Source: Bordetella sp. 02P26C-1 | GTDB lineage: Bacteria > Pseudomonadota > Gammaproteobacteria > Burkholderiales > Burkholderiaceae_B | Length of the DNA stretch: 64,000 bases | Direction of reading: 5' to 3' | Assembly (NCBI RefSeq): GCF_009763255.1 | Contig: NZ_WSJB01000007.1 | Span: 1-64,000, forward strand | Shown: positions 1 through 64,000 of the stretch, in pieces | Layout: the number at the start of each line of letters is the position of its first letter | Position numbering within the stretch: the stretch's first letter is position 1 | Notes under the pieces: generated by a model | The model's input: only the letters and a program-made list of their open reading frames with translations | Databases searched by the model: none | What the model was told of the DNA's origin: nothing | Translations under genes and position numbers: made by a program

Positions 1-98
1 ACCACGTGGTGTTGGAGCGGGGGCGCGTGGTTTGGACGGGGGATTCTGCGGCGTTGGATGGGGATCGGGGGGTTTGGGAGCGCTATCTGGGCGTGTGA
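1..98 (+). CDS. C-terminal fragment of LivF-type ABC transporter ATP-binding protein
   Basis: Reading frame 3 is open from the window edge to TGA at 96-98 and gives a 31-residue tail with VLERGRVV, TGD and a terminal YLGV. That pattern, an E.G.VV strand followed by a YLG ending, is the usual C-terminus of LivF, the second ATPase of branched-chain amino acid/aromatic acid ABC importers. No Walker motifs fall inside the window, so the call rests on the tail alone. It lies upstream of, and on the same strand as, an aromatic-CoA operon, which would suit an importer for the aromatic acid. The other two frames here translate to Gly/Cys-rich nonsense. Confidence 0.65.
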   Translation, partial: HVVLERGRVVWTGDSAALDGDRGVWERYLGV

Positions 99-252
99 GT
101 GCGGGGTGTACCTGCGGCGCTCGTAGCTCGGGGGCTGTAGGTTTTGCATTGGCTGGGCTGTGCATGACTCGGCTTTATCTGTGTGGAGCGCTCGTGCCTC
201 TTCTGGGGCGCGCTTCTTTCTGCTTGCCGTGGGCGTGGTTCTTTCTTTTGGC

Positions 253-412
253 GTCGAGCCGAGGCACTCGGGCCGCGAGGGCTTCACAAAGCCGGTCCGG
301 CGCCCGGGCGCCGGACACCGCGTCGCTCGTCTCGTCCGCGCCTTCGCGCTCCCTTCGACTTCCGCTCGCTCGGCTTTGAGGCGCCCTCGCGGCCCGATTG
401 CCTCGACTCGAC
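253..412. repeat. Long imperfect inverted repeat, element A
   Basis: The arms at 253-294 and 371-412 are reverse complements at 37 of 42 positions; the longest uninterrupted match is 15 nt (268-282 with 383-397). The 76-nt loop contains a perfect 22-nt palindrome at 295-316 centred on CCCGGG. As RNA this would be a long rod with a second hairpin in its head. It lies in a non-coding gap and has no U-tract, so a simple terminator is unlikely. Its function is unknown. Confidence 0.75.
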
Positions 413-505
413 TCGCGTTGGCGCAGATTGGAGCGGCGTTGGGACGAATGGTGTGCTTGGCGTTTTGATGCAGCGCGTTCTGGGGATGGAAGATGGTGTG
501 GGGCT

Positions 506-540
506 GCTAATGGCGGGCGCCCTGCGCGCCCGCCATTAGC
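506..540. terminator. Strong hairpin, terminator-like, no U-tract
   Basis: GCTAATGGCGGGCGC (506-520) pairs perfectly with 526-540 around the loop CCTGC. The same loop and GGGC/GCCC closure occur in the clear terminator at 46157-46189. There is no run of T on either side, so this may be a terminator remnant, a processing site or an RNA-stability hairpin. Confidence 0.5.
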
Positions 541-741
541 TATCGAATAGTTGAAGGGGAAGGGCTCGGTGCGGTGGCGTGCTGCGTCTCGTCTCGTTTC
601 GGCTTGTCGCGCCGCGCCGTGTCGGGCGGTACGGTGCCGACGGCGAGTTTTGCGTCCGACATGCTGCTGTTGTCGTGGGATAGGCAGGTTCGTCGGCGCT
701 TGTGCCGGGTAGGGCGGGGGGCTCTGTTCTTGTTTGAATGC

Positions 742-770
742 TTGCGCGGGAAATTTTCAGGCTATATAGT
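742..770 (+). promoter_or_regulatory. Possible sigma70 promoter for the aromatic-CoA operon
   Basis: TTGCGC at 742-747 and TATAGT at 765-770 are 17 bp apart, about 64 nt upstream of the ATG at 834, in a locally AT-rich patch of an otherwise GC-rich gap. It is a pattern match only. No regulator gene lies next to the operon in the window. Confidence 0.35.
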
Positions 771-833
771 TGAAGCCTAAACTAACTTGGTGCCCCGGCT
801 TGCCGGGTGACTTTCCGGTCGCGGAGTGGTGTC

Positions 834-3200
834 ATGAAAATTGTTTGCCTGGGCGGTGGCCCTGCCGGTCTCTATTTTGGGTTGCTGATGAAGCTGCAGA
901 ACCCAGAGAATGAGGTGACGGTGGTTGAGCGAAACCGGCCGTATGACACGTTTGGCTGGGGGGTGGTGTTCTCTGACGCGACGATGGATAACCTGCGTCA
1001 GGCGGACCCTGTTTCGGCGCAGACGATCGGGGACGCGTTTAATCATTGGGACGATATCGAAATTCACTTCAAGGGCGAAAGTATTCGCACGAGTGGTCAC
1101 GGGTTTATCGGTATCGGACGCAAAAAGTTGCTGAACATCTTGCAGCAGCGCTGCGAAGATGTGGGCGTAAAGCTCGTGTTCGAAACGTTTGTGCAGGACG
1201 ATCAGGCCGCCGCGCAGCAGTATGACGCGGATTTGGTGATCGCTTCGGACGGGTTGAATAGCCTGGTGCGCAAACGTTATGCGGATACTTTTCACCCGGA
1301 TATCGACACGCGGCGCTGCCGGTTTGTGTGGCTGGGAACGACGAAGGTGTTTGATGCCTTTACGTTCGCGTTTGTGCAGACGGAGCACGGCTGGTTCCAA
1401 GCGCATGCGTATCGGTTCGAGGATGGACTGTCGACGTTTATCGTCGAGACGCCGGAGGAGACCTGGCAGGCGGCAGGCATCGGCGAGATGAGTCAGGAGG
1501 AAGGGATCGCCTTTTGCGAAAAGCTCTTCGCGCCGTGGCTGGACGGGCACAAGCTGATGAGTAACGCCGCGCATTTGCGCGGGGCGGCGATCTGGATTCA
1601 GTTTCCTCGCGTGATCTGCAATACCTGGGTGCGGTGGAATACGCTGCAGACGCCGCGCGGCGAACGACGGGTGCCCGTGGTGTTGATGGGAGATGCCGCG
1701 CATACGGCGCACTTCTCGATCGGGTCGGGGACGAAGCTGGCGCTTGAGGACGCTATCGAGTTGGCGCGGTGTCTGAAGGGGGCCGAAGGCGGTCTGGAAC
1801 AGGGGCTGCAACACTATGAGGATGTGCGCAGCGTCGAGGTGCTGAAAATTCAGAACGCGGCGCGTAATTCAACGGAGTGGTTCGAAAACATCAAACGCTA
1901 TGCGGATCTGGAGCCGGAGCAGTTTGCTTATTCGTTGCTGACGCGTTCGCAACGGATCTCGCACGAGAATCTGCGGCTGCGCGATCCGAAATGGTTGAAC
2001 GGGTATGAGTTGCGGCTGGCGCAACGGGCGGCGGCGCAGGCCAATACCGAAGCGCCGGCAGAGGGCAACGCTGCGCCTTTGCCTATGCTCACGCCATATC
2101 GCGCGCGTAGCGTTACGTTGAAAAATCGCATTGTGGTCTCGCCGATGGCGATGTATTCGTGCGTGGACGGCGTGCCGGGTGAGTTTCATCTGGTGCACCT
2201 GGGCGCGCGCGCCTTGGGTGGCGCGGGGCTGGTGATGGTGGAGATGACATGTCCTTCGCCTGACGCGCGTATTACGCCGGGATGTCCTGGGCTGTGGAAT
2301 GACGAGCAGGTCGATGCGTTTGCGCGCATCGTGGATTTTGTGCACGGACAGACAGACGCCTGCCTGGGTGTGCAGTTGGGGCATGCGGGGCGCAAGGGCT
2401 CGACGCAAGTTGGCTGGGAGCAGATGGATCATCCGTTGCCAACGGACAATTGGCCGCTGATGTCGGCGTCGCCGTTGCCGTATTTGCCGGGTATATCGCA
2501 AACGCCTCGCGCGATGACCCGCGAAGACATGGATCGCGTGCGCGATGATTTCGTGGCGGCGGCGCGGCGTGCGGCGAAGGCAGGTTTTTGCTGGTTGGAG
2601 TTGCACTGCGCGCACGGCTATTTGTTGTCCAGCTTCATCTCGCCGATCACCAATCAACGTGACGACGAATATGGTGGCACGCTGGAGAACCGCCTGCGTT
2701 ATCCGTTGGAAGTATTCCGCGCGGTGCGCGAGGTGTGGCCCGAAAAGCTGCCGATGTCGGTGCGTATCTCCGCGCACGATTGGGTCGAGGGCGGCATCAC
2801 GGCTGATGACGCGGTTGAGATCGCGCGCTATTTCAAGGCGGCCGGCGCCGATATGATCGACTGCTCTTCAGGTCAGGTTAGCCCGGATCAATCACCGGTG
2901 TATGGACGCATGTATCAAACTCCGTTCGCGGATCGCGTGCGCAATGAGGCCGGGATTCCCACTATTGCCGTGGGGGCCATCTTCGAGGCCGATCACGTCA
3001 ACGGCATCATCGCATCGGGACGCGCGGATCTGTGCGCACTGGCGCGCCCACATTTGGCCGATGCGTCCTGGACGCTGCGCGAAGCGGCTCGCGTGGGCTA
3101 TCGCGACACGGCTTGGCCCGTGCAGTACGCAGCGGGCAAGCGCCAACTGGAAACGAACTTCGAGCGTGCCGCGATGATGGCGCAAATGGATGCGAAATGA
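834..3200 (+). CDS. Fused aryl-CoA monooxygenase / OYE-type reductase (2-aminobenzoyl-CoA monooxygenase/reductase or salicylyl-CoA 5-hydroxylase type)
   Basis: A 788-residue two-domain flavoprotein. Residues 1 to about 400 form an FAD aromatic hydroxylase with GGGPAG at 7-12, an ASDG motif near 137 and GDAAH near 286. After an Ala/Pro/Glu-rich linker near 400-415, the rest is an Old Yellow Enzyme-type FMN reductase with HCAHGYL near 591 and YGGTLENR. This architecture is known from 2-aminobenzoyl-CoA monooxygenase/reductase of Azoarcus evansii, which hydroxylates and then reduces the CoA-bound ring; databases often call relatives bifunctional salicylyl-CoA 5-hydroxylase/oxidoreductase. The start at ATG 834 has GGAG 7 nt upstream and puts the FAD motif at the N-terminus; an earlier in-frame start at 807 would add nine residues. 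The stop overlaps the next start (ATGA). The true substrate cannot be read from sequence. Confidence 0.9.
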
Positions 3201-3988
3201 ACGCAGTAAATAAACCCTTGGCCGGGCGGCATGCGCTGGTGACGGGCGGGGCTCGAGGCATCGGTCTGGCCTGCGCGCGTGCGCTGCAGCAGCGCGGCGC
3301 ATCCTTGACCCTGCTGGGTCGGGACGCGGGAGCCTTGAATCAAGCGGTGGCCATGCTGGCCGGGGATGGTCGGGTGCACGCGGTGGTGGCTGACATCGCG
3401 GATGCGACCTCGGTGCAGGAGGCATTCGAGCTTGCCTTCAAGCAGGGCGGCGCGATCGATGTGCTGGTCAACAACGCGGGTCAGGCGGTCAGCCAGCGGT
3501 TTGAACGCACGGATGCGGCGCTGTGGCAGTCGATGATCGCGGTGAATTTGAACGGTACGTATCACTGCACGCAGGCCGTGCTGCCAGGCATGGTGGCGGC
3601 GGGCTGGGGACGCATCATCAACGTGGCCAGCACGGCGGGTCTTATCGGTTATCCCTACGTCAGCGCCTACTGCGCGGCGAAACACGGCGTGGTGGGCTTG
3701 ACCCGCGCGTTGGCCTTGGAAGTGGCACGCAAGGGCGTGACAGTCAACGCCGTCTGCCCCGGATTCACCGAAACCGACATCGTGCGCGAAGCGGTGAACA
3801 ACATTGTCAGTAAGACGGGCCGCACGCCAGAAGCCGCACGCGAAGAACTCGCCGCCCGCAACCCGCAGGGCCGTCTGGTGCAGGCCGAGGAAGTCGCGGA
3901 AACCGTGGCATGGCTGGCGTTGCCCGCTTCCTCGTCCATCAACGGTCAGGCGATCGCCGTCGATGGTGGCGAAGTGATGACGGGATAA
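3197..3988 (+). CDS. SDR-family NAD(P)-dependent dehydrogenase (probable 3-hydroxyacyl-CoA dehydrogenase step)
   Basis: 263 residues, the usual SDR length. The cofactor motif TGGARGIG is at 16-23 and NNAG follows further in; the catalytic triad is S145, Y158 and K162 (YCAAK). By position it should oxidise a hydroxyl on the CoA-bound, dearomatised ring, as the corresponding dehydrogenase does in the anthranilate-CoA pathway. The start overlaps the stop of the fused flavoprotein by 4 nt (ATGA), so translation is probably coupled. The acetoacetyl-CoA reductase-like family is broad, so the substrate is an inference from the operon. Confidence 0.85.
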
Positions 3989-4038
3989 CACCTCGGCCCG
4001 CCCAAACATTACCCGGAATGCTCTAAGCAGGAGACATC

Positions 4039-4896
4039 ATGAGTGCAGCGCCCCAGCAACATACGATGAAGCATCATCGTCGCCCCTACGCCGATTACGC
4101 GGCACGTACCTTTCTGTGGGAGGTGTCATCCGACGGCAAGGTGGCCACCATCACGCTGAATCGCCCTGAACGCAAGAATCCGCTGACTTTCGATTCCTAC
4201 GCCGAGCTGCGCGACCTGTTTCGCGCGCTGTCGTATGCCACCGATATCAAGGTCGTTGTGGTGACGGGCGCGGGCGGCAACTTCTGCTCGGGCGGCGATG
4301 TCCACGAGATCATCGGGCCGTTGACGAAAATGAGCATGCCCGAACTGCTGGACTTCACGCGCATGACGGGCGATCTCGTCAAGGCAATGCGTGCTTGCCC
4401 ACAGCCCATTGTGGCGGCGGTCGATGGGGTTTGCGCGGGCGCGGGCGCGATGATCGCGTTGGCTTCGGATATGCGCGTGGGCACGCCAGAAGCCCGCACG
4501 GCGTTTCTCTTTACGCGTGTGGGCCTGGCTGGCGCGGATATGGGGGCATGCAGCTTGCTGCCTCGCGTGATTGGCCAAGGGCGTGCTTCCGAGTTGCTAT
4601 ACACCGGTCGCGCCATGACGGCGCAAGAAGGGTCTCAGTGGGGATTTTTCAATAGTCTGCACGAGAGCGACGAGGTCCTCGCCGCCGCGCAGAAACTTGC
4701 CGCGCAACTTGCCGCGGGGCCCACGTTTGCCCATGGCGTGACAAAGAAATTGCTGCATCAGGAATGGAATATGGGCCTGGACGAAGCGATCGAGGCCGAG
4801 GCCGAAGCGCAGGCCATCTGCATGCAGACGCGCGATTTTCATCGGGCGTATGAGGCGTTTGTCGCCAAGCAAAAGCCCGTATTCGAAGGGGATTGA
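4039..4896 (+). CDS. Enoyl-CoA hydratase/isomerase family protein
   Basis: 285 residues of crotonase fold, with about 30 extra residues at the N-terminus. The CoA/oxyanion-hole segments are seen as [10 protein letters not shown] near residue 80 and [15 protein letters not shown] near 132. Crotonases hydrate, isomerise or hydrolyse CoA thioesters; here a ring-opening or hydration step on the alicyclic CoA intermediate is likely. ATG 4039 follows an AGGAGA ribosome site. It lies 50 nt after the SDR gene and 2 nt before the acyl-CoA dehydrogenase gene. Which crotonase reaction it performs is not decidable from sequence. Confidence 0.87.
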
Positions 4897-4898
4897 AG

Positions 4899-6068
4899 AT
4901 GGCCGACACGTCGTGGCTGGACTGGCCGTTTTTTGACGATCGTCATCGTGAGATGGCGGCCGAACTCGAGGCGTGGTGCGTCGATGCGTTGGCCGATATC
5001 GATCATCACGATACCGACGCTGCCTGCCGGCATCTGGTCGCTGCGCTGGGCAAAGCGGGTTGGCTGCGCTATTGCGTGCCGTCCGGACCAGACCAGTCAT
5101 GGGGTGGGGCATTGCCTCAAATCGATTCGCGCATGGTGTGCATCCTGCGCGAAACGCTGGCGCGCCATGAGGGGTTGGCGGATTTCGCGGCGGCGATGCA
5201 GGGGCTGGGCAGCGGGGCCATCGCATTGATGGGTTCGGATGAGCTGCGGCAGCGCTATTTGCCGCGTGTGGCGCGCGGCGAGGCTATCGCGGCGTTTGCC
5301 TTGTCGGAACCCGATGCCGGGTCGGATGTCGCGGCGCTATCGTGCTCGGCGCGGCTGGAGGGTGACCATTATGTGCTCGATGGGTCCAAGACCTGGATCT
5401 CGAACGGGGGCATTGCCGATTTCTATTGTGTATTCGCGCGCACCGGAGAGGCGCCTGGCGCACGGGGCATCACGGCATTCGTGGTCGATGCGGATACGCC
5501 CGGCTTGTCCGTGTCGGAGCGCATCGATGTGATCGCGCCGCACCCGCTGGCCACGTTGGTGTTCGACGAATGCCGCATTCCCGTCGCGCAACGGTTGGGC
5601 GAGCCAGGGCAGGGCTTCAAGCTCGCCATGATGACCTTGGATATTTTCCGGGCCTCGGTGGCTGCCGCCGCGCTGGGATTCGCGCGTCGCGCCCTGGATG
5701 AAGGGCTATCGCGCGCGCGCAGCCGTCATATGTTCGGCCAGACCCTCGCGGATCTGCAGATCACGCAGGCAGCGCTGGGGGATATGGCGACCGCCATTGA
5801 TTCGGCCGCGCTGCTGACTTACCGCGCTGCATGGCTGCGCGATATCAAAGGCGTACGCACCACGCGCGAGGCCGCAATGGCCAAGATGGCCGCGACCGAG
5901 TCGGCTCAGGCCGTCATCGACCGGGCCTTGCAGATGTTCGGGGGTGCCGGTGTGGTGTCGGGCGTGCCGGTGGAAAAACTCTATCGCGAGATCCGCGCGC
6001 TGCGCATTTACGAAGGCGCCACCGAGGTTCAGAAACTCATCATCGCTCGAGAACTGCTTAAAGACTAG
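4899..6068 (+). CDS. Acyl-CoA dehydrogenase family protein
   Basis: 389 residues, typical of the family. It has the FAD/substrate motif LSEPDAGSD and KTWISNGG in the middle domain, and the C-terminal YEGATEVQK segment in which E372 is at the place of the catalytic base. It would introduce or remove a CoA-conjugated double bond, passing electrons to ETF. ATG 4899 starts 2 nt after the hydratase stop (TGA AG ATG), so the two genes are co-translated. An in-frame TTG at 4893 would overlap the previous gene and was not chosen. Confidence 0.88.
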
Positions 6069-6112
6069 TTGAATCGCGATACCCGCGACGTAGCGCAAGT
6101 AAGGGGAAACAC

Positions 6113-7753
6113 ATGGAACACTCTGCTCACCAGGATACTTTTGCCCGAGACAATTTGCCGCCCGAGGAAGAGTGGCCCGAGTTTTTGCTCGATAGCCCGG
6201 ATGTGAATTACCCGACGCGCCTGAACTGCGCGGCAGAGCTGGTCGATACCATCGTGATGCGCGGCCATGGCGACCGCATCGCGCTGCGTTGGCGCGAGGG
6301 CGACGAGCAGCGCACGATGACCTACATGGAACTGCGTTCGCTCAGCAACCGCATCGCGCATGTGCTGACCGAGGACATGCAATTGGTGCCCGGCAATCGC
6401 TTGCTCTTGCGCGGACCAAACAATCCCATGATGGCGGCGTCCTGGCTGGCGGCGATCAAAGCCGGGCTGGTGACGGTGCCCACCATGCCGTTGCTGCGCT
6501 CAAAGGAACTCAAGCAGATCATCGACAAGGCGCAAGTCAGCGCGATGCTGTGCGACGCGCGGCTGCGCGAGGAGGCCGAGTTCTGCCTGCAGCCCGAGCA
6601 CGAGCACTATTGCGAATCGCTCAAGCAGGTTGTGGTGTTTAACGATGGCGGGCCCAAGTCGATGGATTCGCTGGCCGCCGACAAGTCAGATGACTTCGTT
6701 GTCTGCGACACGGCGGCCGACGATGTGTGCCTGATCGCGTTCACGAGCGGCACGACCGGCATGCCCAAAGGCTGCATGCACTTTCATCGCGATGTGCTGG
6801 CGATGTGCGATCTGTTCCCTCGTCATGTCATCAAGCCCAACGAAGACGATATCTTCTGCGGCACGCCGCCGCTGGCGTTTACGTTCGGCTTGGGCGGCTT
6901 GTTATGTTTCCCGCTGCGCGTGGGCGCCAGCGTGGTGTTGGCCGAGAAGCTGACGCCGGAAAGCCTGATGGAATTGATTCAGGATTTTCGCGCCACGATC
7001 GTATTCACGGCACCGACGTTCTATCGTCAAATGGCCGCGATCGCGAATCGCTACGACATTAGTTCGCTCAAGAAGAGCGTATCGGCGGGTGAAGCGCTGC
7101 CCGATGCGACGCGTCAGCTGTGGAAAAAGGCAACCGGTATCGAGATGATCGATGGTATCGGTGGCACGGAGATGATCCACGTATTTGTGTCCAGTGCGCC
7201 AGAAGAGGTGCGGCCCGGCGCGATCGGCAAGGTGGTTCCCGGCTATATCGCCTGCGTGGTCGATGACGACATGCAGCCGGTACCCAATGGCACGCCTGGT
7301 CGGTTGGCGATCAAGGGGCCCACCGGATGTCGCTATCTGGCCGATGAACGGCAACGGCGCTTTGTGCAGCAGGGCTGGAATCTGCCAGGCGATACGTTTA
7401 TTCAGGACGACGATGGCTATTTCTTTTATCAGGCGCGCAATGACGACATGATCGTGTCGGCCGGCTATAACATCGCGGGCCCTGAGGTCGAGGATGCGCT
7501 GTTGCGGCACGAAGCGGTTGCCGAATGTGGGGTGGTGGGCGCACCGGATGATGAGCGCGGTCAGATCGTCAAGGCGTTCGTGGTGCTCAAGCCAGATTTT
7601 GAGGCGAACGCAGAGATGGTGAAGACTTTACAGTCGTTTGTGAAAGCGACGGTGGCGCCATACAAATATCCGCGTGCAATCGAGTTTGTGGAGGCATTGC
7701 CGCGAACCGAGACGGGCAAGCTGCAGCGATTCGCGTTGCGGCAAAGAGCGTGA
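6113..7753 (+). CDS. Aryl-CoA ligase, benzoate/2-aminobenzoate-CoA ligase type
   Basis: 546 residues of the ANL adenylating superfamily. The phosphate-binding loop TSGTTGMPKG is near 212-221, the hinge YQARNDDMIVSAGYN is near 438, and the catalytic lysine is K536 in ETGKLQ. It should convert the aromatic acid, CoA and ATP to aryl-CoA, AMP and PPi, the entry step of the pathway. The opening region (EEWPEFLLDSP) resembles 2-aminobenzoate-CoA ligases as I recall them. The ribosome site is AGGGGA before ATG 6113. GTGA links its stop to the next gene. Confidence 0.85.
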   Translation: MEHSAHQDTFARDNLPPEEEWPEFLLDSPDVNYPTRLNCAAELVDTIVMRGHGDRIALRWREGDEQRTMTYMELRSLSNRIAHVLTEDMQLVPGNRLLLRGPNNPMMAASWLAAIKAGLVTVPTMPLLRSKELKQIIDKAQVSAMLCDARLREEAEFCLQPEHEHYCESLKQVVVFNDGGPKSMDSLAADKSDDFVVCDTAADDVCLIAFTSGTTGMPKGCMHFHRDVLAMCDLFPRHVIKPNEDDIFCGTPPLAFTFGLGGLLCFPLRVGASVVLAEKLTPESLMELIQDFRATIVFTAPTFYRQMAAIANRYDISSLKKSVSAGEALPDATRQLWKKATGIEMIDGIGGTEMIHVFVSSAPEEVRPGAIGKVVPGYIACVVDDDMQPVPNGTPGRLAIKGPTGCRYLADERQRRFVQQGWNLPGDTFIQDDDGYFFYQARNDDMIVSAGYNIAGPEVEDALLRHEAVAECGVVGAPDDERGQIVKAFVVLKPDFEANAEMVKTLQSFVKATVAPYKYPRAIEFVEALPRTETGKLQRFALRQRA

Positions 7754-8253
7754 GACGGCTTATGTCGCGAGAGTTGTCCGATCGCAGTGGCACATCAGAA
7801 GGCGCGCCTTTTGTCAGTCAGGTCGATGTGCGGTTTCGACATTGCGATCCGGCGGGCATCGTGTTTTATCCGCGCTATTTCGAGATGATCAATGACTTCG
7901 TCGAGGAATGGTTCGCGAATGGCCTGGGTGTGTCGTTTCACGAGCTGCATGCGGTTCGCCATATCGGCACGCCGCTGGCTTCGGTGCAGTGCGATTTCTC
8001 GGCGCCTAGTCGGTGGAATGAGACTTTGCGTCAGGAGTTACGTGTGCTGCGCATAGGCGGGGCTTCGATTAACGCGGAGGTGCGCTTTTCGGGTCCTACG
8101 GGGGATCGGCGGCTGACGGCGCGCTTGACGATAGTCACGGTGGATCTGCATAGCATGCGTTCGACGGCGATGCCTGCGGATTTGCGGGAACGCACGCGGG
8201 CTTATGTGGTGTCGGCCGCGGACGATGGAGCCGGCGATGATGGTGGTTTTTAA
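7750..8253 (+). CDS. Acyl-CoA thioesterase, 4-hydroxybenzoyl-CoA thioesterase family
   Basis: 167 residues if GTG 7750 is used; its last two bases lie in the ligase stop codon. ATG 7762 is the alternative (163 residues). A single hotdog domain carries DPAGIVFYPRYFE near residue 33, where the Asp is at the place of the 4HBT active-site residue. In this operon it probably releases CoA from stalled or dead-end aryl-CoA intermediates; catalysis of a main step is possible. The C-terminus is an Asp/Gly-rich tail of no known role. Confidence 0.8.
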   Translation: MRRLMSRELSDRSGTSEGAPFVSQVDVRFRHCDPAGIVFYPRYFEMINDFVEEWFANGLGVSFHELHAVRHIGTPLASVQCDFSAPSRWNETLRQELRVLRIGGASINAEVRFSGPTGDRRLTARLTIVTVDLHSMRSTAMPADLRERTRAYVVSAADDGAGDDGGF

Positions 8254-8271
8254 TTAGAGGATGGAGTCCCA

Positions 8272-8679
8272 ATGAATATCTTGCAACCGTCTGATTGGTT
8301 GGCGCCGCGTGGTTATTCGAACGGGGTGATGACGGAGTTGGCTGTGGGCGACCGGCTGGTGTTTGTCGGGGGTCAGGTCGGCTGGAATGGTCAGCAGCAG
8401 TTCGAGACGGATGATTTTGCCGAGCAGGTGCGGCAGGCGTTGGTGAATATCGTTGAGATATTGGCCGAAGGGGGGGGCAAGCCTGAGCATATTGTGCGGA
8501 TGACCTGGTATGTGAAGAACAAGCAGGAGTATGTGGCGGCTTATCCGGCGATTGGGAAGTACTACCGGGAGGTCATCGGGCGGCACTTTCCGTCGATGAG
8601 TGCGGTGGAGGTGGCGGATCTGGTGGAGGATCGCGCTAAGGTGGAGATCGAGGTTACTGCTGTGATTCCGGCGGCTTGA
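8272..8679 (+). CDS. RidA (YjgF/YER057c) family protein, enamine/imine deaminase type
   Basis: 135 residues, the usual family size, with FVGGQVGWNG, the VRMTWYV strand and a C-terminal KVEIEVTAV. The archetypal RidA hydrolyses reactive enamines/imines to ketones and ammonia. As last gene of the operon, 18 nt after the thioesterase, it fits a pathway in which reduction of an amino-substituted ring yields an enamine; this favours anthranilate over salicylate as substrate but does not prove it. The family's usual active-site Arg was not placed with confidence. A GGAG ribosome site precedes ATG 8272. Confidence 0.82.
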   Translation: MNILQPSDWLAPRGYSNGVMTELAVGDRLVFVGGQVGWNGQQQFETDDFAEQVRQALVNIVEILAEGGGKPEHIVRMTWYVKNKQEYVAAYPAIGKYYREVIGRHFPSMSAVEVADLVEDRAKVEIEVTAVIPAA

Positions 8680-8811
8680 TCTTTTGCTTGATTTCTCGGC
8701 CGCTTGGTTTGGGGCGGTTGGAGTCTTTAAAACGTCGGCGCGGGGCTGGGTTCGGACACGCGCTTGCTGAGGTCTCGGCGGTGCACCGCACCGCGGGCGG
8801 TTGATGCCGAC

Positions 8812-10095
8812 TTATTGTTGAAGTGTCTTGAACACGGCTTCGGCCGCGTCCAGCGTGGCGTCGATGACGCTGTCGTCGTGCGTGGCGGAGACAAAGCCGG
8901 CTTCGAATGCCGACGGCGCGAAATGTACGCCATGGTCCAGCATGCCGTGGAAGAACTTCTTGAATGCTTCGACGTTGCTGTCCGAAACTTCGGCGAACGA
9001 GGTGGGTACGGTGTCGCGGAAGTACAAGCCGAACATGCCGCCAATGGCGTCGGCCGCGAACGGGATGTTGGCGGCTTGGGCGCGCTCGCGCAGGCCGTCG
9101 GTCAGGCGCTGGGTCTGCGCGGCGAGGCGGTCGTAAAAGCCCGGTTCGCCGATCAGGCGCAAGGTGGCGAGGCCGGCTGCGACGGCTACGGGGTTGCCGG
9201 ACAGGGTGCCGGCTTGATAGACGGAGCCCAGCGGCGCCAGGTGGGCCATGATGTCGGCGCGGCCGCCCAGGGCGCCGACGGGCATGCCGCCGCCGATGAC
9301 TTTGGCCAGGGTGGTGAGGTCGGGTTTGATGCCGGTCAGGCTCTGTACGCCTTGCGGGCCGACGCGGAATCCGGTCATGACTTCGTCGAAAATCAGCACG
9401 GCGCCATGCTGGGTGCACACATCACGCAAGCCTTGCAGGAATCCCTCGACCGGTTTGATCAGGTTCATGTTGCCGGCGATGGGCTCGACGATGACACAGG
9501 CGATGTCCTTGCCGTGCTCGCTAAAGGCGGCCTGGACGGCGGTCAGGTTGTTGTATTCCAGCGTGAGGGTGTGGGACACAAATTCTGGCGGCACGCCGGC
9601 GGAGCTGGGATTGCCCAGGGTCAGCAAGCCGGAGCCGGCTTTGACGAGCAGGCTGTCGGAGTGGCCGTGGTAGCAGCCCTCGAATTTGACGATCTTGGCG
9701 CGGCCGGTCGCGCCGCGCGCGAGCCGGATGGCGGTCATGGTGGCTTCGGTGCCGGAGCTCACCAGGCGCACTTGGTCCAGCGAGGGCAGGCGTTGAATCA
9801 GGGTTTCGGCCAGCTCGACTTCGGCGGCAGTCGGGGCGCCAAAGGACAGGCCGTTCAGTGCGGCTTCGCGCACCGCTTCGATGACCTCGGGATGGGCGTG
9901 GCCGAGAATAGCCGGGCCCCAGGAGCCGACGTAGTCGATATAGCGGGTGTCTTCCTCGTCCCACACGTAGGGGCCCTCGGCGCGCTTGATGAAACGCGGG
10001 GTGCCGCCCACGGACCGGAAGGCGCGGACGGGCGAGTTGACGCCGCCAGGGATGCTGCGGCAGGCACGTTCAAAGAGTTGGGCGTTGGTCGACAT
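8812..10095 (-). CDS. hemL: Glutamate-1-semialdehyde 2,1-aminomutase
   Basis: 427 residues, full length. It isomerises glutamate-1-semialdehyde to 5-aminolevulinate in the C5 route to heme, using PLP. The PLP lysine is K265 in [13 protein letters not shown], and the N-terminus has the family phrase [11 protein letters not shown]. It lies 15 nt after thiE on the same strand and is probably the last gene of a thiD-thiE-hemL unit. It converges with the aromatic-CoA operon across 132 nt with no clear terminator. Confidence 0.96.
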
Positions 10096-10110
10096 GGCGA
10101 AACCGAAGGT

Positions 10111-10767
10111 TTAAGGGTTAAAGGCAGCGGCGCAGGTACGCGCAGCGGCCAGGATGTCGGGGGCTTCGAAAAGCCCGGTGATGACGGCGATGCTGTCGGC
10201 GCCAGCGCTTGCCACCTCAGGGGCGCGCGCCGGGGTAATGCCTCCGATGGCGACCACGGCGGCCCGCCGGGCAGACTGGCCGGCATGCGCGGTCGCGAGG
10301 TCGCGCGCTTGTGCCAGAAGACCGAGCGGCGCCTGCACGGCTTGTGGCTTGGTCGGGGAGACGTACACCGCGCCAAAGGCAATGTAGTCAGCGCCCGCCT
10401 CCAGCAATTGACGCGCGCGATCCAGTTCGTTGTAGCACGAAGCGCCGAGCACGAAATCCGCGCCGGCGGCCGCACGCGCTTCGGCCAGATCGCCGTCGTC
10501 GCGGCCCAGATGCGCGCCATCGGCACCCACCTCCAGCGCGAGCCGCCAATGATCGTTGACGAGGAACACCACACCCAGCTCGCGGCATAGCGGCGCCAGC
10601 GCGCGCGCTTGTTCCGCGCGTTGTTGCGCACTGGCGTTCTTGCGGCGCAGTTGCAGCGCCCGCATGCCGCCCTCAGCGGCGGCACGCACGGCGGCCAGCA
10701 ATCGGTCGGTGTCATCCCATTCGGGCGTCACGCCGTACAGGCCAGACGGAAAACGTAAGGTCGTCAT
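10111..10767 (-). CDS. thiE: Thiamine-phosphate synthase
   Basis: 218 residues. It joins HMP-pyrophosphate to the thiazole phosphate to make thiamine monophosphate. The TIM-barrel motifs are present: QLRRKNAS for diphosphate binding, VNDHWRLALEVGADGAHLG, and the GGITPARAPEV phosphate loop. Its start overlaps the thiD stop by 4 nt, so the two thiamine enzymes are translationally coupled. Confidence 0.93.
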   Translation of the reverse strand: MTTLRFPSGLYGVTPEWDDTDRLLAAVRAAAEGGMRALQLRRKNASAQQRAEQARALAPLCRELGVVFLVNDHWRLALEVGADGAHLGRDDGDLAEARAAAGADFVLGASCYNELDRARQLLEAGADYIAFGAVYVSPTKPQAVQAPLGLLAQARDLATAHAGQSARRAAVVAIGGITPARAPEVASAGADSIAVITGLFEAPDILAAARTCAAAFNP

Positions 10768-11564
10768 TGGGTTCCCAATCGATTCGGAATACGGCGGCCC
10801 ATGCCGGGCAGGAAAGCGGTTGCCAGTACGCCTTCGGCGTAATGCAGCGCTTGCTCAACGGCTTTGGGCATTTCCAGGCCCTGGGCCAGCATCGCGGCGG
10901 CGGCCGTTGCCGCCACGCCGCCCGTGTCGGCGTTACGCTCCGGAGGAGCCTGCCAGGGCCAGCTGGCGGTCTGGCCGCCGGGGCCGAGCAGCACATTGGC
11001 GTGATGACCGGGACGCACCGGGGCCCCCAGCACCAGTACCCACTGGGCGCCGGCGGCGGCGAGGGCGTGCATGGGCGTGGCCGCCTCGCCCAGGTCAATC
11101 TCGCCATCGGCATGCCATTGCGCGAGCCGCATATGCTCGATTACCACCAGATCCGTCTGAGGCAGCACCAATTCCAGCGTGGCGGCCAACAGGTCTTGCG
11201 CATCGTCTTCGGCGGCGACGTCCTCGGCCACCAGGCCGCGCGGGCCCAGGTGCAGCACCAGCGGCACCTGACTATAGTCCGCGGCGATCTGAGCGACGAC
11301 ACTGGCGGTCTCGGCGGTGTAAATTCCACCGACTTTGATCGCCTGCACGGGCATGTCTTCGAGCAGGCAGCGCGCCTGGTCGTCGATCAGGTCGGGCGGC
11401 ACGGGATGGATGTCCTCGATGGCGGCCGTGTCCTGCACGGTGAGGGCGGTCGCCGCGGCCAGGCCGTGGCAGCCCAGGCGGGCGCTGGTCACGGCATCGG
11501 CGGGTAGCCCGTCGGCGCTTGTGGGGTCAACCGGCCCGAAAATCAAGATAAGAGGGGGAGTCAC
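10764..11564 (-). CDS. thiD: Divergent hydroxymethylpyrimidine/phosphomethylpyrimidine kinase (ThiD family)
   Basis: 266 residues beginning at GTG 11564; no in-frame ATG lies nearby. It should phosphorylate HMP and HMP-P. The fold is recognisable from LILIFGP, the LGCHGLAAATALTVQDT segment, PVQAIKVGGIYT and an end like ALHYAEG. Two core motifs differ: the usual S.GGAGIQAD loop reads DPTSADGLPAD, and the GTGC anion-hole motif with its conserved Cys reads DTGGVAAT. Coupling to thiE supports a thiamine role. Divergent ThiD proteins of this kind appear, from memory, in Bordetella, so this is probably lineage-wide rather than decay. No TPP riboswitch is seen upstream. Confidence 0.8.
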   Translation of the reverse strand: MTPPLILIFGPVDPTSADGLPADAVTSARLGCHGLAAATALTVQDTAAIEDIHPVPPDLIDDQARCLLEDMPVQAIKVGGIYTAETASVVAQIAADYSQVPLVLHLGPRGLVAEDVAAEDDAQDLLAATLELVLPQTDLVVIEHMRLAQWHADGEIDLGEAATPMHALAAAGAQWVLVLGAPVRPGHHANVLLGPGGQTASWPWQAPPERNADTGGVAATAAAAMLAQGLEMPKAVEQALHYAEGVLATAFLPGMGRRIPNRLGTQ

Positions 11565-11733
11565 GGAGTCACATGCTGCGGGTGTAGCGGTTTTTTTACC
11601 CGGCTGCGCGCGGCAAATCGGGCAACCGCTATTGGGTTTCGGTAAGATGACCCCATTCTAATGGATGCGACCTGCGGTTTGCCCGTCGCGGGCGGGTTGG
11701 GTCGCCACTTGATGTCATAGAGAATAGACAATT

Positions 11734-11898
11734 ATGCGTACTTGGATGTGTTTGATTTGTGGTTGGGTCTACGACGAAGAGGCCGGCCTGCCGGATGAGG
11801 GGATCCCACCGGGCACCCGTTGGGAAGACGTACCGCCGAACTGGGTCTGTCCCGAGTGCGGCGCGCGCAAGGAAGACTTCGAACTGACGGAAATCTGA
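11734..11898 (+). CDS. Rubredoxin
   Basis: A 54-residue iron protein. The Fe-binding cysteines are C6, C9 (MCLICGWVYDE) and C39, C42 (CPECGARKEDFE), the two CxxCG-type knuckles of rubredoxin. It carries single electrons in the cytoplasm, in aerobes often to alkane hydroxylases or to reductases that limit oxidative stress. It is divergent from thiD (169-nt gap) and is followed 46 nt later by yqgE. No obvious ribosome site precedes ATG 11734 (AGACAATT). Confidence 0.93.
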   Translation: MRTWMCLICGWVYDEEAGLPDEGIPPGTRWEDVPPNWVCPECGARKEDFELTEI

Positions 11899-11944
11899 TC
11901 GTGACGGCGGCTCTGCCGCCGCACATCACCCCTTGGGGGATGAC

Positions 11945-12559
11945 ATGACCGACGACAACACCGATTTCACGATGGACGACGCAAGCGACACGCCGTCCGA
12001 GGCGCCGGCCACGGATTTTTCCAATCAGTTCCTGATCGCCATGCCGCAGATGGTAGAGGGCAATCTGGCGGGCACCGTCATTTACATTTGCGAGCACACC
12101 CAGCGGGGCGCGTTGGGCCTGGTGATCAACCGGCCAACCGACCTTACGCTGGAGGGGCTGCTCGAGCGCATTGATCTCAAACTGGAAATCCAGCCCACCC
12201 GCGAAACCCCTGTGTTTTTCGGTGGGCCAGTTCAGACAGATCGCGGATTCGTGCTGCACGCGCCGGCCGGCGACTATACCTCCAGCATCAAGCTGGGCGA
12301 TATGGCGCTCACCACATCACGCGACGTGCTGCAGGCCGTCGCCGAAGGGCGCGGCCCCGAGCGCTTGCTGGTCACGCTGGGTTACGCCGGCTGGGGCGCG
12401 GGACAACTCGAGAGCGAGATGGCACAGAACGCCTGGCTTAACGTCAGCGCGGACGCCACCGTGATTTTCGATGTGCCGCCCGAGGACCGTTATCCCGCCG
12501 CGATGAAGCTGTTGGGAATCGACCCGGTCATGCTGGCCACTGGTGCGGGGCATGCCTGA
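11945..12559 (+). CDS. YqgE/AlgH family protein
   Basis: 204 residues: an acidic N-terminal tail, then the conserved DUF179 fold with FLIAMPQM, GALGLVINRP, VFFGGPV and LGYAGWGAGQLE. The molecular role of YqgE/AlgH is unsettled. ATG 11945 is preceded by GGGGGA with 4 nt spacing; an in-frame TTG at 11933 is less likely. The end overlaps ruvX, a very common pairing in proteobacteria. Confidence 0.9.
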   Translation: MTDDNTDFTMDDASDTPSEAPATDFSNQFLIAMPQMVEGNLAGTVIYICEHTQRGALGLVINRPTDLTLEGLLERIDLKLEIQPTRETPVFFGGPVQTDRGFVLHAPAGDYTSSIKLGDMALTTSRDVLQAVAEGRGPERLLVTLGYAGWGAGQLESEMAQNAWLNVSADATVIFDVPPEDRYPAAMKLLGIDPVMLATGAGHA

Positions 12560-12947
12560 GGAAACCCTGCTGGCCTTTGATTTCGGCGAGAAAAAAATCG
12601 GCATTGCCATCGGCAACACGCTGACCCGACAGGCACGCCCGTTGGAGATTATTTTCTCCGAGGAGCGCGCCGTGCGTTTCGGGCGCATCGCGGCGTTGCT
12701 CGAGGAATGGCATCCCCAGCGCGTCGTTGTCGGTCTGGCACTGGCCAGCGATGGCGGCGATCAGCCGGCGACCGCGCGTTGCCGGCGGTTTGCCAACCAG
12801 CTCAACGGTCGGTTCGGCCTGGATGTGGTGCTGGTCGACGAACGCGGCTCCAGCATGGAAGCGCAGGAGCTCCTGGGCACGAACGCGCCTGACGACGCCA
12901 TGGCGGCGGCGGTCATCCTGCAACGGTATCTCGACGCGCTGCCCTGA
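12552..12947 (+). CDS. ruvX: Putative pre-16S rRNA nuclease / Holliday junction resolvase homolog
   Basis: 131 residues with the RNase H-like pattern of YqgF: AFDFGEKKIGIAIGN near the start, VVGLALASDGG, and VDERGSSMEAQELL near the end. In E. coli the homolog acts in 16S rRNA 5' end maturation. ATG 12552 overlaps the yqgE stop region; GTG 12543 would add three residues. In many betaproteobacteria pyrR-pyrB-pyrC follow ruvX; here plsC follows directly. Confidence 0.92.
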   Translation: MPEETLLAFDFGEKKIGIAIGNTLTRQARPLEIIFSEERAVRFGRIAALLEEWHPQRVVVGLALASDGGDQPATARCRRFANQLNGRFGLDVVLVDERGSSMEAQELLGTNAPDDAMAAAVILQRYLDALP

Positions 12948-12972
12948 AGGCAGCCGTCCCGGAGCCCTGAAT

Positions 12973-13722
12973 TTGTTGTTATTAAAACTCCCGCTCATCC
13001 TCGTGCGCCTCGTGATCGTGGTGCTCTGGATTTTTAGCGGCCTGTTCTGTGTCGCGCTGATATTTCCCTTTATCTCCCGTCGCGCGCGCGCCCATATCAA
13101 CCGTGCCTGGTCGCGTCGGCTGATGGCTTTTTGCGGCATCCGCATTCGTGTCAGTGGCCGACCGCTATTGACCGGCCCCGCGTTGTGGGTCGCCAATCAC
13201 GTGTCGTGGATCGACATCTTCGTGCTGAACTCCGTGCGCGCGAATGCCTTTATCGCCAAGAGCGAAATCCGCCGCTGGCCGTTGATCGGCTGGCTGGTGG
13301 CGGGCGCGGGGACGTTGTTCATCGAGCGCGGCCAGCGCAACGCCGTGCAGGCCATGGCCGAGTTGGTGCGGGCGCGGTTCGACCAGGGCGAAGCTGTCGG
13401 CCTCTTTCCCGAGGGCACCACCAGCGAAGGCGAGACCGTACAGCCTTTCCATGCCAGTCTTTTTGAACCGGCGCGCGCCGCGGGTGTGCCCGTGCAGCCG
13501 GTGGTGTTGCGCTTTCTGCATCAAGGTCGACGCAGTGCGTTGGCCGCCTTTGTCGGCGAAGAAACGCTGGCCGCTAACCTGTGGCGCGTACTGGGTGCCA
13601 CCGGACTGGCGGTCGAAGTCGAATTCATCGATCCGTTACCTATGCAACGCGCCGACGGCACGCCGCTGTCGCGGCCGGAACTGTCGCGGCATGCGCGTGA
13701 GGCGATCGTGGCACGGCTGTAA
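12973..13722 (+). CDS. plsC: 1-acyl-sn-glycerol-3-phosphate acyltransferase
   Basis: 249 residues. It acylates lysophosphatidate to phosphatidate at the inner membrane. One N-terminal membrane helix (LPLILVRLVIVVLWIFSGLF) is followed by the acyltransferase motifs NHVSWID (HX4D) and FPEGTTSEG. The chosen start is TTG 12973 with GGAG 8 nt upstream; no ATG lies near. A frame extending back into ruvX is open but is a shadow. The gene starts 25 nt after ruvX. Confidence 0.9.
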   Translation: MLLLKLPLILVRLVIVVLWIFSGLFCVALIFPFISRRARAHINRAWSRRLMAFCGIRIRVSGRPLLTGPALWVANHVSWIDIFVLNSVRANAFIAKSEIRRWPLIGWLVAGAGTLFIERGQRNAVQAMAELVRARFDQGEAVGLFPEGTTSEGETVQPFHASLFEPARAAGVPVQPVVLRFLHQGRRSALAAFVGEETLAANLWRVLGATGLAVEVEFIDPLPMQRADGTPLSRPELSRHAREAIVARL

Positions 13723-13736
13723 TCACCCAGATCCCG

Positions 13737-13761
13737 GTGCGCCCCGGTCCTGTGGGCGCAC
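13737..13761. terminator. Hairpin between convergent plsC and apaH
   Basis: GTGCGCCC (13737-13744) pairs with GGGCGCAC (13754-13761) around a 9-nt loop, 15 nt after the plsC stop. There is no U-tract, so termination by this hairpin is only suggested by its position between convergent genes. Confidence 0.4.
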
Positions 13762-13847
13762 TCAGGTCGTACGGGTCGCCGGATATTTCCGCCTATTGAC
13801 GTGACTTTCTATCCGCCAAAAGCCCGGTCAGAACCAGCCAGAATGCA

Positions 13848-14687
13848 TTAATCAGCGAGCGGGTCGCGGGCTTGCTCGCACGTGATCTGCACGATCTTGC
13901 GATCCTGCAAGCGCATGGCGGTCAGCTGCCCGCCCCACACACATCCCGTATCCAGGCAGATGACGTCCGGGCGCACCGTCAACCCCAGGGTGGACCAGTG
14001 GCCGAACACCACCGTCACATCGCGTGTCTGCCGCTCCGGCACATCGAACCAAGGCACCAGACCCGCCGGCCAGGCGCCAGGGGCGACCTTGGTCTTGAAT
14101 TCCATCTCGCCGTCGGGCTTGCACAGGCGCATGCGGGTCAACGCATTGATGATGACGCGCATGCGTTTGCCGCCTTTTAACTCGTCATCCCACTGCGCCG
14201 GCTCATTGCCGTACATTTTGTCCAGCGCCTTTTTCCATTTCGGGCCCCGCAGCCGGTTCTGGATTTCCTCGGCCAGCGCAAGGGTTTTGGCGACATCCCA
14301 CTTGGGTAGCGCGCCGGCATGCACGAGCAGATGCCCCTGTTCGAAATGGGCAAGCGGCCGATGGCGCAGCCAGTCAATCAGTTCATCGGCATCGGGCGCG
14401 TTCAAAATGTCGTCGATGGTGTCCGATTTCGACGGCTTACGCACGCCGGCTACGACCGCCAGCAGATGCAGGTCATGATTGCCCAGCACCGACACGGCGC
14501 GGTCGCCCAGCGCCATGATGCGCCGCAGGCTCGCCAAGGAAGCGGGTCCACGATTGATCAGATCCCCCGCAAACCAGAACCGGGCCTCTGGCTCCGTGGC
14601 GATATCCGGGTGCGCCAATAACCGGTCCAACGGCGAGCAGCATCCCTGCACGTCGCCGATCATCCAAATACTGCTGCCTGCGCTCAT
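13848..14687 (-). CDS. apaH: Symmetrical bis(5'-nucleosyl)-tetraphosphatase
   Basis: 279 residues. It hydrolyses Ap4A to two ADP, and in some bacteria removes Np4 RNA caps. The calcineurin-like metal motifs are present: GDVQG near residue 12, [17 protein letters not shown], and a C-terminal VFGHWSTLG with [12 protein letters not shown] 14687 overlaps the lptG stop (ATGA), so the genes are coupled; a longer open frame upstream is a shadow of lptG. Confidence 0.95.
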
Positions 14688-15862
14688 ACCGGGGTTTTCC
14701 TCCAGGGCCATCGTGTTTGTATCAGGCGCGAGGTGACGTGCCGATACTCCATCAGCGATAGCGCGCCCAGAGCGATCAACACCGCGCCGAGATTCGGACC
14801 CAAGGCCGTCAACCAGGCCGGCCAGCGGCTCAGCATCCCTACGTTCAGCGCCAGCTGATTCAGCATGAAAAAGCCTACGCCCAGCAATATGCCGATAAAC
14901 ACCTTGGCGCCCACGCCGCCACGCCGCGTCTGCATGAAGCTGATCGGCGCCGCGATCGTGATCATCACGAAAAGCGTAAAGGGATAGGCCACCTTGCGCC
15001 ACAGCGCGACCACCTGCCGGCTGGCATCAAGCTGGTTGTGATGCAAATAATCGATGTAGTCGAGCAGCGTGCTGACCGACATGCGTTCCGGCGTCAGCAC
15101 GCGCGCCATCAGCCGGCTGGCGCTCAACGTGGTATCCAGCTCGCGTTGAGGCAGTTTGGTCACCTCGGCCGGCGGTCGGGCCGGGGGCTTGGCATTGGCC
15201 AAGGCCTGTGCGGCTTCTTTATCCAGATGCGTTTCGGTGACGTCATGCAGGACGAGTTTGTCCTCGGTAAAGGTGCCGTTGGCCGCCGTCGACAGGCTCG
15301 CCAACGTCAAGCCGGGCTCGAATTCATATAGCGTGACACCCTCCACATTGCCATTGGCCAACAGCTTGGCGATGTTGATGATGCGCGTGCCATTATCCCG
15401 CGTCGGTTCCTTGAACCAATAGCCGCTATCCATCCGCGCGCCGCTGGCCTTGCCCCGGAACATCAGGCTGGCTTCGCCGCTTTTGATCTCGGCTGCCGGT
15501 GTCACGAATTCCGACAGTAGCGTCGCGCCTATGACCAGCGGGATGGTGACGATCCACAGCATGCCCAATAGCCGCATCCCGCTGACGCCGGACACGCGCA
15601 AGATCACCAGTTCATTACGCTGCGCCAACCCGGCCAGCGCCAGCACCGCGCCGATCAGCAATCCGATCGGCAGCAAATCATAGAGGCGGGTGGGCAACGC
15701 GAGCGCCTGCATATACAGCAGGGCAAGCATGCTGAACTTATCCCCCACATTGTCCAGGTCATCGACCAGCGCGAAGAACGTAAATAACCCCAGCAGGGCC
15801 AGCAGGACCACTGCACAGGAGCGATAGATTTCGCGGGCCAGATATCGGCGGGCTGTACGCAT
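14684..15862 (-). CDS. lptG: LPS export ABC transporter permease
   Basis: 392 residues with the YjgP/YjgQ permease layout: three N-terminal membrane helices (about 18-38, 60-80, 98-120), a large periplasmic jellyroll, and three C-terminal helices. The phrase LARREIYR-like YLAREIYRS near the start and [18 protein letters not shown] are typical. It works with LptF and LptB2 to extract LPS from the inner membrane. LptF, usually its neighbour, is not in this window. ATG 15862 was chosen; TTG 15880 would add six residues and neither has a clear ribosome site. Confidence 0.92.
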
Positions 15863-15961
15863 GAAAAAGTCGCGTGGCAAGGCGCGTAAACATGAAAGCT
15901 TACCAAAATCGATCGTGTACTAGACGCGGCCTCGCGATCGGTATGGCAAGCTTCCCGTGGG

Positions 15962-16696
15962 TTAGGGGATCTCGACCAGCTGCATGCGCCGGGTAAGGGT
16001 ATGGGTACGCGAATTCAGATAGCGGGTCGTGCGGTGCTTGTCGTAATAGCGCGGGTTAGGCAGCATCGCCGCCAGGCGCGCCGCTTGCGAGGCGCTCAGC
16101 CCGCCGGCGTGGGTCTTATAGTAATGCCGCGCCGCCGCCTCGGCGCCGAACACGCCTTCGCCCCATTCCGCCACATTCAGATAGAGCTCCAGAATGCGCT
16201 GTTTGGACATGACATGCTCGATCATATAGGCCAGCACCAGTTCCTGCCCCTTGCGCAGATAGCTGCGCGAGCTCGACAGGAACAGGTTCTTCGCCAGCTG
16301 CTGCGTGATGGTCGAGCCGCCACGCATCTTGGATCCGCCGCTTTCGGAGGCGCGCTGGTTGTATTCCCAAGCCTTGCGAATCGCCTCCCACTCCACGCCG
16401 TCGTGCCCGACGAAATTGGAGTCTTCCGAAGCCACCACCGCACGCTTGAGCGTGTTGCTGATCTTGTCGTAGGGCACCCACTGATATTGCAGTTGCGCAT
16501 CGGGATTCGTTTCGCGCAGGCGCGACAGCTCCTGGCGCATGATGGCGCTGCTGCCCGGGTCGCGATAGGCGTACCAGACGACTTGGCAGAACAGCCACAG
16601 CTGGACCAGGATCAACAGGCACAGCAGGGCGAGCAGGCCGGCGCCAATCACCCGGCCCCAGCGTATCCGATGCAGCGTCGTGCTCCGTGTCGCCAT
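15962..16696 (-). CDS. mtgA: Monofunctional biosynthetic peptidoglycan transglycosylase
   Basis: 244 residues: an N-terminal membrane anchor (about 16-44) and a GT51 glycosyltransferase domain. The catalytic motif is ASEDSNFVGHDG, followed by GGSTITQQLAKNLFLS and a helix of the form RILELYLNVAEWG. It polymerises lipid II glycan chains without a transpeptidase domain. It starts 6 nt after aroE ends on the same strand. Confidence 0.95.
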   Translation of the reverse strand: MATRSTTLHRIRWGRVIGAGLLALLCLLILVQLWLFCQVVWYAYRDPGSSAIMRQELSRLRETNPDAQLQYQWVPYDKISNTLKRAVVASEDSNFVGHDGVEWEAIRKAWEYNQRASESGGSKMRGGSTITQQLAKNLFLSSSRSYLRKGQELVLAYMIEHVMSKQRILELYLNVAEWGEGVFGAEAAARHYYKTHAGGLSASQAARLAAMLPNPRYYDKHRTTRYLNSRTHTLTRRMQLVEIP

Positions 16697-16702
16697 TGGC
16701 GA

Positions 16703-17563
16703 TCAGCCTTCGGCCAGCAGCGCCGCGCGCAACGTCGTCAATACCGGCGCGGGATCGGGTCGCACCCCGTGCCAGATCCAGAAGCTCTCCGCCGCCTGGG
16801 CGACCAGCATGCCCAGGCCGTCGGCGGTACGGGCCGCGCCTTCGGCGCTGGCTTGCTGCATGAAAGGCGTGGGCATGGCCGCATACATCATGTCGTAGGC
16901 CAATGCGTCATAGGCATACAGCCCGCGCGGTAACTGTAGCGGCGCGCCCTGCAAGCTGCTCGCCGTCGCGTTGATGACGACATTCCAGCCGCCCTCGATC
17001 ATGGCGTCATTCAAACCACCTGCTGTTACACGGGTCGCGCTTTGCTTAGCGGCCGACCAGGTCGTCACCAACTCCTCTGCGCGCGCCACGGTGCGGTTGA
17101 TGATGTGGATGTGCGAGCACCCCTGTTCCGCCAGCGGCTGCAGCACCCCACGCGCAGCGCCGCCCGCGCCGATCAACAGCACGCGCGCGCCAGCGAGCGT
17201 CACGCCCAGGCGCTGCAAATCGCTCACCAACCCCACGCCATCCGTATTGCAGCCATGCCAGGCATTGTCTTGCCACCACAGCGTATTGACCGCGCCCGCC
17301 AGACGCGCGCGTTCGCTCAAGTGATCTCGCGCGAGCGCGTAGGCTTCCGATTTAAAAGGCACCGTGACATTCATCCCCAGCCCGCCTTGTTCGCGAAACG
17401 CCTCGACGGTCGGAATAAATCCATCGATAGGCGCCAGCAGCGGCTCGTATTGCAAAGGCGTGCCCGTCTGCGCCGAAAACTGCGCGTGAATATACGGCGA
17501 GCGGCTATGGGCGACCGGATTGCCGATCACGGCATATCGGGGCAGCGAGCTGGTCGAAGTCAT
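16703..17563 (-). CDS. aroE: Shikimate dehydrogenase (NADP+)
   Basis: 286 residues. It reduces 3-dehydroshikimate to shikimate. The N-terminal substrate site is GNPVAHSRSPYIH, the catalytic Lys is in NVTVPFKSEAY, and the NADP loop is GAGGAARGVL. aroQ, two steps earlier in the shikimate pathway order, lies at 23355 on the other strand. The window thus holds two separate shikimate genes, not one operon. Confidence 0.96.
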   Translation of the reverse strand: MTSTSSLPRYAVIGNPVAHSRSPYIHAQFSAQTGTPLQYEPLLAPIDGFIPTVEAFREQGGLGMNVTVPFKSEAYALARDHLSERARLAGAVNTLWWQDNAWHGCNTDGVGLVSDLQRLGVTLAGARVLLIGAGGAARGVLQPLAEQGCSHIHIINRTVARAEELVTTWSAAKQSATRVTAGGLNDAMIEGGWNVVINATASSLQGAPLQLPRGLYAYDALAYDMMYAAMPTPFMQQASAEGAARTADGLGMLVAQAAESFWIWHGVRPDPAPVLTTLRAALLAEG

Positions 17564-17676
17564 CTGGGATGTCCGAAGTGTTGGTTATGAGGCCCAAGCC
17601 CACGCACGCGCCAAGCCGGTCTGGCAGACCAGGCTCCGCGACCCTTACGCGGGCCCAACGATAGCTTACGAAAATA

Positions 17677-18576
17677 TCATGGCGCCTGCGTCTGTAAACC
17701 GTCATTCACAAACTGCCAGGTCCGGGTAATTACTAATAAGTCGGTGTCTTTGACGATTTCAGGGGGCAATGGCGGGAAGGGCGCGGCCAGCTGAACGATA
17801 CGCCGCGCGGCCTGATTGAGCACCGCATGCACCGAGGGCTGATCGATCGTCACCGATTCCACACTGCCATCCGGCCGTATCGCCACGGTCAGTTGCAGTG
17901 AACCATAGAGGCGTCCGCGTGCCTCTTCCGGGTAATGGCGCGTGCCCAGCGCTTCGATCCGCGCGCGCCAGCTATCCAGATAGGCCGCGTACGGCGAGGC
18001 CTGCGCCGAGGGCGCGACAAAAGTCTTGCGGGGCAGGGCGTTATAAGCCTGTACGCGCGCGGCCAACGCGGCGATTTGCGCGTTTTGCACGATGCCGGGT
18101 TGCTCGTGCACGTCTTCGCCCTCCACGGTGGCATCCGGCCAGGGATAAACCGGCTGACGCTCCGCGCCGACCGTGGCCTGCGCCTGCAGCCGCGTCAATA
18201 GCCGCAATTGTTCCGCCTCCAATTGCGCCTGGCGCTTGCGCATGGCTTGCAGCACGACGGTTTCGGCCGATTCGCCAGTGCGCGGCAGCGGAGTCGTGGC
18301 GATCCCTTGATCGGCGTTGCCGCCACCGTCGACCTGGTGTTGTGCGACGACTTGCGGTCGCGCGGGCGCGAGTGTCGTGCGCGCATTAACCAGGGTGATT
18401 TCCAGCGGCGCTGACGCCACCGGACGCGGAGCCGGATCACTCCAACGCAATGCCAGCACACCCGCGTGCACCAGCAGCGAGATCGCGATCGCGATCCGCA
18501 AATAATGCTGAGCGGGCGCGCTTATCCATCGCAGCCACCCGCCTCGCGTCGAGGGAAAATCATCCAGGCGTCGCAC
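17677..18576 (-). CDS. TonB-like energy transducer protein
   Basis: 299 residues from GTG 18576; no ATG start is available in frame. There is one N-terminal membrane helix (about 25-45), a long Gln/Ala-rich helical middle with LEAEQLRLLTRLQAQA, and a C-terminal domain of TonB type with HYPEEARGRLYGSLQLTVAIRP and a final VITRTWQF. TonB proteins pass proton-motive energy from ExbBD to outer-membrane transporters. The typical Pro-Lys/Pro-Glu spacer is absent and no exbBD lies near, so it may serve another envelope function. It follows the RNase gene by 14 nt. Confidence 0.75.
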   Translation of the reverse strand: MRRLDDFPSTRGGWLRWISAPAQHYLRIAIAISLLVHAGVLALRWSDPAPRPVASAPLEITLVNARTTLAPARPQVVAQHQVDGGGNADQGIATTPLPRTGESAETVVLQAMRKRQAQLEAEQLRLLTRLQAQATVGAERQPVYPWPDATVEGEDVHEQPGIVQNAQIAALAARVQAYNALPRKTFVAPSAQASPYAAYLDSWRARIEALGTRHYPEEARGRLYGSLQLTVAIRPDGSVESVTIDQPSVHAVLNQAARRIVQLAAPFPPLPPEIVKDTDLLVITRTWQFVNDGLQTQAP

Positions 18577-18590
18577 AGCCGCATTGTAGG

Positions 18591-20480
18591 TCAGGCCTGT
18601 TCGGCCGGACCCACATAACGGCAGTCCACCTCCAGCGCCAGCTCGTCAAACCCGAGCAGGTCCAGCTCCACCGCCGCGCCGCGTTCCAACTCCGGCAGGC
18701 CGCCCACGCGCGTCACCAGCGGCGCATTGCTAAAGCGCACCAGATCATCACGCAGCACATGCGCGACCACGCGCCTAATGCCCTGTTGTTGCAGCCAGCG
18801 CAGGCACCAGTAACGCTCCATCGTGTTCTGGAAATCGTTCCATGCGGCATACTGGGCATCAAACGCCCCGATAATCGCGAACAGATCCGCGTCGCGCGGC
18901 TTGAACGGCGCCACCAGGCGCGCCGACACGCCATGTTCGACAGCCGCGATCAGCTGCCATTGATTGACCAGATCCACATACCGGCGCAGCGGCGACGTGC
19001 ACCAGGCGTATTGCGGCACGCCGATGGCCTCGTGCGGCAAGGCTTGCGTGCTCATGCGCACGCGGCCTGCCTGCTGCGAGCGGTAAATACCCGGCACGCC
19101 GTGCTGGTGCAGCAAGCCGCCCCACAAATTGTTGGCCAGAATCATGTATTCGGCCACCAGGCGGTCCAACGGCGCATTGCGCTGGCGCGGCACCAGCCGC
19201 ACCGGGGTGTCCGGATCGTCCGGGTTGCCGTCCAGATAAAAGCTGTATTCCACCCGGGTGTTGTTCTCGGCCTTGCCGCGCACGGCGTCGCGTTGTGCCG
19301 ACAGCGACTTCGCCAGTTGCCACAGCGGACGCAGCCAGTCGCTATACGGCAATTCCGAGTCCGGGTCGTCCAACGCCGCCTCGGTCACCTGGCCATCCAG
19401 ATCATTGTGGCGCAGGTTGGCCTTCAGCACCACGCGCTCGACCCGTGTCTCAGATTCGCCGATTTCGCCCGTCGCCGGGTCGGCCGTGACATACAGCGAT
19501 AGCGCCGGCACTTCACGGCCCGCGTCCAGCGAAAATGCCTCGATCACGTTATCCGGCTGCATCGGGATTTTTTCACCCGGCATGTAGACGGTGGACAGCC
19601 GCGCGCGAGCCAGCTTATCCAGATCACTCTCGCGGGTAACCGACAAGCCAGGGGCGGCCACGTGAATCCCGACGCGGATGCGCCCATCGTCCAGGCGCTT
19701 GACCGACAAACCGTCGTCGATTTCCGTCGTGGTGATATCGTCGACCGAGTAAATCTCGGCGTCCGACAGCGGCAACTCGCGGTCCAGCGCGGGAATCTGC
19801 ACGTCAGGAAAGCCCGTGCCACGCGGGAAATAGGTCGCCAGAAAGCGCCGTTTGTGCAAGGCCAACGCATGCGGCCAGGCACCCAGCTCCAAGAGCAGCC
19901 GGTCCGGCGATTTGTGCAGCCGTGCGCAGGCGGCATCCAGCGCCTTCCATTGCTGGCTGTTTTTATCCGGGCGGATCAACAGGCTCTCGGCCACCGCGGC
20001 GATTTCCTCGGGCAAGCGGCCTTCGGCCATCTCGTCGACCCAGCGTTGCTGCTGTTCGGCCTGCTTCTGCTTTTTCTCCAGGGCGGCCAGGGCCGCCTCC
20101 AGGATATCCGGAGGCGCCGGGCGATACATGCCTTTGCCGCGCCGATGGAAATAGGCCGGCGCGCTATGCAGGCGCATCAACACCGCCGTGCGCTCCACGG
20201 CGGTGGGCGTATGCCCGTAGTAGTCGGCGGCCAGGGCCGCCGCGTCGAACTCTTCTTGCGGGGCGCATTCCCACAGAAACTGCAGATCCAGCGTCTCGGC
20301 GTCCGCAGCGGCTTGCGTCAGCAGCGCCGAAGGCGCGGGGTCCGCGAAGGTAAACAGCACGTTCGCTCGCTTGAGCTTGCTGCGCTTGCCCGACTCGGCC
20401 TCGACCTGCAGGCTGGCGTCGGTCTCCGACAGGATGTGGCCAGCTTTGAAACCGCCGTCTTCTTCGTAAAGCACGTACAT
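18591..20480 (-). CDS. RNB-domain exoribonuclease (RNase II family)
   Basis: 629 residues. The RNB catalytic centre is visible as SVDDITTTEIDDGLSV, with the acidic residues that bind Mg, and the family signature TSPLRRYVDL near residue 490. It should degrade single-stranded RNA 3' to 5'. Compared with E. coli RNase II or RNase R, the N-terminal cold-shock domains are weak or absent and a helical Gln/Lys-rich stretch (residues 130-150) replaces them, while the S1 domain at the end is short. This form is common in betaproteobacteria. Confidence 0.88.
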   Translation of the reverse strand: MYVLYEEDGGFKAGHILSETDASLQVEAESGKRSKLKRANVLFTFADPAPSALLTQAAADAETLDLQFLWECAPQEEFDAAALAADYYGHTPTAVERTAVLMRLHSAPAYFHRRGKGMYRPAPPDILEAALAALEKKQKQAEQQQRWVDEMAEGRLPEEIAAVAESLLIRPDKNSQQWKALDAACARLHKSPDRLLLELGAWPHALALHKRRFLATYFPRGTGFPDVQIPALDRELPLSDAEIYSVDDITTTEIDDGLSVKRLDDGRIRVGIHVAAPGLSVTRESDLDKLARARLSTVYMPGEKIPMQPDNVIEAFSLDAGREVPALSLYVTADPATGEIGESETRVERVVLKANLRHNDLDGQVTEAALDDPDSELPYSDWLRPLWQLAKSLSAQRDAVRGKAENNTRVEYSFYLDGNPDDPDTPVRLVPRQRNAPLDRLVAEYMILANNLWGGLLHQHGVPGIYRSQQAGRVRMSTQALPHEAIGVPQYAWCTSPLRRYVDLVNQWQLIAAVEHGVSARLVAPFKPRDADLFAIIGAFDAQYAAWNDFQNTMERYWCLRWLQQQGIRRVVAHVLRDDLVRFSNAPLVTRVGGLPELERGAAVELDLLGFDELALEVDCRYVGPAEQA

Positions 20481-20595
20481 AAATTAGTCCATCGAGGGCG
20501 CGGCGTGCGCGCAGGGCATGTCGGTCAGGGTCTCCAAGCCGGCCTCGCGGCGGGCGGCGGCAGAGGGCCTTTCTATTAGTGAGTGAATCGGGAAC

Positions 20596-21192
20596 TTAGT
20601 TGGGGGCAGATTGAGCGAAATCCAGGACTTCGGGCAACCATTGCGCAAAATCGGACAGTCCGTGGTCGCTGCCAGGGATAATTCGCTGACGGCATCTGGC
20701 GAAACGATCCCGCATCTCGCGCCAATCCAGTACCTCGTCGCCCGTGGCGGCGATCAGGAAATACCGGTCAGGCTGCGTGACGGCAGGGACATAGGCCGCG
20801 CGCAGCTCATCCACATATTCCGGCCGAAACTCCATCGGCGCGTCGGAATGATACATGCGATGCGACCCGACCTGGGTCGCGAGATCGCGCGCGGCTTCGA
20901 CGGCGGGATTCAATAGCACCGCTTTGCAACCCAGCTGCTCGGCCAGCCACGTCGCATAGTAGCCGCCGAGAGAGGAGCCAATCACCGTCAGTTCGCGCGG
21001 CGAACTTGCCGTCTCGAGCTGACGTCGCGCGAGCGTCATCGATAACTCGAGCGCCTCGCGCGGGCTGACAGGTAGTTGCGGGCATTGCCAATCGCGTTCG
21101 CCCGTCAATCCTTGGGCGGCCAGCGCCTCGGCCATCAGGCGCGCTTTAAAAGACTGCGGCGACGAGCGGAAACCATGTAAATACAAAATCAT
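20596..21192 (-). CDS. YqiA/YcfP family alpha/beta-fold esterase
   Basis: 198 residues. It opens with ILYLHGFRSSPQSFKA and has the nucleophile elbow GSSLGGYYA with Ser, an Asp in ATGDEVLDW and a His in GSDHGLSDF: a complete hydrolase triad. E. coli YqiA acts on short acyl esters. ATG 21192 overlaps the mpl stop by 4 nt, so it is coupled to mpl. The native substrate is unknown. Confidence 0.88.
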   Translation of the reverse strand: MILYLHGFRSSPQSFKARLMAEALAAQGLTGERDWQCPQLPVSPREALELSMTLARRQLETASSPRELTVIGSSLGGYYATWLAEQLGCKAVLLNPAVEAARDLATQVGSHRMYHSDAPMEFRPEYVDELRAAYVPAVTQPDRYFLIAATGDEVLDWREMRDRFARCRQRIIPGSDHGLSDFAQWLPEVLDFAQSAPN

Positions 21193-22592
21193 CGTGCGTT
21201 CTGTCCCGAGACGTTCGCCTCAGTGTCCTTGCGTGCCAATGCGGCTAGCAGCTTTCCATGCACCCCGCCAAATCCGCCATTGCTCATCACCAGCACGTGG
21301 TCGCCCGGGCGGGCCAGCCGCGTGACCGCCGCCACCAGTGCGTCCAGATCATCATAGCAATCGACCCGATCGCCCAGCGGCGCCAGCACTTCGGCCGGAT
21401 TCCAGCCCAGCGCGTGCTTGCCCGCCCGCGCGCCGAAGCAAAACACATGGTCGGCGGCGCTCAACGCGCCCGGCAATCGTGCCGCCATCGCGCCCAGCTT
21501 CATGGTGTTCGAACGCGGCTCCAGTACCGCCAGGATCCGCGCATCGCCCACCTGCCGGCGCAGACCCGCCAGCGTCGTCTCGATCGCGGTCGGGTGGTGA
21601 GCAAAATCGTCGTAAACCTTCACCCCATGTTCGGTGCCGCGCAGCTCCATCCGACGTTTCACCCCGCCAAAGCGGGTGAGCGCCTCGATGCCCACAGCCG
21701 GCTCGACGCCCGCATGCTCGGCCGCCGCCAGCGCCGCCAGGGCGTTGTCGCGATTGTGCTCGCCGGTGAGCGTCCAGCCTACGGTGCCTAGCGTTCGCCC
21801 CTGGCGGATGACCTCGAAATGACCCTCTTCATTCACGGGGCCCGCCTGCCACTCGCCCTCACGGCCAAAACTCACGGTTTCCGACCAGCATCCGCGCGCG
21901 ATCACGCGATCCAGCGCCTCGGACTGCGCGGGACGTACGATCCGGCCCTGTCCGGGAATTGTGCGCACCAGGTGATGGAACTGCGTTTCGATTGCCGCCA
22001 GATCCGGAAAGATATCCGCGTGATCGTATTCCAGGTTATTCAATATGGCGGTGCGCGGACGATAGTGCACAAACTTCGATCGTTTATCGAAAAACGCCGT
22101 GTCATATTCATCGGCCTCGATCACGAACGGGCGTATCGCCGGGTCATAGCGCGCCGACACTTTTAGATCGTTGGCCACGCCGCCAATCAGGAAGTTGGGC
22201 CGCAGGCCCGCCGCCTCGAGAATCCAGGCAAGCATCGAACTCGTCGTCGTCTTCCCATGCGTGCCCGCCACCGCCAGCACGTGCGCGCCCGGCAGGACGT
22301 TATCGCCCAGCCATTGCGGGCCCGACACATAGCGTGCGCCACTATTCAAAATGGCTTCCATCAGCGGGTTGCCGCGCGAGACCACATTGCCAATGACATA
22401 GAGATCGGGATTGAGCGACAACTGATCGGCATCGTATCCCTCGATCAAATCGATGCCTTGCTCGGCCAATTGCGTACTCATGGGTGGGTACACCGCGGTG
22501 TCGCAACCGGTGACGCGATTGCCCGCCGCGCGCGCGATCAACGCCAGTCCGCCCATGAAAGTGCCGCAAATACCCAGAATGTGCAGGTGCAT
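21189..22592 (-). CDS. mpl: UDP-N-acetylmuramate:L-alanyl-gamma-D-glutamyl-meso-diaminopimelate ligase
   Basis: 467 residues. It recycles the cell-wall tripeptide by joining it to UDP-MurNAc. The Mur-ligase ATP loop is GTHGKTTTSSML, preceded by the N-terminal HILGICGTFMGGLA signature that separates Mpl from MurC, and EADEYDTAFFDKRSKF follows. An AGGAG site and a possible -10 TACAAT lie just upstream of ATG 22592. It is divergent from the thioredoxin gene at 22661. Confidence 0.95.
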   Translation of the reverse strand: MHLHILGICGTFMGGLALIARAAGNRVTGCDTAVYPPMSTQLAEQGIDLIEGYDADQLSLNPDLYVIGNVVSRGNPLMEAILNSGARYVSGPQWLGDNVLPGAHVLAVAGTHGKTTTSSMLAWILEAAGLRPNFLIGGVANDLKVSARYDPAIRPFVIEADEYDTAFFDKRSKFVHYRPRTAILNNLEYDHADIFPDLAAIETQFHHLVRTIPGQGRIVRPAQSEALDRVIARGCWSETVSFGREGEWQAGPVNEEGHFEVIRQGRTLGTVGWTLTGEHNRDNALAALAAAEHAGVEPAVGIEALTRFGGVKRRMELRGTEHGVKVYDDFAHHPTAIETTLAGLRRQVGDARILAVLEPRSNTMKLGAMAARLPGALSAADHVFCFGARAGKHALGWNPAEVLAPLGDRVDCYDDLDALVAAVTRLARPGDHVLVMSNGGFGGVHGKLLAALARKDTEANVSGQNAR

Positions 22593-22660
22593 AGATGTTC
22601 TCCTGTCCGCATTGTAGAGGCTGCCCGCCCGATGTTTCCTCGCGAGGTTATGATCGCGTC

Positions 22661-23212
22661 ATGAATCGTCGCTTCTTTCTCTATACAGGCGCCGCCGTCG
22701 TGGCGGCAGCGGCTGGCGGCCTGGCCTACCGCCGCACTCTTTCCCCCACGGACACTTCCGACGGGCAAACTTCGTCGCGCGTCTCGGCAGCCGATGCCGA
22801 GGCACTGCTGTGGAATCTGAAGCTGCCTGATCTGGACGGAGCCACCCAGCGACTGGATCAGTGGCGTGGACGCGCCGTGGTGATCAATTTTTGGGCAACC
22901 TGGTGCGCACCTTGCGTGAAAGAGATGCCAGAACTTCAATCCCTGCACGAAAAATATCCTTCTGTGCAGTTTGTCGGAATTGGCATCGATAAAGTCGAGA
23001 AAATGCGCGAATTCGTGCAGAAAATCCCAGTATCGTATCCATTGCTCGTCATGGGTTCCGACGGGATCGATACACTGCGTAAACTCGGCAACGCGGCGGG
23101 GGGCTTGCCATTTACCGTCATTTTGCAAGCAGATGGCGGCATTAGTCGCAAAATACTGGGGCAGATCCAATATGAGGATTTAGATCGCAGTTTGCAATCA
23201 CTCAGCACCTAA
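22661..23212 (+). CDS. TlpA-like membrane-anchored thioredoxin
   Basis: 183 residues. The N-terminus is a signal anchor ([21 protein letters not shown]). The thioredoxin fold has FWATWCAPC with redox cysteines C82 and C85 and the cis-Pro loop near GGLPFTVIL. It is probably a periplasmic thiol reductase, for example for cytochrome c or other disulfide repair; the partner is not indicated. ATG 22661 matches the signal; an in-frame extension to 22595 overlaps the mpl promoter region. Confidence 0.9.
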
Positions 23213-23238
23213 TCGGCATGCCCGCACGGGATTGCCGG

Positions 23239-23300
23239 AAACCGCCTTATTCGCCGCGCCTATTGGACAAATACTAGGAATAAGCGTAAAAAGGCGGTTT
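23239..23300. repeat. 10-bp inverted repeat between tlpA-like gene and aroQ
   Basis: AAACCGCCTT (23239-23248) and AAGGCGGTTT (23291-23300) are perfect reverse complements 42 nt apart. TTATTC (23247-23252) and GAATAA (23278-23283) inside could form a competing stem. It might be a terminator with a large loop or a leader element of aroQ. Confidence 0.45.
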
Positions 23301-23354
23301 ATTGATCGTTTTGCCGACACATTGAGTGTCTGGTTTTTCGGCGCGACCCGATCC

Positions 23355-23789
23355 ATGGCGCAACACATCCTGGTACTGCACGGCCCCAACCTGAACCTCT
23401 TGGGTTTACGCGAGCCTCATATTTACGGCAGTCTCACACTGGCGCAAATCAACCAGGAGCTGGAGTCTTTGGCTCGGGAGCTTGGCGTCGGACTCACCGC
23501 CTGGCAAAGCAATCACGAAGGCGCATTAGTTGATCGCATTCAGGCTGCACGCCAGGATGGAACCGACTTTATCGTCATCAATGCCGCTGCCTATACGCAC
23601 ACCAGCGTCGCCGTGCGCGATGCGCTGGCGGCAGTCGCGATCCCTTTTATTGAAGTACATTTGTCGAACCTGTATAAACGCGAACCTTTCCGGCAGCACT
23701 CTTATCTGTCAGATCTGGCTATCGGGCTTATCAGCGGCCTGGGCGCAGACGGCTATGCCGCTGCGGTACGCTACGCGGCCCGGCATTAG
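23355..23789 (+). CDS. aroQ: 3-dehydroquinate dehydratase, type II
   Basis: 144 residues, standard for the dodecameric type II enzyme. It dehydrates 3-dehydroquinate to 3-dehydroshikimate. The N-terminal loop is [17 protein letters not shown] with the catalytic Arg and Tyr, followed by [18 protein letters not shown] and [17 protein letters not shown] 23355 was chosen to match the family N-terminus. It precedes accB by 117 nt, a frequent arrangement in proteobacteria. Confidence 0.95.
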
Positions 23790-23906
23790 CGGGCTTTGCG
23801 GGCCGGGCTCGGCATGATGGCTTCGGTCTTTTATTTATCTCACTCATACACTGATGCAGCGCAGCTCTGATGTCGCGCTGCGAACATTAATCGGGAAGCA
23901 GCTTCT

Positions 23907-24359
23907 ATGGATCTCCGAAAACTTAAGACCCTGATCGACCTGGTGGCTGAATCGGGCATCGCCGAGCTTGAAATTACCGAAGGCGAAGGCAAAGTTCGCA
24001 TCGTTAAGTTCTCGCAAACGGTCCAGCCCGTGGCCTACCATGCGCCCGAGGCTGCTCCCGCAGCCGCGCCCGTGGCCGCGGCGCCTGCCGCTGCCCCCGC
24101 GCCGGAAGCCGCTCCGGTGGTGCAAGGCCATGTCGTCAAGGCCCCGATGGTCGGCACCTTCTACCGCTCGCCCAATCCGGGTGCTGCTCCCTTCGTGGAC
24201 GTCGGCCAGACCGTCAAGGAAGGCGACGCCCTGTGCATCATCGAAGCGATGAAGCTCCTGAACGAAATCGAAGCCGATAAATCCGGCGTCATCAAAGAGA
24301 TTCTCGTCGAGAATGGCGAGCCCGTCGAATACGGTCAACCGCTGTTCGTTATTGGCTAA
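23907..24359 (+). CDS. accB: Biotin carboxyl carrier protein of acetyl-CoA carboxylase
   Basis: 150 residues. The biotin-accepting lysine is K116 in [10 protein letters not shown]. An Ala/Pro-rich flexible linker (about 48-72) separates the short N-terminal helix from the biotinyl domain, which also shows the thumb region [13 protein letters not shown]. It carries carboxybiotin between AccC and AccAD in fatty acid synthesis. accC begins 8 nt downstream. Confidence 0.97.
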
Positions 24360-24367
24360 TTGCACCT

Positions 24368-25714
24368 ATGTTTGAAAAAATCCTGATCGCCAACCGCGGC
24401 GAGATCGCGCTGCGCATTCAACGCGCTTGCCGCGAGCTCGGCATCAAGACGGTGGTCGTGCACTCCGAGGCCGATCGCGACGCGAAATACGTACGCCTGG
24501 CAGACGAGTCCGTGTGTATCGGGCCGGCTCCCTCGCGTGACAGCTACCTCAGCATGCCCGCCATCATCTCGGCGGCCGAAGTGACCGACGCCGAGGCTAT
24601 CCACCCCGGCTACGGCTTCCTGTCGGAAAATGCTGATTTTGCGGACCGCGTCGAGAAAAGCGGCTTCGTGTTCATCGGCCCGCGTCCCGAAACCATCCGC
24701 CTGATGGGCGATAAGGTCAGCGCCAAGCGCGCCATGATCGAGGCCGGCGTGCCGGTCGTGCCCGGCTCGGAAGGCGCATTGCCTGACGATCCCAAGGAAA
24801 TCGTGCGCATCGCGCGCGAGATCGGCTATCCGGTCATCATCAAAGCGGCAGGTGGTGGCGGTGGGCGTGGCATGCGCGTGGTCTATACCGAAGCCGCGCT
24901 CGTCAACGCCGTCACCATGACGCGATCCGAGGCAGGCGCGGCCTTCAACAACCCCGAAGTCTACATGGAGAAATTCCTCGAGAATCCTCGCCATGTGGAA
25001 ATCCAGGTACTGGCAGATGGCGGCCGCAACGCCGTATGGCTGGGCGAGCGTGACTGCTCCATGCAGCGCCGTCACCAGAAAGTCATCGAGGAAGCCCCCG
25101 CACCCGGCATCGCGCGTCGCGCGATTGAGCGCATCGGCGACCGCTGCGCCGACGCTTGCCGCAAGATGGGCTACCGTGGCGCCGGCACCTTCGAGTTCCT
25201 GTACGAAAACGGTGAGTTCTATTTCATTGAAATGAACACCCGTATTCAGGTGGAACACCCGGTGACCGAGTTGATCACCGGCGTGGACCTGGTGCAGCAA
25301 CAGATTCTCATCGCCGCGGGCGAAAAATTCCTGCTGCGTCAGCGCGATATCCAGTTCAAGGGCCATGCCATTGAGTGCCGGATCAACGCCGAGGATCCGT
25401 TCCGCTTCGTGCCCAGCCCTGGCCGTATCACCAACTGGCACACGCCGGGCGGCCCCGGTGTGCGTATCGATTCGCACGTGTTCAACGGCTATTTCGTGCC
25501 GCCAAACTACGACTCGATGATCGCCAAGGTCATCACGTATGGCGACACCCGTGAACAGGCGCTGGCTCGTATGCGCATTGCGCTGTCCGAGATGGTGGTC
25601 GAGGGTATCTCCACCAACATTCCGTTGCATCGCGAATTGCTGCAAGACGCCCGCTTCATCGAGGGCGGCACCAGCATTCATTATCTAGAGCACAAGCTGG
25701 CCCAGCGCCCTTGA
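24368..25714 (+). CDS. accC: Biotin carboxylase subunit of acetyl-CoA carboxylase
   Basis: 448 residues. It carboxylates biotin on AccB with ATP and bicarbonate. The Gly-rich ATP loop is [11 protein letters not shown], with [14 protein letters not shown] at the start and [16 protein letters not shown] near residue 290, containing catalytic Glu, Asn and Arg. It is in an operon with accB. prmA begins 45 nt later and may be co-transcribed. Confidence 0.98.
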
Positions 25715-25759
25715 TGCCAGGGGGGCCCACGTGGCCCGCCTTTGCCGGAATCCATCGTC

Positions 25760-26680
25760 ATGCGTGAACTCGTCCTACATTGTCTCGAGGCACAGGCCGA
25801 GACCCTCTCCGATGCGCTGCTCGAGGCGGGTGTGCTGTCGGTCTCCGTCGAGGATGCCGACTTCGGCACCGAGGCCGAACGACCCCTGTTCGGTGAGCCC
25901 GGTACCGAGCCCGAAGTTCAAGCCTGGGACCGCAATCGCGTCGTCGCGTTGCTGCCCGATGGTGCAGACCCCGCGCAAATCTACGAACAAGCGACCAGCC
26001 AGGCCGGCATCGACCCGATCGCCTTGGGTGGCTGGTCTTTACGTGATGTTCCTGACGCGGACTGGGTGCGCCTGACCCAATCCCAGTTCGGCCCGATTCA
26101 CATCGGCGAGCGCATCTGGATCGTCCCCAGCTGGCACCGCGATGACCCCGATGTGTCCGCGGCGGAAACCCTGGCCGAGGACGCCGTGCATATCGAGCTC
26201 GACCCGGGTCTGGCGTTTGGTACGGGCAGTCATCCCACCACCCATCTCTGTCTGGCGTGGCTCGAAGCCGAGTTGCCCAAGGGCTCCACGGTCCTGGACT
26301 ATGGTTGCGGCTCCGGCATTCTGGCCATCGCTGCCCAAAAGCTGGGTGCGGGCTCGACCGACGCGGTCGATATCGATCCTCAGGCCGTGCAAGCCACTAT
26401 GGACAACGCCCAGGTAAACCGCGTGTCCGTGCAGGCCCTGTTGCCCGACGCGTTGGCCGACGGCACCTATCAGGTGGTCGTCGCGAATATTCTCTCCAAT
26501 CCGTTGAAGGTGCTCGCGCCCATGCTGGCCGGTCGCGTGGCTCCGGGCGGCGATCTGGTGCTGTCGGGTGTGCTGGAACGGCAGGCCGAAGAAGTCGCGC
26601 TGGCCTATGCGCCATGGCTCAAAATGTCCGTCTGGCAAGCCCGTGACGGCTGGGTATGCCTGCACGGTCGTAAAACCTGA
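25760..26680 (+). CDS. prmA: Ribosomal protein L11 methyltransferase
   Basis: 306 residues. It trimethylates L11 using SAM. The substrate-recognition N-terminal domain is followed by the methyltransferase core: [28 protein letters not shown] (motif I), VDIDPQAV, and the NILSNPL active-site motif. ATG 25760 was preferred over 25742. Confidence 0.96.
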
Positions 26681-26703
26681 TTGATACGCACCGGGATATC
26701 GCC

Positions 26704-28059
26704 ATGGCCATGACGACCCGCTGCCCTCAGTGCGGCACCGCTTTCCGGGTGGTGCCGGATCAACTACGTGTCCGTAACGGTCTGGTCCGCTGCGGCGAGT
26801 GCGCCACCGTGTTCGACGGCCGCGCGTGCCTGACCGCACAGATCCCCGACGGATTCGGGTCGATCGAGATGGCGAGCAACAGCACCCGGCCCACGGCGGG
26901 AAGCCAGGCGGCGGCGCCTTTGGTGAGCCAGGGTTCAGTTGCGACGCCTGTACCGGCGTACGCGCCTGTCGCCGCACCTGCATTCGTACGTCCACCCGCG
27001 CCCGCGCCCCGGACAAGCTCATCCGTCGAGCCGACCCTTACACGCGAACCCGCGATCACGGCGGCGGATGTGCCAGCGGCCCCGGCCGTATTGCGTAATC
27101 GCTCCGCCATGTCACGGCAGGACCCTTATCTGGGTGACGCTGCCGTTTCCGACACGAGCTATCAGGACGACGACGAGGACTGGCGATCCGACACATCGGA
27201 TCGCGAGCCGACGTTTGTTGCGCCCGATGAACTGCCCCCACGGCACGGGGCCGCCGCGCCTACGCTTTCCCACGCCTCCCATGCGGGCGAGCGATTCGCC
27301 GCTGAGCCGCGTTGGATTGATACGCCGGATGAACCTGTGATCCGCGTCGCCGATCCGGACGAAGACGACACGGACGAAATGGTCACGGCAGATCGCGCCT
27401 GGGACGGTCGCGCGGCGGCACGTGGATCCGCGTCGCTCGCAGACGAGTCGGATGAAGACACGCCCATCGTGGCGGGCGAGGCCCGTACGCGCTATCACGG
27501 CGCGACCGACGCTGGCCGTGCACCGCCCGAGTTTCTGGATGACGATAAACACGTACGGCGTGCTTTCTTGAGCAGCCTGTGGGGGTACGGCTGCGTGCTG
27601 GGCTTGATGCTGCTGGCCGCGCAAGCGATCTATCTCTATCGCACCACCCTTGCTGATTGGGCTCCCGCGATGCGTCCAATGCTCGAAAAAGCCTGCGCCT
27701 CGTTGGGTTGCGAGGTCGGCTATGCCCGCCATATCAATCGCATCGCCATTACTTCCTCATCGCTGCAGCCGCCCGCCGGCCAAGCGGCCGCCGAGAGCGG
27801 GAACACCACACGGCTGGTACTGCGTACGTCGCTGCGCAATCTCTACGATCAACCGCAGCCCTGGCCGGCATTACGTCTGGATCTGAGCGATCTGTCGGAC
27901 ACCGTGGTGATCCGCAAAATCATTCCGCCCGAGGCCTATCTCACGCCCGAGCAGGCGCAGCGTCCGTTCGCTGCGGGCGCCGAACTCAACATCGCCGTGC
28001 CCATCGAGGTCAGCGGCCCGATGGTCAACGGCTTCCAGCTTCACAAGTTTTTTCCCTGA
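26704..28059 (+). CDS. Zinc-ribbon and DUF3426 domain membrane protein
   Basis: 451 residues of unknown function. An MJ0042-type zinc ribbon opens the protein (C7, C10, C30, C33). A long low-complexity acidic, Pro/Ala-rich middle (about 50-280) leads to one membrane helix near 289-312, then a C-terminal DUF3426 domain of about 140 residues with HINRIAITSSSLQPP. The layout implies a cytoplasmic zinc ribbon tethered to a periplasmic beta domain. It lies 23 nt after prmA and 12 nt before the PfkB gene, so it is in their operon. The middle region is probably disordered. Confidence 0.85.
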   Translation: MAMTTRCPQCGTAFRVVPDQLRVRNGLVRCGECATVFDGRACLTAQIPDGFGSIEMASNSTRPTAGSQAAAPLVSQGSVATPVPAYAPVAAPAFVRPPAPAPRTSSSVEPTLTREPAITAADVPAAPAVLRNRSAMSRQDPYLGDAAVSDTSYQDDDEDWRSDTSDREPTFVAPDELPPRHGAAAPTLSHASHAGERFAAEPRWIDTPDEPVIRVADPDEDDTDEMVTADRAWDGRAAARGSASLADESDEDTPIVAGEARTRYHGATDAGRAPPEFLDDDKHVRRAFLSSLWGYGCVLGLMLLAAQAIYLYRTTLADWAPAMRPMLEKACASLGCEVGYARHINRIAITSSSLQPPAGQAAAESGNTTRLVLRTSLRNLYDQPQPWPALRLDLSDLSDTVVIRKIIPPEAYLTPEQAQRPFAAGAELNIAVPIEVSGPMVNGFQLHKFFP

Positions 28060-28071
28060 AGGATACTCAGC

Positions 28072-29022
28072 ATGACGGATTCTGTTCTGATTTGCGGCTC
28101 GATGGCGTTCGACACCATCGCCGTGTTCGAGGGACGTTTCAAGGAACATATCCTTGCCGACCGCATCCAGTCACTCAGCGTGTCCTTTCTGGTTCCCACG
28201 ATGCGCAAGGAATACGGCGGCTGCGCCGGCAACATCGCCTATAACCTGAAGCTGCTGGGTGGCAATCCCGTACCGGTCGCGACAGTGGGCGATGACGCGG
28301 GCGACTATATCGAACGCTTCAAGAGCATGCAGATCGAGACCTCGCGTCTGTGCGTCATTCCTGGCACCTATACCGCGCAATGCTTCATCACGACCGATCT
28401 GGATGACAACCAGATCACCGCGTTCCACCCGGGCGCGATGTCGTTCTCCGCACAAAACGATATCTCCGGCGCCAAAGCCGCCTGGGCCATCGTCGCGCCC
28501 GACGCCAAGGAAGGCATGTTCGCCCATGCCGAGCGCCTGCATGCCGCGGGTATCCCGTTTATCTTCGATCTGGGTCAAGCCATGCCGCTCTTTGATGGCG
28601 CGGACCTGCAACGCATGCTCGGCCTCGCACAGGCGCTCACGGTGAACGATTACGAGGCTGGGGTGGTCGAGCAACGCACTGGCATGAGCATGGCGCAGAT
28701 CGCCGAGAAACTTCAAGCCGTCGTGGTGACGCGCGGCGGCGAGGGCGCCACCCTCTACACCGGCGGCGAGGCGCTGCAGGTGGAACCGGTGGCAGCAGAG
28801 GCGGTCGTCGATCCCACGGGCTGCGGCGATTCGCACCGCGCCGGGCTGCTGTATGGCTTGACGCAGGGTTGGAGCTGGCTCGACAGCTGCCGGTTGGCCA
28901 ATCTGATGGGCTCGATCAAAATCGCGTCGCGAGGCCCGCAGAATCACGCGCCCAGCCGTGCCGAGATCGACGCGCAGCTGCGCGCGGCGTACGGCATTTC
29001 GCTCCCGGTGCAAGCGTCGTAA
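28072..29022 (+). CDS. PfkB-family kinase, probable nucleoside kinase
   Basis: 316 residues. PfkB signatures are GGCAGNIAYNLKLLGG near 46 and DPTGCGDSHRAG near 245, where the Asp of GCGD is the catalytic base. Segments such as LICGSMAFDTI, FEGRFKEHIL and SFLVPTMRKEYGG closely resemble, as I remember it, the broad-specificity nucleoside kinase of Burkholderia thailandensis (inosine, guanosine, adenosine). A role in purine nucleoside salvage is therefore likely. GAAGGA precedes ATG 28072. Confidence 0.82.
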   Translation: MTDSVLICGSMAFDTIAVFEGRFKEHILADRIQSLSVSFLVPTMRKEYGGCAGNIAYNLKLLGGNPVPVATVGDDAGDYIERFKSMQIETSRLCVIPGTYTAQCFITTDLDDNQITAFHPGAMSFSAQNDISGAKAAWAIVAPDAKEGMFAHAERLHAAGIPFIFDLGQAMPLFDGADLQRMLGLAQALTVNDYEAGVVEQRTGMSMAQIAEKLQAVVVTRGGEGATLYTGGEALQVEPVAAEAVVDPTGCGDSHRAGLLYGLTQGWSWLDSCRLANLMGSIKIASRGPQNHAPSRAEIDAQLRAAYGISLPVQAS

Positions 29023-29047
29023 GATACGCCCTCATATTCCGGCATAG

Positions 29048-29067
29048 CGCTTGCATGGTGGCAAGCG
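29048..29067. terminator. Small hairpin after the PfkB gene
   Basis: CGCTTGC (29048-29054) pairs with GCAAGCG (29061-29067) around ATGGTG, 26 nt after the kinase stop. No U-tract follows, so termination is only suggested by position. Confidence 0.35.
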
Positions 29068-29192
29068 TGACACGAGCGCACGCGGCCACGTGTGCGCACA
29101 GCGGTTGCAGGCTGTTTCTCAACGGTATCTTATTGCCCGCGCCAGGGTATTATCTGTAGAGTAAATTAGTGGTTACCGATCAAGGAGTCCAC

Positions 29193-29696
29193 ATGAGTCA
29201 GACTTTTTCTACCTCCGTCGTTGCGTCCCGTACTGGCCGTTGGCTTGCGGTGGCCGCCGTCGTTACCTCGATGGCCGTGCTGGGCGGTTGCGCTAATCGC
29301 AGCGCCTCCAGCTCGGTCTATAGCTATGACCAAGCGCAGCGCGAGCAAATCGTGCGCAATGGCACGGTAACCAGCGTGCGTCCGATCACCATCGAAGAAA
29401 GCAAATCCAGTGGCGTCGGCATGGTTGCCGGTGGTGCATTGGGTGGTGTCGCCGGTAACGCCATCGGTGGCGGCACGGGACGCGCGATCGCCACCGTGGG
29501 CGGTGCGATCCTCGGCGCCTTGGCCGGTAACGCCGTCGAAAACCGTGCTGCGCGCGCCTCGGGCCTGGAAATCACCGTCCGTCTGGATAACGGCGAGACG
29601 CGTGTCGTGGCTCAGGAAGCCGATGTGCCCATCAGCGTGGGCCAGCGTGTGCAGGTCATCAGCGGCGCAGGCCCCACGCGCGTGACACCGTATTGA
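29193..29696 (+). CDS. Glycine-zipper outer-membrane lipoprotein (17 kDa antigen/SlyB-like)
   Basis: 167 residues. A type II signal peptide ends in the lipobox VLGGC. The mature part has two Gly-rich helices of the glycine-zipper 2TM family (GMVAGGALGGVAGNAIGGG and AILGALAGNAVEN) and a C-terminal beta part ending in a VQVISG strand. Such proteins are outer-membrane lipoproteins that affect envelope integrity. AAGGAG precedes ATG 29193. A bidirectional terminator follows at 29789. Confidence 0.87.
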   Translation: MSQTFSTSVVASRTGRWLAVAAVVTSMAVLGGCANRSASSSVYSYDQAQREQIVRNGTVTSVRPITIEESKSSGVGMVAGGALGGVAGNAIGGGTGRAIATVGGAILGALAGNAVENRAARASGLEITVRLDNGETRVVAQEADVPISVGQRVQVISGAGPTRVTPY

Positions 29697-29788
29697 TGAG
29701 GCCAAAGGCGAGTCGCGTGGCGACCGCCTTTTTAGCCTTTCAGCGTGCGGTGTGACTGCCGGTCCCCGCGCGGCTGCGACGGCTCTAT

Positions 29789-29827
29789 CAAGAAAAACGC
29801 CCACCGAACCGGTGGGCGTTTTTCTTG
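29789..29827. terminator. Bidirectional rho-independent terminator
   Basis: A perfect 17-bp stem (29789-29805 with 29811-29827) closes a GAACC loop. The outer stem is AAGAAAAA on the left and TTTTTCTT on the right, giving a U-tract on both strands. It serves the lipoprotein gene on plus and the YggT gene on minus. Confidence 0.9.
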
Positions 29828-29846
29828 CTGTCGTGGGACGCGACGA

Positions 29847-30407
29847 TCAGACACCGCTGAGCATGAAGATCACCCGCGACAGCATCATCAAGACAATCTG
29901 CGCGAGGATAAACAGGACCAAGGGCGAGAGGTCGATACGCCAGTTCGGCAGAATCCGGCGAATGGGTTCAAGCAAGGGTGCCGTCAGCGTCTGCAGCAAG
30001 GGCATGAGCGGCGACATGGGATTGACCCACGACAGAATGGCTTGCAAGAACGTCAACCAAACGATGATATTCAACGTCCACCGCGCCACCATCAATAACG
30101 AAGCGCCAAGCGCCGCCGGCAACAGGGCCGCCGGGATCAGCGTGTGCATCACCACCAGCCACGTCAGCACCAGATAAAGCATGGCCGTGAGCCATGCGGC
30201 TAATAAACTGGGCCAGTCCAGCACGCTGCCCGCCGGCACGATCTTGCGGATCGGCAGGACCAACCAGTTGGTGACTTGATAGATCCCGCGGCTCAAGGGG
30301 TTAAACGGATGCAGCCTCACCGCGTGAATCCACGCGCGCACGATCAGCGCCGCGCCGAACAGCATAAAGGTGATTTCGAGCAAGAAACGGAGAATATCGC
30401 CGAACAT
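29847..30407 (-). CDS. YggT family integral membrane protein
   Basis: 186 residues with a duplicated YggT unit: each half has a membrane pair and the motifs NPLSRGIYQVTNWLVLPIRKIVP and LLQTLTAPLLEPIRRILP. YggT proteins are linked to osmotic tolerance and cell division in various bacteria, but the molecular role is open. ATG 30407 was chosen because longer frames run back through the terminator of the H1-like gene. Confidence 0.88.
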   Translation of the reverse strand: MFGDILRFLLEITFMLFGAALIVRAWIHAVRLHPFNPLSRGIYQVTNWLVLPIRKIVPAGSVLDWPSLLAAWLTAMLYLVLTWLVVMHTLIPAALLPAALGASLLMVARWTLNIIVWLTFLQAILSWVNPMSPLMPLLQTLTAPLLEPIRRILPNWRIDLSPLVLFILAQIVLMMLSRVIFMLSGV

Positions 30408-30490
30408 GAATACAGCCTGACAAAAATAGATCCTCGTCATTGTCGCACGCCGCATGCGGCTTGGCAGTGTGCATGCGCGCGGCGAACAGC

Positions 30491-30520
30491 AAAAAGCCGC
30501 CTGGCTTGCACCAGGCGGCT
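30491..30520 (-). terminator. Rho-independent terminator of the histone H1-like gene
   Basis: AGCCGCCTGG (30495-30504) pairs with 30511-30520 around a 6-nt loop. On the minus strand the stem is followed by a U5 tract (A-run 30491-30495), 35 nt after the stop of the H1-like gene. Confidence 0.85.
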
Positions 30521-30554
30521 CTACGAGCACCGACCTTAACGGAACGGGCCAGAA

Positions 30555-31238
30555 CTACGGGCGACCACCCGTGGGGAAGGGCCACGAAGCAGCCGGATTC
30601 ACCGTGGTCTTGGCGCCTTGCGTGGCAGCCGCGGTCGGTTGCGCGGCAGGCTTCTTGGCAGCCGTTTTCTTAGCGGCAGGCTTTTTCGCTGCGGTCTTCT
30701 TGGCCGCGGCGGGTGCCTTCTTCACGGCTTTCGAGGTGGCAGCCTTGGTGGCCGATGCTTTGCGAGCGGTGGCCTTCTTGGCTACAGCTTTCTTGGCAAC
30801 GGTTTTCTTAGCGGCCGATTTCTTGGCTACCGCTTTTTTGGCGGTGGCTTTCTTGGCGACCGATTTGGTTGCACTTTTAGCGGTGGTCTTTTTGGCGGCG
30901 GTTTTACGAGCCGTCGTTTTCTTGGCTACCGCTTTCTTGGCAACGGTCTTTTTCGCGGTGGTCTTTTTGGCTACCGTTTTCTTGGCGGTGGCTTTCTTGA
31001 CCGTCGCTTTCTTCACTGCTTTTTTAGCGGTGGTTTTCTTCGCAGCCGTTTTCTTGGCGGCTACTTTTTTCGCGGCGACTTTCTTAGCTGCGACTTTCTT
31101 GGCTGCTACTTTCTTGGCCGCGACTTTCTTCACGGCGACTTTCTTCGCGGCCTTCTTGGCGGGGGCTTTCTTAGCCGCTGCCTTTTTCGCTGCTACTTTC
31201 TTTGCCGCCTTTTTAGCGGCCTTCTTGGCTGTTGCCAT
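30555..31238 (-). CDS. Histone H1-like nucleoid protein, Ala/Lys-repeat
   Basis: 227 residues, almost wholly Lys, Ala, Thr and Val in KKAAAKK/KVAAK repeats, ending in a non-repetitive [13 protein letters not shown] tail. It resembles BpH1 of Bordetella and the C-terminal domain of eukaryotic H1, which bind DNA without sequence preference and compact it. ATG 31238 has AAGGAG upstream. BpH1 length varies between strains through the repeats; this copy is longer than the roughly 180-210 residues I recall for B. pertussis. Long antisense open frames here are by-products of the repeat. Confidence 0.9.
31059..31148 (-). repeat. 15-nt tandem repeats inside the H1-like gene
   Basis: About five to six consecutive 15-nt units encode KVAAK-type pentapeptides with slightly varied third bases (for example TTTCTTGGCTGCTAC on plus). 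They can expand or contract by slippage or recombination without shifting frame. Confidence 0.75.
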
Positions 31239-31390
31239 GGTTTTGCTCCTTAGGTTCAGAGGGGTCCCAGAACGTAAACCCATGCAATCCACCATCGATC
31301 GACGGCAGATGCCCGGGCTATTCATCGGCGCATGCCGCTGTCCCAATTCGGTGACAGCTACTACGGTTTGCGCTAATGAATTCGGCACAG

Positions 31391-31435
31391 CCATTTGATA
31401 TGGCCCCCGCGATTCGTGCGAGCCATCTCAAATGG
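31391..31435. repeat. 14-bp near-perfect inverted repeat upstream of the H1-like gene
   Basis: CCATTTGATATGGC (31391-31404) and its reverse complement at 31422-31435 differ at one position, around a 17-nt loop. It may be an operator of the H1-like gene or part of a tandem terminator of nrdB. Confidence 0.5.
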
Positions 31436-31438
31436 CGC

Positions 31439-31470
31439 CAGCAGGCAACCGGGTTAAGGGTTGCCTGCTG
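31439..31470 (-). terminator. Probable nrdB terminator hairpin
   Basis: CAGCAGGCAACC (31439-31450) pairs perfectly with 31459-31470 around an 8-nt loop, 85 nt after the nrdB stop. The U-tract on the minus strand is weak (GCGCCATTT). Confidence 0.55.
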
Positions 31471-31554
31471 CTTGGTACTGCGTATTCGAATACCTGGCCG
31501 ACGGAGCAATGTTCGGCGTCTCGAGCATCAAGGCACCGACGCCAAACGTTCACA

Positions 31555-32754
31555 TCATTCCCAGCTCAGCGCACCGCCAGTCTGGTATTCGATCACGCGT
31601 GTTTCGAAAAAGTTGCGTTCCTTCTTCAGGTCTATCATCTCTGCCATCCACGGGAAGGGGTTTTCTTCCTGCGGGAACAGAGGCTCAATACCAATCTGTT
31701 GGCAACGACGGTTTGCAATGAAGCGTAGGTAGGATTTAAACATAGGCGCGTTCAATCCCAACACACCACGCGGCATTGTGTCTTCGGCGTAAGCGTACTC
31801 GAGTTCGACAGCCTTTTGGAACAAACCACGTATTTCTTCACGAAATTCCGGTGTCCAAAGGTGAGGATTCTCTAGTTTGATCGTATTGATGAGGTCGATG
31901 CCGAAATTGCAGTGCATGGATTCATCGCGCAAGATGTACATGTACTGCTCGGCCGCGCCCGTCATTTTGTTCTGACGACCCAGCGCCAGAATCTGCGTGA
32001 ACCCGACATAGAAGAACAAGCCTTCCATCAAGCACGCGAAGACGATCAGCGACTTCAACAGCGTTTGGTCGGCCTCTGGCGTACCCGTCTTGAAGTTGGG
32101 ATCGGCAATGGCGTCGATAAACGGAATCAGGAATTCGTCTTTGGCGCGAATGGACGGGATCTCGTTATACGCATTGAAGATCTCGGCTTCGTCCAGGTCC
32201 AGGCTTTCGACGATGTATTGATACGCGTGCGTGTGGATGGCTTCTTCGAAGGCCTGGCGCAACAAGAACTGGCGGCACTCGGGCGCCGTGATGTGGCGAT
32301 AGGTGCCCAGCACGATGTTGTTGGCAGCCAGCGAATCGGCGGTGACAAAGAAACCGAGGTTGCGCTTGACGATGCGACGCTCGTCTTCGGTCAAGCCGTT
32401 CGGGTTCTTCCACAGCGCGATGTCACGCGACATGTTGATCTCTTGCGGCATCCAGTGGTTGGCGCAAGTGGCGAGGTATTTTTCCCACGCCCATTTGTAT
32501 TTGAACGGCACCAGCTGGTTGACGTCGGTCTGGCCATTGATGATGCGCTTGTCCGCCATCTTGACGCGATGCGCCGCGGCTTGTGCATCGACGCTCGCCG
32601 CGGAGGCGGGTGCCGCCGGCGGCAAGGCCGAGTCGCCGAACACGCCGGTGGCGGCTCGAGTAGGTTGTCCCGCGCTGCCCGGCTGACCACCCGCGGAAGT
32701 CGCGGGAGTGTTGGCCGGTTGCGTTGCGAGGTTGTCGTCGTCCCAATTAAGCAT
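31555..32754 (-). CDS. nrdB: Class Ia ribonucleotide reductase, beta subunit
   Basis: 399 residues. It houses the diferric-tyrosyl radical cofactor for ribonucleotide reduction. Iron-ligand helices are seen in [15 protein letters not shown] and in [10 protein letters not shown]; an extra Ala/Pro-rich N-terminal segment of about 60 residues precedes the fold. It starts 27 nt after nrdA and is co-transcribed with it. The beta subunit has no ATP cone. Confidence 0.95.
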
Positions 32755-32781
32755 GAATAAATTCTCCGGAGGCGGTGTGGA

Positions 32782-35709
32782 TTACTGGCAGGCTTCGCAC
32801 TCTTCGAATCCGGGATCGCCCGGACGCATGGTGCAAACCGCCCCGAGGACTTCGGGTTCCGGCAACGCAGGGGCTGCGGCTGCAGCGGCAACAGCAGCAG
32901 CGGTGTGGGTCGCGCTCACGGCGTTCAACTCGCCGCCACGGCCCGTGGATTTTTCTGCGCTGGTCGCACCCAGCGTGCGCAGGTAGTAGGTGGTCTTCAG
33001 GCCACGCTGCCATGCGAGTTTGTAGGTCTCATCGAGTTTCTTGCCCGAGGCGCCAGCCATATAGATGTTGAGCGACTGAGCTTGATCGATCCATTTCTGG
33101 CGACGCGATGCGCACTCGACCAACCAACGCGGCTCGACTTCGAATGCGGTGGCGTAGAGCTCGCGCATTTCGGCCGGTACGCGATCGATGCGAGACAGAC
33201 TGCCATCGAAGTACTTCAGGTCAGCGACCATGACTTCGTCCCAGAGCCCGAGTTTCTTCAGGTCACGCACGAGGTAATCGTTAACGACCGTGAACTCGCC
33301 GGAGAGATTCGATTTGACGTACAAATTCTGGTAAGTGGGTTCGATGCACGCAGACACGCCAATGATATTGGAAATCGTCGCCGTTGGGGCAATCGCCACG
33401 CAGTTGGAGTTGCGCATGCCATGTTCTTTGATGCTTGCGCGCAACGACTCCCAATCGAGCGTGCTCGACTCATCGACTTCAACATGACCACCACGTTCTT
33501 CACGCAGCATCGCGATCGAGTCTTGCGGCAAGATGCCACGCGACCACAACGAGCCTTCATACGAAGGATAACGGCCACGTTCTTTCGCGAGTTGATTCGA
33601 TGCCCAGTAAGCGTGATAGCAGATCGTTTCCATCGAACGGTCCGCGAATTCAACGGCCGATGGCGAGGCATACGGCACGCGCATCATGTGCAAGCAATCC
33701 TGGAAGCCCATGATGCCCATGCCCACCGGACGATGACGCTCGTTGGAGTCCTTCGCTTTCTTGACCGCGTAGTAGTTGATGTCGATCACGTTATCGAGCA
33801 TGCGCATCGCAATGCTGACCGTGCGCTTGATCTTGTCGTGATCGAGTTCGTAGCCACCATCGGCGGTCGGTTTCATATGAGCGACCAGGTTCACCGAACC
33901 CAGATTGCACACCGCGATTTCCGACTCGTTGGTGTTCAACGTGATTTCCGTGCACAGGTTCGAGCTGTGAACCACGCCTACGTGCTGTTGCGGCGAGCGG
34001 ATGTTGCACGGATCCTTGAACGTGATCCACGGATGGCCGGTTTCGAACAGCATGGACAGCATCTTGCGCCACAGCGAGACCGCAGGCATTTTCTTAAAGA
34101 GCTTGAGCTCGCCGCGCTGCGCTTTGGCTTCGTAGCCGAGATAGGCTTCTTCGAACGCCTTGCCATACTTGTCGTGCAAGTCGGGGCAATCCGACGGCGA
34201 GAACAAAGTCCATTCGCCGTTTTCCATGACGCGCTTCATGAACAAATCGGGAATCCAGTTCGCCGTGTTCATGTCGTGCGTGCGGCGACGTTCATCACCG
34301 GTGTTCTTGCGCAGTTCGAGGAATTCTTCAATATCCAAGTGCCACGTTTCGAGATAGGTGCACACCGCGCCCTTGCGCTTGCCACCCTGGTTCACGGCCA
34401 CCGCGGTGTCGTTGACGACCTTCAGGAACGGCACCACGCCTTGGCTTTCACCATTGGTGCCCTTGATGTGACTGCGCAAGGCGCGTACCGGCGTCCAGTC
34501 ATTGCCCAGACCACCCGCGTATTTCGCCAGCAGTGCGTTTTCTTTGATGGCGTCGTAGATGCCTTCCAGGTCATCGGAGACCGTGGTCAGATAGCACGAC
34601 GACAATTGCGAGTGTAGCGTGCCCGAGTTAAACAGCGTGGGCGTCGAGCTCATGAAGTCGAACGACGACAGGATTTCGTAGAACTCGATGGCGCGTGCTT
34701 CGCGATCCGTTTCACGCAGCGCCAGACCCATGGCCACGCGCATGAAGAACACCTGCGGCAGCTCGATACGGCGGCCACCGATGTGCAGGAAGTAACGGTC
34801 GTACAGCGTTTGCAGGCCCAGATAGCTGAATTGCAGATCGCGCTTGTCATTGAGCGCGGCGCCAATGCGCGCGAGGTCGTATTCGCCCAGTTTCGGATCG
34901 AGCAAACCGCCTTCGATACCGCGTTGGATAAAGACAGGGAAGTATTCGGCATAGCGCGTTGCCATCGCGCCCTGCGCGACTTCTTCGCCCAGCACTTCCT
35001 TACGGATCGTATGCAGCAAGAGACGCGCGGTCACGCGGCTGTAGGCCGGGTCTTTTTCGACCAGCGAGCGGGCAGACAGAATCGCGGACTTGAACACTTC
35101 GTCAACAGGAATGCCGTCGTACAGGTTCTTGACCGTTTCTTTCAGGATGGCTTCGGTGTCGATGAATTCGGTCAGCCCTTCGCCGGCGGCTTCGATCGTG
35201 GCGCGCAGGGCGCTCAGATTCAGCGGGCTGCGTACGCCGTTTTCCACCACGTGCAGATTGCTTTGTTCTTGCGAGGGAGACGTCAGGCTGCTGCTGCCCT
35301 GGGCCGCGGCGCGCTCTTGCGCGCGTTTCTCACGGTACAGCACATAGGCGCGCGCCACGTCATGCTCGCCCGAACGCATCAGGGCCAGCTCGACCTGGTC
35401 CTGGATGTCTTCAATATGGAAGGTGCCGCCGTTGGGACGATTACGCACCAGCGCGCTGACGGCCTGATTGGTCAGCGATTCGACCAGCTCGCGCACACGC
35501 GCGGAAGCCGCGCCCTGACCGCCGTTGACGGCCAAGAACGCCTTGGTCATCGCGATGGCGATCTTGCTGGGCTCGAAACCCACTACCGAGCCGTTGCGTC
35601 GAATAACCTGATAACCCGCCCATTGCCCATTCTGGGCATCGGCGGAGGTTTCGTTGGTGTTAGGCGGCACGGCGGAGGGCCGAGTCACAGAGGCGATCGT
35701 CGTCTGCAT
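32782..35709 (-). CDS. nrdA: Class Ia ribonucleotide reductase, alpha subunit with two ATP cones
   Basis: 975 residues, about 200 longer than E. coli NrdA. Two ATP-cone domains precede the catalytic barrel: one near 30-140 (YQVIRRNGSVVGFEPSKI) and one near 150-250 (LHVVENGVRSPLNLSALRA). P. aeruginosa NrdA has the same duplicated layout, in which dATP on a cone shuts the enzyme off. The C-terminal redox tail ends in CEAC, the swinging disulfide pair. NrdR boxes and a promoter lie upstream (35845-35910). Confidence 0.95.
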   Translation of the reverse strand: MQTTIASVTRPSAVPPNTNETSADAQNGQWAGYQVIRRNGSVVGFEPSKIAIAMTKAFLAVNGGQGAASARVRELVESLTNQAVSALVRNRPNGGTFHIEDIQDQVELALMRSGEHDVARAYVLYREKRAQERAAAQGSSSLTSPSQEQSNLHVVENGVRSPLNLSALRATIEAAGEGLTEFIDTEAILKETVKNLYDGIPVDEVFKSAILSARSLVEKDPAYSRVTARLLLHTIRKEVLGEEVAQGAMATRYAEYFPVFIQRGIEGGLLDPKLGEYDLARIGAALNDKRDLQFSYLGLQTLYDRYFLHIGGRRIELPQVFFMRVAMGLALRETDREARAIEFYEILSSFDFMSSTPTLFNSGTLHSQLSSCYLTTVSDDLEGIYDAIKENALLAKYAGGLGNDWTPVRALRSHIKGTNGESQGVVPFLKVVNDTAVAVNQGGKRKGAVCTYLETWHLDIEEFLELRKNTGDERRRTHDMNTANWIPDLFMKRVMENGEWTLFSPSDCPDLHDKYGKAFEEAYLGYEAKAQRGELKLFKKMPAVSLWRKMLSMLFETGHPWITFKDPCNIRSPQQHVGVVHSSNLCTEITLNTNESEIAVCNLGSVNLVAHMKPTADGGYELDHDKIKRTVSIAMRMLDNVIDINYYAVKKAKDSNERHRPVGMGIMGFQDCLHMMRVPYASPSAVEFADRSMETICYHAYWASNQLAKERGRYPSYEGSLWSRGILPQDSIAMLREERGGHVEVDESSTLDWESLRASIKEHGMRNSNCVAIAPTATISNIIGVSACIEPTYQNLYVKSNLSGEFTVVNDYLVRDLKKLGLWDEVMVADLKYFDGSLSRIDRVPAEMRELYATAFEVEPRWLVECASRRQKWIDQAQSLNIYMAGASGKKLDETYKLAWQRGLKTTYYLRTLGATSAEKSTGRGGELNAVSATHTAAAVAAAAAAPALPEPEVLGAVCTMRPGDPGFEECEACQ

Positions 35710-35844
35710 GGAAGCTCCTGTGGAAAAGCGTAAAAAGACGCGGGCACGATATGTGCCCGTGCTGGAATTCTGTAGGGATGATGTCTAGCCGTGCCGAACG
35801 AGCGTCCAGGCACGTCGGCCGAAATCGCTCCAGCCGCTAGATGG

Positions 35845-35860
35845 CTACTATATGTAGTGC
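35845..35860 (-). promoter_or_regulatory. NrdR box 1
   Basis: On the minus strand the 16-mer GCACTACATATAGTAG matches the NrdR consensus ACACWAWATMTWGTGT at most positions. Its centre is 31 bp from that of box 2, the usual three-turn spacing of paired NrdR sites. Confidence 0.8.
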
Positions 35861-35875
35861 CAGGCCGCTACTATA

Positions 35876-35891
35876 GCACTAATTCTAGTAG
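35876..35891 (-). promoter_or_regulatory. NrdR box 2, overlapping the nrdA -10
   Basis: GCACTAATTCTAGTAG on plus keeps the CACTA....TAGT frame of the NrdR consensus. It covers the putative -10 at 35882-35887, so NrdR bound here would block RNA polymerase. Confidence 0.75.
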
Positions 35892-35910
35892 CCGATGGGG
35901 CGGGGGACAA
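35882..35910 (-). promoter_or_regulatory. nrdAB promoter
   Basis: Read on minus: TTGTCC (35910-35905), 17 bp, TAGAAT (35887-35882). This near-consensus sigma70 promoter is overlapped by NrdR box 2 and lies about 170 nt upstream of the nrdA ATG. Confidence 0.7.
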
Positions 35911-36098
35911 GTTAGGAAACCCTAGGGAAATCTCAATTAATCGTGACAAAATGCGCGGCGCCCCAAGGGCGCTGCCGAGCGGCGTAGTGCTTGCTCGCGG
36001 TCGCCATTTTACGCCGCTTTGCGGATCAAAACCGCGCGCCCGCGCCGAATAAACGTCTGTCGTGAGCTTGCGTAGTTTCTCATCCTGTTGCGTCCACA

Positions 36099-36112
36099 CT
36101 GCAATATTGCAG
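36099..36112. promoter_or_regulatory. Perfect 14-bp palindrome CTGCAATATTGCAG
   Basis: A perfect dyad 106 nt upstream of the lipoprotein start, followed at 36116 by the partial echo TGCATTGCA. It could be an operator; no regulator is identified. Confidence 0.4.
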
Positions 36113-36217
36113 CGGTGCATTGCAACAAGCGCGAGTGCTGTTTAGAGTCCCACCTGCAGTTGCGCAAGCCCGAGGCCGCCGAGCGGCGGCACGCTGCGCA
36201 TGTGTATCGAGGATGTC

Positions 36218-36727
36218 ATGATCAAAGCATGGTGGTATCGCGGGTTCGTCGTGTCTGGCGCGGCGAGTTTATTATTGGGTTGCTCCACACAGCATGCCCC
36301 GGTCGAACAAGTCGCGGTCGAGACGACACCCCCACGGCCGGTCAGTTGTAGCCCGGCGCCCGCCGGCAGCGCGCTGATAGGCCGCTGGTTGTCCAACACC
36401 CGGCCCAGCGGGGTGGCAGGTGACTTCCGGGCGCTGATCGTGCTCGAGGCCAATGGCACGATGACCTACGATACCCAATTGAAAGTCGGCAAACGAATCC
36501 GTCCCGGCCTGCGCGAAGCGGGCTGCTGGGAACTCGTGGACGGCGTGCTCACCCTGCAAACCGTCAAATCCAACGGCGAGGCCATCGACACGAGCGATCC
36601 AATCTACCGGAACCAGTATCGGGTTGAAAAGGTCGAGTCGACACGCCTGGAGCTGCATGAGGTGCGCAAGGGCGGGCAATCGATCACCGCGCGCCGCATG
36701 CCCGCCTCCTACCGGCTGCCGGATTGA
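36218..36727 (+). CDS. Hypothetical lipoprotein
   Basis: 169 residues, not recognised as a named family. A short signal sequence ends in the lipobox LLLGC followed by STQHAP, so it should be a lipid-anchored envelope protein. The mature part looks like a small beta-barrel: LIGRWLSN, then alternating strands with GCWELVDGVLTLQT and YRVEKVESTRLELHEV, similar in style to lipocalin-like or META-type domains. GAGG precedes ATG 36218. The stop overlaps the TTG start option of the MFS gene. Confidence 0.7.
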   Translation: MIKAWWYRGFVVSGAASLLLGCSTQHAPVEQVAVETTPPRPVSCSPAPAGSALIGRWLSNTRPSGVAGDFRALIVLEANGTMTYDTQLKVGKRIRPGLREAGCWELVDGVLTLQTVKSNGEAIDTSDPIYRNQYRVEKVESTRLELHEVRKGGQSITARRMPASYRLPD

Positions 36728-37974
36728 GCGCCGTGGGGCAGAACGCACACACAACTACCTCGGGCGCTCCGTATCGGGCCATTCTCTTGTTGGCGCTGGC
36801 GGCGTTCGTCAGCGCGAGCGCCTTCCGTATCTGCGATCCGATGCTGCCGCGTTTGGCCGCCGAGTTCGGGACCTCGACCGGGCAGGCGGGCGCGACGGTC
36901 ACGGCGTTTGCGATCGCCTATGGGCTGTTGCAAATGTTCTTCGGACCCGTGGGGGATCGCTACGGCAAATTCCGGGTGGTGTCCATCGCGACCTTTGCCT
37001 GCGCGATCGGCAGCATGGGCGCGGTGCTCGCTCCGAATCTGGATGTGCTGATCCTATGTCGGGCCCTGTCGGGCGCGGCCGGTGCCGGTATCGTGCCGCT
37101 GTCGATGGCCTGGATCGGCGACAACGTGCGCTATGAAGAGCGTCAGGCGACGCTGGCGCGCTTTCTGACCGGGACGATCCTCGGGATGGCCGTCGGCCAG
37201 GTCGTCGGCGGCTGGTTTACCGACACCATCGGCTGGCGCTGGGCGTTCGGATTCCTGGTTGTGGGCTATGTGGTGGTAGGCACGCTGCTGATGCGCGAGG
37301 TCAAACGTATGGCCGCGCATCGCGCCACGGGCGCGGCGTCCGGCGACGGTGCGCAGGTACAGCGCCTGAGCTTTGTCGCACAAGTACGCACCGTGTTCGG
37401 CGTGCCCTGGGCGCGCATCGTGCTCGTGACGGTGTTCCTCGAGGGCCTGCTGGTTTTCGGTTCGCTGGCCTTTGCACCGGCTTATCTGCATGACCGCTTC
37501 GATTTGTCGCTCACCGCCTCGGGCGGCGTGGTGGCGGTGTATGCCCTGGGTGGACTGCTCTATACCCTGATTGCCGGGCGCATGGTCAACTGGCTGGGCG
37601 AACGCGGTTTGGTGACGTCGGGCGGCTTTGTGTTGAGCCTGTCCTTTCTGGCCTATTGGCTGGGCCCTTCATGGGTATGGGCGGTGGTGGCGAGCGTGCT
37701 GGCGGGCTTCGGCTATTACCTGTTGCATGCGACGCTGCAAACGAATGCCACGCAGATGGTGCCCTCCGCGCGTGGCACGGCGGTCGCGTGGTTTGCATCT
37801 TGCCTGTTTCTCGGACAGGCCGTGGGTGTGGCGCTGGCCGGCGTCTTTGTAGACGAGGCGGGCGCCGCGGTGCTGTTTGGCACGTCCGCCGTACTGCTGC
37901 CGGTACTGGGGATGAGCTTCGCCTGGGTGCTCAAGCGACGCGCGCAGCAATTGAATCGCGTGGCGCAAGCCTAG
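36724..37974 (+). CDS. MFS transporter
   Basis: 416 residues, about twelve membrane helices. The loop 2-3 signature of the superfamily is present as GPVGDRYGKFRVV, and WIGDNVRYEERQATLARF marks the mid-region; drug efflux-like MFS proteins share this. Start options are TTG 36724, overlapping the lipoprotein stop by 4 nt, and GTG 36733. No substrate is indicated. Confidence 0.85.
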   Translation: MSAVGQNAHTTTSGAPYRAILLLALAAFVSASAFRICDPMLPRLAAEFGTSTGQAGATVTAFAIAYGLLQMFFGPVGDRYGKFRVVSIATFACAIGSMGAVLAPNLDVLILCRALSGAAGAGIVPLSMAWIGDNVRYEERQATLARFLTGTILGMAVGQVVGGWFTDTIGWRWAFGFLVVGYVVVGTLLMREVKRMAAHRATGAASGDGAQVQRLSFVAQVRTVFGVPWARIVLVTVFLEGLLVFGSLAFAPAYLHDRFDLSLTASGGVVAVYALGGLLYTLIAGRMVNWLGERGLVTSGGFVLSLSFLAYWLGPSWVWAVVASVLAGFGYYLLHATLQTNATQMVPSARGTAVAWFASCLFLGQAVGVALAGVFVDEAGAAVLFGTSAVLLPVLGMSFAWVLKRRAQQLNRVAQA

Positions 37975-37985
37975 ACCTGCGACAA

Positions 37986-38015
37986 GGGCAAGCGCAATAT
38001 CCCTCGCGCTTGCCC
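37986..38015. terminator. Hairpin between convergent MFS gene and gltX
   Basis: GGGCAAGCGC (37986-37995) pairs perfectly with 38006-38015 around a 10-nt loop, 11 nt after either gene's stop. There is no U-tract. Confidence 0.5.
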
Positions 38016-38026
38016 ATCAGCACGAA

Positions 38027-39424
38027 TCAGATCGCCGCCAGTCGTTCCAGCACGACATCCTTGCCGATGAGGGCCAGGACAGCATCCACCGCGGGAGTCT
38101 GGGTTTGTCCCACGACGGCGACGCGCAGCGGGATAGCCAGCTGCGGCATCTTCATACCGCGATCGGACAGCACGGCCTTGATCAATGCGGTGATCCCTTC
38201 GCGGGTCCATTCCGTATCGCGGGCGCGTTGTGCAAAATCGGCCAACGCCTCACGAGCCGTGGCCGTCAGGTGCTGCTCCACTAATTCAGCAGGCGCGGGG
38301 GCGTAGGGCTTGCAAAACAGCATCGCGGCTTCGGCCAGCTGCTCCAGCGTTTCCGCGCGATCTTTCAGCAGACCCATGGCCGCAACCAGATCGGTCGCTG
38401 CTGGGTTGCCGCCGCGCCGTTCGATACGCGGTGCGACTCGCGTGGCGAGTTCGGCGTTGTCCGTTTGTTTGATGTAGTGCGCGTTGACCCAGTTGAGCTT
38501 TTTCGGGTCCCATTGCGATGCCGACTTGGACAGATGGTCCGTGTCGAACCATTGCACCAATTGCTCGCGCGTGAAGAGCTCGTCGTCTCCGTGGCTCCAC
38601 CCCAGGCGCGCCAGATAGTTGATCATCGCCTCGGGCAGGTAGCCCTGCGCATCGTAATCCATCACGTTGACCGCGCCGTGACGTTTAGACAGCTTTTCCC
38701 CATCGGGTCCCAGAATCATCGGCACATGACCGTATTCCGGCACGGGCGCACCCAGCGCGCGCAGAATATTGATCTGACGCGGCGTGTTGTTCACATGGTC
38801 ATCGCCGCGCAGGATATGCGTCATTTTCATATCCCAGTCATCGACCACCACGCAGAAGTTATACGTCGGCGTGCCGTCCGGGCGCGCGATGATCAGGTCG
38901 TCGAGCTCGCTATTGTCAAAGCTGATCGGACCCTTGACCATGTCGTTCCAGCTGGTCGTGCCCGTTTGCGGATTCTTGAAACGCACGACGGGTTTGCGGC
39001 CTTCTGGGATGGCCGGCAGCGTTTTGCCTGGCTCGGGGCGCCACGTGCCGTCATAACGCGGTTTTTCTCCACGCGCGCGAGCGGCCTCGCGCATCTGCTC
39101 GACTTCTTCGGGCGAGCTATAGCAATAATAGGCAGTGCCGGCCTCCAGCATTTGTGCGATGACTTCGCGATAGCGGTCCATGCGCTGCATCTGATAGAAC
39201 GGGCCTTCGTCGGGCTGCATGCCGAGCCAGTCCATGCTGTCCAGGATCGCTTGCACCGCCTCCGGCGTGGAACGCTCCAGATCGGTGTCTTCGATGCGCA
39301 GCACGAAGACGCCCTGATGGTGACGGGCGAACGCCCACGAAAACAGTGCGGTGCGCGCGCCGCCCAAGTGAAGAAAGCCCGTAGGCGAGGGCGCAAAGCG
39401 CGTGCGGATAGGAGTCGAAGTCAT
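38027..39424 (-). CDS. gltX: Glutamyl-tRNA synthetase
   Basis: 465 residues. Class I motifs are [13 protein letters not shown] (HIGH region) and [11 protein letters not shown] (KMSKS region), with IEDTDLERS for glutamate recognition. It charges tRNA-Glu, which also feeds the C5 heme route completed by HemL in this window. ATG 39424 was chosen to start at the family N-terminus. Confidence 0.96.
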
Positions 39425-39544
39425 AGTCAGCAGGTAAGGGCGTGGCACGCCGCCGCGAGGGGCGGTAAACATTGCGCGCCATCATGGCGATAGCGTGGCC
39501 GTCTTGTTACGATGGGGTTATTTTAGAGTAGCGCCGACCTGCCC

Positions 39545-41992
39545 ATGCTGCGACACGTTCTTGCCCCGCTATTTGACCCTGGCTCGCTGGTGGTGGTGGC
39601 GGATCGTCCGTTGCCTGTCGTCGCCTCGCTGCGGGCCGATTTGCGGGCGCGTACAACGCTGGTGGACGTGGCGGCCGCGGTGGCGCCCGAGTTCCCCGAA
39701 GCCTGTCAAGGCATCGGCGCCGGACAGCGGCCAGATCTCGCGCTGGTCTGTGTGTCTCCGGCGGTGTTACCGGAAACCCTGCGCCGCATGACGCGATTGC
39801 GTCCTCGCGCGGTCATTGTTTTACCGCACGAAATCCCGGACCCTTGGCCCGGCGGCACGGTCGCGCTGTGCCGCCAGTGGGCCGAAGAAAACGATTGCGC
39901 GCTCCTGGGACCGCGAGCGTTTGGCGTGTTGCGCCCGCATGCGGGTCTGAATCTCAGTCAGCATCCCACGCTTGCGCGCCCGGGCCGGGTAGCTTTGGTC
40001 GCGCAATCGCGCTCCATTGCCGCCGCTGTCATGGACTGGGCAGATGATGCGCACATCGGCTTTTCAACAGTCGTCGCGCTGGGCGACGAAGCTTCGATCC
40101 GTGTCGCGCAGGTGCTCGATTTCCTGGCCAGTGATCCGCGTACGGACAGCATCGTGCTGTATCTGGAAGAGGTGGGCACGGCACGCGAATTCATGAGCGC
40201 GTTGCGGTCTGCCGCCAGTGTCAAGCCGGTCATTGTCTTGAAAGCCGGGCGCGATGGTCCTCCGGGCAGCGATGCGGCGCTGGATGCGGCCTTGCGCCGG
40301 GCGGGCGCCGTGCGGGTGCGCTACTTCGTGCAACTCTTCTCGGCGGTCAAGGTGCTGGGCTATGCGCGTCGTCCGCGGGGGCGGCGCGTAGCGATTTTGT
40401 CTAATGGCAGTGGCCCGCCGCAGCTAGCTTTGGATTTGATTGGCCCCAATCATCCCACCTTGCGTGCGGAGCTGGCGGCCACTACGCGGCGAGCGTTAGA
40501 GGCCTTGCTGGAACCCGATGCGGTCACCGAGAACCCTGTCATTACTTATGTGCCCATTACCGCCGAACGTATTCAGGCGGTGCTGGATCATCTGATTGAT
40601 GACAACGGAGTCGATGGCGTGCTGGTCGTGCTGGCGCCGGACGCATTGTCCGATATGCGCGCGGTCGCGGGCCAGCTTGCGCAGTATGCCCCCAAGGCGC
40701 GCAAGCCCGTGGTGAGCTGCTTCATGGGCGACGCGGGCATGCGGCCCTTGCGCCGCATGCTGGACGACGCCGGCACCCCGGCATTTCGCACGCCCGAGTC
40801 CGCGGCCGATGCGTTCGGCGTGCTGGCGACGCACTACTACAACCAGCAGTTGCTGTTGCAAACCCTGCCGCCCGAGCCGCCAAGCCGCGTCCCGGATGTG
40901 GCGCGCGCGCGCGACGTGATCGAACGTGCGCGGGAAATGGGTCGTCTGGATCTCACCGCGGCGGAGTGCCGCGAAATTCTGGAGGCCTTCGATGTGCCGC
41001 TGCGGGACGTGCCCGCTGGCGTATTGCCCGGTGAACCCGAATCACGTCCCATGGCGATACGTGTGCGCCGCGATCCGAATTTCGGCCCGGTCATTCAGTT
41101 CGGTGCGGGTGGCGAGGATGCGTTATTGACCACGGGCGCCGATCGCGGCCGCGATTTGCCTCCCTTGAACGGCTACCTGGCGCGGCAACTCATCGAACGC
41201 AGCCGCGCCTGGCAGCGCGTGCTGGCTTCGCAACTGAGCGTGGCGGCCACTGAAGCCTTGCAGCATGCTTTGGTCCAAGTGTCGCAGGTCATTTCCGAAT
41301 TGCCCGCCATAGACTCACTGGATATTGATCCCTTGTACGCGGGCCAGTCGCAACTGCGCGCCGCGGGCATGCGCGTCACGCTATGCGCGGATCCGGTCTG
41401 TGCTTCGCCGCAGACCGAGGGGTATCCGCATATGGCGATACACCCTTACCCCGCGCGCCTGGTACGGCACCGGGAGTTCGAAGACGGTACAGAATGGACC
41501 ATTCGTCCTATCCGCCCCGAGGATGGCGAAACGCTGCAAGAGTTCATCCGCGGGCTGTCGGAACGCTCGCGCTATATGCGCTTTGTGTCCATGATGCGTG
41601 AACTGACGCCGCGCATGGTGGCCCGCTATACCCAGATCGACTATCACCGCGAACTGGCGCTGGTGGCCACGACCATGGTGCCGAATCTGGAGAATCGCGG
41701 GCATCCGCGCGAGATCATCATCGGGTTCGCGCACTATCTGCGTAACCCCGATGGGCGCGGCGCGGAATACGCGCTCGTCATAGGTGACGATTGGCAGCGG
41801 CGGCGTTTAGGCGGTCAGTTGATGCAAGCGCTGATCGATGCCGCGCGTGAACAGGGGCTCGAATATATCGACGGACTCGTGCTGGCGAATAACCGGCCGA
41901 TGCTCACGCTGATGACACGCCTGGGGTTCACCAACGATCCGGATCCGGAAGACCCGACCATGCGGCGGGTATGGTTGAGCCTGCTGGATTGA
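39545..41992 (+). CDS. Pat/YfiQ-type fusion: acyl-CoA synthetase-like domain plus GNAT acetyltransferase
   Basis: 815 residues. The N-terminal part is like NDP-forming acyl-CoA synthetases (CoA-binding, then ligase-CoA domains, with VVALGDEASI and AILSNGSGPP). The C-terminal part from about 650 (WTIRPIRPEDGETLQEF) is a GNAT domain with an acetyl-CoA loop near DDWQRRRLGGQL. Pat/PatZ proteins acetylate lysines of enzymes such as acetyl-CoA synthetase. Near residues 231-250 the usual SHTGALAG catalytic-His loop is deleted (KAGRDGPPGSDAA), so ligase activity is not expected. The ATP-grasp part also looks shortened. Confidence 0.87.
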   Translation: MLRHVLAPLFDPGSLVVVADRPLPVVASLRADLRARTTLVDVAAAVAPEFPEACQGIGAGQRPDLALVCVSPAVLPETLRRMTRLRPRAVIVLPHEIPDPWPGGTVALCRQWAEENDCALLGPRAFGVLRPHAGLNLSQHPTLARPGRVALVAQSRSIAAAVMDWADDAHIGFSTVVALGDEASIRVAQVLDFLASDPRTDSIVLYLEEVGTAREFMSALRSAASVKPVIVLKAGRDGPPGSDAALDAALRRAGAVRVRYFVQLFSAVKVLGYARRPRGRRVAILSNGSGPPQLALDLIGPNHPTLRAELAATTRRALEALLEPDAVTENPVITYVPITAERIQAVLDHLIDDNGVDGVLVVLAPDALSDMRAVAGQLAQYAPKARKPVVSCFMGDAGMRPLRRMLDDAGTPAFRTPESAADAFGVLATHYYNQQLLLQTLPPEPPSRVPDVARARDVIERAREMGRLDLTAAECREILEAFDVPLRDVPAGVLPGEPESRPMAIRVRRDPNFGPVIQFGAGGEDALLTTGADRGRDLPPLNGYLARQLIERSRAWQRVLASQLSVAATEALQHALVQVSQVISELPAIDSLDIDPLYAGQSQLRAAGMRVTLCADPVCASPQTEGYPHMAIHPYPARLVRHREFEDGTEWTIRPIRPEDGETLQEFIRGLSERSRYMRFVSMMRELTPRMVARYTQIDYHRELALVATTMVPNLENRGHPREIIIGFAHYLRNPDGRGAEYALVIGDDWQRRRLGGQLMQALIDAAREQGLEYIDGLVLANNRPMLTLMTRLGFTNDPDPEDPTMRRVWLSLLD

Positions 41993-42027
41993 CCAGCTTG
42001 GACCAGCGTTCGTTCGGGCAAGATCGG

Positions 42028-42100
42028 CTCGACGGCGTGGCCACGCATCCGGCAGCTTAACCGTCGAGTCCGCGTATGCTTCGTCAGCGCAAACGCGGAC
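42028..42100. terminator. Two overlapping hairpins between convergent genes
   Basis: CTCGACGG (42028-42035) pairs with CCGTCGAG (42061-42068) and encloses the palindrome CGTGGCCACG; a second stem GTCCGCGT (42068-42075) pairs with ACGCGGAC (42093-42100). They lie just before the end of the minus-strand esterase and 36 nt after the Pat stop. No U-tract is present. Confidence 0.4.
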
Positions 42101-42103
42101 GAA

Positions 42104-42790
42104 TCACGCGCTGGCGGCCAGGACTTCGCGCAGGAATCCCGCAATATCCTGGATTTCCGGCGCGCACACCGAGTGCGGCATGGGGTAGGTATGCCAGCGG
42201 ACATCATGGCCCAACGATTGCAGCAACGCCAATGAGGCCTGCGCGCGCTCGAGCTGCACGACCGGATCGAATGTGCCATGCGCCAAAAAGATCGGCGTGT
42301 CGGCATTGGCCGTATGGCGTTCGCTGGTCGCGATGTCCAACAGCGGCAGATAGCCGGACAGTCCGATCATCCCCGCCAGCTTTTCTTCCAACCGCAAGCC
42401 GGTGTGCAAGGTCATCGCGCAGCCTTGCGAAAACCCGGCCAGCACGATGCGGGCTGTCGGAATGCCGCGCTCGTTTTCGCGCTTGATCAGGGCGCGTACC
42501 GCCGCTTCGGATTGACGGATGCCGGCGGCGTCTTCGCGGCGCACCAGGTCAGTGACCAGGATGTCATACCAAGAGCGCATCGCCATGCCGCCATTGATCG
42601 TCACCGGTTGCACTGGCGCGTGCGGAAACACAAAACGCACCGCCGGGCTGCTGCCCAGTCGCAGCTCGGGCACGATGGGCGCAAAGTCATTGCCATCGGC
42701 GCCCAGGCCGTGCAGCCAGATCACGGCATGTGTCGGATTCGGGCCAGTCGGGATTTCCAGGCAATCGAGGAGGGCGGGCGTGGCAGTCAT
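42104..42790 (-). CDS. Carboxylesterase / phospholipase family alpha/beta hydrolase
   Basis: 228 residues. HGLGADGNDF forms the oxyanion region, GFSQGCAMTL contains the nucleophilic Ser, and the family's Asp is in HGTFDPVV with a late His in YPMPHSV. It resembles bacterial EstB/acyl-protein thioesterase-like carboxylesterases acting on short esters. ATG 42790 was chosen; the ribosome site is weak, and an in-frame start further upstream at 42847 is possible. Confidence 0.9.
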   Translation of the reverse strand: MTATPALLDCLEIPTGPNPTHAVIWLHGLGADGNDFAPIVPELRLGSSPAVRFVFPHAPVQPVTINGGMAMRSWYDILVTDLVRREDAAGIRQSEAAVRALIKRENERGIPTARIVLAGFSQGCAMTLHTGLRLEEKLAGMIGLSGYLPLLDIATSERHTANADTPIFLAHGTFDPVVQLERAQASLALLQSLGHDVRWHTYPMPHSVCAPEIQDIAGFLREVLAASA

Positions 42791-42864
42791 AGTGGCGAAT
42801 GAATTCGGTGTAATAACGTCGGTCGGCGTGCGCGCTGGATTCAACACGCGCGGCGAGTTCAGGT

Positions 42865-43416
42865 TCAGGCGGCGAGGTTTTTCAACGCTTGAAACAGCGC
42901 GCGATAGTGTTTGCGTTGCGGTTCCTGTCCAGGTTGCAGCGCGGCGTTGGCTTGAGCCTCTTTGCGCGCGGCGCGGATCGTCGCGCGCAACGCTTGCACG
43001 TCGGCGCCCGGATGCGCGTGGAGCAGCTCGGTGAGCGCGTCATCGTCTTTCAGCAACTTGTCGCGCAGCAGCTCCAGCCGGTGCATCGCGGCGGTTTCTT
43101 CGCGCGAGCCGTTTTGCCAGATGTCGAGCTGTTGACGGATCTCATCGGCCGGCGCATCGCGCATCAGCTTGCCCACGAAGTGGGTTTGACGGCGCTTGCC
43201 TTCGCGGCTGGTGGTGCGCTGTGCCAGACGGATGGCCTCGTACAGGCGTTCGGCCAGCGGCAGCTGTTTGAGTTTGTCGTTCGGCAATTCGATCAATTGC
43301 TTGCCCAGGTCCAGTAGCGCGTGCATTTCGCGCTTGATCTGTGACTTGCTGGGACGGTCGTAGCCGTTTTCGTCGAACTCGTCGTCGGGAGTGGGATCGG
43401 AAATAGAGGAATTCAT
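42865..43416 (-). CDS. darP: Ribosome biogenesis factor DarP (YjgA/DUF615)
   Basis: 183 residues, rich in charged helices. It has [21 protein letters not shown] at the N-terminal side and [16 protein letters not shown], both typical of YjgA. In E. coli the protein promotes late 50S subunit assembly. It is divergent from pmbA, a linkage seen widely in proteobacteria. Confidence 0.92.
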
Positions 43417-43487
43417 GGAGACCGCAATGAGGGAACTGCATTGACGCAGACTTAGCTATGATAACCGTCTCTGCTAATTGGACTGCA

Positions 43488-44855
43488 ATGGTCAAGACTT
43501 CTAACTCCACTCTCCCCCTGGCCCCCAACCACGCGCGTTTCAGCGAACTCGTCGAGCAAGTACTGGCTTATGCGCGCCAGGTCGGCGCCAGCGATGCCGC
43601 CGCCGAGGTTTCCGAAAGCCTGGGTCTGTCCGTTTCCGTGCGTCGCGACGATATCGAAACGGTCGAACAGACCCGCGATCGTTCGCTGGATGTGACGGTC
43701 TACGCTGGTCAGAGCCGCGGCTCGGCCTCGACCTCCGATTTCTCCGAATCCGCGCTGCGTCAGACAGTTGAGGCGGCCTGGCATATTGCCCGACACACGG
43801 CAGCCGATCCTGCCGCCGGACTGCCCGATGCCGACCTGCTGGCCACGGACATTGCCGATTTAAAGCTGCACTATCCCTGGCCGGTCACCACCGAAGAGGC
43901 GGCCGAGCTGGCCTTGCGCGCCGAGCGCGCGGCCCGCGCGGTGGATCGACGCATCACCAATACCGATGGCGCAACGGTCGGCACTTACGAAGGCCAGTTT
44001 GTCATGGGCAACACCCGGGGCTTTCTGGGCGGATACCCGTATTCGCGCCACAGCCTGTCGGTCGCCCCGATTGCCGGGCGTGGCAACAACATGCAGCGCG
44101 ACTATTGGTATAGCTCCGAACGCGATCCCGCGCGGCTGGCATCGCCCGAGGCGATTGGTCGCTACGCCGCCGAACGTACGCTATCGCGGTTGTCGGCCAA
44201 GCGCATCCGTACCGGCAAATTCCCCGTCCTGTTCGAGGCCCCGCTCGCGTTAGGGCTGCTCGGTGCTTTTACGCAGGCCACCAGCGGCGGCGCACTCTAT
44301 CGCAAGGCCAGTTTCCTGGTCGATGCCCTGGGTAAACCGATATTCCCTGACCACATCGATATCGCCGAAGATCCGCACGTTCCAGGCGCCATGGGCAGTT
44401 CGCCGTTCGATGATGAGGGGGTGCGCACACAGGCTCGCAGCGTCGTCTCGGCGGGCGTTCTCGAAGGCTATTTCTTATCCAGCTACACGGCGCGCAAACT
44501 GGGCATGGTCACCACCGGCAATGCTGGCGGTTCGCACAACCTGACCATGTCGTCGCGTCTGACCGCGCCGGAAGACGATTTCGAAGCCATGCTGCGCAAG
44601 CTCGGCACGGGTCTCCTCGTGACAGAGCTCATCGGCCAAGGCGTGAACTACGTCACCGGTGACTATTCGCGCGGTGCCTTCGGCTACTGGGTCGAGAATG
44701 GTCAGATCCAGCACGCCGTGCAAGAGATCACCATCGCCGGCAACCTCGCCGATATGTTCCGTCAGATCGTCGCGATCGGCTCGGACACCATCGCGCGCGG
44801 CACGAAGCGCACCGGTTCTATCCTGATCGAACAAATGGCGATCGCGGGCATATAA
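43488..44855 (+). CDS. pmbA: Metalloprotease TldD/E subunit, PmbA
   Basis: 455 residues. TldE/PmbA pairs with TldD to form a heterodimeric protease that trims peptides, known from microcin B17 maturation and CcdA turnover. The family core GNTRGFLGGYPYSRHSLS and the C-terminal GVNYVTGDYSRGAFGYWVENG are present; PmbA itself lacks the zinc-binding HExxxH of TldD. tldD is not in the window. ATG 43488 was preferred; 43458 is an alternative. Confidence 0.93.
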   Translation: MVKTSNSTLPLAPNHARFSELVEQVLAYARQVGASDAAAEVSESLGLSVSVRRDDIETVEQTRDRSLDVTVYAGQSRGSASTSDFSESALRQTVEAAWHIARHTAADPAAGLPDADLLATDIADLKLHYPWPVTTEEAAELALRAERAARAVDRRITNTDGATVGTYEGQFVMGNTRGFLGGYPYSRHSLSVAPIAGRGNNMQRDYWYSSERDPARLASPEAIGRYAAERTLSRLSAKRIRTGKFPVLFEAPLALGLLGAFTQATSGGALYRKASFLVDALGKPIFPDHIDIAEDPHVPGAMGSSPFDDEGVRTQARSVVSAGVLEGYFLSSYTARKLGMVTTGNAGGSHNLTMSSRLTAPEDDFEAMLRKLGTGLLVTELIGQGVNYVTGDYSRGAFGYWVENGQIQHAVQEITIAGNLADMFRQIVAIGSDTIARGTKRTGSILIEQMAIAGI

Positions 44856-44994
44856 GGCCGCATCGCTGGCGCTCGTCATGCGCGTGCCAGGCGCCGTCGT
44901 GCGCCCGGTGCTAACGTTCGGGACGTCACAGGGTGTAATATCCGCCACATAACGTGATATCCCTTTTCGAGTTGCCACCGAGGAGCTAACTACA

Positions 44995-46092
44995 ATGCAA
45001 CGTCGTTCCTTTTTGAAAAACGCCGGCCTGGGAGCCGTCGCCGGTAGCGCCGCGGTTGCCGCCCCGGTATTTGCCCAGGACGCGCCCACGCTGAACTGGC
45101 GCATGGCCTCCAGCTTTCCGCGCAGCCTCGATGCCTTGTTCGGCACGGGCGAAATCTTCTGCAAATTCGTCAGCGAGATGACCGGTGGCAAGTTCAACAT
45201 CCGTCATTTCCCCGGTGGCGAAATCGTGCCTGCCCTGCAGGTCATGGACGCGGTGTCGAACAACACCATCGAGTGCGGCCACACCGTGTCGTACTACTAC
45301 TATGGCAAGGACCCCGCGTTCTGCTTCGACGCCGCCGTGCCCTTTGGTCTGAATGCCCGTCAGATGAACGCCTGGATGTTCGATGGCGACGGCATGAAGC
45401 TCACGCGCGAAATGTTCAAGCCGTTCAAGATCGTCAACTTCCCGATGGGGAACACTGGCGTGCAGATGGGTGGCTGGTTCCGTAAGGAAATCAAGACGGT
45501 CGAGGACCTCAAGGGCCTGAAGATGCGCACCGCCGGTTTTGCGGGCGAAGTGCTCTCGCGTCTGGGCGTGGTGCCGCAGCAGCTGGCCGGTGGCGACGTT
45601 TATCCGTCGCTGGAAAAAGGCACGCTGGACGCCGTGGAATTTGTCGGACCGTTCGACGACGAAAAACTGGGCTTTAACAAGGTCGCCAAGTACTACTACT
45701 ACCCGGGCTGGTGGGAAGGTGGTCCGCAGGTGTCGTTGTACCTGAACGAAGGCGCCTACGGCTCGCTGCCCAAGAACTACCAAACCATCATCGAGGCCGC
45801 CAGCCGCGTCGCGCACGTGGCCATGACCTCGCGCTACGACGCCAGCAACCCGGCCGCCTTGCGCCGCCTGATTGCCGCCGGCGCCGAGCTGCGTCCGTTC
45901 CCGCGCGCCGTCATGGATGCCTCCTACCAGGCTGCCCAGACCGTGTACAAGGAATTCTGCGACAAGTCGCCGCAGTTCAAGAACCTGTACGACAACTACA
46001 TGGGCTTCCGCGACAGCGTGGTGCCATGGTTCCGTCTGGTTGAGGGTTCCTACGACAACTACCTGGGCGTCGTGATGTCCCAGAAGTCGTGA
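44995..46092 (+). CDS. TRAP transporter substrate-binding protein, DctP family
   Basis: 365 residues. An N-terminal Tat-like signal (QRRSFLKNAG) with a hydrophobic stretch ends at AAPVFAQ. The solute-binding core has LKGLKMRTAGFAGEVL, with the conserved Arg that salts the substrate carboxylate, and GGDVYPSLEKGTLDAVE. It resembles TakP-like receptors for alpha-keto or other carboxylic acids. No dctQ/dctM membrane genes flank it. GAGGAG lies upstream, and a clear terminator follows, so the gene is probably monocistronic. Confidence 0.9.
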   Translation: MQRRSFLKNAGLGAVAGSAAVAAPVFAQDAPTLNWRMASSFPRSLDALFGTGEIFCKFVSEMTGGKFNIRHFPGGEIVPALQVMDAVSNNTIECGHTVSYYYYGKDPAFCFDAAVPFGLNARQMNAWMFDGDGMKLTREMFKPFKIVNFPMGNTGVQMGGWFRKEIKTVEDLKGLKMRTAGFAGEVLSRLGVVPQQLAGGDVYPSLEKGTLDAVEFVGPFDDEKLGFNKVAKYYYYPGWWEGGPQVSLYLNEGAYGSLPKNYQTIIEAASRVAHVAMTSRYDASNPAALRRLIAAGAELRPFPRAVMDASYQAAQTVYKEFCDKSPQFKNLYDNYMGFRDSVVPWFRLVEGSYDNYLGVVMSQKS

Positions 46093-46156
46093 TATCCAGG
46101 AAATAAGCATCTCTGCGCGCGGCCAAGGCCGCATCCGCGGGTGATGCCGCCCTGGC

Positions 46157-46189
46157 AAATAAGCGGGCCCTGCGCCCGCTTATTTTTTT
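46157..46189 (+). terminator. Rho-independent terminator of the TRAP binding protein gene
   Basis: AAATAAGCGGGC (46157-46168) pairs perfectly with 46174-46185 around CCTGC, followed by a T-run to 46189. It is 65 nt after the stop. Confidence 0.92.
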
Positions 46190-46240
46190 GCGGTTCGCGC
46201 GCCTCATACGGGCAGCTAGGTGGCTCCGGCTGAGCAGAGT

Positions 46241-46271
46241 TTGCACAAATTTTGATCAATCGTGCTAGAAT
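46241..46271 (+). promoter_or_regulatory. rplM-rpsI promoter, extended -10 type
   Basis: TTGCAC (46241-46246) and TAGAAT (46266-46271) are 19 bp apart; the TG at 46263-46264 gives an extended -10 (TGCTAGAAT), which makes the long spacer acceptable. Confidence 0.6.
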
Positions 46272-46441
46272 GATCAGCTTTCCTTTATTCCGGTTGGGGC
46301 ACGGGCGGGTAATAACGCTTTGGCCAGCCGAAATCTCTATCCCTTGGGCCATGCCCGGATCGGGATGTCAGGCGCCGATGGAATGGAAAAAAGCTTGTCG
46401 GGCTGTTCCGGCAAGAACTCAATATTTACTAGGAACCAATC

Positions 46442-46870
46442 ATGAAGACCTTTGTGGCCAAGCCGCATGAAGTCCAACGTGACTGGTTTGTGATCGACGC
46501 TAAGGGCAAAGTCCTGGGTCGTGTGGCCAGCGAAGTCGCACGCCGCCTGCGTGGTAAGCACAAACCTGAATTCACGCCGCACGTTGATACGGGCGATTAC
46601 ATCGTCATCATCAACGCTGCCGACATCGTTGTTACGGGTAACAAGACGCAAGACAAGAAGTACTTCCGTCACACCACCTACCCCGGTGGTATCCGTGAAA
46701 CGAACTTCGAGAAACTGCAGCAGCGGTTTCCCGGCCGTGCCATCCAGAAGGCCGTCAAGGGCATGCTGCCCAAGGGTCCGCTGGGCTACGCCATGATCAA
46801 GAAACTCAAGGTGTACGCCGGTGCCGAGCACCCGCACACCGCTCAGCAGCCCAAGCCGCTGGATATCTAA
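46442..46870 (+). CDS. rplM: 50S ribosomal protein L13
   Basis: 142 residues, exactly the family length. It has [22 protein letters not shown]-like opening ([12 protein letters not shown]), the [16 protein letters not shown] loop and [12 protein letters not shown] near 100. It binds 23S rRNA early in 50S assembly. It starts the two-gene rplM-rpsI operon, 9 nt before rpsI. Confidence 0.98.
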
Positions 46871-46879
46871 GGAAACGCC

Positions 46880-47272
46880 ATGATCGGTAACTGGAACTAC
46901 GGAACCGGCCGTCGCAAAACCTCGGTGGCTCGTGTTTTCATCAAGAAGGGCACGGGCAAGATCGTTGTTAACGGCAAGCCCGTCGACGAATTCTTCGCTC
47001 GCGAAACTGGCCGCATGATCGTGCGTCAGCCGCTGGAACTCACCAGCCACCTCGAGTCGTTCGACATCAAAGTCAACGTGCACGGCGGCGGTGAAACCGG
47101 CCAAGCTGGTGCGATTCGTCACGGCATCACCCGCGCACTGATCGACTACGATGCGGCTCTGAAGCCCGCGTTGTCGCAAGCCGGCTTCGTGACCCGCGAT
47201 GCCCGTGAAGTCGAACGTAAGAAGGTCGGCTTCCGCAAGGCACGTCGTCGCAAGCAGTTCAGCAAGCGTTAA
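46880..47272 (+). CDS. rpsI: 30S ribosomal protein S9
   Basis: 130 residues. [15 protein letters not shown] opens the protein and the C-terminal [17 protein letters not shown] tail ends in the Lys-Arg that reaches the P-site tRNA. It follows rplM by 9 nt. Two hairpins follow the stop codon. Confidence 0.98.
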
Positions 47273-47285
47273 TCGCCTTGTTGGT

Positions 47286-47357
47286 CCGGATCGGTTCTCC
47301 GATCCGGCCGCAAACAAAGAGCTCCAGTGTTCATGCACCGGGGCTCTTTGTCTTTCT
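47286..47357 (+). terminator. Tandem hairpins ending the rplM-rpsI operon
   Basis: The first stem is CCGGATCGG (47286-47294) with 47299-47307. The second pairs 47314-47325 with 47340-47351 (one G-U pair, AC AAAGAG outer stem) and is followed by CTTTCT, a U-rich tail. Together they form a strong terminator. Confidence 0.8.
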
Positions 47358-47478
47358 GCCTTTGGATTCACTCGCCGGCGCAGCGGTAGCCTGTGTTGCA
47401 ATACGCCGTACTTGTCACCGCCAATCTGCCCCGCAGTTAGGGCTACAATCTTTCTTCGTCTTACGGATCACCTGAGCT

Positions 47479-48537
47479 ATGGCCCACGCAACGAATTCCC
47501 GCATCAAGGTCGGCATTGTCGGCGGTACCGGTTACACCGGCGTCGAGTTGCTGCGCCTGCTGTCGCAACACCCCCATGTGGAACTCACCGCCATCACGTC
47601 GCGCAAGGAAGACGGGCTGCCGGTGGCCGACATGTACCCGAACCTGCGTGGCCGCGTGAACCTGGCGTTTTCCACGCCGGAAAAAGCGCCGCTGACCGAT
47701 TGCGATGTGGTGTTCTTCGCGACACCGCATGGCGTGGCCATGTCCCAGGCTCAGGAACTGCTTGCTGCCGGGACCCGTATCATCGACTTGGCGGCCGACT
47801 TTCGTTTGCAGAACACTGCCAATTTCGAGCGCTGGTACAAAATGCCGCACAGCTGCCCGGATATCCTCAAGGAATCCGCGTACGGTCTGGTCGAGCTCAA
47901 TCGCGACGCCGTCGCCAAGGCTCGCGTGATTGGTAACCCAGGCTGCTATCCGACCACGGTGCTGCTCGGTCTGGCGCCCGTGCTGGAAAAGGGTCTGGTC
48001 AATACGCAGACGCTTATCGCCGATTGCAAATCCGGTGTCTCTGGCGCCGGTCGTAAAGCCGAAGTCGGGTCGCTTTTCTCTGAAGCCAGCGATAATTTCA
48101 AGGCCTATGGCGTGGCGGGTCACCGCCATCACCCGGAGATTTCCGAGCAGCTCGATAAACTTGCCGGCGAAAAAGTCGGCCTGACTTTCGTGCCGCATCT
48201 GGTCCCGATGATTCGTGGCATGTTCTCGACGCTGTACGCGCGTATCCGCCCCGAAGCCATGGACACGGACTTCCAGGCCTTGTACGAACAGCGTTACGCC
48301 GACGAGCCCTTTATCGATGTCCTGCCGGCGGGCCGTCTGCCCGAGACCCGCTCGGTGCGCGCCTCGAACACGCTGCGCATTGCCGTGCAGCGCCCGGAAA
48401 ACAGCGACCTGCTCATCGTGCTGGTCGTGCAGGACAACCTGGTCAAGGGCGCATCCGGCCAAGCCATTCAGAACATGAACCTGATGTTCGATCTGCCGGA
48501 ATCGGCCGGCCTGGATCAGGTCGCGATTCTGCCCTAA
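47479..48537 (+). CDS. argC: N-acetyl-gamma-glutamyl-phosphate reductase
   Basis: 352 residues. It reduces N-acetylglutamyl phosphate in arginine synthesis. The NADP loop is [17 protein letters not shown], and the catalytic cysteine is in [15 protein letters not shown]. The C-terminal [10 protein letters not shown] is typical of the family. Confidence 0.97.
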
Positions 48538-48542
48538 GGCCA

Positions 48543-48568
48543 TGAGCCGGTCTTCATGGACCGGCTCA
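48543..48568. terminator. Hairpin after argC
   Basis: TGAGCCGGTC (48543-48552) pairs perfectly with 48559-48568 around a 6-nt loop, 5 nt after the argC stop and 10 nt before the next ATG. No U-tract follows, so it may weaken rather than end transcription into the next gene. Confidence 0.5.
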
Positions 48569-48578
48569 GACCGCATTA

Positions 48579-49328
48579 ATGTCCTCGGATCCCGCATCGC
48601 CGGTTCGCCCGGCTTCGTCCCGGCAGTGGTTTATAGCCATTGCCGCGTTGGTCATAGGCCTGGCAGGCGGCGCCTGGGGCGGATATGAATACGCCCGTCG
48701 CGCCGAGAATGCCACGCCCAAGGTGGTCATCACCGATGAACAGCTCGCCGCGCGCGATGCCGCGGTCCAGCAAAGTCAGGCCGAAAGCCGCTTTTTGCGT
48801 GCGCAGCTGGACACCGCCGAAGGCGAAATGGCCGTCGAACGTGCCGCCCGGCTCGAGCTCGAGGCCCAACTGCGCGCTGCGCAAGAGGAGCTCGGCAGCG
48901 TAAGGGAACGTTTGGCGTTCTTTGAGCAGCTGCTGCCGCCCGGACCGGAAGGCACGGTAGACATCCGTGGCGCCGAAGTTTTGCGCGAGGGCGCAGGGCT
49001 GAAATACCGGGTGCTGCTGATGCGTAGCGGGCGACCCGGTAGCCCCTTTACCGGTAGCCTACAATTTCAAGCGACCGGGGTGCTGAAAGGCGAGGACGTG
49101 ACGCTGGATCTCCTTCCGCTGCAGCGCAAAGCCGAGGGCACGCCACCCGTCGAGGAGGCCAGCGCCGACTCGGACCCCGCTGACGCACTGCCCGTGAAGT
49201 TCGATCAGTATCAGCGCAGCGAAGGCGTTCTCGACCTGCCGGAGGGATTTGTCCCCGAAACCGTAGTGGTCAACGTGCTCGAAGGGACCACCGTCCGCGC
49301 ATCGCGCACGGTCAAGCTGCCACTTTGA
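48579..49328 (+). CDS. DUF6776 family membrane-anchored coiled-coil protein
   Basis: 249 residues of unknown function. One membrane helix near 17-37 is followed by a coiled coil (about 55-115, with AESRFLRAQLDTAEGEMAVE) and a beta-rich C-terminal domain with LKYRVLLMRSG and EGTTVRASRTVKL. Such proteins sit between argC and erpA in related genomes. The likely position is the inner membrane facing the periplasm. Confidence 0.78.
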   Translation: MSSDPASPVRPASSRQWFIAIAALVIGLAGGAWGGYEYARRAENATPKVVITDEQLAARDAAVQQSQAESRFLRAQLDTAEGEMAVERAARLELEAQLRAAQEELGSVRERLAFFEQLLPPGPEGTVDIRGAEVLREGAGLKYRVLLMRSGRPGSPFTGSLQFQATGVLKGEDVTLDLLPLQRKAEGTPPVEEASADSDPADALPVKFDQYQRSEGVLDLPEGFVPETVVVNVLEGTTVRASRTVKLPL

Positions 49329-49360
49329 AGCGCAGGCGCGTCTGCGCTACTATGACAGCA

Positions 49361-49390
49361 TTGCGGCGAAAAATTCGCTGACGTTATACA
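49361..49390 (+). promoter_or_regulatory. Possible erpA promoter
   Basis: TTGCGG (49361-49366) and TATACA (49385-49390) are 18 bp apart, 35 nt upstream of the erpA ATG. It is a pattern match only. Confidence 0.45.
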
Positions 49391-49424
49391 TACATTGGCC
49401 GCTTGTTCGGCCAGGAGTTCCACC

Positions 49425-49793
49425 ATGAACGCAGTTACCGAAACCGTCGACCTGCAGGCGCCCCCGACGCCGCTGGTCTTCACCGATTCCGCCGCCGCGA
49501 AGGTCAAAGACCTGCTGCTGGAAGAAGGCAACCCCGAATTGAAATTGCGCGTGTTCGTGCAAGGCGGCGGCTGTTCTGGCTTTCAGTACGGCTTTACGTT
49601 CGACGAAGCTGTGAATGACGATGATACCGTGCTGGACAAGGATGGCGTCCAACTGCTGGTTGACCCCATGAGCTTTCAATACCTGGTCGGTGCCGAAATC
49701 GACTACAAGGAAGACCTCGAAGGCGCCCAGTTCGTGATTCGCAACCCGAACGCTACGACCACCTGCGGCTGCGGCTCGTCTTTCTCGGTGTAA
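49425..49793 (+). CDS. erpA: Iron-sulfur cluster insertion protein
   Basis: 122 residues of the A-type carrier family. The three cluster cysteines are in [10 protein letters not shown] and the C-terminal [10 protein letters not shown]. It delivers Fe-S clusters to apoproteins such as IspG/IspH. AGGAG precedes ATG 49425; longer in-frame starts are not supported. Confidence 0.94.
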
Positions 49794-49800
49794 ATCGACT

Positions 49801-49875
49801 TAGTCCGGCCTGCGTGCCGGACTACGCTTAGCTCACTACCTATATCGCGCCACGACGAGTTCGTCGTGGCCGTTT
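49801..49875. terminator. Two hairpins between convergent erpA and anmK
   Basis: TAGTCCGGC (49801-49809) pairs with 49816-49824. GCCACGACGA (49849-49858) pairs with 49861-49870 and is followed on plus by CGTTTGTCTT. They close erpA, and by position anmK. Confidence 0.65.
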
Positions 49876-49906
49876 GTCTTCGTGTGCCTGGATCGCGTGG
49901 GCGGTG

Positions 49907-51055
49907 CTAAGCCGGGTAGATCGCGCCTAATACGCGTGTACCGCGAGCACCCGTGACTTCGGGCACGCCGGCAGGCAGCCGCTCCACGCAGGCATGTGCC
50001 AGCCACGCGAAGGCCATCGCTTCGACCCACTGTGCTGGGACACCCGCGGCATCCGTCGGTTGCAAAGGCCGCTGCAGGCAATCGGCCAGATCGCGCATCA
50101 AGCCTGCATTGCGGGCACCGCCACCACACACCAGCACATCCCGGCTCTCCGGAGCCGCGTCCTGCAAAGCGTCGGCTACCGTACGAGCGGTGAAGCGCTG
50201 CAGCGTCGCCTGTATGTCTCGCGCAGAGAGCAGGGCGACATCGGGGTACGTGCTCAAGCGCGCGTCCAGCCATTGCGCATTGAATAGATCCCGTCCCGTG
50301 GACTTGGGCGGAGGCACTGCCAACCATGGTTCAGTGGCGACGAGATGTTCAAGCAGACCCGCATCCACGCGTCCACCTTGCGCCCAGGCGCCGTCTTTAT
50401 CGTAAGCTTGCCCGGTATGACGCTGACACCACAAATCGAGTAGCACGTTCGCCGGACCCGTGTCGAATCCCCGGGGCGCCTTGCCTGGTGCCAGTAGCGT
50501 GATATTGGCGATACCGCCCAGATTCAACACCGCCCTGGGAAAGTCCGTGCCAAACATCGCGGCGTGAAAAGGCGGCACGAGCGGCGCGCCCTGACCACCG
50601 GCGGCCACATCGCGGCTGCGAAAATCCGCCACGACATCGATGCCAGTCAGTTCCGCGAGTAACGCTGGCGCATTGAGCTGCAGGGTATATCCCAGCTCGG
50701 GGCGATGCCGCACCGTCTGGCCGTGTGCGCCGATTGCGCGCACCGCCGCGGCGGGCAGCTGCGCATCATCCAACAAGGTCTGCACCGTACGCGCATAGAG
50801 CTTCGCCAGCTCCTGACTTGCCAGCGCGGCGCGATGCAGTTCGTCATCGCCGGGCCGATTCAGCGCATACAATTCGTCCCGCAGCGACGCAGGCATCGCC
50901 AGGGCCGCCGTGGCCAGCACCTCAGGCGACTGCGATGTTCCCGGATCACCCAGGCGCACCAGAACGCCGTCAGCGCCATCCAGGCTGGTGCCGGACATCA
51001 ATCCGATATAGAGACGACCGGCATGGACCGAGAGCGGGCCAGAAAAATCAGGCAT
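49907..51055 (-). CDS. anmK: Anhydro-N-acetylmuramic acid kinase
   Basis: 382 residues. It phosphorylates anhMurNAc with ring opening during wall recycling, linking it to mpl in this window. The family signatures are LYIGLMSGTSLDG, GAHGQTVRHRP, and LNLGGIANIT with a FDTGPANVLLD loop. ATG 51055 is chosen; GTG 51058 just upstream adds one residue. Confidence 0.95.
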   Translation of the reverse strand: MPDFSGPLSVHAGRLYIGLMSGTSLDGADGVLVRLGDPGTSQSPEVLATAALAMPASLRDELYALNRPGDDELHRAALASQELAKLYARTVQTLLDDAQLPAAAVRAIGAHGQTVRHRPELGYTLQLNAPALLAELTGIDVVADFRSRDVAAGGQGAPLVPPFHAAMFGTDFPRAVLNLGGIANITLLAPGKAPRGFDTGPANVLLDLWCQRHTGQAYDKDGAWAQGGRVDAGLLEHLVATEPWLAVPPPKSTGRDLFNAQWLDARLSTYPDVALLSARDIQATLQRFTARTVADALQDAAPESRDVLVCGGGARNAGLMRDLADCLQRPLQPTDAAGVPAQWVEAMAFAWLAHACVERLPAGVPEVTGARGTRVLGAIYPA

Positions 51056-51079
51056 CACTGGTCCCGGCCGGTCGTGCCA

Positions 51080-52486
51080 TCAACGACTCGCGAGCGTCGG
51101 GCCAGGCTCGAGCGCATCCTGTTGATACGCCGTCATCAGCGCGAGCTGCTGTTTATACGTCGCCGTCGCCGCCTGGAACTTGCGCGCCTCGTTCGCTTCG
51201 AGCGGGCGAGACACCGGCAAGTCGGCAGACAGCGGATCCACGGGCTTGTTGTCGATACGGAATTCGTAGTGCAGATGCGGTCCGGTCGACCATCCCGTCG
51301 AGCCCACGTAGCCAATCAACTGGCCCTGCGAGACCTTGGTGCCGACTTTGATATCGGAGGCAATACGGCTCTGGTGCGCATACAACGTCGAAATCTTGCC
51401 GTGGTGCTTGATGATGACGACATTACCGTAGCCGTTCTGCCACCCTGCGAATTCGATCGTGCCATCCGCCGTGGCATGCACCGGCGTGCCCGTCGGCGCG
51501 GCGTAATCCACGCCCTTGTGGCCTGTCCACGTGCGATGAATCGGATGCATGCGTCCACCGAATGTCGAGCTGATCCGCGTGAACTTCAGTGCAGTGCGCA
51601 GGAACTCGCCGCGCAGGCTCACGCCGTCAAAGCTGTAGTAATTGCCCGTCTTGCCATCCGGGCTGAACCACACCGCGTTGTGCGCCTTGCCTTTGTTAAT
51701 GAATTCCACCGCCAGCAGGCGTCCCGCACCGGCATAGCGGCCTTCGTGCGAGCGCACTTCATAGACCACACGGAACTGATCGCCCGGCTGCAGATCGCGC
51801 AGAAAGTCGATCTTCGCGCCCAGCACGTCGGCCATCTGTTGCGTGATGGAATCCGGAATGCCCGCCGCGTCCGTCGCGCCAAACAACGAGCTGCGTATGG
51901 TGCCCGCGGCGACCCGCGTTTGCAGATCCGTGTTTTCCGTGACTTCTTCGGCCTTGTACGTGTCGTCCGAGGGCGTCACGACGAGCATTTTGGTCGCCAC
52001 TTGGCCATCGACTTCTTGGCCCGGCGTGTGGATATAGCGCAGCCAAAGCAGATTCCCTTCGGCATCGGTCGCCGCCTGGACAGAGCGCCCGGGGTAGAGC
52101 TTGTAAATGCTGCGCGCGCTGGGCGCATGAGTCAGGAACCGTTGCAGGCCCGGTGCATCCACGTCCAGACGCTGCAGCACGGTCGCCAGTGTGTCGCCGG
52201 AGCGAATACGCGTTTCACTGACATACGGAGCCTCGGCGCTCGCTTCGCTCACGCGAAGCTGATCGGCACCAAGCGACAGAACCGTCTGAATCTGACGAGA
52301 TTCGGGGAGCTTGGCGTGATCCGGTTGCTGCACCATGCCCAGCGCGGCCGCGCCGGCAAACAATCCTACAGTGGTAACCAGTAATGTGCGACGAATCCAG
52401 CCGACACGACGGGGAGACTCGGGGCGAGACAGGGCGGCAGTGCTGGGTGCGGAGCGATCAGCCGGGCTGTGGGAGCCACGATACAT
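51080..52486 (-). CDS. M23-family peptidoglycan endopeptidase (MepM-like)
   Basis: 468 residues. A single membrane anchor near 30-50 is followed by an opacity-associated-like/LysM-type N-terminal region (RIRSGDTLATVLQRL) and a C-terminal LytM domain with HKGVDYAAPTGTPV and HLHYEFR, carrying the zinc ligands HxxxD and HxH. It should cleave peptide crosslinks to let the wall grow. It lies divergent to tyrS and 24 nt upstream of anmK. Confidence 0.92.
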   Translation of the reverse strand: MYRGSHSPADRSAPSTAALSRPESPRRVGWIRRTLLVTTVGLFAGAAALGMVQQPDHAKLPESRQIQTVLSLGADQLRVSEASAEAPYVSETRIRSGDTLATVLQRLDVDAPGLQRFLTHAPSARSIYKLYPGRSVQAATDAEGNLLWLRYIHTPGQEVDGQVATKMLVVTPSDDTYKAEEVTENTDLQTRVAAGTIRSSLFGATDAAGIPDSITQQMADVLGAKIDFLRDLQPGDQFRVVYEVRSHEGRYAGAGRLLAVEFINKGKAHNAVWFSPDGKTGNYYSFDGVSLRGEFLRTALKFTRISSTFGGRMHPIHRTWTGHKGVDYAAPTGTPVHATADGTIEFAGWQNGYGNVVIIKHHGKISTLYAHQSRIASDIKVGTKVSQGQLIGYVGSTGWSTGPHLHYEFRIDNKPVDPLSADLPVSRPLEANEARKFQAATATYKQQLALMTAYQQDALEPGPTLASR

Positions 52487-52792
52487 TGAGAAAACCTTTC
52501 AGGGGGTGCCAGTCCCAAGAAGCATGCGCGTAGATGTGGCCAGTCCACCAACATAGAGAAGGATATTGGCGGGGCGGCCTACGTCAGGCGTAGCCTCTGG
52601 TGAACAAAGGGGTTAAAGCGAGTTGCAACTGCAAAAAGAGCCGTGATGACAACAGTTGCGTATGATTAGCGTCGTATCCTATCCGATTCAGATAGAATTT
52701 TCGACTAATTTTCCGGTACGTCGGAAAATTTTACACGTTCGTCGCTATTATAAGGCTCACCGTAGCCCTCATCGTCGCATCTGGCCCTAATT
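52487..52792. other. 306-nt divergent gap between the M23 peptidase and tyrS
   Basis: No gene is supported. It must hold both promoters; AT-rich tracts near 52690-52755 (including TATTAT/TATAAG at 52746-52754) are the likely region for tyrS, but no good -35 was found. A 9-bp inverted repeat lies at 52707-52730. Confidence 0.55.
52707..52730. repeat. 9-bp inverted repeat upstream of tyrS
   Basis: AATTTTCCG (52707-52715) and CGGAAAATT (52722-52730) flank GTACGT. It is an AT-rich dyad in a GC-rich genome, 63 nt upstream of the tyrS ATG. It may be an operator or a leader hairpin. Confidence 0.5.
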
Positions 52793-54022
52793 ATGTCCCA
52801 ACCCGAAGCCCCCATCACCCCCGAAGTCGAAGCAGATTTGCGCATCGCCAAACGCGGTTGCGACGAACTGCTCGTCGAGTCGGAATTCGCCCGCAAGCTG
52901 GCCAAGAGCCGCGCCACTGGCGTGCCGCTGCGCATCAAGCTCGGTTTGGACCCCACGGCTCCCGACATCCACCTGGGTCACACGGTGGTGCTCAATAAGA
53001 TGCGCCAGTTGCAAGACCTCGGTCACAACGTCATCTTCCTGATCGGCGACTTCACCTCGACCATCGGTGACCCGAGCGGCCGCAACTCGACCCGTCCGCC
53101 CTTGACCCGTGAACAGATCGAGACCAACGCCAAAACCTACTACGCTCAGGCCAGCCTCGTGCTCGATCCCGAGCGTACCGAGATTCGCTACAACTCCGAA
53201 TGGTGTGATCCCCTCGGCGCCCGGGGTCTGATCCAGCTCGCCTCGCGCTACACCGTCGCGCGCATGATGGAGCGCGAGGACTTCACCAAGCGCTTCAAGG
53301 GTGGTGTGCCCATTGCCGTGCACGAATTCCTGTACCCCCTGATGCAGGGCTACGACTCCGTCGCGCTCAAGTCCGACCTCGAGCTCGGTGGCACCGATCA
53401 GAAATTCAACCTTCTCGTCGGTCGTGAACTGCAGAAAGAATACGGCCAAGCCCCGCAGTGCGTGCTGACCATGCCGCTACTCGAGGGGACTGACGGCGTC
53501 GAGAAAATGTCGAAGTCCAAGGGCAACTACATCGGCATCTCCGAGTCGCCCGATTCCATGTTCGGCAAGCTGATGTCGATCTCGGACACGCTGATGTGGC
53601 GCTACTTCGAGCTGCTGTCCTTCCGTTCCATGGAAGACATCGCCGCCTTGAAAGCTGCCACCGAAGCCGGCGCCAACCCGCGCGACGCCAAAGTCGCCCT
53701 GGCGCAAGAAATCATCACCCGTTTCCACTCCGCCCGCGCAGCGGAAGAAGCGCTCGCGAACTTCCAGGCCCGTTTCCGCGACGGCGCAGTCCCCGACGAC
53801 ATGCCCGAAGTCAACGTATCCGGCGCACCGCTGGGCATCCTCAAGGTCCTGCGCGAAGCTGGCTTAGTCGCCTCTGGCGCCGAGGCGCAACGCAATGTGG
53901 AACAAGGCGGCGTTCGTATCAATGGTGACCGCGTCGAAGACAAATCGTTGCAATTGACATCGGGGTCTTATGTGATTCAAGTGGGCAAGCGCAAGTTCGC
54001 CCGTGTTAACTTGGTCGGGTAG
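52793..54022 (+). CDS. tyrS: Tyrosyl-tRNA synthetase
   Basis: 409 residues, the TyrRS group with a C-terminal S4 domain. The HIGH-like motif is [13 protein letters not shown], the KMSKS motif is [11 protein letters not shown], and the S4 tail runs from about 340 ([22 protein letters not shown]). No T-box is expected or seen. Confidence 0.96.
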
Positions 54023-54057
54023 GCATACCCCCTCAGTTTCGCTGGAAGGAGTCCGAC

Positions 54058-54714
54058 ATGAAACTCTCGAGTTTGTCTTTTTCCGATAACGAGTCGATCC
54101 CGGAGCGCTACGCGTTCGGCAAGATCGACCCGCAGTCGCACATCGCTCTCGCGGACAACTGCAACCCTCAGTTTTCGTGGGACGACGTCCCAGATGGCAC
54201 GCGTTCATTCGCCCTGATCTGCCACGATCCGGACGTGCCCTCAAAGCCCGACGACGTCAACCAGGAGGGTCGCAGCGTCCCCAAGACACTGCCGCGCGTC
54301 GAGTTCTTTCACTGGGTACTCATTGACCTTGATCCGTCACTGCGCGAAATCGAAGAGGGTGCTTTTTCGAGCGGCATCACCCCGCGCGGCAAAGGCGGCC
54401 CCCTGGCCCCCAAAGAGGCCCGTCAAGGCATCAACGACTACACCAAATGGTTCGCCGCCGACCGCGACATGAGCGGCGACTATTTCGGCTACGACGGCCC
54501 ATGCCCCCCCTGGAACGACGAGATCCCGCACCGTTACGTCTTCACCTTATACGCACTTGACGTGCCCAAGCTCGACGTACACGGCAACTTCAATGGCGAG
54601 GAGGCTCTGCGAGCCATGCAAGGCCACATCCTCGCTCAAGCCAGCGTGACCGGCATCTACACTCTCAACCCCGACTTGGCCCCCACCCAAATCGGTAGCC
54701 CGCAGGCAACGTAA
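54058..54714 (+). CDS. YbhB/YbcL-family (PEBP) protein
   Basis: 218 residues. The phosphatidylethanolamine-binding fold shows SFALICHDPDVP, EFFHWVLIDLDP and GPCPPWNDEIPHRYVFTLYALD. Bacterial members are soluble and their ligand is unknown; similarity to Raf kinase inhibitor protein is structural. AAGGAG precedes ATG 54058. Confidence 0.88.
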   Translation: MKLSSLSFSDNESIPERYAFGKIDPQSHIALADNCNPQFSWDDVPDGTRSFALICHDPDVPSKPDDVNQEGRSVPKTLPRVEFFHWVLIDLDPSLREIEEGAFSSGITPRGKGGPLAPKEARQGINDYTKWFAADRDMSGDYFGYDGPCPPWNDEIPHRYVFTLYALDVPKLDVHGNFNGEEALRAMQGHILAQASVTGIYTLNPDLAPTQIGSPQAT

Positions 54715-54729
54715 CCGCCAGCACGACAA

Positions 54730-54761
54730 CGCCGCAGCCGTGACGACACGCCTGCGGCGTC
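54730..54761. terminator. Hairpin after the PEBP gene
   Basis: ACGCCGCAG (54730-54738) pairs with CTGCGGCGT (54753-54761); inside, CGTG pairs with CACG across ACGA after a C-C mismatch. It is 15 nt after the stop, without a U-tract. Confidence 0.5.
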
Positions 54762-54866
54762 GGACAAAAACTCCAACACAGCATCCAGGCCCTCGTCGGC
54801 CTAGCTCACAAGCACCCCTCACGCCGCCGCCCCCCGTACCCATCCTCTTGAACTACGTTTCTATGA

Positions 54867-54999
54867 GTCGCGGCCGGGCGCTGGGCTGTGGTGCCGGCCC
54901 GTTGAGCGGCGGGCAGTCCCCGAAGGGGACCGAGACCCCTGCTCGTGGGCCGAGCCGCTGCGACAGGGCCGGCACCACAGCCCAGCGCCCGGCCGCGAC
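54867..54999. repeat. Long perfect inverted repeat, element B
   Basis: The arms 54867-54900 and 54966-54999 are perfect 34-nt reverse complements. The 65-nt loop has its own stems: GTCCCC (54916-54921) with GGGGAC (54925-54930) around GAA, and AGCGGC (54905-54910) with GCCGCT (54954-54959). The whole would fold as a long GC-rich rod with a branched head. A perfect 34-bp stem by chance is not credible. No sequence match to element A beyond architecture was seen. Function unknown. Confidence 0.88.
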
Positions 55000-55288
55000 G
55001 GCTAAAGAACCCAGCCTCCCGCAACGCTCGCAGCCCTTCAGCCCAACACTCCAGAAATCGAGCTAGCGTCAACCGGCCACCCACCAACCGTCACCGAGCC
55101 GCTTATAAAAAAAAAACGCGCCCCAGCATGACCCCTATTCACCCATAAGTTGAACCCTCCTCAACTTACTCCCCCCATCCCGCATTAAGCCCTAGATTTC
55201 CCAGCCTTTCCCCAAAGCCTACCCGTCCAAAGCGTTAAACTAACGGTCATCCACCCATCCCAGTTCCCTCATTACGCCAGGAACCCCC

Positions 55289-56536
55289 ATGTTTGACCGC
55301 AAACTGACCCTGTCCCAGGTTGACCCCGAAGTCTGGGCCGCAATCGAGAAAGAAAACCTCCGCCAGGAACAGCACATCGAGCTGATCGCCTCGGAAAACT
55401 ATGCCAGCCCCGCCGTCATCGAGGCCCAAGGCACCCAGCTCACCAACAAATACGCCGAAGGCTATCCCGGCAAGCGTTACTACGGTGGTTGCGAATACGT
55501 CGACGTGGTCGAGCAACTGGCCATCGACCGCCTGAAGGAAATCTTCGGCGCCGAAGCCGCCAACGTGCAGCCCAACTCCGGTTCCCAGGCCAACCAGGGC
55601 GTCTACATGGCCGTCCTCAAGCCGGGCGACACCGTGCTGGGCATGAGCCTGGCCGAAGGCGGCCACCTCACCCATGGCGCCTCCGTCAACGCCTCCGGCA
55701 AGCTCTACAACTTCGTTTCCTACGGCCTCGACGCCAACGAAGTCCTCGACTACGACCAAGTCGAAAAGCTCACCAAAGAACACAAGCCCAAGCTCATCGT
55801 CGCCGGTGCCTCCGCCTACTCGCTGCGCATCGACTTCGAACGCATGGCGCGCATCGCCCATGAAAACGGCGCGCTGCTGATGGTCGACATCGCCCACTAC
55901 GCCGGTCTGGTCGCGGGCGGCGCCTACCCCAACCCCGTGCCGCATGCTGACTTCGTCACCTCCACCACGCACAAATCCCTGCGTGGCCCGCGTGGCGGCG
56001 TCATCATGATGAAGGCCGAGTACGAGAAGATCATCAACTCCGCGATCTTCCCCGGCATCCAAGGCGGCCCGCTGATGCACGTCATCGCCGCCAAGGCCGT
56101 CGCCTTCAAAGAAGCGCTGTCGCCCGAGTTCAAGCAATACGCCCAACAAGTCGTGAAAAACGCGGCGGTCCTGGCCGATACGCTCGTCAAGCGCGGCCTG
56201 CGCATCGTGTCCGGCCGTACCGAAAGCCACGTCATGCTGGTCGACCTGCGCTCCAAGGGCATCACCGGTAAAGAAGCCGAAGCCGTCCTCGGCCAAGCCC
56301 ACATTACCGTCAACAAAAACGCCATCCCCAACGATCCGGAAAAACCCTTCGTGACCAGCGGCATCCGTCTGGGCACCCCGGCCATGACCACGCGCGGCTT
56401 CACCGAAGCCGATGCCGAGCTCACCGCCAACCTGATCGCCGATGTGCTCGACAACCCGCGCGACGAAGCCAATATCGCCGCCGTGCGCGCCCGCGTCAAC
56501 GAACTGACGTCCCGCTTGCCGGTTTACAGCAAGTAA
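55289..56536 (+). CDS. glyA: Serine hydroxymethyltransferase
   Basis: 415 residues. It makes glycine and 5,10-methylene-THF from serine, the main one-carbon source. The PLP lysine is in [15 protein letters not shown]; the N-terminal [11 protein letters not shown] and [16 protein letters not shown] are present. The start has CCAGGAAC upstream of ATG 55289. Confidence 0.97.
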
Positions 56537-56547
56537 ATCGTCAACAC

Positions 56548-56577
56548 GGCGGCGCCGCGTCCACGCGGCGCGCCGCC
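56548..56577. terminator. GC-rich hairpin after glyA
   Basis: GGCGGCGCCGCG (56548-56559) pairs with 56564-56577 around TCCA, 12 pairs with a 2-nt bulge on the right. It lies 11 nt after the glyA stop. There is no U-tract. Confidence 0.5.
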
Positions 56578-56696
56578 GCCTGCCTGGTCCGCGTGCGCAG
56601 CGCGCGGGCCGGCGGACGTCCACCTGATCCGTCACGACGCCACGCGGCCCCGGCATCGTTACAATACGCCAACTGATATGGACAGGGGGCGCATTC

Positions 56697-57176
56697 ATGA
56701 AATGCCCATTTTGCGGCAACGTCGATACCCAGGTGGCAGACAGCCGGGTATCTGAAGAGGGCGATACCATTCGCCGCCGTCGCCGCTGCCTGGCCTGCGA
56801 CAAGCGTTTTACGACCTACGAACGCGTCGAGCTGGTCATGCCGACGCTGGTCAAGCGCAACGGTAACCGCAGCGAATACGATCCCGCCAAACTACGCGCC
56901 AGCCTGTCGCTCGCGCTGCGCAAACGCCCGGTCAGCACCGCCGAAGTCGACAGCGCCGTCGCGCGCATCGAGGAAACCCTGCTGGCCAGCGGGGATCGGG
57001 AAGTGCCTACCGAGCGCATCGGCGAGCTCGTCATGCTCGAACTCAAACGGCTCGACAAAATCGCCTACGTGCGGTTCGCATCGGTGTACAAGAACTTCGA
57101 AGACATCGGCGAATTCGTCGAAGCCATCCGCGAAATGCAAGGGCCTTTGTTGCCGGGCAAGTTGCCCCGCAAGTAG
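56697..57176 (+). CDS. nrdR: Transcriptional repressor of ribonucleotide reductase
   Basis: 159 residues. A zinc ribbon (C3, C6, C31, C34) binds DNA, and an ATP cone follows near 49-139 ([18 protein letters not shown]). NrdR senses ATP/dATP and represses nrd genes; its probable sites lie at the nrdA promoter in this window (35845-35891). A possible -10 TACAAT is at 56660-56665. Confidence 0.96.
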
Positions 57177-57253
57177 CCGCGATCGCGTGTAAGCGCCCTC
57201 GCACGCCGGTCGCCCGCACTCCCCCGATCGCGACCGCGCATACAATCTGTAGC

Positions 57254-58426
57254 GTGACTGCCATTACTGATACCGACGATATCCGCTGGATGCGCCATGC
57301 CTTGGCGCTTGCCCGCAGCGTGATGAATACCACTACGCCCAATCCCCGCGTGGGCTGCGTCATCGTGCGCGAGGGCCGCGTGATCGGAGAAGGCGCAACT
57401 CAGCCGCCCGGCGGCCCACATGCCGAGATCTGCGCCTTGCGAGACGCGAGCGCCCGAGGCGAGTCCGTGGCCGGTGCGACGATGTACGTGACCTTGGAGC
57501 CGTGCAGCCATTTTGCGCGCACCCCTCCTTGTGTCGATGCCGTGGTCGCCGCCCAGCCGGCGCGCGTGGTCGTCGCCATGGGCGATCCTAATCCCCAGGT
57601 CAATGGACGGGGTCTGGCCCGCCTGCGCGCCGCGGGCATTGCCGTCTCCACCAATGTCTGCGCCGATGAGGCGCTCGAAATCAACGCGGGCTTCATCGCG
57701 CGAATGAGCCGAGGTACGCCGTGGGCTTGGGTCAAAATGGCCACCTCGCTTGATGGCCGCAGCGCGTTGCATAACGGCGTGTCGCAATGGATTACCGGGC
57801 AGGCCGCGCGCGCGGACGGGCACGCATGGCGCGCGCGCAGCTGCATCGTGCTGACCGGCATGGGCACCATATTGAAAGACAATCCGCGTCTGAACGTGCG
57901 CGAGGTCGCTACGACGCGCGCGCCACGCCGCGCGGTGGTCGACGCCGCATTCGAGATCCCGGAAGACGCGCAACTATTCGAAAGCGCCCAGGCCGACGGC
58001 GTGGAGACCTTGATCTTCACCGCCAATACGGCGGCGGAACATTCCGATAAGGCCGCGCGCTTGGCGCAACGAAATGTGCGAGTCATTACGTTGCCTGAAG
58101 CGGAAGGGCCACGCGTAGATCTGCCAGCGATGATGCGCTGGCTGGGCAGTCACGATATCAACGAAGTGCATGTCGAGGCCGGTGCGGGCCTGGGCGGTGC
58201 GCTACTGTCCGCAGGCTGTGTAGATGAGTTGCTCGTCTATCTGGCCCCCGTGCTGTTGGGCGATGCCGCCGCGATGCTGCGTCTGCCCTTGATCGAGCAC
58301 TTGGAGCATGCGCGCCGGTTTGAATTTGCCGATATGGTGCGCGTGGGCGCCGATTTGCGGCTGCGCGCGCGAGATGCGAATCGTTGGAGTGCATTACGCC
58401 AAGCAATAACCTGCGCGGAAAATTAA
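57254..58426 (+). CDS. ribD: Bifunctional riboflavin deaminase/reductase
   Basis: 390 residues from GTG 57254. The N-terminal deaminase holds zinc with GGPHAEICAL and PCSHFARTPPCVDAV. The C-terminal reductase begins near 155 with WVKMATSLDGRSAL. It converts the first riboflavin pyrimidine to its ribitylamino form. No FMN riboswitch was found upstream. Confidence 0.95.
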   Translation: MTAITDTDDIRWMRHALALARSVMNTTTPNPRVGCVIVREGRVIGEGATQPPGGPHAEICALRDASARGESVAGATMYVTLEPCSHFARTPPCVDAVVAAQPARVVVAMGDPNPQVNGRGLARLRAAGIAVSTNVCADEALEINAGFIARMSRGTPWAWVKMATSLDGRSALHNGVSQWITGQAARADGHAWRARSCIVLTGMGTILKDNPRLNVREVATTRAPRRAVVDAAFEIPEDAQLFESAQADGVETLIFTANTAAEHSDKAARLAQRNVRVITLPEAEGPRVDLPAMMRWLGSHDINEVHVEAGAGLGGALLSAGCVDELLVYLAPVLLGDAAAMLRLPLIEHLEHARRFEFADMVRVGADLRLRARDANRWSALRQAITCAEN

Positions 58427-58482
58427 ACCTTTCTGTTTTCAGCTTTTTCCGGGGCCTGGGCCCGAATTGAAGGAACACACAC

Positions 58483-59106
58483 ATGTTTACTGGTCTGGTC
58501 GCGGCAGTGGGCCGTATCTCTCATCTCGAACCCCTGGGTGATGACAAGCAGGGGGGCGTACGCTTGACGATAGACGCGGGCGATCTGGATCTGCGCGATG
58601 TCAGCATCGGGGATTCCATCGCCGTGCAAGGCGCCTGCATGACGGTCGTCGCGCTACAAGCTCAGCAATTCCAAGTCGATGTGTCTCGTGAGAGCCTCAA
58701 CTTGACGGTGGGCCTGGATCGCACTGGCGAAGTCAATTTGGAAAAATCGTTGCGCGTGGGCGACCAGATCGGCGGTCATCTCGTATCGGGTCATGTCGAT
58801 GGCATGGGCGAGGTCGTGAGCTTCGAACCGGTGGGGGAATCGCGTGAACTGGTGATCCGCGTGCCCGCACATCTGGCCCGGTTCATGGCCTACAAAGGTT
58901 CCATTACCGTCAATGGCATCAGTCTCACCGTCAACCGCGTGATTGATCTGGACGCTGGGTGCAACATCAGCATCAACATCATCCCGCATACACAACTGGT
59001 CACGACATTGCGCAATGTGCGCGCCGGCGATCGCGTCAATCTCGAAGTCGACACGATTGCGCGCTATGTGGAACGGATGCTCGGCAGCAAAACCGCGGCG
59101 GCGTAA
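58483..59106 (+). CDS. ribE: Riboflavin synthase, alpha chain
   Basis: 207 residues. Two tandem lumazine-binding domains are present: FTGLVAAVGRI near 2 and HLVSGHVDGMGEV near 100, followed by ITVNGISLTVN. It dismutates two lumazines to riboflavin. It follows ribD by 56 nt with a TGAAGGA ribosome site. Confidence 0.95.
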   Translation: MFTGLVAAVGRISHLEPLGDDKQGGVRLTIDAGDLDLRDVSIGDSIAVQGACMTVVALQAQQFQVDVSRESLNLTVGLDRTGEVNLEKSLRVGDQIGGHLVSGHVDGMGEVVSFEPVGESRELVIRVPAHLARFMAYKGSITVNGISLTVNRVIDLDAGCNISINIIPHTQLVTTLRNVRAGDRVNLEVDTIARYVERMLGSKTAAA

Positions 59107-59156
59107 GCGACACAGACCGTTCAATCAATTCACCAAATGATGATTCTTTTACTTGA

Positions 59157-59186
59157 TTGACGGAACTTGTTCCGCGATGCTATAGC
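59157..59186 (+). promoter_or_regulatory. Probable prkA operon promoter with spacer dyad
   Basis: TTGACG (59157-59162) and TATAGC (59181-59186) are 18 bp apart. The dyad CGGAAC-TT-GTTCCG (59161-59174) lies in the spacer, and TCAATCAA/TTGATTGA (59121-59128, 59153-59160) flanks the -35. A long leader of about 165 nt follows. The arrangement suggests repression by a dimeric regulator; it is not a sigma54 site. Confidence 0.5.
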
Positions 59187-59356
59187 CTAACTTAACACGG
59201 TCACGTTGATCCGCTCTCCAAACGCGTATGCCAAAAGCAACATATCGACATGACCCCGGGTTTTTCATGACGAGAAAGTTGTAGCGGCATTCGCGATTGG
59301 GGCACACAATGGGATGACGGACTTGTTAACCGACCATGCGATGTAGGAGGTTATCC

Positions 59357-61282
59357 GTGCATAACATCGTTGAAGGCTTCAAATCGCAGTATGCGCAGGA
59401 TCAGGAAACCGAGCTGTCCCTAGAGGAGTATCTCGATCTCGTCAGAACTGATCCCATGGCTTATGCCAGCCCCGCGGAGCGGATGTTGGCAGCCATAGGA
59501 GAGCCGGAACTGATCGATACCCGCAATGACCCGCGGTTGTCTCGATTGTTCTCCAATCGCGTGGTGCGGCGTTATCCCGCATTCAAAGAGTTCTTCGGCC
59601 TCGAAGAGGTCATCGATCAGATCGTGGCTTTCTTCAAGCATGCCGCGCAGGGTCTGGAAGAACGCAAGCAAATCCTCTATCTGTTGGGCCCGGTAGGCGG
59701 GGGCAAGTCCTCCATTGCCGAACGTCTGAAAGTATTGATGGAGGCCTATCCCATTTATGCACTCAAGGGTTCCCCCATCAACGAATCGCCCTTGGGTCTG
59801 TTCCACCCCGATCGTTTTGGCGATACCTTGGAAAAGGAGTACGGGGTTCCCAAGCGCTATCTGAGCGGCATCATGTCGCCGTGGGCCGTCAAGCGCCTCA
59901 AGGAATTCGACGGCGATATCTCGAAGTTTCGCGTGGTGCGGCTGACGCCCTCGGTCCTGCGGCAAGTCGCTATCGCCAAGACCGAACCGGGCGATGAGAA
60001 CAACCAGGATATCTCCTCGCTGGTTGGCAAGGTCGACATACGCAAGCTCGACCGGCACTCGCAAGACGACCCGGACGCCTACAGCTATTCGGGCGGCTTG
60101 TGCCTGGCCAACCAGGGCTTGCTCGAATTCGTCGAGATGTTCAAGGCGCCCATCAAGATGCTGCACCCGTTGCTCACGGCCACGCAGGAAGGCAACTTCA
60201 AGGGCACCGAGGGCTTCTCCGCGATCCCGTTCAACGGCCTGATTCTGGCGCACTCGAACGAATCGGAATGGCAGACCTTTCGCAACAACAAGCATAACGA
60301 AGCGTTCCTTGATCGTATCTATATCGTCAAGGTGCCGTATTGCTTGCAGGTCACCGAAGAGGTCGAGATCTACAAGAAGCTCTTGCGTAATAGTTCGCTC
60401 GCCAACGCGCCCTGCGCGCCGGGCACGCTGGACATGATGGCGCAGTTCTCGGTGCTTACACGCCTGAAGGAACCCGAGAACTCCAGCATCTACTCCAAGC
60501 TACGCGTCTACGATGGCGAGACGTTAAAAGATGTGGATCCCAAAGCCAAGGCGTTGCAAGAGTACAAGGACTACGCGGGCACCGATGAAGGCATGACGGG
60601 CGTGTCCACGCGGTTCGCCTATAAGATCTTGTCCAGCGTATTCAATTACGATCAAACCGAGGTGGCCGCCAACCCCGTGCATTTGATGTACGTGCTTGAG
60701 CAACGCATCGGCCGCGAGGATTATCCCGAAGAGATTCGTCGGCGTTACCTGGATTTCATCAAGGGATATCTGGCCCCGCGTTACGCCGAATTCATCGGCA
60801 AGGAAATTCAGACTGCCTATCTGGAGTCGTATTCCGAGTACGGGCAGAACATTTTTGACCGGTATGTGACGTTCGCGGATTGCTGGATTCAAGACGAGGA
60901 ATTCCGTGACCCCGAGACTGGCGAGAGCTTCGATCGCAGCGCGTTGAACGACGAGCTGGAAAAAATCGAAAAACCCGCTGGTATCGCCAACCCGAAAGAC
61001 TTCCGCAACGAGATCGTCAACTTTGTTCTGCGGGCGCGGGCCAATAATGCCGGACGTAATCCGGCCTGGACCAGCTACGAGAAACTGCGCGAAGTGATCG
61101 AGAAGAAAATGTTCTCGAACACCGAGGATCTGCTGCCCGTGATCTCCTTCAACGCGAAAGCGTCGGCGGAAGATCGCACCAAGCATCAGAGTTTCGTCGA
61201 TCGCATGGTGGAAAAGGGCTACACCGAGAAGCAGGTGCGTCTGTTGTGCGAATGGTATCTGCGCGTGAGGAAGTCATCCTGA
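59357..61282 (+). CDS. prkA: PrkA-type serine protein kinase (YeaG)
   Basis: 641 residues, close to E. coli YeaG (644). The AAA-type ATP loop is GPVGGGKSSIAERL near 110, and the C-terminal half has the PrkA domain ending in VRLLCEWYLRVRK. In enterobacteria YeaG/YeaH respond to nitrogen starvation and stress. GTG 59357 has AGGAGG 6 nt upstream; a TTG/ATG option earlier adds a non-family extension. yeaH starts 12 nt later. Confidence 0.94.
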   Translation: MHNIVEGFKSQYAQDQETELSLEEYLDLVRTDPMAYASPAERMLAAIGEPELIDTRNDPRLSRLFSNRVVRRYPAFKEFFGLEEVIDQIVAFFKHAAQGLEERKQILYLLGPVGGGKSSIAERLKVLMEAYPIYALKGSPINESPLGLFHPDRFGDTLEKEYGVPKRYLSGIMSPWAVKRLKEFDGDISKFRVVRLTPSVLRQVAIAKTEPGDENNQDISSLVGKVDIRKLDRHSQDDPDAYSYSGGLCLANQGLLEFVEMFKAPIKMLHPLLTATQEGNFKGTEGFSAIPFNGLILAHSNESEWQTFRNNKHNEAFLDRIYIVKVPYCLQVTEEVEIYKKLLRNSSLANAPCAPGTLDMMAQFSVLTRLKEPENSSIYSKLRVYDGETLKDVDPKAKALQEYKDYAGTDEGMTGVSTRFAYKILSSVFNYDQTEVAANPVHLMYVLEQRIGREDYPEEIRRRYLDFIKGYLAPRYAEFIGKEIQTAYLESYSEYGQNIFDRYVTFADCWIQDEEFRDPETGESFDRSALNDELEKIEKPAGIANPKDFRNEIVNFVLRARANNAGRNPAWTSYEKLREVIEKKMFSNTEDLLPVISFNAKASAEDRTKHQSFVDRMVEKGYTEKQVRLLCEWYLRVRKSS

Positions 61283-61294
61283 GCGAGGTGAATC

Positions 61295-62557
61295 ATGAAT
61301 TCACTGATCGACCGGCGTTTGAATGGCCGCAACAAGAGTGCGGTCAACCGCGAACGCTTTCTCAGGCGATATAAAGACCAGATCCGCAAATCTGTACAGG
61401 ATATGGTGCGCGAGCGGTCCATCGAAGACATGGACCAGGGCGGGGAAGTGAACCTGCCGGCTCGCGATATCTCTGAGCCGCATTTTCGGCACGGTCCCGG
61501 AGGCGATCGCGAGCTCGTCCATCCGGGTAACCGTGAGTTCGTCAAAGGCGACACATTCCAGCGGCCCAAAGGCGGGCAGGGCGCTGGCGGTTCCGAGCCT
61601 GGCGAGGGCGAGTCGGTGGATCAGTTCACCTTCAGCCTCTCGCGCGCGGAGTTCCTGAATCTGTTTTTCGAGGATCTTGAGCTGCCGCATTTGATTCGCA
61701 TGCAACTCGGTGATGTCAACGAGAAGAAATGGCAGCGCGCGGGCTATACGACTACCGGTTCGCCCAGCTTGTTGAGCGTCAGTCGCACGCTCAAGGCGTC
61801 GCTTTCCCGGCGTGTCGCATTGACCGTGGCCGCACGCTCGGCGCTGGAAGCGGCACAAGCCAAACTCGATGCGGCGATCGCAGCCGGTGCGCCACGCGCC
61901 GAGGTGGATGCCCTGCGCCAGGAGGTCGAAGACTGTCGGCAACGCCTGGAAAACGTGCCGTTTCTCGACGATCTGGATCTTCGCTATCGCAACCGCATCG
62001 CTGTCACGCAACCCATGGCGCGCGCCGTCATGTTCTGCCTGATGGATGTGTCCGGTTCGATGGACGAGGGCAAAAAGGATCTCGCCAAGCGCTTCTTCAC
62101 GCTGCTTTATCTGTTCCTCTCGCGCAAGTACGAACATGTCGAAGTCGTCTTCATCCGTCATACGGATAACGCCGAAGAAGTCGACGAGCAGACCTTCTTT
62201 TACGATCCCAAGAGTGGCGGCACCATCGTGCTTTCGGCGCTGGAGCTGATGAACGAGATTGTTCAGAAACGCTTTCCGCCCACCGCCTGGAACATCTATG
62301 GCGCTCAGGCCAGCGATGGCGATTCGTTCGGGGCCGATGCGGGCAAGAGTGCGCGCTATCTGGCTGAACACCTGCTGCCCGCGACCCGCTATTTCGCCTA
62401 TATCGAGGTCCCCGATTCCGCCGAGTCCCGTAAAAGCAGCCTGTGGGCGGAATACGAGCAGAAGAGCGCGCCGCATTTTGTGATGCGCAGGATCTGCGAA
62501 CGCGGTGAGATCTATCCCGTGTTCCACGATCTGTTCAAGAAGGAGCCCGTATCATGA
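61295..62557 (+). CDS. DUF444 family VWA-like protein (YeaH/YhbH)
   Basis: 420 residues. It has the N-terminal NSLIDRRLNGRNKSAVNRERF, a glycine-rich stretch near 80-110, and a von Willebrand A-like domain with LMDVSGSMDEGKKDLAKRF (MIDAS DxSxS). It is the standard partner of PrkA and SpoVR. The stop overlaps the spoVR start (ATGA). Confidence 0.94.
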   Translation: MNSLIDRRLNGRNKSAVNRERFLRRYKDQIRKSVQDMVRERSIEDMDQGGEVNLPARDISEPHFRHGPGGDRELVHPGNREFVKGDTFQRPKGGQGAGGSEPGEGESVDQFTFSLSRAEFLNLFFEDLELPHLIRMQLGDVNEKKWQRAGYTTTGSPSLLSVSRTLKASLSRRVALTVAARSALEAAQAKLDAAIAAGAPRAEVDALRQEVEDCRQRLENVPFLDDLDLRYRNRIAVTQPMARAVMFCLMDVSGSMDEGKKDLAKRFFTLLYLFLSRKYEHVEVVFIRHTDNAEEVDEQTFFYDPKSGGTIVLSALELMNEIVQKRFPPTAWNIYGAQASDGDSFGADAGKSARYLAEHLLPATRYFAYIEVPDSAESRKSSLWAEYEQKSAPHFVMRRICERGEIYPVFHDLFKKEPVS

Positions 62558-64000
62558 ACGTCAACGCGCTCACCGGGGCCGACTTCCCGCGACAATCAAC
62601 ACCGTCGGCCAGACCGATCTCCGAAGGGTCGGAATGGACCTTCGAACTCATTCAACGCTACGACGAGGCCATTGCCGAAGTGGCGCAGGAGTTCGGGCTC
62701 GATACCTATCCGAACCAGATCGAGGTCATTACTTCCGAACAGATGCTGGACGCGTACGCGTCGGGCGGCTTGCCCATCGGCTATCCACATTGGTCATACG
62801 GCAAGGAATTCATCCGCAACGAGCAATACTATCGTCGCGGCATGCAGGGGCTGGCGTACGAGATCGTCATCAACTCGAACCCTTGCATTGCGTATCTGAT
62901 GGAAGAAAACACCATGGCCATGCAGGCCTTGGTAATCGCGCACGCGTGCTATGGGCACAACTCGTTTTTCAAGGGCAACTATCTCTTTCGTCAATGGACC
63001 GATGCGGACAGCATCCTCGACTACTTGGTGTTTGCGCGCAAGTACGTGATGGATTGCGAAAGCCGGTATGGGATCGATGCCGTCGAGGCCATCATCGACT
63101 CTTGCCATGCGTTGAGCCCGCATGGTGTTGATCGCTATAAGCGCCCCATGCCGATCTCGTACAAAGAGGAGGCGCAGCGACAGGCTGAAAGAGAGGAACA
63201 CGCGCGGCTGCAATACAACGACCTGTGGCGCACCTTGCCGCGCGTGGAACCCGACCTGGCGGCCGAGAAGCAACGCAGCGTCTTTCCGCCAGAGCCGGAA
63301 GAGAACCTGCTCTACTTCATCGAAAAGCATTCCCCCAAGCTGGAACCCTGGCAAAAGGAACTCGTGCGCATCGTGCGCAAGATCGCCCAGTATTTTTATC
63401 CGCAGGGGCAGACCAAGGTGATGAACGAGGGCTGGGCCACGTTCTGGCACTACACGATCTTGAACCGTCTGCACGAGAAAGGCTTGGTCAACGATGGCTT
63501 TATGATGGAGTTCCTGCAAAGCCATACCAATGTGGTCAGTCAACGCGGTTTCGACGAACGCGGTTACGGCGGGATCAATCCCTACGCGCTAGGCTTTGCG
63601 ATGATGCAGGATATTCGCCGCATCTGCGAGGCTCCCACGGACGAAGACCGTAAATGGTTTCCGGATATCGCGGGTAGCGACTGGCGCCAAACGCTGGACT
63701 TCGCGATGAGAAACTTCAAGGATGAGTCGTTCATCTCGCAATACCTGTCGCCCCGGTTAATACGCGAATTCCGCTTCTTTGCGATCGCAGACCATGAGGC
63801 CAAGCCCGTGTTGGAAATCGCCGCGATTCACGACGACGAAGGCTACCGGCAAATCCGTAAACTGCTCGCCGAGCAGCACAACCGGGACAACCATGTGCCC
63901 GACATACAGATCGTACGCTATCGCCGCGAGTCCGATCGTTCGCTGGTGCTGCGGCATCAGCGGACTCGCGGACGTCCATTGGCCACCGAGGATGCGGATC
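62554..64000 (+). CDS. SpoVR family protein (YcgB), cut by window end
   Basis: 482 codons from ATG 62554 are open to the window end, where the frame has no stop yet. About 30 residues are probably missing, since family members have about 510. Typical segments are SEWTFELIQRYDEAIAEVA, PHWSYGKEF, NPCIAYLMEENT and GHNSFFKGNYLFRQW. The E. coli homolog YcgB has no proven biochemical role. It forms the third gene of prkA-yeaH-spoVR. Confidence 0.93.
   Translation, partial: MNVNALTGADFPRQSTPSARPISEGSEWTFELIQRYDEAIAEVAQEFGLDTYPNQIEVITSEQMLDAYASGGLPIGYPHWSYGKEFIRNEQYYRRGMQGLAYEIVINSNPCIAYLMEENTMAMQALVIAHACYGHNSFFKGNYLFRQWTDADSILDYLVFARKYVMDCESRYGIDAVEAIIDSCHALSPHGVDRYKRPMPISYKEEAQRQAEREEHARLQYNDLWRTLPRVEPDLAAEKQRSVFPPEPEENLLYFIEKHSPKLEPWQKELVRIVRKIAQYFYPQGQTKVMNEGWATFWHYTILNRLHEKGLVNDGFMMEFLQSHTNVVSQRGFDERGYGGINPYALGFAMMQDIRRICEAPTDEDRKWFPDIAGSDWRQTLDFAMRNFKDESFISQYLSPRLIREFRFFAIADHEAKPVLEIAAIHDDEGYRQIRKLLAEQHNRDNHVPDIQIVRYRRESDRSLVLRHQRTRGRPLATEDAD

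Follow-up and report, generated by a model that had tools for sequence, protein, structure and literature searches.

A dispersed family of structured hairpin repeats in Bordetella and relatives

A long hairpin found ahead of glyA in Bordetella sp. 02P26C-1 is one copy of a dispersed family of structured repeats that is present in Bordetella and relatives. With somewhat better than even confidence, that family may be viewed as consisting of non-autonomous, REP- or MITE-like mobile intergenic elements, that is, of elements which, in the style either of REP/BIME doublets or of MITEs, would be moved in trans. The family, which had no match to Rfam at gathering score, is an addition to the structured repeats of Bordetella and relatives. 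The term ‘window’ is used here to describe the whole stretch of DNA that was analysed, i.e., 64,000 nt (contig NZ_WSJB01000007.1, positions 1 to 64,000, forward strand).

The hairpin before glyA and its family

The outer arms of this hairpin, at 54867-54900 and 54966-54999, are 34 nt each, are 100% complementary, and are separated by 65 nt, just as the original prediction had described them. The hairpin is located within a gap between a PEBP-family gene (54058-54714) and glyA (55289-56536), 152 nt past the end of the former and 289 nt ahead of the latter. That gap, previously described as a gene-free 574 nt, is indeed 574 nt as measured between 54714 and 55289. The two further stems that had been noticed within the loop are found as well, by fold and by alignment. 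Particularly, the loop consists of an internal loop (GTTGA/GACA) and then a 7-bp stem, which opens into a three-way junction bearing two hairpins.

Reading along the plus strand, the element begins with a 5' foot (TTCTATGA in the glyA-gap copy, 54859..54866, a usual form of which is TGYGA, as based on flank conservation in the 27 copies of alignment A1). That foot is followed by the 5' arm of the 34-bp outer stem, which is of variable sequence (54867..54900), by the 5' side of the conserved internal loop (GTTGA, 54901..54905), and by the 5' side of the inner 7-bp stem (54906..54912, the partner of which is 54955-54961; this is helix 2 of A1, with 97.9% of cells paired). Tip hairpin 1 then ensues (54916..54930; GTCCCC-GAA-GGGGAC, a C(GNA)G triloop as identified from the fold and from a count of triloops across copies), along with tip hairpin 2 (54934..54951; GACCC-8 nt-GGGCC, with one A.C mismatch in the glyA-gap copy). 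These are followed, all still on the plus strand, by the 3' side of the inner stem (54955..54961), the 3' side of the internal loop (GACA, 54962..54965), the 3' arm of the outer stem (54966..54999), and a 3' tail, GGCTAAAGAAC (55000..55010), which is the conserved end of the element as judged from flank conservation and from a count of AAGAAC.

Folded as RNA, positions 54860-55010 yield -125.5 kcal/mol versus -74 +/- 4.3 in 200 shuffles (z -12), and folding of the element as DNA yields a z of -12.8 versus shuffles. On base composition, the window should contain approximately 1e-13 perfect inverted repeats of 34 bp having loops of 3-100 nt. An artefact of assembly is very unlikely because many genomes carry copies whose arms differ. 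The 34-bp stem is followed by GGCTAAAGAAC rather than by the T-run of an intrinsic terminator. A scan of the window against Rfam gave 0 matches at gathering score, and seven family loci from this genome and relatives gave only microRNA look-alikes falling far below threshold; with nothing at gathering score, membership in a known RNA family is rejected.

Copies were also sought elsewhere, as the original prediction had suggested, and they exist. By DNA similarity to the glyA-gap element, the 4.1-Mb genome of this same bacterium holds 13 places (14 rows), while 3 of 9 genomes of the genus were matched, its own included. A covariance model, R1, was built from the 27 copies of A1, all of which were found by blastn alone, with two blastn places having been dropped (L008, a partial arm, and L015, 30 nt). 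R1 matched 7 of the 9 genus genomes and, in the bacterial family as a whole, 19 of 268, again with the own genome included, these representing 7 of 43 genera. Among 399 genomes sampled from the order, it matched two, which are the own genome and one other (G105) of the same bacterial family. Matches among the sampled genomes, that is, fall within the own bacterial family. Numbers of R1 copies per genome are lower bounds (at most 11 candidates scored for each of the 268 genomes and at most 7 for each of the 399). Genome G087 has 43 places of DNA similarity, as counted from a list of places entered by hand. A genome-collection scan using an exact core pattern returned six stretches, all from Bordetella genomosp. 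4, a restriction which follows from the pattern having been exact. The element had no match among 72,556 plasmid and 50,697 phage records, and a plasmid or phage origin is rejected on that basis.

For the rules that family members follow, 150 of 203 R1 matches were aligned, leaving 123 after removal of overlapping matches on opposite strands, of which 122 are distinct; as R1 rewards pairing, copies found with it lean towards the well-paired. The same general build is seen in 113 of these 122, i.e., an outer stem of about 33 bp of nearly free sequence plus a three-way-junction tip, with the length of that stem being 31-36 bp in 113 of the 122. With short stems and three oversized tips dropped, there are 113 copies (ordinary size, stems of at least 28 bp) for counting triloops and tails. 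A C(GNA)G triloop upon at least 4 bp is present at the tip in 109 of the 113, and AAGAAC is found past the 3' foot in 64, with 57 of the 64 at one common offset. C(GNA)G triloops are unusually stable in DNA. In the 27 copies, flanks are conserved over about 22 nt (5') and about 12 nt (3'), with little conservation beyond. The sequences of these feet are TGYGA-like and GNCTNAAGAAC-like, with no GTAG tag. Three loci in G005 (L024, L118, L119) carry, in place of the usual ~65 nt, mutually similar tip modules of 150 nt; the one copy of this variant that was tested had no match in plasmid records.

The window contains a second, divergent, and larger member of the family, on the minus strand at 239..420 (R1 match E 1.3e-6). 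Its arms are 253-294 and 371-412, forming a 42-nt inverted repeat that is 88% complementary (an imperfect palindrome, 253-412), and its tail region lies at about 237-252. In the gap after this second member there is in addition an inverted repeat (506-540), consisting of perfectly matched 15-bp arms around a 5-nt loop.

Pairing, strand, and arrangement

Within A1, 29 of 36 outer-stem pairs have changed on both sides, even as 98.4% of cells are paired, and the covariation score of the structure was reached by 0 of 500 shuffles. Because the glyA gap lacks an orthologous copy in the genomes examined, compensation between orthologs was tested at other sites. Across nine orthologous hairpins of G087 and G088, representing 302 stem pairs, there are 14 compensated double changes (11 transitions, 3 transversions) versus 9 single changes, the nine being those hairpins recognised in both genomes, such that decayed partners are left out and maintained pairing is favoured. 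One of them, hairpin 2b, displays four compensated changes, two of which are transversions. Compensating changes in the arms, the further check that had been proposed for this element, thus are seen both within the alignment and between orthologs. Among 62 close-copy pairs, compared ungapped and not independent of one another, 280 changes are compensated (141 of them transversions) and 113 are not. At six G087/G088 sites, divergence is 7.4% for hairpins, 12.4% for spacers, 15.0% for the nearest 80 nt of flank, and 6.5% for farther flank, where hairpin limits are approximate, one degenerate partner (group 1) is included, and the 7.4% is close to the value for farther flank.

Both selection for pairing and the copying of one arm onto the other can give rise to compensated changes. 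Some selection is argued for by the lower divergence of hairpins as compared with spacer and near flank, and some copying by the many transversions among paralogs.

The strands of the outer stem are not equivalent. Reading the strand which has the tail at its 3' end, G.T outnumbers A.C by 23:1 in the 27 blastn-only copies of A1, and by 60:12 distinct contexts over 117 of the distinct copies (p 4e-9). For the inner 7-bp stem the ratio is 19:0, mostly from one column. Tip hairpin 1 runs counter to this, with 5 G.T and 11 A.C cells in A1, in an alignment in which this helix is misaligned in some rows. A cruciform of two strands is disfavoured by the outer-stem bias because it would treat both strands alike, which one particular strand, whether RNA or DNA, would not.

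Family hairpins also occur in pairs. For 33 of 35 neighbouring pairs in the fetched loci, tails point outward (-,+), with 2 instead (+,+) and 0 (+,-), orientation here being that of the better-scoring strand and some of these dimers being orthologs of each other. Spacers between the R1 models of a pair are 58-242 nt. Of the four dimers in the own genome, three have the same two arm types and show homology along both hairpins and little or none beyond them, although one of the three is without part of one arm. The two halves of a dimer are inverted copies with similar outer tails, comparable to the terminal inverted repeats of MITEs. The glyA-gap copy looks to be solitary, as do many copies. 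One tail-out pair in G087 (L212:14150-15230) has its hairpins set about 700 nt from each other, with a small gene between them, presumably for a glyoxalase-type (VOC) protein as judged by eye. In G098 (L229) both hairpins are fused into one, with the enclosed gene gone and the join at a short GCGCCC match.

In terms of surroundings, 31 of 35 loci are without an overlapping gene call, as based on codon score alone, and so the family, like RAYT-associated REPs, is one of mostly intergenic inverted dimers. Where neighbours could be called as well (29 of the 35), these are co-directional in 16 cases, convergent in 11, and divergent in 2. Single hairpins between co-directional genes are sense in 5 cases and antisense in 5, some of which may have an unrecognised partner; the folding strand therefore appears to be the element's own rather than that of a host transcript. 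This favours, on small numbers and rough gene calls, strand choice as a property of the element over a role in host 3'-UTRs.

Possible mobility and its rivals

The glyA gap itself is informative as to presence and absence. While the PEBP gene is followed by glyA in 26 of the 27 loci examined, a copy in the gap is lacking from all 8 of 8 genus-mates, and no convincing one is seen at the other loci of the bacterial family (26 in addition to the window, including the genus-mate G006). Two R1 matches in glyA gaps, from G187 (L082, E 1.1e-5) and G003 (L117, E 0.0044), were rejected as REP-type repeats without the core, and one further gap (L083) has a weak match (E 0.082). The earlier suggestion of an intergenic MITE- or REP-like repeat family is supported by copies that are dispersed and for the most part intergenic, by the inverted dimers, and by a position that is occupied in the own genome only. 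Elsewhere, a dimer that is common to G087, G088, and G098 is missing in G094, and another G087 dimer is missing in G098. These two near-empty sites differ from the filled sites beyond the element, have neither a clean boundary nor a target-site duplication, and do not distinguish gain in the filled genomes from loss in the empty one.

Two families of enzyme were covered in the search for a mobiliser. The Y1 transposase (PF01797) was found neither in the own genome nor in G003, G005, G087, G088, or G098. Y1 genes are present in 6 of 20 checked relatives, including three (G001, G004, G007) with at least 6 R1 matches each. There is no convincing R1 match near these six genes, the best having an E of 0.11, and in 2 of 3 examined Y1 loci the gene instead lies among a different repeat, GGTGTCTGACACC. 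Across four genus-mate loci (L109, L110, L116, L077) a GGTGTCTGACACC-like palindromic repeat is seen around a Y1 gene and in the glyA gap. Overall, elements without Y1 are found in G000, G003, G005, G087, G088, G098, and G104, and Y1 without an R1 match is found in G002 and G008.

The second enzyme family is that of IS256-type transposases (PF00872), and these are absent from G000, G003, G005, G087, G088, and G098. G104 does carry an IS256-family element, as 10 full copies (L178-L187), with an R1 match of E <1e-4 within 1.5 kb of 10 of the 10; both sides are occupied in 4 and the orientation is tail-out in 9. The element thus apparently has a target preference for the dimer spacer. As the copies of this insertion sequence that were compared are 99.7-99.9% identical and the hairpin regions only 82-88%, it arrived later than the hairpins, and given also the six element-bearing genomes lacking PF00872 it is rejected as the mobiliser. 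In G088 (L227, G088:C10:65700-69000) an IS110-family element is located within the second tip hairpin of one dimer copy, the G087 ortholog of which is uninterrupted. In at least two genomes, family hairpins have served as landing sites for insertion sequences.

If these are mobile elements, then the unit is probably an inverted dimer, in which two hairpins, each about 155 nt, point their tails (often AAGAAC) away from each other across a spacer of about 60-240 nt; the glyA-gap copy would be a solitary half of such a dimer. The strand whose 3' end carries the tail would have to fold once it is single-stranded, the folded molecule then being single-stranded DNA rather than RNA. A trans-acting enzyme may read both the three-way-junction tip and the foot, these being a fixed ~33 bp of duplex apart, and under this proposal stem length and pairing would be constrained, with sequence free, because of that fixed distance. 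Counting against mobility are the missing Y1- or IS256-type mobiliser in the genomes searched, the lack of a clean insertion boundary, pairing that is kept in place among orthologs to a greater degree than is expected of an inert relic, the lack of this strand bias in tip hairpin 1, and the many copies which look solitary.

From a different perspective, the hairpins might be viewed as belonging to the host, as a structured RNA or mRNA 3'-end element (involved in RNA stability, RNase III, or termination control) that has been copied around and then kept by selection acting on transcripts. In favour of this are orthologous compensation (14 double versus 9 single changes), hairpins that are less diverged (7.4%) than spacer (12.4%) or nearest flank (15.0%), a G.T over A.C bias, since this fits RNA wobble, and a location between co-directional or convergent genes at 27 of 29 loci, with 2 divergent. 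Single copies nevertheless have no sense preference (5:5), no T-run follows the stem, genus-mates are without a convincing copy at the glyA position, and Rfam supplied no gathering-score match in the window and sub-threshold microRNA look-alikes at seven loci; I consider a host RNA to be unlikely. The perfection of the arms could be instead a mutational by-product of template switching during replication, with covariation reflecting DNA mechanics rather than selection for a fold. The copying of one arm onto the other in this manner is published for RNA genes, as the available text of PMC8794818 describes. The 280 compensated versus 113 uncompensated changes among the 62 non-independent pairs, with 141 transversions lacking a G.U intermediate, are consistent with such copying, as are the four compensated changes, two of them transversions, of hairpin 2b (G087/G088). 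Template switching alone, by my own reasoning, however, should not lower divergence, and hairpins have about half that of the nearest flank; orthologs display 11 transitions and 3 transversions, which is what ordinary compensation by way of wobble pairs would give; and both strand bias and the conserved tip are left unexplained. This explanation I view as quite improbable.

That these are decayed REPs or TIRs of a RAYT-type (Y1) transposase, since lost from the own genome, would account for intergenic inverted dimers set among co-directional or convergent genes, as is the case with REPs and TIRs in the available text of PMC3733652, and 6 of 20 relatives do possess Y1, including the three with at least 6 R1 matches. 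Against this, R1 near those six Y1 genes has an unconvincing best E of 0.11, two of three examined Y1 loci carry GGTGTCTGACACC instead, feet are without a GTAG tag, seven genomes have elements without Y1, and two (G002, G008) have Y1 without an R1 match; I consider this reading very unlikely. A further reading, which is very doubtful, is that of a mobile element in prokaryotes with hairpin ends, in which a single strand folds into T shapes at those ends and each round of transposition or replication rebuilds one arm from the other in a rolling-hairpin-like manner. If true, then arms would drift freely and yet always stay perfect. The 122 distinct hairpins in any case represent a natural set, with ~33-bp arms that are near-free in sequence yet paired and with orthologous pairs at known divergence; selection for a fold versus arm-to-arm copying, as sources of covariation, therefore are directly testable in bacteria.

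Comparison with known systems

Parvovirus (AAV) terminal hairpins are T-shaped, consisting of a long stem with two short arms, are found inverted at both ends of the unit, and have one strand that is read by an enzyme. The Bordetella family, by contrast, is bacterial, dispersed, and gene-free, and the likeness is one of shape only. The family otherwise is apparently undescribed, as the available text of accounts of REPs and TIRs, and of BRE and Bor-1/Bor-2 as compared by description, is without such a structure.

According to the available text of PMC3733652, REP and TIR families of RAYT and TIRYT transposases are dispersed intergenic palindromes, arranged in inverted dimers and situated for the most part where the neighbouring genes are co-directional or convergent. 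The Bordetella hairpins resemble these REPs, BIMEs, REPINs, and TIRs in those respects and, also, in serving as targets of insertion sequences. They differ in being about 155 nt rather than the 20-40 bp of REPs (PMC3733652), in having a three-way-junction tip, no GTAG tag, and near-free arms of narrow length, and, versus RAYT systems, in an own genome without a Y1 transposase. Bacterial MITEs such as ERIC, NEMIS, and RUP, again as available from PMC3733652, are likewise short, non-coding, intergenic, and multi-copy, with inverted ends. In the Bordetella family, however, each end is a complete structured hairpin, and both a target-site duplication and a parent transposon are putative.

Two comparisons are with repeats described from Bordetella itself. 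BRE, the beta-proteobacterial repeat element, is similarly GC-rich and mostly intergenic, with signs of past mobility, but in the available text of PMC3110155 is 75-91 bp, often tandem, and found also in Comamonadaceae. The hairpins differ from such an approximately 90-bp repeat in being about 155 nt, in forming inverted pairs (2 of 35 neighbours being co-oriented), and in matching, in the order sample, within their own bacterial family only, and are set apart from BRE by description. Bor-1 and Bor-2 of B. bronchiseptica are intergenic structured repeat families as well, with Bor-2 being 167 nt, and an overlap between the hairpin family and Bor-2, as compared by description only from the available text of PMC2267715, is possible.
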